58,690 nucleotides of DNA, taken from NCBI GenBank assembly GCA_029979505.1, contig JAPOHH010000007.1, forward strand, positions 1-58,690, read 5' to 3'. The notes beneath the pieces are model-generated. The model did no database searches. It was not told where the DNA came from and saw only the letters and a program-made list of their open reading frames with translations. Position 1 is the stretch's first letter. Each line of letters begins with the position of its first letter. A program made the position numbers and the translations under genes. Below are positions 1 to 58,690 of this stretch, one piece after another. This stretch comes from a bacterium (lineage in GTDB: Bacteria; Pseudomonadota; Gammaproteobacteria; GCA-002705445; GCA-002716945).

Positions 1-696
1 CCATCCTTTAAGAAAATCAATGTCTATAGATTCTATCTCGTGGTATATCTCATGGTGTGTCTTTTTTAGGTTATTAATTATATTTCCAAGTTCTGTTTTA
101 AGCTGTTTAAAATATTCGAACCTGTAGTTACTAACAATACTATTGTTCTTAACCAACTGCTCATCCCAAAAGGTTAAATCTGTGGTGTTTTTGGTTTTAA
201 GAAGATAATTTCGTTGTTTGATAATTTTGTTATATGTGCTTAAAGCATCATATGAACCATGTTCCACGTGGAACACACCAGAGTCAACAAAGTCTCTTCT
301 GTAACTTGAATCATTTAGTAATATATTATTGAAGCCAAAAACAAGAGCATAACAGGGAAATTTTGTGATAAGTGTTTTTTTTGATAGTTTTTTGTTATTA
401 AGAAGACATTTAGCTGATTTTAGTGATTTTTCAATGAATATATTGTAATTTATATCATTTTGAATGAAGTTAAGAGAAATTTTGAAGCAAAGTTTATTGT
501 TTTTAATAAGATCTTGATTAGTAATAGATTTAAAAGACTTAAGATTAGAACAGAAGTATAAAGATTCTAGAATAGTTGTTTTACCAGCGTTGTTAGCACC
601 GGTTAATATAGTTATGGGTGTGTTAAATTTTATGTTAGCAAGCGATACAGATCTAAAATCTTGAAGGTTTAAAGAAGTAATCCGCACACTAGACAC
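1..696 (-). CDS. recF: RecF, DNA gap-repair ATPase (C-terminus cut off)
   Basis: RecF binds ssDNA/dsDNA junctions and helps load RecA at gaps. I translated the minus strand by hand. The frame is open for 232 codons from a GTG at 696 to the window edge. It begins like RecF (RITSLNLQDFRSV), followed by a Walker A GANNAGKT at about residues 33-40. Typical RecF is about 360 residues, so roughly the last third, with the ABC signature and Walker B, lies outside the window. The start is either GTG 696, which overlaps the dnaN stop by 8 bases, or GTG 687. Either way it is coupled to dnaN in the usual dnaA-dnaN-recF order. The gene carries a perfect parS-like site at 260-275. Confidence 0.93.
   Translation of the reverse strand, partial: MSSVRITSLNLQDFRSVSLANIKFNTPITILTGANNAGKTTILESLYFCSNLKSFKSITNQDLIKNNKLCFKISLNFIQNDINYNIFIEKSLKSAKCLLNNKKLSKKTLITKFPCYALVFGFNNILLNDSSYRRDFVDSGVFHVEHGSYDALSTYNKIIKQRNYLLKTKNTTDLTFWDEQLVKNNSIVSNYRFEYFKQLKTELGNIINNLKKTHHEIYHEIESIDIDFLKGW
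260..275. promoter_or_regulatory. parS: parS centromere site inside recF
   Basis: TGTTCCACGTGGAACA is a perfect 16-bp palindrome with the CACGTG core and TGTT/AACA arms of the widely conserved ParB-binding site. It lies inside recF coding sequence, about 3 kb from dnaA and 10 kb from parAB at 9426-11081. A chromosomal parS this close to the origin is the normal arrangement. I saw no second copy in the window. That ParB binds here is inference from the sequence match. Confidence 0.85.
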
Positions 697-1795
697 GCAT
701 AGGCATTATGACGTACACAGAATCCTTGTTAGACTCATCAATAAGTATGCACCCTGAGTTCTGGTCATTCACACAAATGTCAACAGAGTCACCATCTATA
801 GCGTCAATAACATCCTGAAGATATGAAATATTAAATCCTATTGACATGTCTTCGCCGTCATACTGAGCGTCTATTTGATCCTCTCCAACTTCGCTTTCAG
901 TGTTGCTCGAAATAAGATGTAGTGAGTTTTGAGAAGGCGTTAGTTTCACACCTTTATATTGTTGATTGACTACTTTAGAGATAATATTTAGTGAGTTTTT
1001 AAATACAAGCTTATCAACCTTTATGGTAGATTGGGTTTGTTCTGGTATCACTTTATTAAAATTCGGATAAGATCCCTCTATAAGTTTAGATATCAATATA
1101 AATCCACCTATATTAAAAGTTACCGTGTTAGAAGATATATTAACTTCTGTTAAATTATCTGAAATTCCATCAAATGCTGCTAAAATCCTATTTAATTCAA
1201 CAATAGCTTTTCGTGGTATAATTATAGATACATTATCTTCACATTTAATGGGTGTTGTATGCTTTGCTAAGCGATGGCCATCAGTGCATACAGATACTAG
1301 TTGTCCGTCGGTAGAACAAATATGAAGGCCATTTAAGAAATGACGCGCATCTTGATATGCCATTGCAAAAGATGTTTTTGATATAAGTTTTATCAGGTCT
1401 TTTTGGTCTATATTTAATACTGCTGTTGATTCACCACTAGTCATATCAGGATAATCTTTAGAATCTAGAGTTTGCAGAGAGACTTTACTCTTACCTGCTG
1501 TAATATCAATTTTTTTCCCGTCATATAATAATGTTATTTCATCGTGTGCTGATAATGCGTTACAAATTTCTAGGAGTTTCTTTGCTGGGACCGTAAAACT
1601 TCCATCTTCATCAGAATTACAGGGTACATTACTAGTAACTTGTATCTCTAAGTCTGATGCTACGAATTCAGCAACATTACCTTTAATTGTTACTTTGAGG
1701 TTACCTAGTATAGCTAGTGTCTGTTTTGCTTCAGCAGTAGGCGCTACATTCTTTATTTTCTCTATTAATTCTTTCGTATTAAATATTAATTTCAT
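689..1795 (-). CDS. dnaN: DNA polymerase III beta sliding clamp
   Basis: This is the ring-shaped processivity clamp that holds Pol III on DNA and docks other repair proteins. It has 368 residues, the normal length for three tandem clamp domains, and ends in the typical VIMPMRV-type C-terminus next to the peptide-binding groove. It follows dnaA (gap 149 bp) and overlaps recF. The ATG at 1795 has no Shine-Dalgarno. Instead a perfect TATAAT (1807-1802 on the minus strand) sits exactly 6 bases upstream, so dnaN may be transcribed as a leaderless mRNA from its own promoter as well as by read-through from dnaA. Confidence 0.97.
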   Translation of the reverse strand: MKLIFNTKELIEKIKNVAPTAEAKQTLAILGNLKVTIKGNVAEFVASDLEIQVTSNVPCNSDEDGSFTVPAKKLLEICNALSAHDEITLLYDGKKIDITAGKSKVSLQTLDSKDYPDMTSGESTAVLNIDQKDLIKLISKTSFAMAYQDARHFLNGLHICSTDGQLVSVCTDGHRLAKHTTPIKCEDNVSIIIPRKAIVELNRILAAFDGISDNLTEVNISSNTVTFNIGGFILISKLIEGSYPNFNKVIPEQTQSTIKVDKLVFKNSLNIISKVVNQQYKGVKLTPSQNSLHLISSNTESEVGEDQIDAQYDGEDMSIGFNISYLQDVIDAIDGDSVDICVNDQNSGCILIDESNKDSVYVIMPMRV

Positions 1796-1944
1796 ATATA
1801 TATTATATGTTATTTTTATAATTTCTTTTTTATTATTTTTGCTACGCGTTATCTAGAATTGGCTGTTCAATGTTAGTGAATATGCATATTGTTAGATGTT
1901 TAGAAGTTGTGGATAAAATCAGCGTTTTATTTTATTAACAGGTT
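1796..1944. other. oriC: Candidate origin region (dnaN-dnaA gap) with a DnaA box
   Basis: This 149-bp gap holds one perfect DnaA box (TGTGGATAA at 1908-1916, the complement of TTATCCACA) and a weaker TTATCTAGA at 1849-1857. About 45 bp of nearly pure A/T at 1796-1840 could act as an unwinding element. The gap between dnaA and rpmH (3241-3317) is shorter and has no obvious box. Only one strong box is visible, so this may equally be a DnaA autoregulatory site with the true origin elsewhere. Confidence 0.45.
1802..1807 (-). promoter_or_regulatory. -10 box of a possible leaderless dnaN promoter
   Basis: Read on the minus strand this is TATAAT, followed by six bases and then the dnaN ATG. Initiation at the normal distance would start the transcript on or next to the A of ATG. 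I see no convincing -35 box, and the surroundings are almost pure A/T, so chance cannot be excluded for this site alone. The same spacing recurs at crtI and the ArsR gene. Confidence 0.5.
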
Positions 1945-3240
1945 TTACCCATTGTTTAAAATGTGAACTATATTGATATAATCTTGAGCAATTTGTGAAT
2001 CTTCGTTCTTTAATTTTATTATTTTTTTATTCGCATGTAGAACCGTTGTATGATCTCTGCCCCCGAAACCATCACCTATAGAAGGAAGACTATTATTTGT
2101 TAGGTCTTTACAAAGCGCCATAGCCATATGCCTAGGTAGCGTTATCTTCTTATCACGTTTACTCGAGAGCATATCACTAACCCTAGTCTTATAATAATTA
2201 GCGGTGACTTTTTGTATTTGTTCTATGGTAATCATTCTTTGGTTGAGTGAAAGCAAATCAGCAAGGGTTTCTTTTGTAAATTCTAGGGTAATATCACATT
2301 TTTTAAATCTAGACGTTGCTACAACCCTTCTAAGATTTCCCTCCAGTTCTCTAACATTTGAGTTTATGTTTTTAGCAAGAAAAAATGCTACCTCTGTTGA
2401 GATGGGGGACCCTAATGCATCTGATTTGGACTGAAGTATTGCTACTCTTGTTTCCAAATCTGGTGGGTCAATACACACATTCATACCCCAAACTAATCTA
2501 GATTTGATTCTATCTTCTAAACCTGTTATCTCCTTTGGGTACTTGTCACATGTTAGGACTACTTGTTTTTTATATTCGAATAACGCGTTAAATGTGTGAA
2601 AGAATTCTTCTTGAGACCGTTCTTTACCAGCAAAAAACTGAATATCATCTATCAACAATACATCTAAGTTTCTATAAAATTTCTTAAACTCATCCATTTG
2701 GCTGTTCCTCAGCGCTGTCACCATGTTTTGCACAAATTTTTCAGAGTGTAAGTAGACAACCCTTTTGTTCTCTTTGTCTAATTGATTTCCTATAGAGTGA
2801 AGTAGATGTGTTTTCCCTAATCCAACACCACCATAAATATAAAGAGGGTTGAACATACCCGGTTCGTTTATTACAGACAGACAGGCAGCCTTAGCCAGTT
2901 GATTTGATTTACCCTCAACGAACGTATCAAAATTCATATCTTTATTTAGGTTTGTCCTAAACCCCCTTGGAACCTCTACTGTCTTTTCTGGCTTAACAAT
3001 GCTTTCAACATTTAGGCTTACGTCCATATTTGTTCCTACTTGACCAACAACAACCATAATTTGCTCCATAAACTTTTTCTCAATTTCATCTTTCATGAAC
3101 TTGTTTGGAGCCAATAGTTTTATACCAGATTCACTATACTTCACGGCCAAAGGGTTTATCCACGTCCGCATTTCTTTTTCAGACAAAACTTTAGACAGTT
3201 CTTCGGTACACTTTTTCCAAATTTTTTTTTCTTCAACCAT
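1945..3240 (-). CDS. dnaA: DnaA, replication initiator ATPase
   Basis: DnaA binds DnaA boxes at the origin, opens the DNA and recruits the helicase. In the 431-residue form an N-terminal domain I comes first, then a short linker, an AAA+ domain with Walker A GGVGLGKT (about 137-144) and Walker B LLIDDIQFF. The C-terminal helix-turn-helix carries the signature GRDHTTVLHA. I prefer ATG 3240 because the protein then begins MVEEKKIWKKC, matching the family start. An in-frame TTG at 3252 would add four residues. It is divergent from rpmH. Confidence 0.96.
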   Translation of the reverse strand: MVEEKKIWKKCTEELSKVLSEKEMRTWINPLAVKYSESGIKLLAPNKFMKDEIEKKFMEQIMVVVGQVGTNMDVSLNVESIVKPEKTVEVPRGFRTNLNKDMNFDTFVEGKSNQLAKAACLSVINEPGMFNPLYIYGGVGLGKTHLLHSIGNQLDKENKRVVYLHSEKFVQNMVTALRNSQMDEFKKFYRNLDVLLIDDIQFFAGKERSQEEFFHTFNALFEYKKQVVLTCDKYPKEITGLEDRIKSRLVWGMNVCIDPPDLETRVAILQSKSDALGSPISTEVAFFLAKNINSNVRELEGNLRRVVATSRFKKCDITLEFTKETLADLLSLNQRMITIEQIQKVTANYYKTRVSDMLSSKRDKKITLPRHMAMALCKDLTNNSLPSIGDGFGGRDHTTVLHANKKIIKLKNEDSQIAQDYINIVHILNNG

Positions 3241-3317
3241 AGGGACATTCAATATCTCATGAAAAAAGTTAAATTAATATATTGACATAATGATAATATC
3301 GAATCACTATACTCACC

Positions 3318-3452
3318 ATGAAACGTACTTTTCAACCAAGTAATATTAAACGCAAAAGAACGCATGGTTTTAGAGCAAGAATGAAAACTGCTGCAGGCCG
3401 TGCTGTACTGAGCTCTAGAAGAGCAAAAGGACGCGCTGTACTTTGCCCATAA
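3318..3452 (+). CDS. rpmH: 50S ribosomal protein L34
   Basis: This 44-residue basic protein begins [14 protein letters not shown] and contains HGFRARM and RRAKGR, the L34 hallmarks. It is divergent from dnaA and followed directly by rnpA. It ends ...GRAVLCP, without the usual short basic or polar tail and with a rare Cys. No Shine-Dalgarno is visible upstream. A TATACT sits four bases before the ATG and a TTGACA at 3282-3287, so the promoter and start codon are unusually close. Confidence 0.96.
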
Positions 3453-3453
3453 T

Positions 3454-3792
3454 TTGTTTTCCTCAAAAAAAGACTCAATAATTATCTCAAAAAACACTCT
3501 GATTTTTTTCAGAAATCAAAAAAAGATATCTTCATCCAATATAACTCTGTTCTATTGTTTGTACCCAGATTCAAAAATAGGCATTAAGATATCCAAGAAG
3601 GCTATACCCCTTGCTGTTTCTAGGAACTCTCTGAGGAGAAAACTGAGAGAAACATTTAGATCTTATGAATTTGATAAAGAGCATTATGCAGTACTTTTGT
3701 CTATCAGCAATAAAATACAAGCTGAAAAAAAAGATATAAATGATATTCTATTGCGAGAATGGATATCATTATTAAACCAATTACAATCATAA
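3454..3792 (+). CDS. rnpA: RNase P protein component
   Basis: This small basic protein assists the RNase P RNA in trimming pre-tRNA 5' ends. It has 112 residues, normal for the family, and carries the RNA-binding signature [10 protein letters not shown] at about 57-66. The start is a TTG one base after the rpmH stop, so translation is probably coupled to rpmH. The 3' end overlaps yidD by 34 bases. The order rpmH-rnpA-yidD-yidC is the standard bacterial one. Confidence 0.92.
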
Positions 3793-4010
3793 TCATAGGT
3801 TTGGCTAAATCATACCAGTTATTCTTATCGCCAATTTTACCTATTAGCTGTAGATATACACCATCATGCTCCCAATATTTTATTGAATCATTGAGGTCAT
3901 TTGGTTTATTTAAAGGCATATATCTGACCATTAAAAGAGTTTGCAGATGCAGACCGGGTTGCGGGTACGGTTATGACCCGGTTCCGCAAAAGAAGGACGG
4001 GTCTAAATGA
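3759..4010 (+). CDS. yidD: YidD, membrane protein insertion efficiency factor
   Basis: This short protein helps YidC insert membrane proteins at the inner membrane. It has 83 residues: an N-terminal hydrophobic or amphipathic helix, then the family pattern [10 protein letters not shown] and the Cys-rich end [14 protein letters not shown]. The start lies inside the end of rnpA and the stop overlaps the yidC start by 4 bases, so the three genes are translationally coupled. Confidence 0.93.
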
Positions 4011-5569
4011 ATAGACTTTTTCTATATAGTGGACTGCTTTTTATCCTCATACTTATTTTTGATGCTTATGATAGAGACTATAATCAGACTGCGATAATCA
4101 AAAACAATCAAGATGTAATCGTCAATCCAACTAATACAAAAGAACCACCGGCAGCACAACTAACCAAGAAACAGATTCCTAATGCTACAGTGTCGACAGC
4201 TAAAACAATTGCGACAATACAAAACTCAAAATTATCCGTTAAATATGACAGCAACTCCGGAGAACTATTATATGCGGAACTCAAAGAATATTCAGTAGAC
4301 CTTGGATCAGACACTAACATTGTAATTTTAGATTTTGACAAAAAAAAGTACTCTGCATCTTCTGATTTACAAATTATGGAATCAGAATCAACACCTAGAT
4401 ATACTCCAATCAAGTCTGATAACAGTGCCACCACCCTAGTGGCAACCAACATAGAAGGTTTAACTTTGACTAAGGAAATTAGATTATTAGAAAATACTCA
4501 TCAAATTATTATTAGTAATAGCATCACTAATAACACTAATAAAAACATAAACGTACGTAATTACGAGACTATATCTAGAGACAACAATAGCGAAGCAAGC
4601 ATTATGCTGCCTACTTTTACTGGTGGCGCATACTATGACGAAACAAATAAATTCTCAAAATTATCTTTTGATGAAATAGCCGATAATACGCAATCTATTA
4701 AAGCAAAAAATAGCTGGATCAGCATGATAGAGCATTATTTCTTTTCAGCATGGCTGCCTACTACAGATTTAGGTAAGACTATTTATACAGACTATCAAAG
4801 CAACATCTACACTATTGGAAGTACCACAGATTATACAATAGTTGCTCCTGGTGAAGCCATCAGTTATGAATCACTCATGTTTGTTGGGCCTAAGCTACAG
4901 TCTGAAATATCAGTCCTAACAGAAGGATTAGATTTAACTGTTGACTATGGGGTTCTGACTTTTTTGTCCGCACCTTTATTTTGGATTCTTGAATCTATTA
5001 ATATAATTTTTGACAACTGGGGTTTTTCTATTATTGCGCTCACTTTGTTAATAAAGGCCGTCTTTTTCAAATTATCTGAAACAAGCTACAGGTCTATGGC
5101 ACAAATGAAAAAGCTAACCCCAAGAATGCAAGCTCTTAAAGAGAGATATTCCGAGGACAAGAAAAAATTTAGTGAAGCGCTTATGCGCATGTATAAAGAA
5201 GAAAAAGTAAACCCTCTTGGCGGCTGTTTGCCAATATTAATTCAAATACCCGTATTTATTGCACTTTACTGGGTGCTTGTTGAGAGCATAGAAATTCGAC
5301 ATGCGCCATTTGTGGGGTGGATACAAGACCTTTCATCAGCTGATCCTTTTTTCATACTCCCAATTGCTATGGGCGCGTCAATGTATGTGCAACAAAAACT
5401 TAATCCAGCACCAACAGACCCGATGCAGCAAAAAATATTCCTATTCTTACCTTTCATATTTACAGCACTATTTGCAACGTTTCCGTCCGGATTAGTCTTA
5501 TACTGGCTAACTAACAACATTTTATCTATTGCTCAACAGTATGTGATTAATAAAAGAATAGTTGGCTAA
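4007..5569 (+). CDS. yidC: YidC, membrane protein insertase
   Basis: YidC folds and inserts inner-membrane proteins, alone or with SecYEG. Its clients include ATP synthase subunits a and c, encoded 6 kb downstream here. The 520 residues form an N-terminal membrane anchor (about 4-20), a large periplasmic domain to about residue 310, and then the conserved five-helix core. The core holds the typical [18 protein letters not shown] and [20 protein letters not shown] regions. The long periplasmic domain is the Gram-negative form. The start overlaps yidD. Confidence 0.96.
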
Positions 5570-5572
5570 GAA

Positions 5573-6910
5573 ATGAACAGCGAAGCAATATGCGCTATTG
5601 CAACTCCTCCTGGCACATCTGCCTTAGGTGTAATTAGGATAAGCGGACCGACATTAAAAAAATTAATCAGCCCTATTTTTTCACAAGCGCTCAAAGACAG
5701 GACTGCAGTATTAACTAAAATATATGACGGCAAAACATTTATTGACAGTTGCGTATCAATATATTACCAGAGTCCTAAATCATATACAGGGGAGGATGTA
5801 ATCGAAATCATTTGTCATGGCAATCAAATAATTTTAAATTCTATTCTAAAGCTATTAAATAACCTAGGCGTAAGAAATGCTGAGCCAGGCGAATTCACAA
5901 AAAGAGCTTTTTTCAATAATAAACTAAGTCTAGTTCAATCAGAAGCCGTTGCAGATTTAATTAGCGCCAGCAGTAAAAAGGCAGTATTGGCTGCACACAA
6001 TTCATTAAGCGGACAATTTGTAAATGAAATTAATTCTGTTTGTAATGATGTTCTTATGACACGATCCGCGGTCGAGTCTGTTATAAATTTTCCAGAAGAT
6101 GATGATGTACCTAATTTAAGTCAATCAAAAATATTGAATGATACTAATAAAGTATTATTGAAAATTGAGTCATTAATTAAGAATTCTGAACAAGGGTTGG
6201 CGCTAAATATTAGACCAACATACGCTGTAATAGGCAAACCAAATTCAGGAAAATCATCATTTATTAATAATCTTCTACGTAAAGACGCTTCTATCGTTAC
6301 GAGAAAAAAAGGGACTACGCGTGATTCTATAACTTATGAACTTACACTCAACGACATTGTAATTAATATAATAGATACTGCCGGTATTCATGCTACTGAT
6401 GATGAAATAGAAAAAGAAGGGATACTAAGATCCATAAAAGCAGCTGCTAGCGCAGATGCTATTATTTATATAATTGACGATACGCTGGGGCTAACGAATG
6501 AAGATGAGATGTTTATTAGAGACAATAATCTCAAGAACATTATATTCGTTTTTAATAAAATAGACTTAACAGAAAAGTCGCCTAAGATTGACTTTACTAA
6601 GCCACCTAAAATTTATCTGTCTGCAAAAACCGGTGAAGGCATGCATCTGATTAAACAAATCATTAAAGAATCTTTCGAGTCAAACAACACAACAGAAAAT
6701 GTTTTTCTAGCCAGAACTAGACATATAGAACACCTTAAAGATGGTCTGGCCCATCTCACTAAATGTAATAGATTAATCAGCGAAGGCTCCTTAGACCTTG
6801 TTGCCGAAGAGTTACGATTGTCACATCTAGAAATATCTGCAATTTTAGGGCAAAATCCAACAGAGGATTTGTTAACTAAAATTTTTACTAGTTTTTGTAT
6901 AGGTAAATAA
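5573..6910 (+). CDS. mnmE: MnmE, tRNA U34 modification GTPase
   Basis: With MnmG, MnmE adds the carboxymethylaminomethyl group to wobble U34 of several tRNAs. Its 445 residues comprise an N-terminal tetrahydrofolate-binding domain, a helical domain, and an inserted G domain with P-loop GKPNSGKSS. The protein ends in the catalytic CIGK (Cys442). It lies 3 bases after yidC, and its stop overlaps the first base of mnmG, so the two partner proteins are made from one message. Confidence 0.97.
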
Positions 6911-8787
6911 TGCAATCTTTTGATGTAATTGTTGTTGGAGGTGGACATGCAGGTTGCGAAGCTGCACATGCCTCAGCTCGTCTTGGAGTCAAAACTCTAT
7001 TAATCACAATGAAGCTTGATGGAATAGGCCAGATGAGCTGCAACCCTGCAGTTGGCGGTATAGGCAAATCTCATTTAGCAAGAGAGGTTGATGCGTTAGA
7101 TGGCCTCATTTGTAAAGCTGCTGATAAAGCAGCACTTCAATCAAGAGTTTTAAATTCTAGCAAAGGACCTGCAGTGAGAGCTACAAGGATTCAAACATGT
7201 AGAGATACTTACAAAAAAGTAATTCAACAAGAAATTATGCATCATGAGAACCTTACAGTTCTTCAGTCAACTGTGAAGACTATTGAGTTTGATGCAGACA
7301 ATGTTACTGGCGTTTTGCTAGATACTGGCGAAACAATCAGAGCGTTATCTGTGATTTTAACTGCTGGCACTTTCCTTGATGGAGTGATTCATATGGGAGA
7401 GAAGACATTCTCAGCGGGAAGAGCTGGTGACCAAGCATCCATTGAACTTGAACGATATTTCAGAGAAAAAGGCTTTAATGTTCAAAGATTAAAAACTGGA
7501 ACACCACCACGCATAAGCACACAGTCTATAAATTTTAAAAATCTTCAGAAACAAGATAGTGATGTGCCAACACCAATGCTCTCATATTTATATGATCATT
7601 ATAGAGAATCCATTACTAACATCAAAAGGCTACCATGTTATATAACCTACACAAACAAGGATACACATAAAATAATTAGTGATGCAAAAAAACTTTCACC
7701 TCTTTTTAATGGGAAAATTAATTCTATAGGACCACGGTACTGCCCATCTATAGAAGATAAAGTTTATAGATTTGCAGATAAAGAAAATCATCAAATCTTT
7801 CTAGAACCTGAAACTTCTGATAATTTAGAAATATATCCAAACGGCTTATCAACCAGTTTGCCATTAGACATACAAAAAGAATTTTTGAAGACTATTCCTG
7901 GTTTAGAAAACTGCGAAATTACACAACCTGGATACGCAATTGAATACAGTTATTTTGATCCCAGAAATCTTAAATCAAATCTTGAAACAAAAAATATTAA
8001 TGGCCTATTTATGGCTGGCCAGATTAATGGAACCACTGGTTATGAGGAAGCTGCTTGTCAAGGTATAATCGCAGGCATAAATGCTGGCTTATTAGTTCAA
8101 AATAAGCCTTCATGGTCACCAAAAAGACATGAATCATACATTGGCGTTCTCATAGACGATCTCATTACCCAGGGGGTTACAGAACCTTATCGAATGTTCA
8201 CGAGTAGAGCCGAGTATAGACTGAGACTAAGAGATGACAATGCTGATACTCGCCTGACGAAACAGGGGTATGACATTGGAGTTGTTAGCGAATATAGATA
8301 CCTGCTTTACTGTCAAAAAATGCAGCGCATTGCATCAGAAAAAGAAAGATTAGAAGGCATAAAAGTTAAACTTGAAACTGAATCACATGAACTATTAGAG
8401 AGAAATTTTGATCTAACTTTAAAAGAGAATAAATCTCTCGCATCACTTTTAAAGACGTCTAACATTCAATATTCAGACCTCATGAAGTTACCAACATTTG
8501 GAGTTACTGCTAACTCTGATGTCGGACATCTTGTTGCCTCTGATATCAGGTATGAAGGTTACCTTGCAAGGCAAGACAAAGAAATAGAATCATTGATAGC
8601 AAGTTATAAAATGACTATACCTAAAAATATTAACTACCAAAAATTAAAAGGGCTATCCAATGAAGCTATTGAAAGGCTTGATACTGCTCGTCCAGAAAAC
8701 ATAGGGCAGGCTGCTAATGTACCAGGCATAACCTCAGCCACGCTAACTTTGATAAAGATATATTTAAAAAAAAATAAATGCATCTAG
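6910..8787 (+). CDS. mnmG: MnmG (GidA), tRNA U34 modification flavoenzyme
   Basis: This is the FAD-dependent partner of MnmE. It has the expected 625 residues, an N-terminal FAD-binding loop [19 protein letters not shown], the family segment [16 protein letters not shown], and a C-terminal helical domain that contacts MnmE and tRNA. The ATG overlaps the last base of the mnmE stop, and rsmG follows one base after its stop. Confidence 0.97.
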
Positions 8788-8788
8788 A

Positions 8789-9448
8789 ATGTCATCTAGC
8801 ATAGAAGAAATAGTTGAAAATATTTTTATCAATGAGGAAAAAGGTACTCTCAGTAAAATATCTAAATACATAAAGCTACTTTTCAAGTGGCACCAAACAA
8901 ATAATATAGTCTCATCATCAAATATAGATTACGTCATAAAGCGTGAAATATATGATTCATATCAATTCACTAAATTATTATCAGGAAACTCTTTTATTGA
9001 CATTGGTTCAGGCGGCGGTATACCAGGTATAATTATTGCGCTTTTGAAGCCAAACGCAACAGTAAATCTTATTGATAGAAAAACAACTTTTATAAACTTC
9101 CTCTTGCTTGCAAAAGCAGAGCTTAAACTTAAAAATGTTAATGTTGTCCAAGACGATATATTTAGAAAGGGTATAACTTTCGATGCTGAAACCGTTGTCA
9201 TGAAAAACTTCAGTAATAAAAAAATCTCAAAGATGAAGTATGAGGAGAAGTTTTCATTTATGATGAATATTATAAAAAGCAACGGCACTGTATCAAAAGC
9301 ATATATGCTTACAGGTAGTCCGGTGTTAGAGTTAAGTAAAGAATGTGTAAGCAAGTTTCTGCTCAGTACGTCTGAAATTTCTTCGCCTTTTTTTAGTACG
9401 AGTCGTTATGTTGTAGAGGTTAGATTTGAAGATTCTGTCAATAGTTAA
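8789..9448 (+). CDS. rsmG: RsmG (GidB), 16S rRNA m7G527 methyltransferase
   Basis: RsmG uses SAM to methylate G527 of 16S rRNA. The 219 residues carry the SAM-binding motif DIGSGGGIPG at 71-80 with an acidic residue at the next strand (LIDRK). The C-terminal half is diverged compared with well-known homologues, but the length and the position after mnmG support the call. Its last 23 bases overlap parA. Confidence 0.92.
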   Translation: MSSSIEEIVENIFINEEKGTLSKISKYIKLLFKWHQTNNIVSSSNIDYVIKREIYDSYQFTKLLSGNSFIDIGSGGGIPGIIIALLKPNATVNLIDRKTTFINFLLLAKAELKLKNVNVVQDDIFRKGITFDAETVVMKNFSNKKISKMKYEEKFSFMMNIIKSNGTVSKAYMLTGSPVLELSKECVSKFLLSTSEISSPFFSTSRYVVEVRFEDSVNS

Positions 9449-10184
9449 TCAGAAAGGGGGAGTTGGTAAAACAACAACCAGTATCAACCTATCAGCATGT
9501 TTACACAAAATGAAAAGAAGAGTTTTATTGATTGATTTAGATCCACAGTCTAATGCATCTAGAGGCTCTGGCATCGACCCTGGATTATTAGAGTATTCTA
9601 TTAATGATGTTTTGCTAGGAAGAGCTAATGTGTCTCAAGCAATTCTTCAAACTACTAGTGATGGTTATCACATTCTACCTGCTACGCCGGCATTAACCGA
9701 AAGTGAAGTAAGCTTGGTTACAAAAGATGAACGTGAATATATTTTAAAAAATATTCTCAATAATCTTTCTGAAGCATATGATTACATCCTAATGGATTGT
9801 CCGCCTTCATTAAATATTTTAACGGTTAATTCTCTGGTTTCAGCGACAGGCGTACTTATACCTGTACAATGTGAGTTTTTTGCATTGCAAGGCTTAAGCG
9901 AGTTAATAAATACAGTTAACCAAATACAGGAGTCGTCCAATGCGAATCTTAAGATAGAGGGAATACTCAGGACTATGTTTGATTCACGTAATAATTTATC
10001 AAACGACGTAAGTGACCAGCTATCAGAGTACTTTCCTAATGAGCTTTATAAAACAAAAATACCAAGAAACATAAGATTGGCAGAAGCTCCAAGTCACGGA
10101 AAATCAATATTAGAGTACGATGGGTTATCTAAAGGCTCATTATCTTATTACTCACTAGCAGGTGAAATTATAAAAGACGAATAG
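9426..10184 (+). CDS. parA: ParA (Soj-like) chromosome partition ATPase
   Basis: This Walker-type ATPase moves or spaces ParB-parS complexes during segregation. It has 252 residues with the deviant Walker A KGGVGKTT at 10-17, the DPQSNAS segment, and the DCPPSL Walker B region. The TTG at 9426 lies inside the end of rsmG. This start puts MKILSIVNQKGG at the N-terminus exactly as in the family, so I accept it. parB follows after 42 bases. Confidence 0.96.
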   Translation: MKILSIVNQKGGVGKTTTSINLSACLHKMKRRVLLIDLDPQSNASRGSGIDPGLLEYSINDVLLGRANVSQAILQTTSDGYHILPATPALTESEVSLVTKDEREYILKNILNNLSEAYDYILMDCPPSLNILTVNSLVSATGVLIPVQCEFFALQGLSELINTVNQIQESSNANLKIEGILRTMFDSRNNLSNDVSDQLSEYFPNELYKTKIPRNIRLAEAPSHGKSILEYDGLSKGSLSYYSLAGEIIKDE

Positions 10185-10226
10185 ACAGTTATGTACAAAC
10201 AAAACTAGTAAGGTTATATTTGGACA

Positions 10227-11081
10227 ATGACCAAACGTAAGGCACTAGGCTCGGGACTCGATTCTCTTTTAAGCAGCACAAGACAAGCCCAACAAACTCA
10301 AAGTCATGTTGAAAATGGTTCTTCAATACAGATTGATATACATAAAATTGTTAGAAACAGACATCAACCTAGGAAATTATTTAAACAAGAAGAAATAAGC
10401 CAACTAGCGGAATCAATAAAAGAAAACGGTCAGATTGCACCAATAGTTGTTAGAAAGGTCAGCGACAATTATGAGTTAATAGTTGGCGAGCGAAGATGGA
10501 GAGCAACTCAGCTCTTAAAAAAAGCAAAGATTGATGCAGTTGTTATAGATGCTGATGAGAAAACGTCTGCAATTTTGTCTATTGTAGAGAATGTTCAGCG
10601 CGAAGATTTAAATATGATGGAGGAGGCAGAATCACTTGATCGACTCATAAATGAATTTAAGATGAGTCATGATGATGTAGCCAATTACATTAGTAAATCC
10701 AGAGCACATGTCACAAACATAATTAGATTAAATGAGCTATGCGAATATGTTAAAGACCAGCTTCGTCATGGTAATATTTCAATGGGGCATGCTAGGGCAG
10801 TCATTACTTGTGGGCACGTTAAACAAGCAAAAATCATCAAGGAAGCTATAGATAAAAAACTTTCTGTTCGCTCTGTAGAAAAACTAACTAAATCCAAAGG
10901 AAGGTCATCAATTCCCACAAAGAAAGACCAAGACACACTGGCTTTGGAAAGAAAACTTACAGAAGCGCTTGGCGCTAAAACTACGATATCTATTAACAAA
11001 AGAGGAGGTCTCGTTAATATTAGATATTCCAGCATAGATGAGCTACAAGGAATCATTAAAAAGATTGAGAATTCTGTCTAG
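10227..11081 (+). CDS. parB: ParB (Spo0J-like) centromere-binding protein
   Basis: ParB binds parS and spreads as a CTP-dependent clamp. The 284 residues include the GERRWR motif at 87-92 and ENVQRED at 121-127, both part of the nucleotide-binding ParB/Srx fold, followed by a helix-turn-helix and a C-terminal dimer domain. Its likely target is the palindrome at 260-275 inside recF. Confidence 0.96.
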   Translation: MTKRKALGSGLDSLLSSTRQAQQTQSHVENGSSIQIDIHKIVRNRHQPRKLFKQEEISQLAESIKENGQIAPIVVRKVSDNYELIVGERRWRATQLLKKAKIDAVVIDADEKTSAILSIVENVQREDLNMMEEAESLDRLINEFKMSHDDVANYISKSRAHVTNIIRLNELCEYVKDQLRHGNISMGHARAVITCGHVKQAKIIKEAIDKKLSVRSVEKLTKSKGRSSIPTKKDQDTLALERKLTEALGAKTTISINKRGGLVNIRYSSIDELQGIIKKIENSV

Positions 11082-11116
11082 AATGGCCGGTTTTTTTGGT
11101 TTTTTCAGTATAAAAA

Positions 11117-11166
11117 TTGAATACAAAGCCAGACTAAACTATACTAAGCGTGACCAAAATTTGGTC
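11117..11166 (+). promoter_or_regulatory. Promoter of the atp operon with a palindrome at +1
   Basis: TTGAAT (11117-11122) and TATACT (11140-11145) are separated by exactly 17 bases, which makes a good sigma-70 promoter. Transcription would start near 11152. There the interrupted palindrome GACCAAA-A-TTTGGTC runs from 11152 to 11166. It could be an operator or a hairpin at the 5' end of the mRNA. The promoter call rests on the match; the regulator is unknown. Confidence 0.6.
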
Positions 11167-11192
11167 TGAATTGCTCATGGTGAACATCTAAA

Positions 11193-11543
11193 GTGAGAAG
11201 AGTAATTGCCTTTCAAGGCATTATAGCAGTAGTTATAGCACTCGTATTTATGAATATGGGCTACCAAAAAGTAGAGTCATCTTTATTTGGTGGTGCTATA
11301 TCGATGTTAAATACATTACTTCTGGCTAGGAGTGTAAACCAGGCAGGTAGTGCTGCAGTTGGGCAGAATATTAGCGGAGGAACATTGGTACTTTTTAAGA
11401 GCCTTTTGGTTAGAATAGCTCTTGTATTGATTGGTTTCTATATAGGAATTGTAACGCTTGGCCTGGATGCCCTACAGATGCTTGTTGCATTTGCGGTTAC
11501 ACAGATTGGATATGTATTTAATAAAAATAAAACTATTTACTAG
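11193..11543 (+). CDS. atpI: ATP synthase subunit I
   Basis: This small, poorly conserved membrane protein is encoded at the head of F-type ATP synthase operons and assists c-ring or Mg handling. The 116 residues have about four hydrophobic segments, and the C-terminus AFAVTQIGYVFN is typical. The start is GTG 11193. It lies first in the operon, 7 bases before atpB, and position supports the assignment more than sequence does. Confidence 0.85.
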   Translation: MRRVIAFQGIIAVVIALVFMNMGYQKVESSLFGGAISMLNTLLLARSVNQAGSAAVGQNISGGTLVLFKSLLVRIALVLIGFYIGIVTLGLDALQMLVAFAVTQIGYVFNKNKTIY

Positions 11544-11547
11544 GTAA

Positions 11548-12330
<783 letters not shown>

Positions 12331-12350
12331 CTAAAAAAAGAGGAAAAATA

Positions 12351-12644
12351 ATGGAAACACTAACACCAGATATGATCACACAAATTTATTCATCTACAAG
12401 TTTGGGTGTCTCTATAATGTTAGCCGCAGCTGGACTAGGCTCTGCGCTTGGTTGGGGCTTAATATGTATGAAATATATAGAAGGTATTGCACGACAACCT
12501 GAAATGTTGCCTGCACTGAGAACACAGATGTTTATTACAGCTGGATTAATGGAATCATTTCCATTTATCGTGCTAGCATTTGCCATGTTCTTTGTATTTG
12601 CTAATCCTTTTGTTGGTGCTGCTAAAGCTGCACTTGGCGCTTAA
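12351..12644 (+). CDS. atpE: F-ATP synthase subunit c
   Basis: This is the ring subunit that carries the transported ion. The start at ATG 12351, after AGAGGAAAAATA, gives a 97-residue two-helix hairpin with the polar loop ARQPE and the ion-carrying carboxylate Glu68 in GLMES. In helix 1 the position that is Gln in sodium-type rings is Trp here (ALGWGL), so proton coupling is more likely. The reading frame stays open upstream to 12201, but that stretch is inside atpB and is not used. Confidence 0.96.
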   Translation: METLTPDMITQIYSSTSLGVSIMLAAAGLGSALGWGLICMKYIEGIARQPEMLPALRTQMFITAGLMESFPFIVLAFAMFFVFANPFVGAAKAALGA

Positions 12645-12658
12645 GGAGATAAATTTTA

Positions 12659-13126
12659 ATGAACGTAACAGCGACACTATTTGGACAGATGATTACATTT
12701 ATTGTATTCGTCTGGTTTATTAAAGCATATCTATGGGAGCCACTAACAGATGCAATGGAAAGCCGCACAAAGAAAATATCAGACGGACTTGCTGCAGCTG
12801 AGCAAGGTCAGAAGAAAATTGAACAGGCTACCATTGAATTTTCTACACGTATAGATGAAGCTAAATCTAAAGCAACAAACATCATAACTGATGCTGAATC
12901 TAAATCTAAAACAATTGTAGAAGATGCAAGATTATCAGCGAGAGAAGAAGCACAAAAAATTGCAAAAACATCAGCTCAGCAGCTTGAACAAGAAGTTAAC
13001 GCTGCTAGAGAAAAACTTAAATCAGATGTTGCAGCACTCTCTCTATTATGTGCAGAAAAGATTATATCCAAAGAAGTTGATAAGAATATGCACAATCAAA
13101 TTATTAATGAGGTCATAAATAAGTGA
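12659..13126 (+). CDS. atpF: F-ATP synthase subunit b
   Basis: This is the peripheral-stalk subunit: one N-terminal membrane helix (about 5-27) followed by a long charged, Ala-rich coiled coil, 155 residues in all. The N-terminus MNVTATLFGQMITFIVFVWF is typical of the proteobacterial b subunit. AAGGAGA precedes the ATG. The TGA stop overlaps the GTG of atpH. Confidence 0.97.
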   Translation: MNVTATLFGQMITFIVFVWFIKAYLWEPLTDAMESRTKKISDGLAAAEQGQKKIEQATIEFSTRIDEAKSKATNIITDAESKSKTIVEDARLSAREEAQKIAKTSAQQLEQEVNAAREKLKSDVAALSLLCAEKIISKEVDKNMHNQIINEVINK

Positions 13127-13662
13127 CTGATAGCGTTACATATTCTCGACCTTATGCCGAAGCTGCATATAAAATCGCAGTCGAAACTAATGAACTAGAC
13201 ATCTGGTCAGATAATCTTGCGATAATGTCTCATGTCATTAGTAGTGGAGATGTAAAGGGTATAATTGCTAGTCCTAAAATAGACTCAGAAAAAACATTAG
13301 ATTTTTTAAATAGTTTCCTTCCTCATGAGAATCAAATGTTTAGTAAATTTATAACTATCATGATTGAAAATAAAAAAGTTTATTTTCTAGATGAGGTCTA
13401 CCGTTTGTATAGAGAAATGATACTCGATCAAGACAATACTACAATAGCAGAAGTAGAAACTGCCTATCCTCTCACTGATGATCAAAAAAGCGCATTGATA
13501 CAAAAACTAGAAAATCAATATAATAAAAAAATCAAAATAGATGAGATTGTTAATGAATACCTTTTAGCAGGTATAAAAATTAGTATCAACAATGAAGTTA
13601 CAGACTATAGCGTAAGGTGCAAATTGAATTCCATGAAAGAACAAATCACAAACAACAGGTAA
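13123..13662 (+). CDS. atpH: F-ATP synthase subunit delta
   Basis: Subunit delta joins the peripheral stalk to the top of the F1 head. It has 179 residues, normal length, beginning [14 protein letters not shown] as in the family. The GTG start at 13123 overlaps the atpF stop (GTGA), which suggests coupled translation. atpA follows after 5 bases. Confidence 0.95.
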
Positions 13663-13667
13663 ACATA

Positions 13668-15209
13668 ATGACTATTAATCCAACAGAAATAAGCGATATC
13701 ATAAAAGACAAGATTAAAAATCTTGATATCAAAACACAATCACATAATGAGGGAACAGTCGTATCTCTTACAGATGGTATAGCAAGAATCTACGGTATAA
13801 CAGATGCACTTCAAGGTGAAATGTTAGAATTTCCAAATAATATTTATGGTCTTGCACTTAACTTAGAAAGAGATTCTGTAGGCGCTGTAATATTGGGAGA
13901 TTATAAATCGATTTCTGAGGGTGACACAGTAAAATGTACCGGTAATATTCTTGAAGTTCCGGTTGGAGAAGAATTACTAGGAAGAGTTGTTAATTCATTG
14001 GGTGAACCAATCGATAATAATGGACCTATCACTTCGTCAAAAAAATCGCCCATAGAAAAAATTGCTCCTGGCGTTATTGAGAGAAAATCTGTTGATCAAC
14101 CAGTTCAAACGGGACTTAAATCTATTGATGCCATGGTACCAATTGGTCGCGGACAACGTGAACTAATTATTGGAGATAGGCAAACTGGAAAAACTGCAGT
14201 AGCAATTGATGCAATTATCAATCAGAAAGACACAGGCGTTAAGTGCATTTACGTTGCCATTGGTCAAAAAGCATCTTCTATTGCAGCTGTAGTAAGAAAG
14301 CTTGAAGAACATGATGCTTTGAAACATACAATTATTGTTGCTGCATCCGCATCTGATTCTGCAGCCATGCAATATATTGCCCCGTATTCTGGATGTGCAA
14401 TGGGAGAATATTTTAGAGATTCAGGACAGGATGCCCTAATAGTCTATGATGATTTAACTAAGCAGGCTTGGGCTTATAGGCAAGTTTCACTATTGCTTAA
14501 AAGACCACCTGGGCGGGAAGCTTACCCTGGTGATGTATTCTATTTACATTCAAGATTACTAGAGAGATCTGCTAGAATTAACGAGGCAGCAGTAGAGGAT
14601 ATTACAAACGGTAATGTGAAAGGTCAAACAGGATCATTAACAGCACTGCCTATTATTGAGACACAAGCTGGTGATGTATCAGCATTTGTACCAACAAATG
14701 TTATCTCTATTACAGATGGACAAATCTTTTTAGAAACTGATTTATTCAACGCAGGTATTAGACCAGCTATTAATGCTGGACTTTCAGTATCACGTGTTGG
14801 TGGTGCTGCTCAAACAAAAATTATTAAAAAACTTGGTGGAGGTGTAAGGCTTGCACTAGCACAATACAGAGAACTTGCAGCCTTCTCGCAATTTGCATCA
14901 GACTTGGATGAAGCTACCAGAAAACAATTGGAACGAGGTAAGCGTGTAACCGAGCTTATGAAACAAGCACAATACTCACCTTTATCTGTCGCTGACATGG
15001 CGATTTCGCTGTATGCAGCTAATGAAGGATATTTAGACGAAGTTTCACTAGATAAAATTATAGCCTTTGAAAAATCGCTACATGAATTTTCATCTGAAAA
15101 ATATTCAGAATTAGTTAGTGAAATTAATACAAATTGTGACTACAACGATGAAGTTGCATCAAAACTTAAAACAATGATGGAAGATTTTAAAGAGAAAGGA
15201 GTTTACTAG
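13668..15209 (+). CDS. atpA: F-ATP synthase subunit alpha
   Basis: This is the non-catalytic nucleotide-binding subunit of F1. The start at ATG 13668 gives 513 residues and the family N-terminus ([11 protein letters not shown]). The Walker A is GDRQTGKT (about 169-176), and the conserved segment ending VSRVGGAAQ is present. The frame extends upstream to 13617 inside atpH, but that extension is not conserved. Confidence 0.97.
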
Positions 15210-15211
15210 GC

Positions 15212-16075
15212 ATGTCAGGCAGCCAAGAAATAAGATCACAGATTGCGAGTATTCAAAATACTCAGAAAATCACTAAAGCTATGGAAATGGTTGCTGCTAG
15301 TAAAATGAAAAAAGCTCAGGACCAAATGTCTAAAGCAAGGCCATATGCAGATAAAATCTTAAATGTCATATCACACCTAGCTCATGCGCATCCAGAATAT
15401 TCTTCTGAATTCTTTGTAACCCGTAAAATCAAAAAAAGGGGATATATTATTATTTCATCAGATCGCGGTCTCTGTGGCGGATTAAATAATAATCTGTTTA
15501 AGTTAATAGTAGAATCTATAGAAGAAGATAATAAAACAAATATCAAACCATCTTTTTCTCTCATAGGCGGAAAAGCAGCATCTTTTTTCCAGAGGATGGG
15601 AGGTTCAGTAATGGCTCAAACAGCACAACTTGGAGATAAACCTAAAATAGAACAGGTTCTAGGGTTAATAAAAAGTACAACTGATAGTTTCATTAATGGT
15701 GATGTTGATGAAGTTTGTCTTGTATATAATAAGTTTCTTAATACTGTAAGTCAGGAGCCAGTGATTCAGAAAATTCTTCCGATAAAGACAGAAGAAAAAA
15801 ATAGTGATTATGATTTTTATTGGGATTATCTGTATGAGCCCGATGCAGAGACAGTACTTGAGTCACTTTTTACTAGATATATAGAATCTCTTGTTTACAG
15901 GGGAATAGTTGAAAATTTGGCATGTGAACAAGCATCAAGAATGGTAGCGATGAAAGCTGCATCAGATAACGCAACAGATTTAATATCAGAATTACAATTA
16001 ATATATAACAAAAACAGACAAGCAGCGATAACTCAAGAAATATCAGAGATTATCTCTGGTGCTGCCGCATTATAA
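15212..16075 (+). CDS. atpG: F-ATP synthase subunit gamma
   Basis: This is the central rotor shaft. The 287 residues have the conserved N-terminal helix (KITKAMEMVAASKM) and C-terminal helix (RMVAMKAASDNA, YNKNRQAAITQEISEI). These form the coiled coil inside the alpha3beta3 head. The gene lies two bases after atpA. Confidence 0.97.
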   Translation: MSGSQEIRSQIASIQNTQKITKAMEMVAASKMKKAQDQMSKARPYADKILNVISHLAHAHPEYSSEFFVTRKIKKRGYIIISSDRGLCGGLNNNLFKLIVESIEEDNKTNIKPSFSLIGGKAASFFQRMGGSVMAQTAQLGDKPKIEQVLGLIKSTTDSFINGDVDEVCLVYNKFLNTVSQEPVIQKILPIKTEEKNSDYDFYWDYLYEPDAETVLESLFTRYIESLVYRGIVENLACEQASRMVAMKAASDNATDLISELQLIYNKNRQAAITQEISEIISGAAAL

Positions 16076-16080
16076 GATAG

Positions 16081-17468
<1,388 letters not shown>

Positions 17469-17469
<1 letters not shown>

Positions 17470-17894
17470 TGTCAGATAAAATTAAGCTTGAAATTGTAAG
17501 TGCAGAAGAAGAACTTTTTTCAGATGAAGTTGAAATGGTTTATGCGCCTGCAGAAATGGGAGAGGTTGGGATATCTCCAAAGCACACACCTTTGATAACA
17601 AAGCTAAAGCCGGGTGATGTGCGTGCGCAAATAAACAAAGATGAAATGAAGACCTTTTATGTAAGTGGTGGTATATTGGAAATACAACCTAATGAGGTAA
17701 CGATTTTGTCAGATACTGCACTAAGAGAAGACGATCTAGACGAGGAAAGGGCTTTAGAGGCAGAGCGATTAGCACAAGAAGCTATGAAGAATAGTGCTAA
17801 TGAAGTAGATGCCACAAAAGCTAAGTCAGAGTTATTACAAGCAGCTGCACAATTGCGTCTCATTAAAAAACTGAGAAGTAATAGTAAGAAATAA
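17469..17894 (+). CDS. atpC: F-ATP synthase subunit epsilon
   Basis: This rotor-foot subunit couples the shaft to the c-ring and can inhibit hydrolysis. The 141 residues comprise an N-terminal beta-sandwich (MGEVGISPKHTPLITKLKPG) and a C-terminal two-helix region. It is last of the nine atp genes, and glmU follows after 16 bases, so the operon may continue. Confidence 0.95.
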
Positions 17895-17910
17895 GCAAGG
17901 GGTAGCTTGT

Positions 17911-19287
17911 ATGTTCACATCTGTGATTCTAGGGGCTGGTAAAAGCACTAGAATGAAAGCGAATAAATCAAAACTGCTTTTCAACATTGCAGGTATGCCA
18001 GTTATTAATCACATAATACTGTCACTAAAAAAAGCAAAAGCTAAAAAAAATATATGTGTAATTAACAAAAACTCATCTGCTATTAAAAAAATTCTAGACG
18101 AGCAACGTATAGATTATGTGTATCAAAATGTACTTGATGGAACTGCGGGAGCAGTAAAAGCAGTATTAAAGAAAAAAACTGAATCTAATGATAAGCTACT
18201 AGTGCTGTGTGGCGATATACCATTCATAACTAGTACTTCTATAAAAAAAATCATCAACAAGCTTGATAAAAATGATGCTGTTGTTGGTACTGTTGAACTT
18301 GAGAGACCAAAAGGGTACGGAAGAATTATAAGAGAGAACAATGTATTTAAATCTATTATTGAAGATAAAGAAACATCACTTGATCAGAGGCAGATTAAAG
18401 AGGTAAACACTGGCATCATAGCAATACATGAGAAAATATTAAGAAAATATATTTCTCTAATTAATAATAAAAATCAAAAAAAAGAATATTATCTAACAGA
18501 TATTATAAAAATTCTTATTGATCATAATCATAAGGTTACAACCTTTAAGTTCACAAATGAACTTGAAGTTTCAGGAGTAAATTCCAAAAATGACCTTGTA
18601 AAGCTTGAACAAAAATATTTAAGACAAAAAGCAGAAAAATTACTAGAAGAAGGAACATTAATAAGGGATCCGTCAAGAACTGATATACGAGGAAATCTTC
18701 GTGTAAGCAAAAATGTTGAAATTGATATTAATTGTGTTTTTGAGGATGAAGTTAAAATAGGAGAGAATACAACGATAGGCCATAATTGTTTTTTAAATAG
18801 ATGTAAGATTGGTAAAAATGTCTTTATTAAACCTAACACAATTATTTTTGGTGCTACTATTGGCGATAATTGTACTGTTGGTCCATTTGCCCGTATTAGG
18901 CCAGGCACAAAGGTTAAAAACTCATGCAACATAGGTAATTTTGTTGAGATTAAAAATTCAACAATTGGTAATTTCACTAAGATTAATCATCTCAGCTATA
19001 TAGGCGATGCAACTCTAGGTAATAATATTAATATTGGTGCTGGTGCAATCACATGCAATTATGATGGTATCAATAAAAATAAAACTATTATAAAAGATGA
19101 TTCATTTATTGGCTCTGGTTCAATGTTAGTAGCACCTGTGATAATTGCACAAGGTTCGTTTATAGCAGCAGGATCAACAATTACTAAAGATACTACTGGT
19201 TCAGGAAACCTTACAATTGCGAGAAGTAAACAAATGACTATACGTAATTGGAAAACTAAAACACCCAAAATAAAAAAGAAAATATAA
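17911..19287 (+). CDS. glmU: GlmU, bifunctional GlcNAc-1-P uridyltransferase/acetyltransferase
   Basis: GlmU makes UDP-GlcNAc for peptidoglycan and LPS. Residues 1 to about 230 form the nucleotidyltransferase, with the loop LGAGKSTRM. The rest is a left-handed beta-helix acetyltransferase with many hexapeptide repeats and the NYDG segment. The 458 residues are the normal length. The stop overlaps the glmS start by one base, and GlmS makes the precursor glucosamine-6-phosphate. Confidence 0.96.
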   Translation: MFTSVILGAGKSTRMKANKSKLLFNIAGMPVINHIILSLKKAKAKKNICVINKNSSAIKKILDEQRIDYVYQNVLDGTAGAVKAVLKKKTESNDKLLVLCGDIPFITSTSIKKIINKLDKNDAVVGTVELERPKGYGRIIRENNVFKSIIEDKETSLDQRQIKEVNTGIIAIHEKILRKYISLINNKNQKKEYYLTDIIKILIDHNHKVTTFKFTNELEVSGVNSKNDLVKLEQKYLRQKAEKLLEEGTLIRDPSRTDIRGNLRVSKNVEIDINCVFEDEVKIGENTTIGHNCFLNRCKIGKNVFIKPNTIIFGATIGDNCTVGPFARIRPGTKVKNSCNIGNFVEIKNSTIGNFTKINHLSYIGDATLGNNINIGAGAITCNYDGINKNKTIIKDDSFIGSGSMLVAPVIIAQGSFIAAGSTITKDTTGSGNLTIARSKQMTIRNWKTKTPKIKKKI

Positions 19288-21101
19288 TGTGTGGGATATA
19301 CGGCATTGCCTCAAGAAAATCTATAACTAATAAATTGTTTCATGGTTTGAAGAAGCTTGAGTATCGAGGTTATGATTCTTCAGGTATTGCAGGAATATCT
19401 CAAGATAGAAAATGCCATGTCATTAAATCTACTGGGCCTATAAATAATCTTAAAAAAAGACTAAAAACTCTCCCTAACATTTTTACAGGAATTTCTCATA
19501 CCAGGTGGGCTACTCATGGTGAACCATTATTAAAAAATACTCATCCACATCATTCTGGAAGTATAAATATAGTTCATAATGGTATTATTGAAAACCATGA
19601 AGATATCAGGAATTTCTTAAAGAAAAAGAAGTATTCACTTACTAGTGATACAGATTCTGAAGTAATTGCTCACCTCATTAATTATAATTATAAAAAATGT
19701 AATGATATGAGATTAGCACTTGTTGGTTCTGTGAATGTTCTTGAAGGCAGTTACGCAATTGGTGTTATTAACTCTAACCTACCAGATAAGATATTTGCAG
19801 CCTCTAGCGGAAGCCCACTAATTATTGCAAAAGGAAAAAATGAAAATTATATTGCATCAGATATCAGTCCGGTGCTCAATGATACTCAAAAATATTTAAC
19901 ACTCGGAGATGGTGAATTCGCAGAACTATCCTCAGAGAAAGTTATCGTTTTCGATAAAAAAAGCAAGATACTCACGAAGAAAGTTATCACAACAAATATA
20001 AAAGATGAACAAGTCTCATTAATGGGGCATAAACATTTTATGCATAAAGAAATTTATGAACAAAAAGAAATATTAAATGAAATGAAGAATCGTTATGTCG
20101 GCCATACATCTTTGTTACCAAATATATTTGGCCCGGGTACGGATAATCTTCTTAGCAAAATAAAACACGTTCACTTTGTTGCGTGTGGTACAAGTTATCA
20201 TGCATCCTTGGTTGCAAAAGATTGGATAGAACAACACTCAACAATTACTTGCACAGCTGAAGTTGCAAGTGAATACAAATATAAAAAAATTAATATATTA
20301 CCTGATACGTTATTTGTATGTATTTCTCAATCTGGAGAAACCGCGGATACTATATCCTCACTTAAGAAGGCTAAAAAACTTGGTTACAAAGATACACTAG
20401 CGATATGCAATGTGGCGGAAAGTACAATAACAAGGCTCTCAAATTTGGTTTTCCTTATGAACGCAGGTCCTGAAATTAGTGTAGCATCTACAAAAGCATT
20501 TACTTCACAACTTTTTTCATTGTTATTGTTTTCTATAATAGTCTCCAGAAAGCATGGATGTGCTGAAAGAAAAATGGTTTCTGACATAAAACAGATTGAT
20601 AAGATAATAAATTCAATTTTTAGGCTTGAGCCTGAAATAAAAAAAATATCATCGAAGTTTAAAAATAAAGATCATACGTTGTTTCTAGGTAAAGGTGGCT
20701 CATATCCCATTGCCCTCGAAGCTGCTCTCAAACTAAAAGAAATATCATATATTCATGCATCCGCATATCATTCAGGTGAACTTAAGCATGGCCCACTGGC
20801 GTTAGTAGACAAAAAGATGCCAGTTGTTTGTTTTTTACCGGATAATTATTTAGCAAAGCTCGTTTTATCTAATCTTGCTGAGGTTGAAGCTAGACAAGGG
20901 CAGACTTTTATATTTACAAACAAAAAGATTCCAAGAAAAAATAAGAAAGTTGAGATCATCAAAATGCCAGATTGCCCAGATTTGATTGTACCAATTCTCT
21001 ATATAATCCCCGCTCAATTATTAAGTTATCATGTAGCTCTCAAGAAAAAGACAGATGTTGATAAACCAAGGAATTTAGCTAAATCTGTAACAGTAGAATA
21101 G
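19287..21101 (+). CDS. glmS: GlmS, glucosamine-6-phosphate synthase
   Basis: GlmS transfers the amide of glutamine to fructose-6-phosphate. The 604 residues include the N-terminal glutaminase with catalytic Cys2 (MCGIYGIAS) and two SIS isomerase domains. It ends KSVTVE, the conserved C-terminus of the family. I see no glmS ribozyme, and there is no room for one because the gene overlaps glmU. Confidence 0.97.
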   Translation: MCGIYGIASRKSITNKLFHGLKKLEYRGYDSSGIAGISQDRKCHVIKSTGPINNLKKRLKTLPNIFTGISHTRWATHGEPLLKNTHPHHSGSINIVHNGIIENHEDIRNFLKKKKYSLTSDTDSEVIAHLINYNYKKCNDMRLALVGSVNVLEGSYAIGVINSNLPDKIFAASSGSPLIIAKGKNENYIASDISPVLNDTQKYLTLGDGEFAELSSEKVIVFDKKSKILTKKVITTNIKDEQVSLMGHKHFMHKEIYEQKEILNEMKNRYVGHTSLLPNIFGPGTDNLLSKIKHVHFVACGTSYHASLVAKDWIEQHSTITCTAEVASEYKYKKINILPDTLFVCISQSGETADTISSLKKAKKLGYKDTLAICNVAESTITRLSNLVFLMNAGPEISVASTKAFTSQLFSLLLFSIIVSRKHGCAERKMVSDIKQIDKIINSIFRLEPEIKKISSKFKNKDHTLFLGKGGSYPIALEAALKLKEISYIHASAYHSGELKHGPLALVDKKMPVVCFLPDNYLAKLVLSNLAEVEARQGQTFIFTNKKIPRKNKKVEIIKMPDCPDLIVPILYIIPAQLLSYHVALKKKTDVDKPRNLAKSVTVE

Positions 21102-21103
21102 AT

Positions 21104-21397
21104 ATGAAAAAAAATATTTCTAATGATTTAAGAAAAGAATTAAAGAGAAAAGCGTATTCGTTGAAACCAGTTATTATGATAGGCCAAAACGGGCTTACAG
21201 ATGCTGTCATGAATGAAATTGATGTAGCCTTAAATGCACATGAATTAATAAAAATTCGTTCTAAGGGTCTTGATAAATCCGATCGTAAGCAGCAATGTTT
21301 GATTATAGAAGACAAATTGAATGCAAACATTATACAGCAAATAGGTTTCGTAGCTGTACTATATAGACGATCATTAGATGTTAATTCAATTTGTTGA
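21104..21397 (+). CDS. yhbY: YhbY, CRM-domain RNA-binding protein
   Basis: This 97-residue protein has one CRS1-YhbY (CRM) domain, recognisable by LRKELKRKAYSLKPVIMIGQNGLT. In E. coli the protein associates with pre-50S ribosomal particles. It lies 2 bases after glmS and is probably the last gene of the long plus-strand run. It converges on the peptidase E-like gene with only 5 bases between the two stops. Confidence 0.9.
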   Translation: MKKNISNDLRKELKRKAYSLKPVIMIGQNGLTDAVMNEIDVALNAHELIKIRSKGLDKSDRKQQCLIIEDKLNANIIQQIGFVAVLYRRSLDVNSIC

Positions 21398-21402
21398 AAA
21401 TA

Positions 21403-22101
21403 CTAGGCAATATTAATTTTGGTAATAGGCTTTTCAATAATTTTTTCATCTTGTTTTCTAACTAAAAACGACTCTTTGTTTTCCATAAATGAAATTGATT
21501 TATATGGTACGTCATTCTTTATATGTAATGCGCAACCACCATCTATTGCGTAGCATTCGCTAAGTCTACTTTCAGAGAGAAATTTTGATAATGTTGGTTT
21601 CCTTTGAGCTTCTTCATCGTAATGTGGACAACAATTCCCTCTTGTAAAAGCTAGACATTCCATTACATTTAATTCATCTGCCCAAGAATCTGTTATTCCA
21701 TTTTCAAACCAACATATAGCGCCAGCACTTACCCCACTCATTATTGTTCCTTGTAAGTAAGCTTCCCTTAAGAGTTCATCTAATCCCCAGCCTTTCCAAA
21801 CAGACAGCATGCTTTTTGTATTTCCGCCACCAACAAAAATTATATCTTGCTGTTTGATTAGTTCTTCTAAGTTTGGCGTTCTTTTAAATAAATCCAAATG
21901 AGTTGGATTACAATTAAAATTATTCAGTGTTGCGTAATAACTTACTTTATACGAATCATTATCACCTGTAGCTGTTGGTATAAAGCATATATTTGGCTTA
22001 TCTTTTTTTGATTGTTGAAGGATATATTTTTCAATTGTACCAATGCCAGGGTTTCTTCCAAAACCACCACCACCAATAGCAATTATTTGTTTATCCATCA
22101 T
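21403..22101 (-). CDS. Peptidase E-like serine peptidase (S51 family)
   Basis: The 232 residues show the S51 fold: FVGGGNT in the middle and the nucleophile elbow GVSAGAICW with Ser125. Peptidase E cleaves Asp-X dipeptides in the cytoplasm, and a cyanophycinase-like role is also possible. Two adjacent ATG codons (22101 and 22098) could start it. There is no Shine-Dalgarno, and TATATT sits 3 and 6 bases upstream of them respectively, so it may be a leaderless gene. Confidence 0.85.
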   Translation of the reverse strand: MMDKQIIAIGGGGFGRNPGIGTIEKYILQQSKKDKPNICFIPTATGDNDSYKVSYYATLNNFNCNPTHLDLFKRTPNLEELIKQQDIIFVGGGNTKSMLSVWKGWGLDELLREAYLQGTIMSGVSAGAICWFENGITDSWADELNVMECLAFTRGNCCPHYDEEAQRKPTLSKFLSESRLSECYAIDGGCALHIKNDVPYKSISFMENKESFLVRKQDEKIIEKPITKINIA

Positions 22102-22184
22102 AAGAATATATATTAAATTAATTAATCATTATAAAAAAATTTTGCAAATATTATATAATAAGCATCATCAATAAGGAGAAAATA

Positions 22185-22631
22185 ATGCTAAATGTATATT
22201 TATCAGGAGAGATACACACAGATTGGAGGGATGAAATTATAGGTCAGTGCAAAAAAGAAGGATTAGATATTGATTTTACTTCCCCAGTAACTAACCATGA
22301 ATTATCCGATAACTGTGGAGTCGAGATATTGGGTGCAGAAGAGAATAATTTCTGGAAAGATAATAAGGGTGCAAATATAAATTCTATAAGAACTAAAAAA
22401 GCTATCGAAGGAAGCGATGTGGTAATTGTTAAGTTCGGTGAAAAATATAAACAATGGAATGCAGCATTTGATGCAGGGTATGCATCCGCACTGAATAAGT
22501 CAATCATAGTTATACATAGTGACGATCATCAACATCCACTCAAGGAAGTAGATGCAGCAGCATGTGCAGTAACAAAGAATCAAAATCAGGCTGTAAAAAT
22601 TCTAAAGTATATTCTAGAAGGAACTCTCTAA
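22185..22631 (+). CDS. YtoQ-family protein
   Basis: The 148 residues match what I know of the YtoQ family, with LSGEIHTDWRDEI at the N-terminus and VVIVKFGEKYKQWNAAFDAGYA in the middle. The fold resembles nucleoside 2-deoxyribosyltransferases, but no reaction is established. A good AAGGAG lies 6 bases before ATG and TATAAT at 22154-22159. It heads a run of three small genes ending just before proteorhodopsin. Confidence 0.85.
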   Translation: MLNVYLSGEIHTDWRDEIIGQCKKEGLDIDFTSPVTNHELSDNCGVEILGAEENNFWKDNKGANINSIRTKKAIEGSDVVIVKFGEKYKQWNAAFDAGYASALNKSIIVIHSDDHQHPLKEVDAAACAVTKNQNQAVKILKYILEGTL

Positions 22632-22643
22632 CATAGACGCACT

Positions 22644-22871
22644 GTGTCAAACAAAAAAACACAACTTACTGATAAAGAAATAGGTGAAATTATTTATATG
22701 GCTTTATCTGATGATGTAAGTTTTGATAGTATTAAAAATCTTTATGGAATAGACAGTGATATGATAAAAAGAATTATGAAGCAGAATATATCTTTTGGAG
22801 CTTACAAAAAATGGAGAGAAAGAGTAAAAGTTTTCTCAAAAAGAAGAGAGCATTATAAATCGAATGTCTGA
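22644..22871 (+). CDS. Small helix-turn-helix-like protein (TIGR03643/DUF2805 type)
   Basis: The 75 residues start at GTG 22644. The pattern, LTDKEIGEIIYMALSDDVSF followed by a predicted helix-turn-helix and YKKWRERV, fits the uncharacterised TIGR03643/DUF2805 family. It could bind DNA, but no target is known. It lies 12 bases after the YtoQ gene, and its end overlaps the next gene by 8 bases. Its place beside proteorhodopsin makes a light-related role possible but unproven. Confidence 0.8.
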   Translation: MSNKKTQLTDKEIGEIIYMALSDDVSFDSIKNLYGIDSDMIKRIMKQNISFGAYKKWRERVKVFSKRREHYKSNV

Positions 22872-23136
22872 AAATAAAATTATCGTTAAACAGTCTTCAT
22901 CAATTTATGGTTCTTTAAGTATTATTTTTGGCTTTATAGGAATATTTATATTATCACCCTTATTCAGCCCACTTGCTCTTATTCTAGGGTTGCTAGCATG
23001 CCTTCAAAAAGAGTACACGGCAGGAATATTAGGAATCACTTTTGGCATAATTGGCATACTCACGTCTCCAATATTACTTGCACTTTTGAATATGCCAACC
23101 ATTATAATTCACCAATATCAGGGTGTTTCTATCTAA
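22864..23136 (+). CDS. Small membrane protein, function unknown
   Basis: The 90 residues have a short polar N-terminus, then two or three Gly/Ile-rich hydrophobic segments (about 14-50 and 52-78) separated by a charged KEYT turn. The pattern resembles DUF4190-type proteins, but I do not recognise a specific family. It overlaps the preceding gene by 8 bases and is the last gene before the proteorhodopsin promoter region. Confidence 0.75.
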   Translation: MSENKIIVKQSSSIYGSLSIIFGFIGIFILSPLFSPLALILGLLACLQKEYTAGILGITFGIIGILTSPILLALLNMPTIIIHQYQGVSI

Positions 23137-23159
23137 ATTGCACTAAATATAAGCATATT

Positions 23160-23203
23160 TTGACAATATATTTATTTTAAAAACCATACTTTTTGTTTAG
23201 AAT
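23160..23203 (+). promoter_or_regulatory. Probable promoter region of proteorhodopsin
   Basis: A consensus TTGACA lies at 23160-23165. Possible -10 boxes are CATACT at 23185-23190 (19-base spacer) and TAGAAT at 23198-23203, which has only a weak -35 partner. The 112-bp gap before proteorhodopsin is longer than most gaps here, so it probably holds its own promoter. Which box is used cannot be decided by eye. Confidence 0.45.
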
Positions 23204-23248
23204 GAGTCTAAGTATTATTTTTAAAACTATTAAAACAAGGAGTTAATT

Positions 23249-24010
23249 ATGAGGAATATTATGTCTTATGTATTCTCATTATTATTCGTAGTTTCTATGC
23301 CTTCAGTAGCACTAGCTGGAGACTTGCAAGCGAATGATTTTGTTGGAGTTACATTTTGGATAATTTCAATTTCCATGGTGGCAGCTACTTTGTTCTTTTT
23401 TTCTGAAAGATCAAGGGTTTCACCTAAATGGCAAACATCATTATCTGTAATCTCATTGGTAACGTTGATTGCTGCAGTACATTATTTCTATATGAGAGAT
23501 GTATGGGTAAGTACAGGAGAATCACCAACAGTATTTAGATATATTGATTGGATATTAACTGTACCTCTGCAAATGATTGAATTCTACTTAATACTAGCTG
23601 CTGTTACTACAGTTAGTGTTGGTGTCTTTAACAGATTATTAGTTGGAACACTTGTCATGCTTATAGGTGGATATTTAGGTGAAGCGGGAGTCATATCTGC
23701 AATGCTTGGATTCATCATTGGGATGGCAGGCTGGCTTTATATTCTATATGAAATATTTATGGGTGAAGCCGGACAGAAAAGTATGTCATGCGGAAGCGTG
23801 GGTGCACAAATGGCATTTAACGCATGTCGTATGATCGTATTGGTAGGTTGGGCTATCTATCCACTTGGATATCTATTTGGATATTTAATGGGTGGTGTAG
23901 ATGCTGCAAGCTTAAACCTAGTCTATAACCTTGCTGATTTTGTAAACAAAATCGCATTCGGTGTGTTTATCTGGGCAGCTGCTGTAGCAGATTCTTCAGA
24001 AACAGCTTAA
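23249..24010 (+). CDS. Proteorhodopsin, blue-tuned light-driven proton pump
   Basis: The 253 residues comprise a signal peptide (about 1-23, cut after ALA) and seven membrane helices. The offset from the reference protein is +3. Asp100 (Schiff-base counterion), Thr104 and Glu111 (proton donor) form the DTE set of a proton pump. His78 pairs with the counterion, and retinal binds Lys234 in ADFVNKIAFG. The spectral-tuning residue is Gln108 (PLQMIEFY), as in blue-absorbing types. AAGGAG lies 6 bases before ATG. The retinal-making genes follow directly. Confidence 0.98.
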   Translation: MRNIMSYVFSLLFVVSMPSVALAGDLQANDFVGVTFWIISISMVAATLFFFSERSRVSPKWQTSLSVISLVTLIAAVHYFYMRDVWVSTGESPTVFRYIDWILTVPLQMIEFYLILAAVTTVSVGVFNRLLVGTLVMLIGGYLGEAGVISAMLGFIIGMAGWLYILYEIFMGEAGQKSMSCGSVGAQMAFNACRMIVLVGWAIYPLGYLFGYLMGGVDAASLNLVYNLADFVNKIAFGVFIWAAAVADSSETA

Positions 24011-24027
24011 AAAAACTTACAACTTTG

Positions 24028-24053
24028 TACAAGGAGCGCTTGCGCTCCTTGTA
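24028..24053. other. Perfect 11-bp inverted repeat between proteorhodopsin and crtI
   Basis: TACAAGGAGCG at 24028-24038 is followed by the loop CTTG and then CGCTCCTTGTA at 24043-24053. As RNA it forms a strong hairpin after the proteorhodopsin stop, but no U-run follows, so it is not a textbook terminator. As DNA it ends at the TATAAT 6 bases before crtI and could be an operator. It may set the ratio of opsin to pigment enzymes. Confidence 0.75.
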
Positions 24054-24057
24054 TAAT
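24052..24057 (+). promoter_or_regulatory. -10 box of a possible leaderless crtI promoter
   Basis: TATAAT stands exactly 6 bases before the crtI ATG, and no Shine-Dalgarno is present. It overlaps the end of the inverted repeat. No good -35 is visible at 16-18 bases, so this is a hypothesis supported mainly by the same spacing at dnaN and the ArsR gene. Confidence 0.45.
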
Positions 24058-24063
24058 ATCTAA

Positions 24064-25533
24064 ATGAAAAAAGCAATTGTGATAGGCTCAGGCTTTGGTG
24101 GACTTGCTATTGCCTGTAGACTCAGGGCAATGAACTATGCAGTTACCGTACTTGAAAAACAAACTAATTTAGGTGGAAGAGCGAGAACCCTTAGCCATAA
24201 CGGTTTTGATTATGATGCTGGACCTACTGTCATTACAGCCCCATACCTAATTAATGAGCTTTTTGAACTATTAGATGAAAATTCTAGAGATTACTTTAAT
24301 TTACTTAAAGTGGAGCCTTTTTACAGATTTTTATTTCATGATAATACCTATTTTGATTATGGCTCCTCTTTAAAAACTATGCTTAATGAAATCAGTAGGA
24401 AGTATTCTAAAGAGGATTCATACGGTTACATTAAACTACTTAAGCATTCGAAAAGAATATTCAATACGGCATATTTGAAATTGTCTGACTATCCTTTTGA
24501 ATCGATTTACAGTATGACTCCGTATATACCTGAATTACTAAGAATACAGTTTTATAAATCAGTGCATTCGTCTGTTAAAGATTTTCTTAAAGACACTAAT
24601 CTCATTAAAGCGCTTAGCATGCATCCACTCTTAGTTGGAGGTAATCCATATACAACTACATCTATATACTTGCTTATTCAATATCTTGAATGGAAGTGGG
24701 GTGTGTATTATGCAGAAGGCGGTACACGCTCTATTGTTTATGGATTTGAAAAGTTATTCAAAAAGAAAGATATTAACTACCAAACAAATTGTGAAGTATT
24801 GGAAATTGAAGAGTATAAGAAAAATATCAAAAAAATTCATACAAATAATGGTACATATGAATCTGATTTGGTAGTCAGTAATGCGGATCCATCCTATTTT
24901 TATCAATCAATTTTAAAAAGAGCGCCTAAAAAAATCTTCAATAAAAGCTTTATGTTAAAGCACTCTATGGGCTTATTTGTTTTATATTTTTCCACAAAGA
25001 AACACTATAGTGATGTTAAACATCATACAATTATATTTAATAAAAGACACAAAGATTTACTTGATGATATTTTTGATAAAAAAGCTTATATAACTGATCC
25101 TAGTTTATATCTTCATAGACCAGCTGCTACTGATAAAAAAAATATACAAAAAAACTCTGATTCATTTTATGTTTTAGCACCAGTTGCTAATAATGAAAGT
25201 GTAATTAATTGGGATGAGAAAGGTGAGGAATTTTCCAATCATATTATCAATATACTCTCAGAAAAAATACTACCCAACCTCAAAGACAGCATCATAGATA
25301 AATTCTATGTAACACCGAATTACTTTGAAACAGATTTAAACTCTTTTAAAGGCAGTGGGTTTGGTATACAGCCAATATTTAGACAATCCGCATATTTTAG
25401 ATACTCCAATAAATCTAATGAGCTTGATAATTTATATTTTGTCGGGGCTGGAAGCCACCCCGGTGCAGGTGTTCCTGGTGTAATCTCATCTGCAAAAGTT
25501 ACAGAAAAGCTTATACTTAAATATGATGCTTAG
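24064..25533 (+). CDS. crtI: CrtI, phytoene desaturase
   Basis: CrtI is a flavoenzyme that introduces double bonds into phytoene to make lycopene. The 489 residues begin with the dinucleotide-binding loop GSGFGGLAIACRL, then LGGRA and DYDAGPTVIT. The C-terminal carotenoid-desaturase segment is FVGAGSHPGAGVPGVISSA. It is the first of four overlapping genes crtI-crtB-crtY-blh downstream of proteorhodopsin, and its end overlaps crtB by 11 bases. Confidence 0.95.
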   Translation: MKKAIVIGSGFGGLAIACRLRAMNYAVTVLEKQTNLGGRARTLSHNGFDYDAGPTVITAPYLINELFELLDENSRDYFNLLKVEPFYRFLFHDNTYFDYGSSLKTMLNEISRKYSKEDSYGYIKLLKHSKRIFNTAYLKLSDYPFESIYSMTPYIPELLRIQFYKSVHSSVKDFLKDTNLIKALSMHPLLVGGNPYTTTSIYLLIQYLEWKWGVYYAEGGTRSIVYGFEKLFKKKDINYQTNCEVLEIEEYKKNIKKIHTNNGTYESDLVVSNADPSYFYQSILKRAPKKIFNKSFMLKHSMGLFVLYFSTKKHYSDVKHHTIIFNKRHKDLLDDIFDKKAYITDPSLYLHRPAATDKKNIQKNSDSFYVLAPVANNESVINWDEKGEEFSNHIINILSEKILPNLKDSIIDKFYVTPNYFETDLNSFKGSGFGIQPIFRQSAYFRYSNKSNELDNLYFVGAGSHPGAGVPGVISSAKVTEKLILKYDA

Positions 25534-26350
25534 TTCTACTAAATATATTTTAAAACAAAATAGTAAGACTTTTTATATTGCATCTTTATTCCTTCCAAAG
25601 AATATTAAAAAGAAAGTTTTGTCAGTGTATGCATTTTGTAGACTTTATGATGATAATGTAGATCATGAACGTTCAGTTAACACATTAGATTTAGAAAAAA
25701 AAGTTTTAGGCTTTGGCATAGAAAAGAAAGTTGTTGATCAGCTTAAGGAAGGAATTGATTCAGACATGTATTCTAATAGAATATCATCCACTGGAGATTT
25801 ATTAAATTACTGTTATAAAGTAGCAGGGTGTGTCGGCATTATGATGTGTGATGTACTCAACATCAATGATAGAAGAGCTAAATATCATGCAATTGATTTA
25901 GGCATTGCGATGCAAATTACAAATATTTGCAGAGATATCAAAGAGGATTTTTCTATAAATAGAATATATTTACCTAAAGATAAAATATCTAAAAGTGAGA
26001 TGATAGAGAGAGATCAGGAAAAATTATTCATAGCCACATGTGATTTAATTGCTTTGTCAGATAAATATTATGAAAGTGCTCTGGAAGGAATAAAATACAT
26101 TCCGTTTAATACAAGATTTTCTATTTTATTTGCACTTTACATGTATCAAGAAATTGGTATTAAAATCAAGAGAAACAAAAAAAGATTCCTGGACAAAAAA
26201 CCAAATACCACAAAAATTGATAAGTTGAGAGTATTTACAAAGACTGTATTTATTTTCTTATATAAATATTTGCTGTGCAGTCCAAAGGATCATAACCACT
26301 TACTTCATTCTTCTTTGAAGGGATTACCCAATATACATGAAAGTCTATGA
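25523..26350 (+). CDS. crtB: CrtB, phytoene synthase
   Basis: CrtB joins two geranylgeranyl diphosphates into phytoene. The 275 residues have the two Mg-diphosphate sites of squalene/phytoene synthases: DDNVD at 43-47 and NICRDIKED at 134-142. Overlaps with crtI (11 bases) and crtY (14 bases) imply one coupled message. No crtE (GGPP synthase) lies in the cluster, so its substrate must come from elsewhere. Confidence 0.94.
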   Translation: MMLSSTKYILKQNSKTFYIASLFLPKNIKKKVLSVYAFCRLYDDNVDHERSVNTLDLEKKVLGFGIEKKVVDQLKEGIDSDMYSNRISSTGDLLNYCYKVAGCVGIMMCDVLNINDRRAKYHAIDLGIAMQITNICRDIKEDFSINRIYLPKDKISKSEMIERDQEKLFIATCDLIALSDKYYESALEGIKYIPFNTRFSILFALYMYQEIGIKIKRNKKRFLDKKPNTTKIDKLRVFTKTVFIFLYKYLLCSPKDHNHLLHSSLKGLPNIHESL

Positions 26351-27458
26351 TATCGTTATAATAGGAGCAGGATGCGCAGGACTTAGTCTTGCTTATAGAT
26401 TAATTAACAGATCATACAAAATATGTATTATTGAAAATAAATCGATTACAAACAGGATTAGAAAAACATGGTCCTATTGGAATACATACTCTCACCCATT
26501 TAAGCATTTAGAAAAGTATACCAACAGCAAATTATCCATTCATCATAAATGCTCAACAACTATACTTGATTGTTCTGAGCATAATTATTCTAGTATAGAT
26601 TCTTATGATTTTGATAATTACATTCTTAGAAAGATTGATGAGTGCCCAAATATAGAAATAATGTTTGATACACAAATAAAAGAAGTTGTACCTGCTGGCA
26701 GTCAATACAATATTAATCTTGATAGAGAAACAATATGTGCAAAATATGTTTTTGATAGTAGGCCAAATCATCAGACAATTCAGATGAAGCAAACATTTAA
26801 AGGACTATTCGTAAAGTTTGATAGGCCTATAGAAGATTTTACTAGTCAACTTATGGACTTCAGTGAGAAAAATGAGTTTCATTTTTTCTATTGTCTCCCG
26901 ATGGGAGATAATACGTATTTGTTTGAATCAACATATTACACTGGATTAAAAAAAGATAAAAATAACATGACAGACGAAATTCACAATTATATTAATAAAA
27001 AATATTCTGTTAAGTACTCTGTTGTAAGAGAAGAATATGGAGAAATTCCATTGTCTACAAATGTAAAAATAAACAAAAAGAGCTCAAACTATCTAAACAT
27101 TGGTATTCCATCGGGCTCTACGAGAGCCTCTACTGGTTATACATTTTTAAATATTCAGAAACAAGCAGATGAATATATAAAGAAACTAAACGGCCAAACA
27201 TATATTGAATATCCAAGTACATTGAAAAATAAAATTTTAAGAAAAATGGATAATGTTCTTTTGCAAATAATAAAATGCCAGCCTATTGATAGCAAATATA
27301 TCCTTTATAAAATGTTTGAATGTAATGACAGTAATAGAGTTATAAGATTTTTATCAGAAAAGCCGTCATTATTAGATATTATAATAATTATTTGGAATAT
27401 GCCTAAATTGATATTTATAAAATATGCTTTTAAATCATTTACAACAAAAAATATATAA
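26337..27458 (+). CDS. crtY: CrtY, lycopene beta-cyclase
   Basis: CrtY closes both ends of lycopene to make beta-carotene. The 373 residues start with the FAD/NAD-binding loop IIGAGCAGLSLAYRL and contain the cyclase segments KTWSYWNTYSHPF and GSTRASTGYTF. No hydroxylase or ketolase gene is nearby, so beta-carotene probably goes straight to retinal. It overlaps both neighbours. Confidence 0.93.
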   Translation: MKVYDIVIIGAGCAGLSLAYRLINRSYKICIIENKSITNRIRKTWSYWNTYSHPFKHLEKYTNSKLSIHHKCSTTILDCSEHNYSSIDSYDFDNYILRKIDECPNIEIMFDTQIKEVVPAGSQYNINLDRETICAKYVFDSRPNHQTIQMKQTFKGLFVKFDRPIEDFTSQLMDFSEKNEFHFFYCLPMGDNTYLFESTYYTGLKKDKNNMTDEIHNYINKKYSVKYSVVREEYGEIPLSTNVKINKKSSNYLNIGIPSGSTRASTGYTFLNIQKQADEYIKKLNGQTYIEYPSTLKNKILRKMDNVLLQIIKCQPIDSKYILYKMFECNDSNRVIRFLSEKPSLLDIIIIIWNMPKLIFIKYAFKSFTTKNI

Positions 27459-28326
27459 AAAATATCAACTGATATTATTGATGAATCTAAGCATTATTAG
27501 CTTGTTATTGATGATTGTTTCCCCAACCACTCTGAGCATTAATGTACAGCTTATACTTCTTTTAATCACTGTCACCATTATTGGAATACCACATGGTTAT
27601 TTTGATTTCTTAATTGCTAAGAAACTATTTTGTAATTATGATAATTGGCTTTTTAAATTTATCTTTGTATACACATCTTTATCGCTTATTTATTTGTTAG
27701 TCTGGTATATATCTCCAGCTGTAGCTCTGGCAATATTTCTGATTATGTCTATGTATCATTTTGGTATAGAAGAAACTGAAGATGTCGAAAATAATAACAA
27801 TTTAATGATACTATATTTAGGTAGTGTTCCAATTATTGTTCCTATTTTATTCCATACTCATGAAGTTTTTTACTTTTTTGATATATTACTTAATGAACAA
27901 ATTCTATTTAAAAGCAATTTTTACTTTTTAAAATTTGGTTATTGTGGTGGACTAATAGTTCTGTTACTTCTCAAATTAAGAAGACTATTGCCATTGTATG
28001 GATTACTGCTTGTTAATTTTATTTTCTTACCACCATTATTATCATTTATATTGTACTTTTGTTTTCATCATTCTATTAGGCATTACTTACATGCATTGGG
28101 TGATAGTAATATATATACTAATCAGATTAGTATTATGAAGTTTGCTATTATCTTTTTAGTACTAACAATATTTTTTACTGCAACAGTACTGTTGTACATG
28201 TCAGAGTTTTCAAACATGGCTTTTGAAAATATAGTCATTAAATATATTTTCATTACGCTTGCATGTCTCACTTTACCTCATCTACTGCTAAATATAATTT
28301 ATGAAAATGAAATGAATATGAAGTAA
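27424..28326 (+). CDS. blh: Blh, beta-carotene 15,15'-dioxygenase
   Basis: Blh cleaves beta-carotene into two retinals, the chromophore of proteorhodopsin. This 300-residue multi-pass membrane protein shows the family's iron-binding histidines: PHGYFD (His57), MYHFG (His112) and FHHSIRHY (His215, 216, 220). ATG 27424 lies 35 bases inside crtY. ATG 27481, after the crtY stop, is the alternative, and neither has a clear Shine-Dalgarno. Confidence 0.93.
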   Translation: MLLNHLQQKIYKKYQLILLMNLSIISLLLMIVSPTTLSINVQLILLLITVTIIGIPHGYFDFLIAKKLFCNYDNWLFKFIFVYTSLSLIYLLVWYISPAVALAIFLIMSMYHFGIEETEDVENNNNLMILYLGSVPIIVPILFHTHEVFYFFDILLNEQILFKSNFYFLKFGYCGGLIVLLLLKLRRLLPLYGLLLVNFIFLPPLLSFILYFCFHHSIRHYLHALGDSNIYTNQISIMKFAIIFLVLTIFFTATVLLYMSEFSNMAFENIVIKYIFITLACLTLPHLLLNIIYENEMNMK

Positions 28327-28408
28327 TGCTAAATTAGATTATTCTAATATTATTATCATAGTTGATTTTATTTTTTAAAAGAAGATACTCAGATTAGAGA
28401 GGTTTTAA

Positions 28409-28480
28409 ATGGTCTTATCAATTATAGCTTTTGTACTTTTAATGTGGCTATTTTGTTGTGGCTTTAAAAGTAAAAAATAA
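28409..28480 (+). CDS. 23-residue hydrophobic peptide upstream of acs
   Basis: This short frame reads MVLSIIAFVLLMWLFCCGF followed by a Lys-rich end. It is a single membrane helix with a positive tail on one side. GAGAGG lies 7 bases before ATG, and a possible promoter (TTGATT 28362-28367, GATACT 28384-28389) precedes it. The acs start is 30 bases downstream. The ribosome site and membrane-helix composition favour a real small protein or a leader peptide, but nothing else proves it. Confidence 0.5.
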   Translation: MVLSIIAFVLLMWLFCCGFKSKK

Positions 28481-28510
28481 ATATATTTTATACGGAAATT
28501 AGCTTTTAAT

Positions 28511-30448
28511 ATGAGTGTGTCTGATATTTATAAATCCAAAGATTGGGTTAAAGATAAAGCATTAATAACGGAAGAAGATTATAAAAAACTTTATAATCAA
28601 TCTATTTCAGATCCATCATCTTTTTGGGATGATCATGGCAAGCGACTTGATTGGTATAGACCCTATACAAAAGTTAGAGATTATTCCTATGATATAGATA
28701 ACCATTATATTAAGTGGTACGAAGATGGTGTTTTGAATGCGTCTTATAATTGTATTGATCGGCATATCAAAAATCATGGTGATAAGGTTGCTATAATATG
28801 GGAAGGAGATGATCCTAAAGAATCTAAAAAAATTACCTATAATGAACTTTTAATTGAGGTAAGTAAATTTTCAAATGGACTTAAGTCACTAGGCATTAAA
28901 AAGGGCGATAGAGTTACTATTTATATGCCAATGATTCCTGAAGCAGCTGTTGCGATGCTTGCTTGTGTGAGAATAGGAGCGATACACTCTGTTGTTTTTG
29001 GTGGATTTTCTCCTGATGCACTTGCCGGGAGACTCAAAGATTGTGATTCAAAATACATAATTACTGCCGATGAGGGTGTGAGAGGGGGTAAGCTTATTCC
29101 TTTAAAAGACAACGTTGATAAAGCAATTAGTAAAATTAATTACTCTATTGAATGTGTAGTTGTAAAAAGAACTGGTAATCCAATAGCTTGGAATCAAAAC
29201 GATTATTGGTACCATGAATTAATAACATCATCCTCTGATTATTGTGAGCCTGAAGCGATGTCAGCTGAAGACCCTATGTTTATTTTATATACGTCTGGAT
29301 CAACTGGTAAACCAAAAGGTGTAATGCATACAACAGGAGGATATCTTGTATATGCTTCTCTTACTCATCAATATGTTTTTGATTACCATGATGAGGATAT
29401 TTATTGGTGCACTGCAGATGTTGGTTGGGTCACTGGGCATTCATACATTATCTATGGACCTCTGTGTAACGGAGCAACAACACTAATGTTTGAGGGTGTA
29501 CCTCACTATCCGACACCAAGTAGGTTTTGGGATGTAGTAGATAAACATCAAGTGAATATTTTATATACCGCCCCAACCGCAATAAGAGCTTTAATGGCTG
29601 AGGGTGATGATAACGTCGAAAAGACTTCTAGAAAATCACTACGTGTGCTTGGGAGTGTGGGCGAACCTATTAATCCTGAAGCTTGGAGATGGTACTATGA
29701 AGTGGTTGGTAATTCTGAATGCTCAATTGTGGACACATGGTGGCAAACAGAAACTGGAGGAATAATGATAACACCACTAGTTGGTGCTATAGATATGAAA
29801 CCAGGATCGGCAACACTTCCTTTTTTTGGCATTAAACCTGTTCTGGTTGATCAAAATAATAATGTAGTGACTGGACCTGGCGAGGGAAGTTTATGCATTG
29901 ATTCTTCATGGCCAGGGCAGATGAGGTCAGTATATGGAGATCATCAAAGGTTTATTGATACATACTTTACACAATATCCAGGCAGATATTTTTCTGGAGA
30001 TGGATGCAAGAGAGACGAAGATGGATATTATTGGATAACAGGTAGAGTGGATGACGTAATAAATATTTCAGGACATAGACTTGGAACAGCAGAAGTTGAG
30101 TCTGCACTTGTCCTTCATCAAGATGTTTCGGAAGCAGCTGTAGTTGGTTACCCACATGACATAAAAGGACAAGGCTTGTATGCATATGTGACTTTAAACA
30201 AAGGAGTAAGACCATCAGAAGAGCTCGAGGAATATCTCCTGCAATGGGTTAAACAAGAAATTGGTTCAATAGCAAAACCTGATTTTATCCAATTCACAAG
30301 CGGTTTACCAAAAACTAGATCTGGCAAAATAATGAGAAGAATACTAAGGAAGATTTCTGTAAACGAACATGATAACTTAGGAGATACATCCACACTTGCT
30401 GATCCAGCTGTTGTAGATGAGCTCATTAAAAAAAGAAAAAATAAATAA
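28511..30448 (+). CDS. acs: Acetyl-CoA synthetase (AMP-forming)
   Basis: Acs activates acetate to acetyl-CoA in the cytoplasm through acetyl-AMP. The 645 residues are the usual length for this enzyme. The ATP-binding loop [15 protein letters not shown] and the acetylation-controlled catalytic lysine in RSGKIMRR (Lys606) are both present. This lysine is the known target of Pat/CobB-type control in relatives. The unknown gene at 30449 starts at the very next base. Confidence 0.96.
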
Positions 30449-30835
30449 ATGATAGATATCGTTAAGAAAAGAGTAATCGACTGGGACAATCAACTTCGTA
30501 AGGAGAAACATTTCAATGAAAAGTTTGGAACTAATCTAACACCAAGCGAAGTTAAAGAACTCACTGGATCATTTAGAAGACTTACAAATAAAAGTAAAAG
30601 CAAGATAGGAGACGGTTCTTTAGAACCATCTGAAGAATTTTATCTATCATTAGATATTATGAAACAGAATCAATATTCTCATATCTGTAAGAATAGAAGT
30701 GCGGCATTTTATAAAATAGGAGATGAACCAGACTCTGATAAAAATAATACTGAGAATCAAGATGCGTTTAAAGAATGGGATCAGAAGCTTGATGAATTTA
30801 AAGCACAAAATAATTGGGACCAATTTGTTAAGTAA
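30449..30835 (+). CDS. Unknown 128-residue charged protein
   Basis: I do not recognise this protein. It is soluble, very rich in Lys, Asp, Glu and Asn, and has no signal peptide or membrane segment. Two related Trp motifs, DWDNQL near the start and EWDQKL near the end, flank the middle. The ATG follows the acs stop with no gap, and the SRAP gene follows 2 bases after its own stop, so all three are likely co-transcribed. Confidence 0.8.
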   Translation: MIDIVKKRVIDWDNQLRKEKHFNEKFGTNLTPSEVKELTGSFRRLTNKSKSKIGDGSLEPSEEFYLSLDIMKQNQYSHICKNRSAAFYKIGDEPDSDKNNTENQDAFKEWDQKLDEFKAQNNWDQFVK

Positions 30836-30837
30836 TA

Positions 30838-31416
30838 ATGTGTGGCAGATATACTCTTACTAACAAGGCAGAGGTAAAGAAGAAATTTGATATTGAACTT
30901 GATCAGAATTTTAACATCTGCCCTAGTATGAATGTTCCGGTACTGACCAATAAAATTCAAATGCTTAAATGGAGCTACTCTCCAGACTGGGCAAAATTTC
31001 CAATGAACCTTATTAATGCTAGATTTGAAACTATCCATGAAAAGCCATCATTTAGAAATGCTAAAAGATGTGTATTTATTATGGACGGATGGTTTGAGTG
31101 GAAGAGATATTTTGATTGGAAAAGAAGAGAGCATGTCAAAGACCCATACTATCATCATCTAAACAGCAACCTTATTTATGTTGGCGGATTATATAATGAG
31201 ACTGGCTGTGTTTGCGTAACAAAACAATCCGTTAAACCTATTTCAGACATTCATAATAGACAACCCATTCTTTTAGATGAAAGTCAGATTGAAAAGTGGT
31301 TAAACGGGAATTATATTCTGAGTGACTCTACATCTCCGAAGGTACAGATTCATAAAGTATCATCATATGTAAACTCACCCAAGAACAATGACTATAAGTG
31401 TATTCAACCTATATAA
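30838..31416 (+). CDS. SRAP-family (YedK/HMCES) abasic-site crosslinking protein
   Basis: Proteins of this family use Cys2 to bond covalently to abasic sites in single-stranded DNA and shield them. The key residues are all visible: Cys2 (MCGRYTL), Asn60 (NARFET), Glu87 (GWFEWKR) and His139 (IHNRQPIL). The 192 residues are slightly shorter than E. coli YedK. There is no LexA box in the 2-base gap upstream, so if it is SOS-controlled the signal lies elsewhere. Confidence 0.92.
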   Translation: MCGRYTLTNKAEVKKKFDIELDQNFNICPSMNVPVLTNKIQMLKWSYSPDWAKFPMNLINARFETIHEKPSFRNAKRCVFIMDGWFEWKRYFDWKRREHVKDPYYHHLNSNLIYVGGLYNETGCVCVTKQSVKPISDIHNRQPILLDESQIEKWLNGNYILSDSTSPKVQIHKVSSYVNSPKNNDYKCIQPI

Positions 31417-31546
31417 ATATTTTGCTTGTCAATTTTGTAAAAAAGAATAACAAAACTGATGCTATTACATCATATAAAGGTTGTGCATCTGGATAACCAT
31501 AGTTCCATAAAATTATTAGGAAAAGCCAAATTAGAAACAGCAGCAT
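31409..31546 (-). CDS. 45-residue two-helix membrane protein
   Basis: This short frame begins MLLFLIWLFLIILW, has a polar loop NYGYPDAQPLYD, and then a second hydrophobic stretch with a Lys-rich end. That is a helix-loop-helix membrane hairpin. Its ATG overlaps the last base of the preceding SHOCT gene's stop (TAATG), a classical coupling arrangement. Its end overlaps the convergent SRAP stop by 8 bases. I do not recognise a family. Confidence 0.6.
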   Translation of the reverse strand: MLLFLIWLFLIILWNYGYPDAQPLYDVIASVLLFFFTKLTSKIFI

Positions 31547-31845
31547 TATTGAATTTTTTCGAGTAATAAAGACTTCTTATCTTTGAATTCATCATCAGTA
31601 ATTATTCCCCGTTTATTAAGGTCTGCTAACTTTTCAATTTGTGATAATATCTGATTATTATTAGGTTGTTGATCTGAACCAGAAAAATCAAGTTCATCAT
31701 TAAGTAGCTTATAAAAAAATCCATCTTTTTTGTCTTCCACTGATTGTTTTGTATGCCCCATTTTATTATGAGGTCCTGGTCTAACTTTTTCATCAGCATA
31801 TGTATTTAGTGAAAATAAAATTATTAACAAAAAGAAATATTTCAT
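31546..31845 (-). CDS. Secreted protein with SHOCT-like C-terminus
   Basis: The 99 residues begin with a signal peptide (about 1-17, cut after TYA), then a polar linker. The C-terminal 30 residues (IEKLADLNKRGIITDDEFKD...) match the SHOCT oligomerisation motif. A SHOCT tail on an exported protein suggests assembly with itself or a partner in the periplasm. It follows the hydrolase gene by 31 bases and overlaps the 45-residue membrane protein downstream. Confidence 0.8.
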   Translation of the reverse strand: MKYFFLLIILFSLNTYADEKVRPGPHNKMGHTKQSVEDKKDGFFYKLLNDELDFSGSDQQPNNNQILSQIEKLADLNKRGIITDDEFKDKKSLLLEKIQ

Positions 31846-31876
31846 ACTTAGATTATAATACTTCTATAAATTGAAA

Positions 31877-32884
31877 TCATTTTTTTATAAGATTTTCTTT
31901 GAAAAATAGCCTGACTTCGCTGAGAGTTTTTGTTGTAGCCTGAGAGTTATACTTGACAGTCACACCTTTAAATGAGCATTTATTTAGAAAATACTCACTC
32001 AATTGTGGAGTATTAATTACTACCCCTTCTAAATTATTTATTTCCCCACGTTTATTGATAGTCAATGTACATTCTTTATTTATTATTTTTAAATTAGGAA
32101 GCTTTTCGAACGTAAATCCAAAATATAATAATGGATTGTCAAATCCATGCCTAGCATTTTCCATTGATAAAAATTTAAGCTTATTATCGTTTCTGAAAAA
32201 CTTAGAGTATATGTTCCTACATGCAGCTTCTGGCGTTAAATCATCGTCCTGTCCAGTAATCATCAATAGTGGTGTCTGCGTTTCTACATCACTAGGAAAC
32301 GTGAAACCGCAATATGGGTAAATTGCTACTGCAGCTTGAAATCTTTCAGTGAAAGGAAGAATATTATTAACAAACTTAAAATGTGAGAGAATTGGTCCAA
32401 CACCACCTTGTGACCAACCTAAATAGCCAACATTTTTTATACTTGGATTAGTCTTAATAAGTTTTAATGCTGCATAGGCATCATTCATGAAGGTTAAACC
32501 TGAAACTTTAGAAAATTTTTTATCATATTTTATCTTCCTAGCGGAGTAATGATCTATCTGAAAAACAACTAAACCCATATCTGTCAGTAGTTCAATATAT
32601 TTATTATGGTATCTTCGTTGCCCACCAGAGCCATGCGTCATAATCACAGCATTATATGTTTCTTGTTTTATATCTGGATAGAAAATGTTTCCATTAACTA
32701 CAATTTTACTTTTATTTTCATAGTTCAAGTCATAACTATCAATTGACTCAAAACACACAAAAACATTATCCGTTTCAGACAGATGACTAGTCGGCTGTTT
32801 GTTAGCGCACGGATCCTTAATGTCTTTAGAGCACGAAGATAGAATAAAAATACATGTTAATGTAAAAATTATATTTTTATACAT
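31877..32884 (-). CDS. Lipoprotein alpha/beta hydrolase
   Basis: The 335 residues begin with a lipoprotein signal and lipobox LSSC (Cys18). The hydrolase fold shows the HGSGG oxyanion region at 85-89, the nucleophile elbow GWSQGG (Ser158), the acid in GQDDDLTPE, and the catalytic His in RHGFDNP. This resembles dienelactone hydrolase-like enzymes, but the substrate is unknown. It lies 5 bases after the CtpA protease gene. Confidence 0.85.
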   Translation of the reverse strand: MYKNIIFTLTCIFILSSCSKDIKDPCANKQPTSHLSETDNVFVCFESIDSYDLNYENKSKIVVNGNIFYPDIKQETYNAVIMTHGSGGQRRYHNKYIELLTDMGLVVFQIDHYSARKIKYDKKFSKVSGLTFMNDAYAALKLIKTNPSIKNVGYLGWSQGGVGPILSHFKFVNNILPFTERFQAAVAIYPYCGFTFPSDVETQTPLLMITGQDDDLTPEAACRNIYSKFFRNDNKLKFLSMENARHGFDNPLLYFGFTFEKLPNLKIINKECTLTINKRGEINNLEGVVINTPQLSEYFLNKCSFKGVTVKYNSQATTKTLSEVRLFFKENLIKK

Positions 32885-32889
32885 TGATA

Positions 32890-34071
32890 TTAGTTTGATT
32901 TTGAGTATTTATCCTTGTGATCTTCAATGATAGCAATAATTTGATTATCTTTATTGTATGGTTCTGGGAGAAGAGAATTTGGAACATCCATCTCTTTGAA
33001 TTCAATTTTAATATCAGGCTCAATTCCATTACCATGAATATTTCTATCGTTAGGTGTGTAATATCTTGCTGTCGTCAGCTTTAAAGCAGAGCCATCAAAC
33101 ATTTCTTGTATTGATTGTACAGAAGCTTTACCAAAAGACTTTTCACCATATATAATTGCTCTTTTATTATCCTGAAGAGCCCCAGCTACAATTTCAGAGG
33201 CTGACGCTGACCCTCCATTGATTAAAATATACACAGGAAGCCCTTTTAGTATATCTTCACTGTTGGCGACATATTCTAAATCAGAAGTATTAGTTCTACC
33301 TTTTGTATAAACAATTCTTCCTGATTCTAAAAATAAGTCTGAGATTCCTACAGCAGCTCCTAAGACGCCACCAGGATTATTTCTTAAATCAAGAATTAGG
33401 GCGGACATTTTACTGGCTTCTTTTCGAAGATTATACACAGCGTTTCGTACATTCGTCGTGGAATTTGACTGGAAACTTGATAATCTCAAGTAACCTATTT
33501 CTTCATTAAATACTTTTGTTTTTATTCCTTTAGAAACTATAATTTGTCTTACCAGCTCAAAATCTAAAGGCTGTTTTTCTTTTTCTCTTAATATTTTAAC
33601 TTTTACTTTAGTACCTGGTTCACCCCTCATCAACTTTACTGCATCATTAAGCGACTTGTCCTTCAAGGATATATCTTGCACTTCAATGACAAGATCACCA
33701 GATTTTAGTCCAGCTTTCTGCGCAGGTGTGTCATCTATCGGAGCTATGATTTTTACAAAACCATCTTCCATGGTAATTTCAATTCCTATACCACCAAATC
33801 TGCCCGTAGTTCCAATTTTAAGTTCTGAAAAGTCATCTTTTGACAAATAGTCTGAGTACGGATCAAGTTTTGTTACCATACCCTCTATTGCATAGTTAAA
33901 TAATGTATCGTCGTTTACTTCATCGACATATTGATCTTTAATTTTTTTGTAAACATCAACGAATTGTTGAATCTTATCAGAAGGTATTTCTGAGTCATCC
34001 GCATGCAATGGCACGCTGATATACATCAAAACTAGTAAAAATACGTAATATTTAGGGTTTTTAGTAAACAT
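32890..34071 (-). CDS. ctpA: Carboxy-terminal processing protease (S41A, CtpA type)
   Basis: This periplasmic serine protease trims C-termini of envelope proteins. The 393 residues have a signal peptide (about 1-24), a PDZ domain (about 85-165), and the catalytic domain with Ser290 (GGSASASEI) and Lys315 (GEKSFGKAS) at the standard 25-residue spacing. It heads a minus-strand run of envelope genes and is divergent from the ArsR gene. Confidence 0.93.
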   Translation of the reverse strand: MFTKNPKYYVFLLVLMYISVPLHADDSEIPSDKIQQFVDVYKKIKDQYVDEVNDDTLFNYAIEGMVTKLDPYSDYLSKDDFSELKIGTTGRFGGIGIEITMEDGFVKIIAPIDDTPAQKAGLKSGDLVIEVQDISLKDKSLNDAVKLMRGEPGTKVKVKILREKEKQPLDFELVRQIIVSKGIKTKVFNEEIGYLRLSSFQSNSTTNVRNAVYNLRKEASKMSALILDLRNNPGGVLGAAVGISDLFLESGRIVYTKGRTNTSDLEYVANSEDILKGLPVYILINGGSASASEIVAGALQDNKRAIIYGEKSFGKASVQSIQEMFDGSALKLTTARYYTPNDRNIHGNGIEPDIKIEFKEMDVPNSLLPEPYNKDNQIIAIIEDHKDKYSKSN

Positions 34072-34134
34072 ATTGATTATGTGATAATAGCACTTTATTA
34101 TTAAATTTATTATTAGTTTTGGCTAATATAGGTA

Positions 34135-34140
34135 TATAAT
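34135..34140 (+). promoter_or_regulatory. -10 box of a possible leaderless ArsR-gene promoter
   Basis: TATAAT ends 6 bases before the ATG at 34147 and no Shine-Dalgarno is present. Transcription would begin at about the A of ATG. The -35 region is poor. The spacing equals that at dnaN and crtI. Confidence 0.5.
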
Positions 34141-34146
34141 AATAAA

Positions 34147-34488
34147 ATGGAAAACGAGCAACTACATACTGAAGAAAAAATAGATTATTCTTCAGCAGAT
34201 CAACAAAAAGATGTAGAAACAGCATCAAGATCTCTTAAAGCTATGTCGCACCCTTTAAGACTGATGATACTCTGTAAGCTTGGGGAAGGTGAATTTAGTG
34301 TCCAAGATATCGTAGATAATGTTGGAACATCACAAAGTAATATATCTCAACATTTAGCAATCTTAAGAGATAAAGGTATCTTGTCTGCAAGAAAGGATGC
34401 TAATAAAGTTTTTTATAAAGTAACTGATTTTAAAACATTAAAACTCATCGACATGATGAGAGAAGTTTTCTGTTCAAAACATAATTAA
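34147..34488 (+). CDS. ArsR-family winged-helix transcription regulator
   Basis: The 113 residues have the ArsR helix-turn-helix pattern: LKAMSHPLRLMILCKL, then SVQDIVDNVGTSQSNISQHLAILRDKGIL. No metal-binding CxC is seen in the recognition region. One Cys sits in helix LCKL and one near the end, so the signal is unknown. It is first in a plus-strand run with the rhodanese-like gene, secB and gpsA, and divergent from ctpA. Confidence 0.9.
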   Translation: MENEQLHTEEKIDYSSADQQKDVETASRSLKAMSHPLRLMILCKLGEGEFSVQDIVDNVGTSQSNISQHLAILRDKGILSARKDANKVFYKVTDFKTLKLIDMMREVFCSKHN

Positions 34489-34495
34489 TCCGTAG

Positions 34496-34897
34496 ATGGG
34501 TGACTCAATGGAATTTGTCTCAAATCACCCAGTTTTATCTGTTGCTCTTTTTATATTCATATACTTGATAATTTCTTTTGAGATAAAAAACTTTACAAAA
34601 AAATATAAATCTATTAACTGTAATGAGCTAGTAACTCGGATTAATGAAAATAGTGTCATTATCCTAGATACACGAGATAAATCAGATTTTAAAAAAGGAC
34701 ATATCTCAAATGCTATAAATTATGATTTATCATCAGCCAAATCTCTAGATGATAAAGAGGTCGTGGTATATGATAAAGATGAAATTAAGAGTGTTAGTAG
34801 TGCAGAAAAATTATCTGCTAATCAGACATTGAAAGTTTATTACTTGGAAGGCGGCGTACAATCGTGGATAGAAAATAACTTACCCTTATCGGAGTAA
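34496..34897 (+). CDS. Membrane-anchored rhodanese-like protein (YibN type)
   Basis: The 133 residues have one N-terminal membrane helix (about 12-30) followed by a rhodanese-like domain (VIILDTRDKSDFKKGHISNAIN, and YLEGGVQSWI). The position that normally carries the catalytic Cys loop reads VVVYDKDE, with no Cys, so sulfurtransferase activity is unlikely. In E. coli yibN-grxC-secB-gpsA form a cluster. Here grxC is missing and the rest is kept. Confidence 0.85.
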   Translation: MGDSMEFVSNHPVLSVALFIFIYLIISFEIKNFTKKYKSINCNELVTRINENSVIILDTRDKSDFKKGHISNAINYDLSSAKSLDDKEVVVYDKDEIKSVSSAEKLSANQTLKVYYLEGGVQSWIENNLPLSE

Positions 34898-34899
34898 AT

Positions 34900-35337
34900 A
34901 TGGCAGATAACAAAGTTCAGTTCAATATTCAAAGAATCTATCTGAAAGACTTATCTTTTGAGTCACCAATGGCTCCAGAGATATTTACAAATATGTCTTC
35001 AACACCAAAAGTAGGATTTAATTTTGAATCAGGAATAAAAGAAATTAATGCTGATACCCATGAACTCACTTTAACATTTAATGTTAAAGCGGAAGTGGGT
35101 GATGAAATAATGTATTTAGTAGAGCTTAAACAATGTGGAGTATTTACAGTTTCAATTGAGGATGCGGACTTAAAGAAAAGATTTTTAAATGTTCACTGTG
35201 CTGAAATAGTATATCCATATGCTAGAGAAAATATTTCATCTATCATTCAAAAGGGGGGTTTTCCACCTTTATTTCTCTCTCCAATAGACTTTCATACTAT
35301 CTATCAAAATGAACTTGATAAGCGAAAAAATGATTAA
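34900..35337 (+). CDS. secB: SecB, protein export chaperone
   Basis: SecB tetramers hold preproteins unfolded and pass them to SecA. The 145 residues include the family segments FNIQRIYLKDLSFE, LVELKQCGVF and YPYARENISSIIQKGGFPP. Its ATG lies 2 bases after the rhodanese-like gene, and its stop overlaps gpsA by one base. Confidence 0.96.
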   Translation: MADNKVQFNIQRIYLKDLSFESPMAPEIFTNMSSTPKVGFNFESGIKEINADTHELTLTFNVKAEVGDEIMYLVELKQCGVFTVSIEDADLKKRFLNVHCAEIVYPYARENISSIIQKGGFPPLFLSPIDFHTIYQNELDKRKND

Positions 35338-36308
35338 TGCGACATAGCTTTAGAGTAATAGGTGCCGGTGTTTGGGGATTAGCGTTCTCAGATTATCTGA
35401 TAAAGAAAGGTTGTAAGGTTGATATATTCTGTAGAGACGTTAGTCTTTCTAGTAACAAATTAAATAAATTTAAATTTCACCCTAGTTTATTAGGATATAT
35501 AAAACCTATTTCAACACTATCAGATTATAACTGTAACGAATCCATCAACATAATTGCTGTGAACAGTAATGGTTTTTCAGAATTATTTGATACTCACGAA
35601 AAGTACTTTGATGGTTTAAAAAAAGTTGTTTGGCTTACTAAAGGGCTTGATCATAAAACAGGAAAACTTTTTAGTGAATATCTTCAAGAAAAGTACGCAA
35701 AAATTGAATTAGCACTGCTCTCTGGCCCATCATTTGCAGAGGATTTATATCGCGGCCTTGATATTTCAATATCATTAGCGTCAAACTCTCAAAGATTTAG
35801 CGACCAATTATATGAATTAATTTCATCGAAAGCTTTACAACTCAGACCTACTTCACATTTACAAGCAATTGAAATTGCTAGCTGCCTAAAAAATATAACA
35901 GCTATTCTTTGTGGAGTGTCTGACAATTTATTTTCTGAAAATAAATCAGATCTACTTATTAAAATAGCATGTAATGAAGTCATAAGTATGTACTGCTCAC
36001 TGAACAATATTCATGATAATAATTTAAATGATGTAATAATAAATTCTCCTGGATGCATTGGAGATATGAACCTCACATGTAAGCAGGAAAAATCTAGAAA
36101 CTATCAATTTGGAAGGCTAATTACTGATGAAAGCTTATCAATAAGTAATGCATTAACTGATATTGGTACTGCAGAGGGCTATGAATGTTGTAAGACTCTA
36201 ATCGAAAAGTCTAAAGTGTTGAAATCAACTGTAGCTAGGACTCTTTATAATATTCTCTCTAAACCTGCTAAGAGAAGTAACTACATACAGGATTTGTTAC
36301 AAGCCTAA
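35337..36308 (+). CDS. gpsA: Glycerol-3-phosphate dehydrogenase (NAD(P)+)
   Basis: GpsA makes sn-glycerol-3-phosphate from dihydroxyacetone phosphate for phospholipid synthesis. The 323 residues have the nucleotide loop GAGVWG at 9-14, the LSGPSFAEDL segment, and the catalytic-domain lysine region ASCLKNITAI. It converges on glnG, and the two genes overlap by 12 bases at their ends. Confidence 0.93.
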   Translation: MRHSFRVIGAGVWGLAFSDYLIKKGCKVDIFCRDVSLSSNKLNKFKFHPSLLGYIKPISTLSDYNCNESINIIAVNSNGFSELFDTHEKYFDGLKKVVWLTKGLDHKTGKLFSEYLQEKYAKIELALLSGPSFAEDLYRGLDISISLASNSQRFSDQLYELISSKALQLRPTSHLQAIEIASCLKNITAILCGVSDNLFSENKSDLLIKIACNEVISMYCSLNNIHDNNLNDVIINSPGCIGDMNLTCKQEKSRNYQFGRLITDESLSISNALTDIGTAEGYECCKTLIEKSKVLKSTVARTLYNILSKPAKRSNYIQDLLQA

Positions 36309-37694
36309 ATCCTTAATTTTACGTGTAATAGTATTTCTGCCAAGCCCAAGTATTTTAGCAGCATCAATCTTTCTGCCTTTACTAGCTCTTAATGCTTCTT
36401 GGAGAAGTATTTTCTCTAGCTCTTTCGATAAGTTGGTTAAATCATTTGCGTCCAATAAAACACTTTTAATATGGCTAGAGAGAGACTCTTCCCACGATGA
36501 ACTTTCACCCATAGTTTCATCAACTGCATCTGAATGAGATTTTGGATTATTACTTTTTATTTCATCAGGAATATCATCAGCTGTGATGCTTGTTGACGGA
36601 GCCATTACTGTAATATAGCGACATGTGTTTTCAAGTTGTCTAATGTTTCCTGGCCAATCATAATTATTTAATATACTCATTGCATTTTTGTCTATATCTT
36701 TTTCTTCACTTTTAATTTCTTCTGCACTTTTAGATAAGAAATGTCTAACTAACATAGGAATATCTTCCTTCCTTTTTCGAAGAGGAGGTAGTTCAATTCT
36801 AAAAACATTAAGTCTATGATATAAATCTTCTCTGAATTTTCCTGTCTTAATAAGATGCTCAATATTCTGATTCGTAGCTGCTATTATCCTTACATCTGAC
36901 TTAATAGGTTTTTGCCCACCTACTCTATAAAATTCATGGCTGGAGAGGACCCTAAGAAGTCGTGTTTGTAATTCTGGATGCATATCACCGATCTCATCTA
37001 GAAATAATGTGCCTCCCAAAGCTTGTTCAAATCTTCCTATCCTTTGTGACTGCGCACCAGTAAAAGAACCTTTTTCATGTCCAAACAGTTCACTTTCAAG
37101 AAGTTCATGAGGTATTGCCGCGACATTAATGGCTATAAAAGGTTTGTCACTCCTAGCACTATTGGTGTGTACTGATTGTGCAATTAATTCTTTTCCCGTT
37201 CCTGACTCACCACGCACAAGCACTGTAATATCAGTCTTTGATATTTTACCAATAGCTTTAAAAACTTCTTGCATTGAGTCTGCCTTACCAACTATTTTTG
37301 AATCAGATTCTTCCGAGGATTCTTGAAGACTTGATTTTTTTATTTTTGTAGCTTTGATAGCTAATTTGCGAATTTCATTTATATCAAACGGCTTAGTGAG
37401 ATATTCAAATGCCCCACCTTTATATGCCGACAGTGCATTGTCCATATTCGCGTGCGCTGTAATAATTATTGTAGGGAGTTCGGGGTATTTCTCAGAAACT
37501 TTATCAAGAAATTCGAGACCTGACATCCCCGGCATTTTTATGTCTGTAATTATGAGATCTGGCTTGGTGGAGTTTAACGCAAGTAGTGCATGTGAAGCAT
37601 TAGAGAATGATTCAATCTTGAATAAATCCTCAAGTGCACTTGTACATATTGTTCTAATGCTTTCTTCGTCATCAATTATCCAAACACTAGTCAT
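36297..37694 (-). CDS. glnG: NtrC, nitrogen-response sigma-54 activator
   Basis: The 465 residues form a receiver domain with phospho-acceptor Asp51 (IITDIKMPG), an AAA+ domain with Walker A GESGTGKE, and a C-terminal Fis-type helix-turn-helix (KILGLGRNTITRKIKDLGL). The loop that contacts sigma-54, usually GAFTGA, reads GSFTGA here. It is last in the glnA-glnL-glnG run, overlaps glnL by 8 bases, and probably acts on the glnA promoter at 40266-40281. Confidence 0.95.
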   Translation of the reverse strand: MTSVWIIDDEESIRTICTSALEDLFKIESFSNASHALLALNSTKPDLIITDIKMPGMSGLEFLDKVSEKYPELPTIIITAHANMDNALSAYKGGAFEYLTKPFDINEIRKLAIKATKIKKSSLQESSEESDSKIVGKADSMQEVFKAIGKISKTDITVLVRGESGTGKELIAQSVHTNSARSDKPFIAINVAAIPHELLESELFGHEKGSFTGAQSQRIGRFEQALGGTLFLDEIGDMHPELQTRLLRVLSSHEFYRVGGQKPIKSDVRIIAATNQNIEHLIKTGKFREDLYHRLNVFRIELPPLRKRKEDIPMLVRHFLSKSAEEIKSEEKDIDKNAMSILNNYDWPGNIRQLENTCRYITVMAPSTSITADDIPDEIKSNNPKSHSDAVDETMGESSSWEESLSSHIKSVLLDANDLTNLSKELEKILLQEALRASKGRKIDAAKILGLGRNTITRKIKDLGL

Positions 37695-38769
37695 TGTTAT
37701 AGCTCCGTAGTGGAAGCACTATAGTAAATATAGTCTCTCGATGCTTGCTTGAGCATTCTATCAATCCTGAATTTTGCATAATAATAGACTGAGCTATTGT
37801 AAGACCTAAACCCATTCCCTCAGACTTTGTGGATACCATTGGGTAAAAGATTTCCTTAAGTTTATCTTCATGAATACCAGGTCCATTATCAATTACATCA
37901 ATTTTCGCTACCAACGGATATTTTTGATTACCGATTGTATAGCTAGACTCAGATCTTGTTCTAATCTTTACAGTGCCTTTAAACTCCAAAGCTTGTATGG
38001 AGTTTCTAACAAGGTTTATTAAAGCTTGTATTAACTGTTCTTTGTTAGTTTCTACATCTGGAATGCTTGGGTCATAATCTTTCTCAAATTTTATTTCTTT
38101 ATTTTTCAAATCAAACTTAAATAAGTCAACAACATGTTCTGTGGCTTCATGAATATTAATAAGTGATTTATCAATTGATGTGGCTGGCAAAGCCATGTCA
38201 TTTAAAAGATTTACTAATCTATCTGTTTCTTTTTTGATAATATCTGTAAACTTCTTGTAATCACTATCTAAAGACTTTTCAAGAATTTGAGCAGCACCTA
38301 AAATACCTCCTAAAGGATTTTTTATTTCGTGAGATAGTCCTTTTATCATTTCTCTAGTAGCTCTTTCTTGTTCAATTAAGTTCTGTTCAAGACTGATACT
38401 ATGTAGTCTTCCAGTTTCTGATAATTCAATAAGAGTAATATTTTCTTTGTTGATAGTCACTTGAGATATATTACAGTCAACAATTTTTTCATCACCTTCA
38501 AAGTTTTTAAATTTAAAGTCTCTTATCATTTTAGAATGGTTCTCATTACAGACACTACTAATGTGTTGTTCAAAAGAATGATGTCCAATTGAGGCTTTGA
38601 GTTGTGAAATTGGTGGGAAATTATTACTGATTCCCAGCATATTTAAGCCTGCAATATTTATAAAAAAGTATGAATTATCCTCATTCAGGGCAATCACTGA
38701 TGAAGACATGCTTTCTATTATTTCTAGGAGAAATTTTGAATCTAAAGACATTTTACTTTGTAATTCCAT
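37687..38769 (-). CDS. glnL: NtrB, nitrogen-sensing histidine kinase
   Basis: NtrB phosphorylates NtrC under nitrogen limitation. From ATG 38769 the 360 residues hold a PAS domain, the dimerisation helix with the phospho-accepting His147 (GLSHEIKNPLGG), and an ATPase domain with NLVRNSIQAL and DNGPGI and GMGLGL. An upstream GTG at 38781 is inside the hairpin between glnA and glnL and is less likely. Confidence 0.93.
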   Translation of the reverse strand: MELQSKMSLDSKFLLEIIESMSSSVIALNEDNSYFFINIAGLNMLGISNNFPPISQLKASIGHHSFEQHISSVCNENHSKMIRDFKFKNFEGDEKIVDCNISQVTINKENITLIELSETGRLHSISLEQNLIEQERATREMIKGLSHEIKNPLGGILGAAQILEKSLDSDYKKFTDIIKKETDRLVNLLNDMALPATSIDKSLINIHEATEHVVDLFKFDLKNKEIKFEKDYDPSIPDVETNKEQLIQALINLVRNSIQALEFKGTVKIRTRSESSYTIGNQKYPLVAKIDVIDNGPGIHEDKLKEIFYPMVSTKSEGMGLGLTIAQSIIMQNSGLIECSSKHRETIFTIVLPLRSYNND

Positions 38770-38777
38770 ATTCAAAC

Positions 38778-38804
38778 ACACACCGCCTTATTAAGGCGGT
38801 GTGT
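38778..38804 (-). terminator. Hairpin between glnA and glnL
   Basis: A 12-bp perfect stem (ACACCGCCTTA-type arms, 38778-38789 and 38793-38804) with a short loop lies just after the glnA stop. Downstream of it on the minus strand only three U's occur before the glnL start. It probably acts as a partial terminator or mRNA stabiliser, so that glutamine synthetase is made in excess of the regulators. Confidence 0.65.
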
Positions 38805-38811
38805 TAATAGC

Positions 38812-40224
38812 TTATAGACTGTAGTACATCTCAAATTCACATGGATGAGTAGATTGTCTTAACCTTTGAACTTCATCCATTTTTAGATCAATGTACGAAT
38901 CAATCATATTATTAGTGAAAACATCACCAGCATTTAAGAATTCTCTATCTTTGTCTAGAGCATCTAATGCTACGTCTAGTCCAGGTGCAACTGTAGGTAA
39001 CATTGATTCTTCTTCTCTGCTAATAGCAAATAAATCTTTATCCATTGCTGGACCTGGATCGATTTGATTTTTAATTCCATCAAGACCAGCCATCATCATT
39101 GCAGAAAAAGCTAGGTATGGATTTGCAGTAGAATCAGGGAATCTTACTTCTATTCTTCTAGCCTTATCTGACATTACATATGGTATACGTATAGATGCGG
39201 ATCTATTACGCGCAGAATATGTAAGTATAACTGGCGCTTCAAATCCCGGTATCAATCTTTTATAACTATTAGTTGATGCATTAGTGAAAGCATTAAGTGC
39301 ACGTGCGTGCTTGATGATACCACCAATGTACCAAAGCGCTTCTTGCGATAAATTACCATACTTGTCACCTGCAAATATATTTTTGCCATCTTTAGAAAGT
39401 GATTGATGGACATGCATACCAGTTCCATTATCACCAACAACTGGCTTAGGCATGAATGTGGCTGTTTTACCAAATGCATGCGCAACATTCTGAACTACAT
39501 ATTTATATTTCTGTACTTCATCAGCTTTAGTCACAAGAGTATTAAATAGCGTTCCTATCTCGCATTGACCAGCAGTTGCAACTTCATGATGATGTACTTC
39601 ACATTGAACACCTACTTCATGCAGCGTTGTAATCATTGCAGATCTACAATCTTGTAAGGCATCAACTGGGGGTACAGGAAAATAACCACCTTTTACACCA
39701 GGTCTGTGACCCATGTTTCCATCTTCATAATCCTTACCACTATTCCAGCACGCCTCTGTTGAGTCTACTTTAAAGAAGCAGCTACCAATTTTGTCTTCAA
39801 ATTTAACATCATCAAAGACAAAAAATTCATTTTCAGGACCAAAGTATGCGGTATCTGCTATACCTGAGTCTGCTAAATATTTTTCTGCCTTTTTTGCTAT
39901 TCCACGAGGGTCTTTTTCATAGCTCGATCCGTCTGCAGGCTCTATTACGTCACATGTAACATTGATTGTCGGCTCATCATAGAACGGATCAGCAAATGCA
40001 GTTGAAGTATCTGGCATAAGAATCATGTCTGATTCATTAATATCTTTCCATCCTGCAATTGAAGACCCATCAAACATTTTGCCTTCTTCACAATCTGTAG
40101 CAATACCGTCATCGGTAGCTGTAACAGTTACATGCTGTTCTTTACCTTGGGTATTGGTAAATCTATAGTCTATGAATTTGGCTTCTTTTTCTTCGACCAA
40201 TTTCTTTATATCATTTGCGCTCAT
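38812..40224 (-). CDS. glnA: Glutamine synthetase type I, lacking the adenylylation Tyr
   Basis: GlnA makes glutamine from glutamate, ammonia and ATP. With ATG 40224 (GAGGA six bases upstream) it has 470 residues and the GSI pattern: [29 protein letters not shown] and NRSASIRIP. The site that relatives adenylylate (Tyr in NLYDLPPEE) reads DLFAISREE, with Phe399, codon TTT. The frame continues to 40272, but that is upstream of the sigma-54 transcript start. The enzyme should be insensitive to GlnE. Confidence 0.96.
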
Positions 40225-40265
40225 TATATTCCTCACTAGTGTTTTTTTATTCGCAACTATACACA

Positions 40266-40281
40266 TGCACATATCGTGCCA
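40266..40281 (-). promoter_or_regulatory. Sigma-54 promoter of glnA
   Basis: On the minus strand CTGGCACGATATGTGC carries the -24 element TGGCACG and the -12 element GTGC, with GG and GC exactly ten bases apart as sigma-54 requires. The transcript would start near 40256, 32 bases before the glnA ATG. This fits control by the NtrBC pair encoded downstream in the same run. Confidence 0.88.
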
Positions 40282-40329
40282 GTCTTATTAACTACATTTA
40301 CTGACATAATATAGTCAAATTACATAAAA

Positions 40330-40346
40330 TGCATTAGAATAGTGCG
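40330..40346. promoter_or_regulatory. Possible NtrC binding site 1
   Basis: TGCATTAGAATAGTGCG matches the NtrC consensus TGCAC-N7-GTGCA at 8 of 10 arm positions. It is centred about 82 bases upstream of the expected glnA start. NtrC sites usually lie 100-150 bases upstream, so the distance is plausible. Confidence 0.5.
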
Positions 40347-40370
40347 ATAAATGTTTAAAAATAATGCATA

Positions 40371-40387
40371 TGCACATATATAATGCA
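40371..40387. promoter_or_regulatory. Possible NtrC binding site 2
   Basis: TGCACATATATAATGCA matches the NtrC consensus arms at 9 of 10 positions. Its centre is 41 bases from site 1, about four helical turns, so two NtrC dimers could bind the same DNA face. The A/T-rich setting makes a chance match possible. Confidence 0.5.
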
Positions 40388-40479
40388 TATATTTTAACTA
40401 TAAAATACAATAAAAGTATAAAAAATATATGTCTTATGCTCTTATACAAGTATAATTTCAATATTCATCAGGAGGCAAT

Positions 40480-41841
40480 TTGACACAACACAGCATGGAA
40501 GAGATTGTAGCCCTTTGTAAAAGAAGAGGGTTTATATTTCAATCTTGTGAAATCTATGGAGGCCTTCAGGGAATGTATGATTATGGCCCACTTGGTGTTG
40601 AACTAAAAAATAATCTAAAAAATTCTTGGTGGAAATCTATAGTTTATGACAGGGATGACGTAGAAGGTCTAGATTCATCAATACTTACACATCCAGATGT
40701 TTTAAAATTCTCAGGACATGAGGATACATTTTCAGATCCTATGGTTGACTGCAAATCTTGCAAAGCTCGTTGGAGAGCAGATCAAATTGACGACAGATGC
40801 CCTAAATGCGGTTCAAAAGAACTTACAGAACCAAGACCTTTCAATTTGATGTTCAAGACAAATGTAGGACCTGTAATTGATGAGTCATCATTTGCATATC
40901 TAAGACCAGAAACAGCTCAACAAATTTTCATTAATTTTAAAAATATAATTGATTCAACATCAAGAGTACTTCCTTTTGGTATTGCTCAGATAGGTAAATC
41001 TTTTAGAAATGAAATTACACCGAGAAACTTTATATTTAGAGTAAGAGAATTTGAACAAATGGAATTAGAATTTTTTGTTTTGCCTGGCGATGATGATTAC
41101 TGGCATAAAACTTGGATAGAAACCAGAACAGATTGGTGGATTAACCAAGGAATCCCAAAGAATAAGTTGAATATAGTTAATGTTACTGGAAATGATTTAG
41201 CTCATTATTCAAAAGCTACAACTGATATCATGTATTCATTTCCTCACGGTGAAGAAGAACTTGAAGGAATTGCAAATAGAACTGACTTCGATTTAGGCTC
41301 ACATTCAAAAAATCAGAGTAGCTTAAATATCAAGGCAAATGTTCAAGTAAATGATAAGTCGAATTCCCGACTTGCAGTACAAAATGAAAATAAAGAATGG
41401 ATTGTTCCATATATAATAGAGCCATCAGCTGGTGTAGATCGAGGTGTTCTTGCAGTTCTTAATGAAGCATATACTAATGAAGAGCTTGATGATGGAAAAT
41501 CTCGTATTGTTCTAAAGTTAAAAAAACATTTATCTCCGATAAAAGCTGCTGTTATTCCCCTGAAAAGAAATAATGATGACTTAGTAAACAAAGCTAATGA
41601 AATAAAGAAAAGACTACAGAAGTATCAGATAGGTAGAGTTGTTGTAGAAAACACTGGAAATATTGGAAAAAGTTATAGGAAACACGATGAAGTTGGAACA
41701 CCATTATGTTTAACAGTAGATTTTGATTCGCTTGAAAAGAATACAATTACAATTCGTGACAGGGACTCTATGAAACAAGAGACTATATCTATGAATGATG
41801 TAGACAAATATTTTATAGACTACTATTCAGATGCAAAGTGA
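40480..41841 (+). CDS. glyS: Glycyl-tRNA synthetase, single-chain alpha2 type
   Basis: This enzyme charges tRNA-Gly. It is the one-chain class II form of archaea, eukaryotes and some bacteria: [10 protein letters not shown] near the N-terminus, a CKSC/CPKC zinc site at about 90-112, motif 2 [20 protein letters not shown], motif 3 [12 protein letters not shown], and a C-terminal anticodon domain. There are 453 residues. The start is TTG 40480 with AGGAGG upstream. gmhB and plsC follow, as they follow glyQ-glyS in pseudomonads. Confidence 0.95.
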
Positions 41842-42391
41842 TAAATACATTATTTTAGATAGAGATGGTGTTATCAATTATGAATCATCCGCTTATATAA
41901 AAATCCCTGATGAGTGGCATCCAATTCCAAAAAGCATAGAGGCAATTTCTTTGCTATCTAGAAATGGCTATAAAATTATTCTGATTTCTAACCAAGCTGG
42001 TATAAGCAGAGGGCTAATAAATTATAGCAACCATCTTGAAATTCATAAGAAGTTCATTGATACCTGTAAAAAGTATTCAGGTGATATTTATGCAACGTTT
42101 TATTGTTTTGATCACCCAGATGAAAAATCACAATTCCGTAAACCTAATCCCGGGATGTATCTAGAAGTTGCTGAGAGGCTAAATATAAATTTGTCTGAAG
42201 TATTCGCAATAGGTGATTCACCGAGGGACATGAAAGCGGCGTTATCATCGGGCTGTAAACCTCTAGGCGTTTTAACAGGCAATGGCAAAAGAATAAAAGA
42301 AGAAATGCCAAGTATAGAATTATTTAATGACTTATATGATGCCTCACAGTTTGTTATAGAATATGATAAGCAATATATACTTAATATTTAA
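41831..42391 (+). CDS. gmhB: D-glycero-D-manno-heptose-1,7-bisphosphate phosphatase
   Basis: GmhB removes the C7 phosphate in the pathway to ADP-heptose for LPS core. The 186-residue HAD-family protein has catalytic motif [11 protein letters not shown], motif II LISNQAG, and motif [13 protein letters not shown]. It overlaps the glycyl-tRNA synthetase by 11 bases and plsC by 29 bases. A related histidinol-phosphatase role is possible, but the length and neighbours favour GmhB. Confidence 0.88.
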
Positions 42392-43049
42392 ATCTCTATT
42401 TTTTTGGGTAAATCTTATTTTATCTGTATTAATATTTGGTCCAATTGCATTTTTATTCGGACTTATTTCTTATAATACTTGCCTTTATATTTGTAAATCT
42501 TGGTGTAAATATAATTTGTTCATATTAAAAAATGTTTGCTCGCTCACATATTACATAGATGGTCCTGATATTAATTCACATCGTATGATAATTTCTAGAC
42601 ATCAATCTGCTTTTGAAACTATTTTTCTCGCTGCCTTCATAAATAGACCTATCTTTATATTAAAAAGGGAACTATTAATGATTCCCTTGTTTGGTTGGTG
42701 TTTGTATTTACTAAAAAATATCTCTATAAATAGATCAGATGGAGTTTCATCACTTAATAAGATTATGAAAGCCTGTGATGAACATGTTACAAATGATAGA
42801 ACCCTAATTATATTTCCTGAGGGGACCAGAGTAGCTTACGGAAAAAATGTTGAGATTAAAAAAGGTGTGTTGAGGATACTTGATTCTTTGAAAATACCGT
42901 CACTTATTATAAATCATAATGCAGGGAAGTTTTGGCCAAAGGATTCACTTATTATAAAGCCTGGTACCATTGTAATAAAAACTTTATCACTTGAATATTA
43001 TAGTGATCAGTCAATATCTAAAAATAAGATACAAGAACACTTCTTATAA
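42363..43049 (+). CDS. plsC: 1-acyl-sn-glycerol-3-phosphate acyltransferase
   Basis: PlsC acylates lysophosphatidic acid to phosphatidic acid at the inner membrane. The 228 residues include N-terminal membrane segments, motif I RHQSAFET (the His-x4-acid pair, with Glu for the usual Asp) and motif III FPEGTR. The gene starts 29 bases inside gmhB. Confidence 0.9.
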   Translation: MISNIYLIFKSLFFWVNLILSVLIFGPIAFLFGLISYNTCLYICKSWCKYNLFILKNVCSLTYYIDGPDINSHRMIISRHQSAFETIFLAAFINRPIFILKRELLMIPLFGWCLYLLKNISINRSDGVSSLNKIMKACDEHVTNDRTLIIFPEGTRVAYGKNVEIKKGVLRILDSLKIPSLIINHNAGKFWPKDSLIIKPGTIVIKTLSLEYYSDQSISKNKIQEHFL

Positions 43050-43069
43050 ATTTTTTACGTATTTACACG

Positions 43070-44098
43070 TTACGGGGCTGGGTTTGGTTGAGATGAATGA
43101 ACTTCATTTATCTCTTCTATTATCTCTTCTGTTAAGTTCACATTTACAGATTCTATATTTTCTTTTAATTGATCTATAGTTGTTGCTCCTATTATATTAG
43201 ACGTTACAAAAGGTCTTGTATTGACAAACGCTAACGCAAGATGCGTTAGTGACAAATTATGTTTTTTTGCAATATCATAGTATCTCTCTACAGCACTTAT
43301 ACATTCATCATTGCTATATCGTGTGAACCAGTCACCAAATAAACCTAATCTGGAACTCTTATCAGTTCTACTTCTATACTTTCCGGTGAGTAGTCCAAAA
43401 CCAAGAGGAGAATAAGCAAGAAGTCCAATATGTTCATGTTGAGAAATTTCAGCTAGTCCAACTTCATATATTCTATTAAGCAAAGAGTATGGATTTTGGA
43501 TAGTTACAATTCGTTCCATATTCTTCTCTTTTGCTGTGTTTAGATACATATTAGTTCCCCATGGCGTTTCGTTAGATATACCAATATATCTCACTCTCCC
43601 AGATCTCACTAAATCACTCATTGCTTCCAAAGTTTCCTCTATAGGTACACCCATTTCATTCGAATATTCATACCCTAATCTTCCAAAGTAATTTGATTTT
43701 CTCTCTGGCCAATGTACTTGATATAAATCAATATAATCTGTTTGCAATCTTTTGAGCGAATCATCCACTGCTTGGAAGATATGTTTTTTATTTAAGCGAG
43801 AACCTTGTCTTAAATATTCCATGCCCGGCCCAGCTACTTTTGTAGCAATATGAATATGTTCCCTATCCTTTCTTTTAACTAGCCATGATCCTATAAATTT
43901 TTCAGTTAAGCCCTGTGTTTCTTGTTTTGGTGGAATTGCATACATTTCTGCTGTATCAATTAAGTTTATTCCGTTCGCGATTGAATAATTTAATTGTTCA
44001 TGTGCTTCAGCTTCTGTATTTTGCTCACCATAAGTCATGGTCCCTAAACAAATCAAGCTTACATCTAAATCAGTACCAGCTAGTTTTCTATATTTCAT
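43070..44098 (-). CDS. Aldo/keto reductase (Tas-like)
   Basis: The 342 residues are of the aldo/keto reductase barrel fold: ICLGTMTYGEQNTEAEAHEQ, the catalytic Asp and Tyr in IDTAEMY, and NADPH-binding segments near the C-terminus (TSNIIGATT). The closest known family pattern is E. coli Tas. The substrate is unknown. It converges with plsC. No Shine-Dalgarno precedes the ATG, and TAAATT lies 5 bases upstream. Confidence 0.9.
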   Translation of the reverse strand: MKYRKLAGTDLDVSLICLGTMTYGEQNTEAEAHEQLNYSIANGINLIDTAEMYAIPPKQETQGLTEKFIGSWLVKRKDREHIHIATKVAGPGMEYLRQGSRLNKKHIFQAVDDSLKRLQTDYIDLYQVHWPERKSNYFGRLGYEYSNEMGVPIEETLEAMSDLVRSGRVRYIGISNETPWGTNMYLNTAKEKNMERIVTIQNPYSLLNRIYEVGLAEISQHEHIGLLAYSPLGFGLLTGKYRSRTDKSSRLGLFGDWFTRYSNDECISAVERYYDIAKKHNLSLTHLALAFVNTRPFVTSNIIGATTIDQLKENIESVNVNLTEEIIEEINEVHSSQPNPAP

Positions 44099-44195
44099 AT
44101 ATAAATTTATTTCGCTATCTATTTACTATCATACCTTGTTGAGTATTTTTCAGTAAACATGTTTGTAAAATAGTTACCTATAATCCCTAAGTTTC

Positions 44196-44224
44196 TTGTA
44201 AATACTGTATTATATTTATATTAT
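44196..44224 (+). promoter_or_regulatory. Promoter of the SulP gene
   Basis: TTGTAA (44196-44201) and TATTAT (44219-44224) are separated by 17 bases, a good sigma-70 match. Transcription would start near 44231. This leaves a 25-base leader with GAGG at 44245-44248 before the proposed AUU start at 44256. Confidence 0.6.
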
Positions 44225-44255
44225 ACGCACTTAAGACAACAAACGAGGTCAAAGT

Positions 44256-45611
44256 ATTAACTACTTTTCATATATTCAATCACTATTTTTAAATTTTACA
44301 TCATGGCTGCCTGACGCCATATCTAAAAAAGAATACTTTGCGAGAGATATCATTGCTGGTACTACCATAGCAATGATTATAATCCCACAGTCTATGGCAT
44401 ATGCAACACTTGCTAACTTAGATCCAGTGTATGGACTTTATGCATCTTTTCTTCCTGTAGCTGTTGCTGCGTTTTTTGGGTCATCCAGGTATCTCGCTAC
44501 AGGCCCAGTTGCTATGGTTAGTCTACTCACAGCTGTTGCAGTTACTTCTTTATCATTTGGTGATAGCTCTCTTTATGTTCCAATTGCAATCATGCTTGCT
44601 TTAAGTGTTGGCATATTTCAAATTACGTTAGCTATGGCTAAAGCTGGCAGATTGATAGACGTAGTATTGAAAGAGCACGTGATTTTAGGATTTACATCAG
44701 CAGCAGCATTGATAATTGCAAGCTCACAACTAAGCAAGGTATTCGGATTAAGCAAAGTAACTATCACCGATTTGCTTAACGCAAGTTCTTTTCTAGACAG
44801 TAGTCCTATAAATATGTATGCAGTGTTGATGTCACTTGTTGCATTAATAATTTTATATGTCTTTAAAAATAAACTTACAAAATACCAATTTCTTGGAAAC
44901 ATAGCCGTACTTGCAGCAGTAGTCGTAACAATTTTACTCTCGAAAAACTATAACTATAACGGCCCTATTGTTGGAAGTATTCCTGATGGTTTACCTAGTT
45001 TTTCCTACCAAGGATTAAGTTTGTCGCCAGATATGATTTTTATGTTTATTATACATACTGTAATAATTAGCTTTGTTGGATTCATGGAAGCTATAGCTAT
45101 AGCTAGACAACTTGAACAGAAAGAAGCTGTTAAGAATTCAAAAGGTGTAGAGCTATATAAATATCCAACTCCTGTAAATTCAAATCAAGAATTATTTGGC
45201 CAGGGGCTCGGAAACATAGCATCAAGTATTTCGGGTGCATATCCTGTATCTGGATCTTTTTCAAGATCTGCTGTAAATGAATCTGTTGGTTCATACAGCC
45301 CTATATCCTCAATAACAACGACATTAATTGTTATGCTGACTCTTCTATATGCTACACCTCTACTTTTTGATTTACCAAAATCAACACTAGGAGTCATAGT
45401 AATTTTTGCAGTCATACCACTTATTAAAGTTGGGAAAATGCGCGAACTTTTCTCAAGTGACAGTCAAAAAGGAACTGTATGTTGGATAACATTTTTTAGT
45501 ACTTTAATATTTCCTATTTTATCCATCGAAATATTTTCAGGAATCAATACACATATTTGGACAGGAATAATTTTTGGATTTATCTTATCTCTGATTATTG
45601 AAAAAAAATAA
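44256..45611 (+). CDS. SulP-family anion transporter without STAS domain, probable AUU start
   Basis: The multi-pass SulP core is clear, with the hallmark SMAYATLANLDPVYGLYASF. Conserved SulP sequence (SWLPDAISKKEYFARDIIAG) continues upstream of the first in-frame ATG (44373), back to a stop at 44232. No in-frame ATG, GTG or TTG exists there. GAGG then ATT at 44256 is the best start, giving 451 residues; CTG 44307 is the alternative. The protein stops after the membrane core, lacking the usual cytoplasmic STAS domain. The substrate (sulfate, bicarbonate or other) cannot be told. Confidence 0.85.
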   Translation: MNYFSYIQSLFLNFTSWLPDAISKKEYFARDIIAGTTIAMIIIPQSMAYATLANLDPVYGLYASFLPVAVAAFFGSSRYLATGPVAMVSLLTAVAVTSLSFGDSSLYVPIAIMLALSVGIFQITLAMAKAGRLIDVVLKEHVILGFTSAAALIIASSQLSKVFGLSKVTITDLLNASSFLDSSPINMYAVLMSLVALIILYVFKNKLTKYQFLGNIAVLAAVVVTILLSKNYNYNGPIVGSIPDGLPSFSYQGLSLSPDMIFMFIIHTVIISFVGFMEAIAIARQLEQKEAVKNSKGVELYKYPTPVNSNQELFGQGLGNIASSISGAYPVSGSFSRSAVNESVGSYSPISSITTTLIVMLTLLYATPLLFDLPKSTLGVIVIFAVIPLIKVGKMRELFSSDSQKGTVCWITFFSTLIFPILSIEIFSGINTHIWTGIIFGFILSLIIEKK

Positions 45612-46199
45612 TTAGTATTTGGTGTAGATAATATCAAAAACAAACTTATTCTTTTTTAGCGCCTTTTTTTCATACTTCGTTATAGGTCTGTTGCCCCTGT
45701 TTTTTGAGAAGCCATTATTTTCTTTACATGCATTCTGAATAATATTTTTTGCTTGTATGGCATAACCAATATTATCAGATGCAAAATGAAACATTCCTTT
45801 ATTAACAAGAATTCGATTTATCACACTAAATGTATACTCATTGAACAACCTTCTTTTTCTATGTTTCTTTTTTTGCCATGGGTCTGGAAAGAGCATATAA
45901 ATTTTTGCAATAGTGTTATTTTCTATCTTTTCTAGAAATTCTAGAGCATCGCCATAATAAGTTAAAATATCTTTTTTAGCTAAATTGTTTATTCCTAACT
46001 TATATGCCTCTAGTCCGCATACAAGATAATCTTTATGCATGTTACGTAGATTGATAGTAGACTCTCCTGTACCAAATCCTATGTCTATAATTATGTATTT
46101 ATGCTCCTTGAGAGTCCTTGGTGTGAGTGCTCGTGGACTATTTAGTGATTCTTGTTGTTTTCTTGATCTAAATGATTTGTAGAATATTGGTTTATTCAC
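45612..46199 (-). CDS. trmB: TrmB, tRNA (guanine-N7)-methyltransferase
   Basis: TrmB methylates G46 of tRNA with SAM. The 195 residues show [11 protein letters not shown] (SAM loop) and the family signature [15 protein letters not shown]. Its stop directly abuts the convergent SulP stop, and its start overlaps thiG by 8 bases. Confidence 0.94.
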
Positions 46200-46974
46200 C
46201 AGTAACTAATCCTGATATTGGTGATGAAGGTGATGCTTTGTCTTTTATTTCTATTCTCCCAGCGTGAAATGCATTATAGCCAGAGATAACCGCATCCTTC
46301 ATCGCTGATGCCATCAATATTGGATTTTTAGCAGATGCAATTGCTGTATTCATTAGTACACCATCACAACCTAGTTCCATTGCGATACACGCATCGCTAG
46401 CCGTACCAACACCTGCATCAACAATTATAGGTACATTTGCATTTTCCACTATTTCAGAAATATTAAACTTATTAATTATTCCTCTCCCTGAGCCAATCGC
46501 AGAGCCTAACGGCATTACGCATTCACAACCAATATTTTCAAGTTCTTTGGCTACTATAGGATCATCAGTAGTATAGACCATTACCTTGAAGTCTTTATTG
46601 ACAAGTATTTCTGCAGCTTTAAGTGTTTCTACAACATTTGGAAAGAGATTTTTACTTTGACTGAGAACCTCTAATTTAACTAATTTTTTACCTCCTAAAA
46701 GTTCAGATGCAATTTCACATGTACGTATAGCATCTCTAGCTGTATAACAGCCTGCTGTATTTGGGAGTATTGTATATTTTTCCGGTGAAATAAATTCAAG
46801 TAGATTTTCAGATTCTGTATCCTGGCCAATATTCATTCTTCTAATTGCAACCGTTACCATTTCGCATGAACTAGATTTTATTGCTGCCTCAGTCTCTTTG
46901 AAGTCTTTGTATTTACCAGTTCCAAGTATTAGTCTTGATTTGTATTCTTTATTATCTATTATAAGTTTTTTCAT
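46192..46974 (-). CDS. thiG: Thiazole synthase ThiG
   Basis: ThiG builds the thiazole phosphate of thiamine from deoxyxylulose-5-phosphate, dehydroglycine and ThiS-thiocarboxylate. The 260-residue barrel protein has the Schiff-base lysine region VKLEVL (Lys100) and PNTAGC at 71-76. It overlaps thiS by one base. The other thiamine genes are not in the window. Confidence 0.94.
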
Positions 46975-47174
46975 TAACCACCTCCTATTGCTGTAACAAT
47001 TTCTATCTTGTCTCCTTCTTTTATGTGGAATGAATCATGATTAGATTTTGGAACGATTTGCTCATTAACCTCAACTGCAAAATATTTATGTTTAATATCT
47101 ATTTGGTCTAACAACCTTTTTATGGTTAAACCATCATCTAATAATGTACTTTTGTTATTTAATAAAACTTTCAT
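46974..47174 (-). CDS. thiS: ThiS, sulfur-carrier protein
   Basis: This is the ubiquitin-like sulfur carrier for thiazole synthesis. It has 66 residues and ends in the required Gly-Gly (TAIGGG). It is first in the thiS-thiG-trmB run. No TPP riboswitch is visible in the 49-bp gap to the tRNA gene. Confidence 0.9.
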
Positions 47175-47223
47175 AAATAGTTCTATATCATAATATAATC
47201 AATTATTCATAGATAGTACTCTA

Positions 47224-47296
47224 GCCGGAATAGCTCAGTTGGTAGAGCACCGCATTCGTAATGCGTAGGTCGGTGGTTCGAATCCACTTTCCGGCA
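47224..47296 (+). tRNA. thrW: tRNA-Thr (anticodon CGT)
   Basis: The 73-base cloverleaf is complete: acceptor arms GCCGGAA and TTCCGGC, D arm GCTC/GAGC, anticodon loop TTCGTAA with CGT, and a T arm with GGTTCGAATCC. The discriminator is A and the 3' CCA is not encoded. The 27-43 pair of the anticodon stem is a mismatch, as in the E. coli tRNA of the same anticodon. TATAAT lies at 47194-47199. Confidence 0.95.
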
Positions 47297-47320
47297 ACAG
47301 CTAACGTTAATTAGTACTGT

Positions 47321-47349
47321 TTGATATAGGCCAGCCGTAAGAGTAGAAT
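47321..47349 (+). promoter_or_regulatory. Promoter of rmlA
   Basis: TTGATA (47321-47326) and TAGAAT (47344-47349) are exactly 17 bases apart, each one mismatch from consensus. The transcript would start near 47356, 15 bases before the ATG. Confidence 0.65.
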
Positions 47350-47370
47350 GCAACTAAACTAGACCTAATA

Positions 47371-48240
47371 ATGAACATGACTAGAAAAGGTATTATTTTA
47401 GCAGGCGGGAGAGGTACAAGATTATATCCTGTGACACTTGGTGTTACAAAATGTTTACTTCCTATATATGATAAGCCATTAATTTATTACTCTATATCAA
47501 CACTTATGCTCTCGGACATTAGAGATGTCCTGATTATCACAACACCTGAAGACAGTAAAATATATGCTCGACTTCTAGGTGATGGCAGCGAATGGGGTAT
47601 AAATATCTCTTATGATGTCCAACCTAAGCCTGAGGGAATTGCACAAGCATTAATAATTGGTGAAAAATTTTTATGCAATAGGTCATGCGCATTGATACTT
47701 GCAGATAATATATTCCATGGTAATGGTTTGTCTGAGAAACTATCAAAGATTTCTAAAAATAATAAAAATACGGTTTTTACATATACAGTGGATGATCCAT
47801 CAAGGTTCGGAGTTTGTGAGGTTGACGAGAATAATATGGTTATATCTCTCGAAGAAAAACCAATAGATTCAATATCAAATCAGGCAGTAACAGGTTTATA
47901 TTTTTATGATAATGAGGTTTCTGAAATAGCAAAAACCATTGTTCCTTCACTCCGAGGTGAGCTCGAAATTACTGATGTTAATATAGAATATATGAAAGCC
48001 AAAAAACTATATAGTGAACCATTGAAGAATGAATATAAGTGGATTGATGCTGGAACTGTGGATTCACTTATGGATGCATGTTCTTATGTGAGAAATATAG
48101 AAAAAAATGAAGGCATTAAAATTTCATGTCCGGAAGAAATCAGTTACAGAAAAGGTTGGATAAGTTCTGAGATGTTACAAAAGCTTGCTGACAATTATGA
48201 TAATGACTATGGCAAGTATATAAAAAAGTTAATCTCATAA
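47371..48240 (+). CDS. rmlA: Glucose-1-phosphate thymidylyltransferase
   Basis: RmlA makes dTDP-glucose, the first step to dTDP-sugars for LPS or glycans. The 289 residues have the nucleotide loop LAGGRGTRLYPVT, the sugar-binding LPIYDKPLIYYS, and EITDVN near the catalytic site. It stands alone, not beside rmlB, C or D. The start is ATG 47371, with ATG 47377 possible. Confidence 0.93.
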   Translation: MNMTRKGIILAGGRGTRLYPVTLGVTKCLLPIYDKPLIYYSISTLMLSDIRDVLIITTPEDSKIYARLLGDGSEWGINISYDVQPKPEGIAQALIIGEKFLCNRSCALILADNIFHGNGLSEKLSKISKNNKNTVFTYTVDDPSRFGVCEVDENNMVISLEEKPIDSISNQAVTGLYFYDNEVSEIAKTIVPSLRGELEITDVNIEYMKAKKLYSEPLKNEYKWIDAGTVDSLMDACSYVRNIEKNEGIKISCPEEISYRKGWISSEMLQKLADNYDNDYGKYIKKLIS

Positions 48241-48257
48241 AGTTCTCTTAAAAATAA

Positions 48258-48944
48258 TTAAGATGTATATATTTTTTTATTAAAAAACTTAAAAACTATT
48301 GGCAGTAAGCCAAGCATTGTCAGATATATAATTAATTCACTAGTAAATATTTTGTCACCACTCAGCGATTGTTCAATTTCATTACCAGTAAGAATTATTA
48401 TTATTGTCCCAGGTAACATGCCTAGCTGACTTATCAAGTAAAAGACTTTAGCTTTAATTTTGGTAACTCCAAAACAAATATTTATAATAAAGAAAGGAAA
48501 TATTGGAGACATTCTCAATGCAAATAAATAATATTTCTCATTATCTATCAAATGGCTATTAATTATCTTTATTTGATTCTTATATTTATCAGATACGTAA
48601 GAGTAAGCAAAATATCTCGCCAACAACATGGCAGTAGTCGCCCCAATAGATGAAGCAAAAGATACAACTATTATCGCATTTATTGGGTCAAAAATTACTC
48701 CTGCTAACAACCCCATGACAAGTGCAATAGGTAAAGACAATGTTACAAAAATAATATAAGTAGCTGCGTAACCCAGTGAAAATATTAATGGAGCATCACC
48801 GTAGATACTCTTTAGTCTCTCTATGTTATGAAGAAGATATTGTTCTATTAGATTATCATTTAAATAACTAGCTATGACTACAATAAGCAGTAAAAGGAAA
48901 AGTATATATTTTTTAGTTTTCATAATATGTATAGGTTCTGTCAT
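48258..48944 (-). CDS. TVP38/TMEM64-family membrane protein
   Basis: The 228 residues have several hydrophobic helices and the VTT-domain pattern: SLPIALVMGLLAGVIF in the first half and LRMSPIFPFFIINICFG in the second. Relatives include DedA-like lipid scramblases or transporters. The function here is unknown. From ATG 48944 the gap to the divergent isoprenyl synthase is only 16 bp. The alternative ATG 48923 would leave 37 bp. Confidence 0.85.
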   Translation of the reverse strand: MTEPIHIMKTKKYILFLLLLIVVIASYLNDNLIEQYLLHNIERLKSIYGDAPLIFSLGYAATYIIFVTLSLPIALVMGLLAGVIFDPINAIIVVSFASSIGATTAMLLARYFAYSYVSDKYKNQIKIINSHLIDNEKYYLFALRMSPIFPFFIINICFGVTKIKAKVFYLISQLGMLPGTIIIILTGNEIEQSLSGDKIFTSELIIYLTMLGLLPIVFKFFNKKIYTS

Positions 48945-48960
48945 AATGATAGTCTAAATT

Positions 48961-49782
48961 ATGAAAATAGAAAGTTACATGGAAGCTCAAAAGAATTCTT
49001 TTAATAAGGATTTAAAAAAATACATTAGTAAATTCCCAAAATCTAACGTTTTAAGTAAAGCTATTTGGTATAGCCTGAGCAATGGAGGGAAAAGAATAAG
49101 ACCTATCCTTTTGAGAGAATCATCCAAAGCATTAGGACTTAAAAAAGCAGAGTATATTAATGCGATGATTTCTATTGAGCTTATACATTGCTATTCTCTT
49201 GTACATGATGATTTGCCATGTATGGACGACGATGATTATAGAAGAGGCAAACTGTCTACACATAAAAAATTTAATGAAGCACAAGCAGTATTGTCAGGTA
49301 ATAGTCTACTTACGCTATCTTTTGAATTACTTGCAGAAAAATATAACTCAAGATTATGCAAAGAACTTGCAGATGTCTCTGGTTTAAACGGACTAGCTGG
49401 CGGGCAATCAATAGACATTGATGTCAAAACAAAAAATATTAGCTTAAATAGTATTTTAAAAATGCATGAACTAAAAACTGCAAAATTATTCGAATTTTGT
49501 TTAGTCGCACCTTTTATAATAGCAGGGAAAAATAAGAAAACGATTGAGCTCTCCAGGCAGTATGGAAAAACAATAGGTAAGATATTTCAAATTATAGATG
49601 ATATTTGTGACTTTGAAGAAGACGATCATAATAACATTTTGAAATACTATAACAAATCACATGCCCTTGATTTATGCAGAAAATACCAAAATCAAGCTAA
49701 TTCAAGTTTCCAAAATATTCTCTCAAAACGGAACAATAAGCTGACAGATATAATCGAGTTTATTATTAACCAAGCAAATTAA
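48961..49782 (+). CDS. ispA: Isoprenyl diphosphate synthase (IspA-like)
   Basis: This enzyme extends isoprenyl diphosphates. The 273 residues have the first Asp-rich motif DDLPCMDDDD (83-92) with Tyr78 five residues before it, a feature of C15 (farnesyl) makers. The second motif is DDICDFEED, after which the usual GKTxGKD and TYP segments are missing, so the C-terminus is short. The retinal pathway needs C20, and no other synthase is in the window, so whether it makes C15, C20 or both is open. The SDR follows after one base. Confidence 0.85.
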   Translation: MKIESYMEAQKNSFNKDLKKYISKFPKSNVLSKAIWYSLSNGGKRIRPILLRESSKALGLKKAEYINAMISIELIHCYSLVHDDLPCMDDDDYRRGKLSTHKKFNEAQAVLSGNSLLTLSFELLAEKYNSRLCKELADVSGLNGLAGGQSIDIDVKTKNISLNSILKMHELKTAKLFEFCLVAPFIIAGKNKKTIELSRQYGKTIGKIFQIIDDICDFEEDDHNNILKYYNKSHALDLCRKYQNQANSSFQNILSKRNNKLTDIIEFIINQAN

Positions 49783-49783
49783 T

Positions 49784-50608
49784 ATGCCAGTATCAATAAT
49801 TACAGGCTCTACAGCAGGGATAGGTTTAGAGACAGCTAGAGGCTTAGCTAATAACAAACATGACCTAATATTAGTGTCGCGAAATAAAAAAAAGCTTAAT
49901 CTACTAAAGGATGATATAGAAAATAAATATCAAGTTAATTGTGAAGTATTCCCATATGATTTGTCTTTAATTACGTCAAATATTAATTTCTTTAAAGATA
50001 TAAAAAAGAAATACAATCATATAGATTTTTTAATTAACAATGTCGGAGCTATATTTATGGACAGGATTGTTACGTCAGAGGGAATTGAAAAAACTTTTGC
50101 TCTAAATCATATGAGTTATTTTACGCTTTCCAAATTATTTTCAGAAAATTATTCTGAGATTAGTATTATTAATGTAAGTTCTGAAGCGCATAGATATATA
50201 AAGCTTAAAAAAGATGATTTACAAAACTTATGCAATTACTATGGTTGGTATGCTTATAAAAGGAGCAAGTTGGCAAACATTTACACTACTTATGAAATAA
50301 ATCAAAGATTAAAAAATAATACAGCCTCGATAAATTGCTTACACCCAGGTCTTGTAAATACTAATTTTGCAAACAACAACAGTTGGTATTTTAATCTTAT
50401 GGCTAACATTATTAAGTACTTTGGTATCACTCCTTTGGAGGGAGCGATGACAACACTTTATCTTGCTAATAATAAGCAAGTTAGGGACCTATCAGGTTTA
50501 TATTTTGATAAATGTAGACCGAGAAGTTCTTCCAGAGAGTCATACGATATCCATACAAGAAAAATCTTATGGAATTATAGTGAAAAACTGTTGTCTAAAT
50601 ATCTATAA
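49784..50608 (+). CDS. Short-chain dehydrogenase, retinol dehydrogenase-like
   Basis: The 274 residues show the SDR fold: cofactor loop GSTAGIG, LINNVG, a Ser in NVSSEAH, and catalytic YKRSK. The layout with CLHPGLVNTNF resembles the retinol-dehydrogenase-like SDR group, which is broad. It starts one base after the isoprenyl synthase and overlaps the lipoprotein gene by one base. A role in retinal/retinol balance is tempting but unproven. Confidence 0.82.
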   Translation: MPVSIITGSTAGIGLETARGLANNKHDLILVSRNKKKLNLLKDDIENKYQVNCEVFPYDLSLITSNINFFKDIKKKYNHIDFLINNVGAIFMDRIVTSEGIEKTFALNHMSYFTLSKLFSENYSEISIINVSSEAHRYIKLKKDDLQNLCNYYGWYAYKRSKLANIYTTYEINQRLKNNTASINCLHPGLVNTNFANNNSWYFNLMANIIKYFGITPLEGAMTTLYLANNKQVRDLSGLYFDKCRPRSSSRESYDIHTRKILWNYSEKLLSKYL

Positions 50609-51042
50609 TGAAAAATGCACTTATTATAATTTTTTTAGTAACTATAATATCTGCATGCAGTCTAAAAACATCTGGTAGTTATAAATTCCATATAGATGTA
50701 GCTACTTTCGATAATAAAAAAGAACAAACAACCGCATCATGCAAACTATATTCATCAGAAACTAGAATAGTATTTAATACACCTAATAAAATTTTATATA
50801 ATGCAAACTGTGGTCCAATTAATGTTGTATGTCAGAGAGGTAAGCTATCTGGCCAGTTTGGTTTAGTACCAAAAAAAGAAGAAGTAATAGAAGCTAATAC
50901 GATTATTAGTGGAGGTTTAGGTATAATATTTGACAGAGTTGTAAATACCACTACTCCATTTGGCATGTTCGTTAGATACACAAATACATTTGATAATTCT
51001 GTTTGCCTCATTCCTAAAGAAATTAATATAATTCTCGATTAA
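50608..51042 (+). CDS. Putative lipoprotein, function unknown
   Basis: The 144 residues begin with a lipoprotein signal and lipobox ISAC (Cys17). The mature part has five further Cys and is rich in Asn, Thr and beta-prone stretches. I do not recognise a family. The start overlaps the SDR stop by one base. Confidence 0.75.
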   Translation: MKNALIIIFLVTIISACSLKTSGSYKFHIDVATFDNKKEQTTASCKLYSSETRIVFNTPNKILYNANCGPINVVCQRGKLSGQFGLVPKKEEVIEANTIISGGLGIIFDRVVNTTTPFGMFVRYTNTFDNSVCLIPKEINIILD

Positions 51043-51079
51043 GACTTGTCTAATTATTTATCAAGTGTAAGCTTAAATT

Positions 51080-51283
51080 ATGGCAATTCTAATAGGATTA
51101 ATATTCTTTCTTGCAGTAGGTTACTTCGCTTTTACTTTTGGTCAATGTGTTGCAAAGTTTTCTAGACTAGACAAGTTGATTAATAAAAAAATACTTGGTG
51201 TTGTTTTTTTATCTTTATATGTCGGTTATGTCTACACGAACCAGGCAATGATTATAGAAGTATTTATGGCCCCACTTAAATGA
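51080..51283 (+). CDS. Small two-helix membrane protein, unknown
   Basis: The 67 residues include an N-terminal membrane helix (about 2-24), a basic loop with KFSRLDKLINKK, and a second helix (about 38-62). No family is recognised. No Shine-Dalgarno is visible, and TAAGCT lies 6 bases before the ATG. The last 8 bases overlap the end of the convergent MORN gene. Confidence 0.65.
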   Translation: MAILIGLIFFLAVGYFAFTFGQCVAKFSRLDKLINKKILGVVFLSLYVGYVYTNQAMIIEVFMAPLK

Positions 51284-51704
51284 TTTTTAAAAACTTAACT
51301 ACCCAATAAATCACAAAAGATAGCATTGCACCAATCACAATGATATTAATAATTAGAGTAATAAATTTATATTCTTGAACTTCTGATGTATTGTCTTTAT
51401 TTAAAAATGTGCCGTTAATCCAGGTTCCGTTATATATTCTTCCATCTGCATAAGTCCATTGTCCATCACCGACAGGTTTACCTTTATCAAAATTGCCAGT
51501 ATATATTTTCCCGTTAGGGAATGTATTGATACCGAATCCATGAGGCTTGTCATTCTTCCAGTCACCTTCATAAGATCTATTATTTCTCGTTGTTAATTTT
51601 CCTTTACCGTGTTTAAGGCCGTCTTTAAAAGTACCTATATAGATATCTCCATTATCAAAAGTTTGTGTTCCTTGAGATTTTTCATCATTTTTGTACTTAA
51701 TCAT
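51276..51704 (-). CDS. MORN-repeat protein with C-terminal membrane anchor
   Basis: The 142 residues begin with about four MORN repeats (YIGTFKDGLKHGKGKL, YEGDWKNDKPHGFG, YTGNFDKGKPVGDG, YNGTWING) over residues 20-100, then a membrane helix at about 114-136. MORN repeats can bind lipids or proteins near membranes. There is no signal peptide, so the repeats probably face the cytoplasm. TATAAT lies 7 bases before the ATG within a 22-bp palindrome. Confidence 0.85.
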   Translation of the reverse strand: MIKYKNDEKSQGTQTFDNGDIYIGTFKDGLKHGKGKLTTRNNRSYEGDWKNDKPHGFGINTFPNGKIYTGNFDKGKPVGDGQWTYADGRIYNGTWINGTFLNKDNTSEVQEYKFITLIINIIVIGAMLSFVIYWVVKFLKII

Positions 51705-51708
51705 ATTT

Positions 51709-51730
51709 TTTATTATACATGTATAATAAA
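51709..51730. promoter_or_regulatory. 22-bp perfect palindrome over the MORN-gene promoter
   Basis: Each half is an A/T-rich 11-mer ending at the central ACATGT. The palindrome contains TATAAT facing both ways. The leftward copy (51717-51712) lies 7 bases from the MORN ATG. It may be an operator, or a symmetrical -10. As an RNA hairpin it would be weak. Confidence 0.55.
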
Positions 51731-51791
51731 GAATACTTATAAAGTTAGATAATCAGCCGTTTCTTCAATATATAAAAGCGTAAAAGTACAA

Positions 51792-53870
51792 TTAAACTTT
51801 CGTAATTTGAGCCATCACCGTATAGAAAATTGGACCATCTCCCATATCGGTGAGTTCTTGTGAGTTTAATGCATTCGCATTGAGACCATTCTTGACAAGT
51901 GAACCCCTATATTGTTTTTGTGTAGAGGCTACACCCTCAAGCATTGAATCTTTAATGATTGCATGTGCAAATGTTTCACCTACATCATTGAAAACTTTAC
52001 ACAGATCCCCATCTTTAATTTTTCTTTTCTTTGCATCTACCGAAGAAACTTCGATGGTTGGTCTTGATGCCATCTTTCTTAATCTTTCAACTGGCACAAA
52101 AGAATTACCAATAAATTGATGTGTTGCAGGGCTTAATATTTGAATTGGATATTTCTTCTTAATTTCTGATTTTTTAAATTCTTCTGTATAAGAAGGGTAG
52201 GCACCTAGTCCAATATTTTTTGTATCTTCTGAATATATTTGTATTTTCTTATCTTTGGTAGGCCAACCTTTTTTTAGATAATTGCGTCTAGGGTTATTTA
52301 CATCACCTTTTACCCAACCATTTTTCTTAAGTTTCTCATATGTCACACCTTTAAAAAGCGGATTATGCTTAGAATCAATCATATTTTTAATCATACTTTC
52401 GTCACTTTCTTTAAAACATTTTTCTTTGTATCCCATGTATTTTGCTAGCTCTCTGAATAAATCTTGATTAGATTTACTTTCTCCTAATGGTTTTATTGCT
52501 TGTTCTGTCAAACTAAAATAATAATGCCCATATGGAGCATGAAGATCTGTATGCTCGAGTTGAGTATCAGCTGGTAATACGACATCAGCATACATGCAGC
52601 TATCTGTCCAGAAAGTATCATGTACAACTGTAAATATATCTTTTCTTTTTAAACCTTTTCTTACATTACTACTATCAGGCGTACAGTTTGCAACATCAGA
52701 ATTCCAGACAAACAAATGTTTAATTGGTGGATTTAATTTTTTATCGTTCAGCGCATTTCCAATTTGCACCATATTAATACTTCGTGGCTTTTTGTCTTTT
52801 AATAAATCTGGCCTTTGTAATTTTTTTAAATCTACATTCCACATTTCTTCAATCGAGCCAACAAAACATCCAGATTCTTTATATTTCCATGCACCAGTAA
52901 TTGCAGGTAAGAGCATAATTGTTCGTGTCATCATCCCGCCATTTCTATGCCTATTAAGGCCATAGTTTGGTCTTATATAACTTCTTTTTGCCTTTGAATA
53001 TTCATTCGCTAATTTTTTTATATCTGCTTGTTTAAGTCCTGTTATTTTTGATACATATGAGAGCGTGTATTTTGGTAGTTCATTTTTTATAAAATCTTCA
53101 GAGCCAGAAGTATGTTTCTTCAAGAATGACTTATCATGTAAATTATTTTTGACAATCTCATTCATCATCCCAAGTGCCAACGCGGAATCTGTTCCAGGTT
53201 TGGGTTGTAAATGCCAATCGCTCATAATACTTGTTCGAGTTTCTCTTGGATCAATACATACTACTTTAGCCCCATTTTTTTTAGCCTCTTCTAGGAATGG
53301 AACCATGTGTACATGTGTAGATGCAACATTTGTACCCCACAATATTATATAATCGTTTTTGGGAACTTCATCTATTGCAGGACCACATGCAGCTCCATAA
53401 GTATATATTCCTGCCGTCGATGCAGCTGCAATACATATTGTTCTGCCTAATCGTGCTGCTCCTACTTTGTTCCAAAACCTTTCAGACATTCCCCAGTAAC
53501 CCAACATACCTAGTGTTCCAGAATATGAATACGGTTGAATTGAATCTGGTCCATATTTTTTAATATTTTCATTTAAGTTTTTAACGATAAGTTTCAAAGC
53601 ATAATCCCAAGAAACTCTTTTAAATTTACCTTTCTGTCCTTTTGGTCCAATTCTCACATGCGGATACATAACTCTATTTTTGTTATAAACTAAATCCAAA
53701 TAATGATTCACTTTATTGCATAGAAATCCTTTAGTAATGGGATGCTTATCATTACCTTTTAATTTAATTGCTTTGCCAGTTGTTTTATCAACCGTGACCA
53801 CCAGCGAACAGGTATCAGGGCAATCATGTGGGCAAGTAACGTTTATATTTTTAAACTTAGGTTGACGCAT
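51792..53870 (-). CDS. Molybdopterin oxidoreductase (DMSO reductase superfamily)
   Basis: The 692 residues begin with a 4Fe-4S site (Cys13, 17, 21 and 51: CPHDCPDTC...FLC). The molybdopterin domains follow, with LWGTNVASTHVHM and the C-terminal cofactor-binding region. The Mo-ligand region GRTICIAAAST has Cys146, a possible ligand, but I cannot align it securely. There is no Tat signal, so it is cytoplasmic. It overlaps the GltD-like gene by 14 bases, which suggests a two-subunit NAD(P)H-linked enzyme, possibly formate dehydrogenase-like. The substrate is unknown. Confidence 0.9.
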   Translation of the reverse strand: MRQPKFKNINVTCPHDCPDTCSLVVTVDKTTGKAIKLKGNDKHPITKGFLCNKVNHYLDLVYNKNRVMYPHVRIGPKGQKGKFKRVSWDYALKLIVKNLNENIKKYGPDSIQPYSYSGTLGMLGYWGMSERFWNKVGAARLGRTICIAAASTAGIYTYGAACGPAIDEVPKNDYIILWGTNVASTHVHMVPFLEEAKKNGAKVVCIDPRETRTSIMSDWHLQPKPGTDSALALGMMNEIVKNNLHDKSFLKKHTSGSEDFIKNELPKYTLSYVSKITGLKQADIKKLANEYSKAKRSYIRPNYGLNRHRNGGMMTRTIMLLPAITGAWKYKESGCFVGSIEEMWNVDLKKLQRPDLLKDKKPRSINMVQIGNALNDKKLNPPIKHLFVWNSDVANCTPDSSNVRKGLKRKDIFTVVHDTFWTDSCMYADVVLPADTQLEHTDLHAPYGHYYFSLTEQAIKPLGESKSNQDLFRELAKYMGYKEKCFKESDESMIKNMIDSKHNPLFKGVTYEKLKKNGWVKGDVNNPRRNYLKKGWPTKDKKIQIYSEDTKNIGLGAYPSYTEEFKKSEIKKKYPIQILSPATHQFIGNSFVPVERLRKMASRPTIEVSSVDAKKRKIKDGDLCKVFNDVGETFAHAIIKDSMLEGVASTQKQYRGSLVKNGLNANALNSQELTDMGDGPIFYTVMAQITKV

Positions 53871-55500
53871 TAATTTTACTCACTTTAGTCAATGAAATCG
53901 CTCCTGTTGGACATGCTTTTTCACATTCTCCACATCGCACACATACTTTTGGGTCTATGTATAATTCACCATGATAAATACCATGTGAATTACCTGGATC
54001 AATCTTATTAAATTCTACCCTGCCATCTGAGTCAGTAGTTTTAGAAGAAATCTCTTTTATACATTCATTTACAGGTCGTACCATTAAGCATTCATCACAA
54101 AGAACACACAGATTATTATTGATTTCAAATTTATAATGGCAGAGGTAACATCTTGACGCTTCTTTCTTACTTTCAGCTTTATTGAACCCAAGTTCAACTT
54201 CAGCTTTAAATGTTCGCTTTGACAAATCCCTTAGCTGCATTTTGGTAATGGGGATATAGTTTTTTTCCAAGGATCTATTTGTCTTAACTTTTTTATGAAT
54301 ACTGTAATTTTCTTTATAAAAATTTTTTTTCATTAAAAACTTATTAACATCTGCTGCAGTTTTTTTAGCATCTCCAATTGCATTAATCAGAGTAGAAGCT
54401 CCTAGCTTAAAATCACCTGCATAGAAAATATTCTCAGATGGATTTTTTATTTTAATTTCTTGCTTTTGGCCTATGGCAAGTATTATATGATCAGTTTTAA
54501 TTTTAAATTTACTATTTGGTATGTCTATAAGTTTTGAATTGATATTTGAGGTCTTGGTCTTAACCAATTCAATATATTTAAGCCTTCCATCATTCTCAAC
54601 AAGATTAAATGGTCTAGCACTGAATATCATTTTACCTTTTTCATTAACTAACTCCTCAAGTTCACCTGGAAGAATTTCTAAATCACCTTCCTTTCTTCTA
54701 TAGAATGTTTTTACAGTCTTAGCTCCAAGTCTGATAGCTGTACGAGCACAATCCATTGATGTATAACCACCACCAATTACTATTACATTTTTTCCAACAT
54801 ATTTTTCATTCTTTTCATTAACTCTCAATAAAAAATCTAAACCATCTTCCACATAAAGATTTTTTTTAAATTGTGTATCTAAAATATTTGGCTTAAGTGT
54901 TCCCATTGCACATACAACCGCATCAAATTGTTTTGCTAGTTGTTCGATTTCATTCTGATTTGAAATAGATGTGTTTAGTTTGATCTTAATACCAAGATCA
55001 ATAATTTGTTTAATTTCTTTTTCGATAATTTGCCTAGGTAGTCTAAAAACAGGGATTCCTTGATTGAGCATCCCACCTAATGATTTATGCTTCTCATATA
55101 TTGTAACTTTATGACCATGACGTCTCAGTTCAGCTGCTGCAGCCAAACCCGCAACACCACCACCTATAATAAGTATATTTTTATTTGTTTCTTTTTGCGT
55201 ATTACGAAGTCTAGGTTTTTTGGTTGTCGAGTATTTTCCGGCAGCCCTTTTCGAAAAACATATAGATACCGAATCTCCATTATTACCAGCACTATGCCTA
55301 CATGCTTTCTCACATGGTCTTGAACATACTCTGCCAAGAATTTCTGGAAAAAAATTATCATTAAAGTTTATATTGTATGCCAACTCATAGTCATCATGAT
55401 AAATAGCTTCCAAGTATCCAGGAATATCTGTATCAGCAGGACATGCTGACCTGCAGGGCACACTATCATCATACCAATGTCTTAACTCAGATTTATCCAC
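53857..55500 (-). CDS. GltD-like FAD/NAD(P) oxidoreductase with ferredoxin domains
   Basis: This electron-transfer partner has an N-terminal Cys-rich domain (CPADTDIPGYLEA, CSRPCEKACRH), FAD loop IIGGGVAGLAAAAEL, NAD(P) loop IGGGYTSMDCARTA, and a C-terminal 4Fe-4S ferredoxin CVRCGECEKACPTGA. Another Cys set (CVLCDECLM) precedes it. I prefer GTG 55500 (547 residues), because AGGGGG lies 5 bases upstream. TTG 55527 would add nine residues. It overlaps the molybdoenzyme gene, so both are made together. Confidence 0.9.
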   Translation of the reverse strand: MDKSELRHWYDDSVPCRSACPADTDIPGYLEAIYHDDYELAYNINFNDNFFPEILGRVCSRPCEKACRHSAGNNGDSVSICFSKRAAGKYSTTKKPRLRNTQKETNKNILIIGGGVAGLAAAAELRRHGHKVTIYEKHKSLGGMLNQGIPVFRLPRQIIEKEIKQIIDLGIKIKLNTSISNQNEIEQLAKQFDAVVCAMGTLKPNILDTQFKKNLYVEDGLDFLLRVNEKNEKYVGKNVIVIGGGYTSMDCARTAIRLGAKTVKTFYRRKEGDLEILPGELEELVNEKGKMIFSARPFNLVENDGRLKYIELVKTKTSNINSKLIDIPNSKFKIKTDHIILAIGQKQEIKIKNPSENIFYAGDFKLGASTLINAIGDAKKTAADVNKFLMKKNFYKENYSIHKKVKTNRSLEKNYIPITKMQLRDLSKRTFKAEVELGFNKAESKKEASRCYLCHYKFEINNNLCVLCDECLMVRPVNECIKEISSKTTDSDGRVEFNKIDPGNSHGIYHGELYIDPKVCVRCGECEKACPTGAISLTKVSKINAST

Positions 55501-55658
55501 GAATTCCCCCTGTTCATAATCTATCAAACATCAAATGTATTTGGCAACTTTTATAGATTTATAAGAATATTAAGGCTTACTTATATGGATTATAATCTAT
55601 GTATTTATAATTCAGTTTGTATTACCATGGGTCATAAATTAATTTTAGGGAGTCAATA

Positions 55659-56261
55659 ATGAGTTGGAGTTTAGAAGGAGATTACGCAGAGAATTGTAAC
55701 TGCGATATAATGTGTCCTTGCTTATACCTACAGACGCCTACCGAGGGTTTTTGTGAGGCTATGCTAGTTTGGGATATTAAAAAAGGACATTTAAATGATG
55801 TGACACTTGATGGTCTCAAAGTGTCTATTTGGTTGCATGCGCCTGGACCACAACTTACAGAAGGTGGTTTTAAAATTGCACTATACATTGATGAAAATGC
55901 AACTGATGAACAAGCTACAGCACTAGAGGAACTCTATGGCGGTAAGCATGGTGGACACTTAGGTGTCATAGCTAGCCTTGTTGGTGAAGTGATGGGTGTA
56001 AAAAAAGCAGCAATTACTTGCGACATATCTGGGAATAAAAAAACACTTAAAGTAGCAGGAGCTGGTGAATGGGATATGGATGCGGTAGAAGATGGTAATG
56101 GTAATGTTGCGAAATGTGAATATCATCCATTAGCAATTAATCCTGGATTTCCAGTTGAGGTGAATAAAACAAGTAAACAGTCTTATACAGATTTTGGTCA
56201 AAATTGGAGTCCAAAACCTAATAGAGTTGGTCTATCTGGTCCATTCTCATATGCACCATAG
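55659..56261 (+). CDS. DUF1326-domain protein
   Basis: The 200 residues match the DUF1326 pattern, with a metal-binding-like CNCDIMCPC (Cys13, 15, 19, 21), then WHLHAPGPQ-type and GGKHGGHLG segments. The function of the family is unknown. GGGAG lies 6 bases before ATG, and TATAAT boxes are at 55591-55596 and 55606-55611. A strong terminator follows, so it is a one-gene unit. It is divergent from the molybdoenzyme pair. Confidence 0.85.
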   Translation: MSWSLEGDYAENCNCDIMCPCLYLQTPTEGFCEAMLVWDIKKGHLNDVTLDGLKVSIWLHAPGPQLTEGGFKIALYIDENATDEQATALEELYGGKHGGHLGVIASLVGEVMGVKKAAITCDISGNKKTLKVAGAGEWDMDAVEDGNGNVAKCEYHPLAINPGFPVEVNKTSKQSYTDFGQNWSPKPNRVGLSGPFSYAP

Positions 56262-56283
56262 TTTTCTTGTTGAACATATAAAT

Positions 56284-56314
56284 AAAAAGGAGAGCTCACG
56301 CTCTCCTTTTTTTT
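56284..56314 (+). terminator. Rho-independent terminator after the DUF1326 gene
   Basis: A perfect 12-bp stem (AAAAAGGAGAGC, loop TCAC, GCTCTCCTTTTT) is followed by more T's. This is a textbook terminator and the clearest in the window. Confidence 0.92.
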
Positions 56315-56361
56315 GTCTCTGGCATATTTTAATGCATAATATGCATGTATGAGGAACCTGT

Positions 56362-57783
56362 ATGAGTAATTATTCACAAGAAGCAGCTAAACAAGAGATT
56401 TATAAGGCTATAAATTTCCTTAGCCAGAATAAGTTTGCTGAGGCTGAATCTATATGTAAAGACTTATTACTTGATCATGAAAATTCTGATGCATATCATA
56501 TTCTGTCGTCACTAAAGCTCAAAGACAAAGAATTCGATTCGAGCATAGAGCTTGTGAATAAGGCAATTAGCATTGATTCTAGTAATATTGGTTATTATGT
56601 CACCCTAGGTTGTGCACAAAGTTCAATCGAAAAGTATGCTGATGCAGCTGAGACATTCAAGGATGCGATTGAAATTAATAACAAAGTATCACAGGTACAT
56701 TTTTATTTAGGGGAAGCGTATAGAAAGCTTACAAAATATAATCTCGCGATAAAGGCTTTCAAAAAATCAATTGAAATTAATAAAGACCACTCTAGCGCAC
56801 TACTTTTTCTTGGTATAAGTTATGTTGAAATAAAAGAATTTGAATTAGCTAAAAATGCATTTAAAAAATGCATAGATACAAATCCTGATTTTATAGAAGC
56901 GCATATTAACTTGGCCATGTTACACCTACTTACAGGAAACTATAAAGACGGATGGGAAGAGTTTGAATGGAGACTAAAACTTAAAGCATTTGAAAATGAT
57001 ATATCTGGAAAACCATGGAACGGAGAAAGCCTCAGTAATAAGAAGCTACTAATAATAGATGAGCAAGGTTTCGGAGATACTATAAACTTTATTCGGTTTG
57101 CTCAGGACTTTCATAAAGATGATTGTGAAGTGATACTTCAAACTAAACCAGAATTAGCTGAGTTGATGAATCAACAAAAATGGATTAATCATGTTACTAC
57201 ACAAAAATATGATGGAGAGTATGATTATTTCATTCATTTGTTGTCAATAATGAAAATCATTGACTGGTCACCAGATAATCATAAAAATAACTTTCCCTAT
57301 CTTACCTATGAAAGCTCACACAGTGAATGTATAAAAAATCACAAGATTAACATAGGGCTAGTGCTGCAAACATCGTTGTCTAATGATCATAATCACAGAA
57401 GCATACCTTACGAAATGTTAAAAGAATGTTTTGATTCTTCAAAACATAACGTTATATCTTTAGATTATAAAGAAAACCAAAATGAGTATATTAATGATAT
57501 TTTTGACTGTAAAGCAGATTATAAAGATTTCAATGAGCTAGCAAGTATAATCGACAATTTAGATTTAGTAATTTCAGTAGATACAGCTGTTGCTCACTTA
57601 TCTGGTGCGTTAAACAAAAATACATGGCTATTACTACCTTATGTTCCTGGATGGAGATGGGATTTAAATTTTATTGACAGTACACCTTGGTATAATAGTC
57701 TGATTCTTTTTAGACAAGATCAAATAAGTAACTGGGATAATGTAATAAACACGATTAAATTAGAGTTAATGAATTATGAGTAA
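56362..57783 (+). CDS. TPR protein fused to a GT9-like glycosyltransferase domain
   Basis: The 473 residues have about five TPR repeats (residues 1-205, for example NLAMLHLLTGNYKDGWEEF). A domain resembling heptosyltransferase-type GT9 enzymes follows, with LLIIDEQGFGDTINFIRFA and the sugar-nucleotide site VISVDTAVAHLSGALN. Such fusions are found near flagellar and glycan genes, but the acceptor is unknown. GAGGAA precedes the ATG. It overlaps the next TPR gene by 8 bases. Confidence 0.85.
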   Translation: MSNYSQEAAKQEIYKAINFLSQNKFAEAESICKDLLLDHENSDAYHILSSLKLKDKEFDSSIELVNKAISIDSSNIGYYVTLGCAQSSIEKYADAAETFKDAIEINNKVSQVHFYLGEAYRKLTKYNLAIKAFKKSIEINKDHSSALLFLGISYVEIKEFELAKNAFKKCIDTNPDFIEAHINLAMLHLLTGNYKDGWEEFEWRLKLKAFENDISGKPWNGESLSNKKLLIIDEQGFGDTINFIRFAQDFHKDDCEVILQTKPELAELMNQQKWINHVTTQKYDGEYDYFIHLLSIMKIIDWSPDNHKNNFPYLTYESSHSECIKNHKINIGLVLQTSLSNDHNHRSIPYEMLKECFDSSKHNVISLDYKENQNEYINDIFDCKADYKDFNELASIIDNLDLVISVDTAVAHLSGALNKNTWLLLPYVPGWRWDLNFIDSTPWYNSLILFRQDQISNWDNVINTIKLELMNYE

Positions 57784-58546
57784 ATTTTTCGTAGATCAAG
57801 CGCTAAAAGAAGCAATAGATTTACATCAAAGGAATCAACTAGATGATGCTAAATCAATTTATACAAAAATTATAAATCATGATAAAACTAATAGTGATGC
57901 TTATCACTTACTTTCATTAATCTATCTTATCGAGAATAACTTAGATGATGCAAGAAGCCACATTGTCAGTGCAATTGAACTTCAACCAGAAATTTCTGTT
58001 TACCACAGCAACTATGGAAATATACTGTATCAAAGTAATAATCTTGAATTTGCAATACAAGAGCATAAAAGGGCTATTAAGTTAGATAAAAAAAATTTCC
58101 AATCATTCTACAGTCTAGGTGTCATTTATTCCCACCTTAAAAACTATGATAAAGCTGTAGAAAATTATAAAAAAGCTTTGTCTCTAGATGACAAATCATC
58201 AGTGGCACACAATAACCTTGCTAATATATACAATAATATAAATCCAAATGAAGCTGAGCATCACTATTTAAAAGTATTGGAATTGACTTCTAATGATCCA
58301 ATGCCATATATAAACATTTCAAATTATTATTTAAAGAATACAAAATATAAAAAATGTGTAGAGATACTAGAACAAGCACTAAAAATAGATTTAGTCTCAA
58401 AAGAGTTATATAACAATCTAGGTATAGCCTATTATGCGACAAAAAATAATACGGCTGCTAAAAAAATGTTTAAGCATGCACTTGATATAGATAAGAACTA
58501 CAAACCAGCGTTGGACAATATCTCAAATATGGAAAACGCTGAATAA
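57776..58546 (+). CDS. TPR-repeat protein
   Basis: The 256 residues are almost entirely TPR repeats (about six), for example AYHLLSLIYLIENNLDDARSH and YSLGVIYSHLKNYDKAVENYKKAL. There is no signal peptide or catalytic domain, so it is probably a cytoplasmic scaffold. It overlaps the TPR-glycosyltransferase gene and the two repeat regions are similar in style, so they may derive from a duplication. Confidence 0.85.
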   Translation: MSKFFVDQALKEAIDLHQRNQLDDAKSIYTKIINHDKTNSDAYHLLSLIYLIENNLDDARSHIVSAIELQPEISVYHSNYGNILYQSNNLEFAIQEHKRAIKLDKKNFQSFYSLGVIYSHLKNYDKAVENYKKALSLDDKSSVAHNNLANIYNNINPNEAEHHYLKVLELTSNDPMPYINISNYYLKNTKYKKCVEILEQALKIDLVSKELYNNLGIAYYATKNNTAAKKMFKHALDIDKNYKPALDNISNMENAE

Positions 58547-58585
58547 TAACCTTTACATCAGACTCAGTTTGATTATGATGACTTT

Positions 58586-58690
58586 ATGGGGAAAAAATTA
58601 CTAGCGTTACCGTTTATGCTGATGACTGCTCTGGGCTATGCAGGCGAAGCGAGTCAGGCCTTAAATCAAGTTAAACAGAATATGATTCAA
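58586..58690 (+). CDS. Exported protein, N-terminal fragment only
   Basis: The ATG at 58586 opens a frame that runs to the window edge (35 codons). The N-terminus MGKKLLALPFMLMTALGYA is a clear signal peptide, probably cut before GEASQ. Codon choice (GCG, CTG, GGC, GCC) is noticeably less A/T-biased than in its neighbours. The frame is too short to identify a family. Confidence 0.65.
   Translation, partial: MGKKLLALPFMLMTALGYAGEASQALNQVKQNMIQ

Follow-up and report, generated by a model that had tools for sequence, protein, structure and literature searches.

Proteorhodopsin is presumably needed in large excess over the enzymes that produce its retinal, which raises the question of whether a hairpin between the opsin gene and the pigment genes could set that ratio. 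The window (the whole stretch of DNA that we analyzed, 58,690 nucleotides) holds such an arrangement, with the following features:

23237..23242, + strand: AAGGAG, a strong Shine-Dalgarno sequence 6 nt before the opsin ATG, conserved in the genus
23249..24010, + strand: proteorhodopsin gene, 253 aa, Pfam PF01036
24011-24063, + strand: opsin-crtI gap, 53 nt, from the opsin stop at 24010 to the crtI start at 24064
24028-24053: 26-bp inverted repeat with 11-nt arms and a CTTG loop, TACAAGGAGCG-CTTG-CGCTCCTTGTA
24025..24056, + strand: intercistronic RNA hairpin of 14 predicted pairs with a CUUG loop and no U-tract
24052..24057, + strand: TATAAT overlapping the 3' arm, judged not to be a promoter
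24064..25533, + strand: crtI, phytoene desaturase-like, 489 aa, without a Shine-Dalgarno sequence, its ATG 7 nt past the hairpin
25523..26350, + strand: crtB, phytoene synthase, PF00494, overlapping crtI
26337..27458, + strand: crtY, lycopene cyclase, PF05834, overlapping crtB
27424..28326, + strand: blh, beta-carotene dioxygenase, PF15461, overlapping crtY

Because the genes from crtI to blh overlap one another, the opsin-crtI gap is the operon's only gap. Downstream of blh, the operon's last gene, no clear terminator was found (window 28327-28510).

The 26-bp inverted repeat with 11-bp arms and a 4-base loop that a preliminary description of this DNA had reported is real, and as RNA it gains three further pairs (G·U, U-A and U-A) to give the 14-pair hairpin. 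That the repeat fills the gap, as was also said there, is slightly generous, the stem taking up 32 of the 53 nt; we agree that no U-run follows (the tail is UAUCUAAAUG) and that the repeat overlaps a TATAAT 6 bases before crtI. The MFE is -23.2 kcal/mol for an 81-nt context, against -10.5 +/- 2.6 for shuffles (z -4.95, 0/200), and -21.3 for the gap alone (z -7.5, 0/500 shuffles). Against a genome background of 152 co-directional gaps of at least 20 nt, obtained with a simple ORF caller from a sample of 857 kb (93%), the hairpin ranks second by strength. A search of the 917-kb genome that allowed up to 3 mismatches found the palindrome nowhere else, and an Rfam search of the window returned one tRNA only, with no match above the gathering score at the hairpin.

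The preliminary description had proposed a comparison of related clusters for compensatory changes in the arms, and had named arms not conserved in relatives as the outcome that would speak against its reading. An opsin search across the family located the opsin-crtI junction in 17 genomes from three genera (g1, which is the window's genus, g2 and g6). All 17 have a hairpin of 11-14 pairs in a gap of 45-58 nt, and the arms are kept by compensation. Each of the 13 distinct gaps tested folds beyond its shuffles (0/500). The arm sequences diverge strongly (ACAAGGAGCG, ACAGGGAGCG, TATAAGGGGCTA, ACATGGGGCTCT, ACATAGGGCTCT, CACACGGGAGTT), and loop length ranges from 3 to 6 nt. When the 14 distinct stems were aligned, two-sided changes were seen at 12 of the 14 pairs (matched by 0/500 shuffles), with 34 compensatory cells against 10 +/- 2 in shuffles (0/500). 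The covariation score is 0.482 against 0.190 when shuffled (0/500), with slid-partner controls at or below 0.185; although these shuffles ignore the relatedness of the genomes, chance is an unlikely explanation in view of the slid controls and of how many different pair types occur. Since the arms have been rewritten with compensation, what is conserved at this junction is, on this comparative evidence, an RNA shape and not a DNA sequence, the latter turning over. A wobble-pair strand test (G·U vs A·C) on the stems had only few cells. A mini-ORF (TTG...TAA) ending just before crtI was considered and rejected, as it is seen in the genus but not kept in L008. In one member of the family (genome G015, L098) the usual opsin is replaced by another, with 45-49% identity, and no crtI was found at that locus.

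The same turnover bears on a second proposal of the preliminary description, that the repeat, with a -10 box beside it, is an operator switching crtIBY-blh apart from the opsin. Here a light or pigment regulator, for example a class II LitR/CarH homologue, would act on a crtI promoter at the TATAAT. LitR/CarH-type sites have the form T(G/A)TACA-N12-TGTA(C/T)A, and the outer arms of the hairpin, TGTACA-N18-TGTATA, resemble such half-sites (TGTACA-N12-TGTAYA) (PMC9758184). The genome also encodes a LitR/CarH-like light-regulator homologue (L163:2991-4127), which was placed in class II by eye, the B12-binding histidine motif being missing. However, the spacing is 18 and not 12, and g2 and g6 have lost the half-sites even though 24 of 25 family genomes retain the regulator, opsin-less ones among them. 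No intergenic N12 site occurs in the 857 kb; the single N12 match there falls within the coding sequence of a polyprenyl synthase-like gene. As a sigma-70 promoter for crtI the TATAAT was rejected: it has no -35 at 16-18 nt, no listed promoter uses it, and as a -10 box it is changed to TATTAT or lost within the genus and absent outside it. The operator idea fails because the genome has no second such site and relatives do not keep its sequence. Compensation pair by pair, with loops of 3-6 nt, is also more in keeping with RNA, and we consider an operator very improbable.

The tail after the stem bears on a further alternative, a leaky intrinsic terminator or attenuator at which polymerase would pause and a fraction would stop despite the poor U-tract, so that fewer reach crtI. 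The stem has the GC-rich character of an intrinsic terminator hairpin, and the hairpin is absent from the list produced by a terminator scan. Tails in g1 are UAUCUAAAUG or similar, and most of those in g2 are also U-poor. The g6 tails vary, and some members have a U-rich UUUUAUUUU at which termination could occur; in some relatives the hairpin may therefore act mainly by partial termination. In the sister family (f40), which has crtI in the same place, an ordinary U-tract terminator follows the opsin gene; a more distant opsin-crtI locus (L110) has an ordinary terminator with a U-run, and the same holds for 66 of 71 other opsin loci, most of them from SAR11. Hairpins downstream of opsin genes are therefore very common. 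The opsin terminators of the sister family, SAR11 and SAR116 stand in the same place as the opsin-crtI stem, with a similar stem size and often a G-rich left arm, and common descent of these stems is plausible. Those terminators have U-runs, whereas the window's genus, judging by its tails, keeps the stem without the part needed for termination. In favour of attenuation are the canonical terminators that f40 and L110 have in this position ahead of crtI, the partly U-rich g6 tails and the moderate terminator that separates glnA from glnL in E. coli (PMC9731577). Against it stand the window's own tail, the U-runs of 6-8 in other terminators of the same genome, and the fact that the stem has been kept and the U-tract has not. 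On balance, we regard attenuation as an unlikely main role.

The position of the stem relative to crtI suggests yet another role, in translation, whereby the hairpin would block or shape ribosome loading on crtI, or bring the opsin stop nearer to the crtI start for re-initiation. No Shine-Dalgarno sequence precedes crtI in the window or in the family gaps, the start lies 7 nt past a stem whose 5' arm buries an AAGGAG, and the stem abuts the start codon both in g1 and at the glnA-ntrB junction described below. However, relatives do not conserve the buried AAGGAG (they have AGGGAG, AAGGGG or TGGGGC), and the distance from stem to start varies, at about 7-19 nt. Control of translation as the main function thus seems quite improbable to us.

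The reading that we prefer, at a probability of roughly two in three, is an intercistronic hairpin that protects the 3' end of the opsin mRNA, possibly with weak termination, and keeps that mRNA above crtIBY-blh. Going by the gene layout, opsin, crtI, crtB, crtY and blh would be transcribed together, and the hairpin would form just past the opsin stop codon. RNase E-type cleavage within the crt part, which would be poorly translated, would strip off the 3' half, and 3'-to-5' exonucleases such as PNPase would halt at the hairpin. The crtIBY-blh mRNA would decay, and a stable mRNA for opsin only would remain. Some polymerases may also halt there, and the stem would probably add low crtI translation, since it ends 7 nt before a crtI start that has no Shine-Dalgarno sequence. 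The net result would be much opsin and little enzyme from one promoter. Blocking of decay appears to be the best reading because the hairpin is conserved, lies in the operon's only gap and lacks a U-run, because there is precedent in E. coli, and because RNase E/G and PNPase genes are present in the genome. By eye, no RNase E consensus (RN|WUU) was seen between the hairpin and the crtI start, which counts against this reading. The locus shares the marks of the puf and malE type, namely a stable hairpin after the upstream gene of a putative operon, no U-tract (in g1 and most of g2) and compensatory changes. A processing or partial-termination hairpin that lets opsin exceed the enzymes, as first suggested for this repeat, fits all of the evidence, including conservation by compensation, and at the level of sequence that suggestion is well supported.

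The opsin-crtI hairpin is not the only one of its kind in this genome. Hairpins at or below -13 kcal/mol occur in 16 of the 152 co-directional gaps. The ordinary ones end in U-runs (L133, L101, L145 and window 56281). Short gaps with U-poor hairpins lie between opsin and crtI, glnA and ntrB, pstS and an aquaporin-like gene, ftsH and an unknown gene, a YgaP-like and an unknown gene, and a dinB-like and a litR-like gene. Three of these are located as follows:

38778..38804, - strand: U-poor glnA-ntrB intercistronic hairpin, of the same kind as the opsin-crtI one
L142:2785-2822: U-poor hairpin downstream of pstS; the aquaporin-like gene that follows it has pstS on one side and a pstC-like gene on the other
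L151:1266-1307: strong U-poor hairpin of 13 pairs, in the gap that separates a small YgaP-like gene from an unidentified one

The glnA and pstS junctions are textbook sites at which the first gene is made in excess (for glnA, PMC9731577). The glnA-ntrB hairpin, whose stem abuts the ntrB start codon, recurs in 21 of 23 genomes of the family, its arms rewritten and usually with no U-run after it; the pstS hairpin is kept in part among the family genomes, and the ftsH stem is imperfect. We would tentatively raise the possibility that U-less hairpins kept by compensation, a small set located behind opsin, glnA and pstS, are a general means of setting protein ratios inside the operons of this streamlined marine lineage. 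The opsin hairpin would then have come from an ordinary terminator by loss of the U-tract, with the stem still under selection.

In the open-access literature searched, we found no report of a hairpin or terminator between proteorhodopsin and crtI. In Vibrio, a different organism, the opsin was quantified and no protein time courses of the retinal-synthesis enzymes were detected (PMC9040609). Among E. coli gene pairs with a stabilised first gene, 26 of 34 end the stabilised segment at a stable hairpin without a U-tract, and in the model proposed there the hairpin blocks 3'-to-5' exonucleases after RNase E has cut in the less translated part (PMC5927463). Similar to the opsin-crtI junction, malEFG and other differentially decaying E. 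coli operons have a stable hairpin with no U-tract right after the 5'-most gene; the opsin-crtI hairpin differs in being single and short and in being kept by compensation across a family. The moderate terminator between glnA and glnL of E. coli appears to stabilise the glnA mRNA (PMC9731577). The enteric hairpin follows an abundant first gene, as the opsin-crtI hairpin presumably does, and the window's own glnA-ntrB junction has a hairpin too; the enteric one, however, has a U-tract and a separate glnL promoter, whereas the hairpins of the window's lineage are mostly without a U-tract. The closest likeness in setting is to puf of Rhodobacter (pufBA followed by pufLMX), whose intercistronic hairpin is a decay terminator according to the accounts of Chen 1988 and Klug 1987 cited in PMC5927463 and PMC11354728. 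In both puf and opsin-crtI, a hairpin lies within a light-energy operon whose first product is needed in excess. The puf photosystem is, however, a different and unrelated one, and the likeness is one of arrangement. A stabilising hairpin in a proteorhodopsin operon would add to the known kind of intercistronic stabilising hairpins, and would parallel, in an unrelated photosystem, the classic puf hairpin of bacterial photosynthesis.
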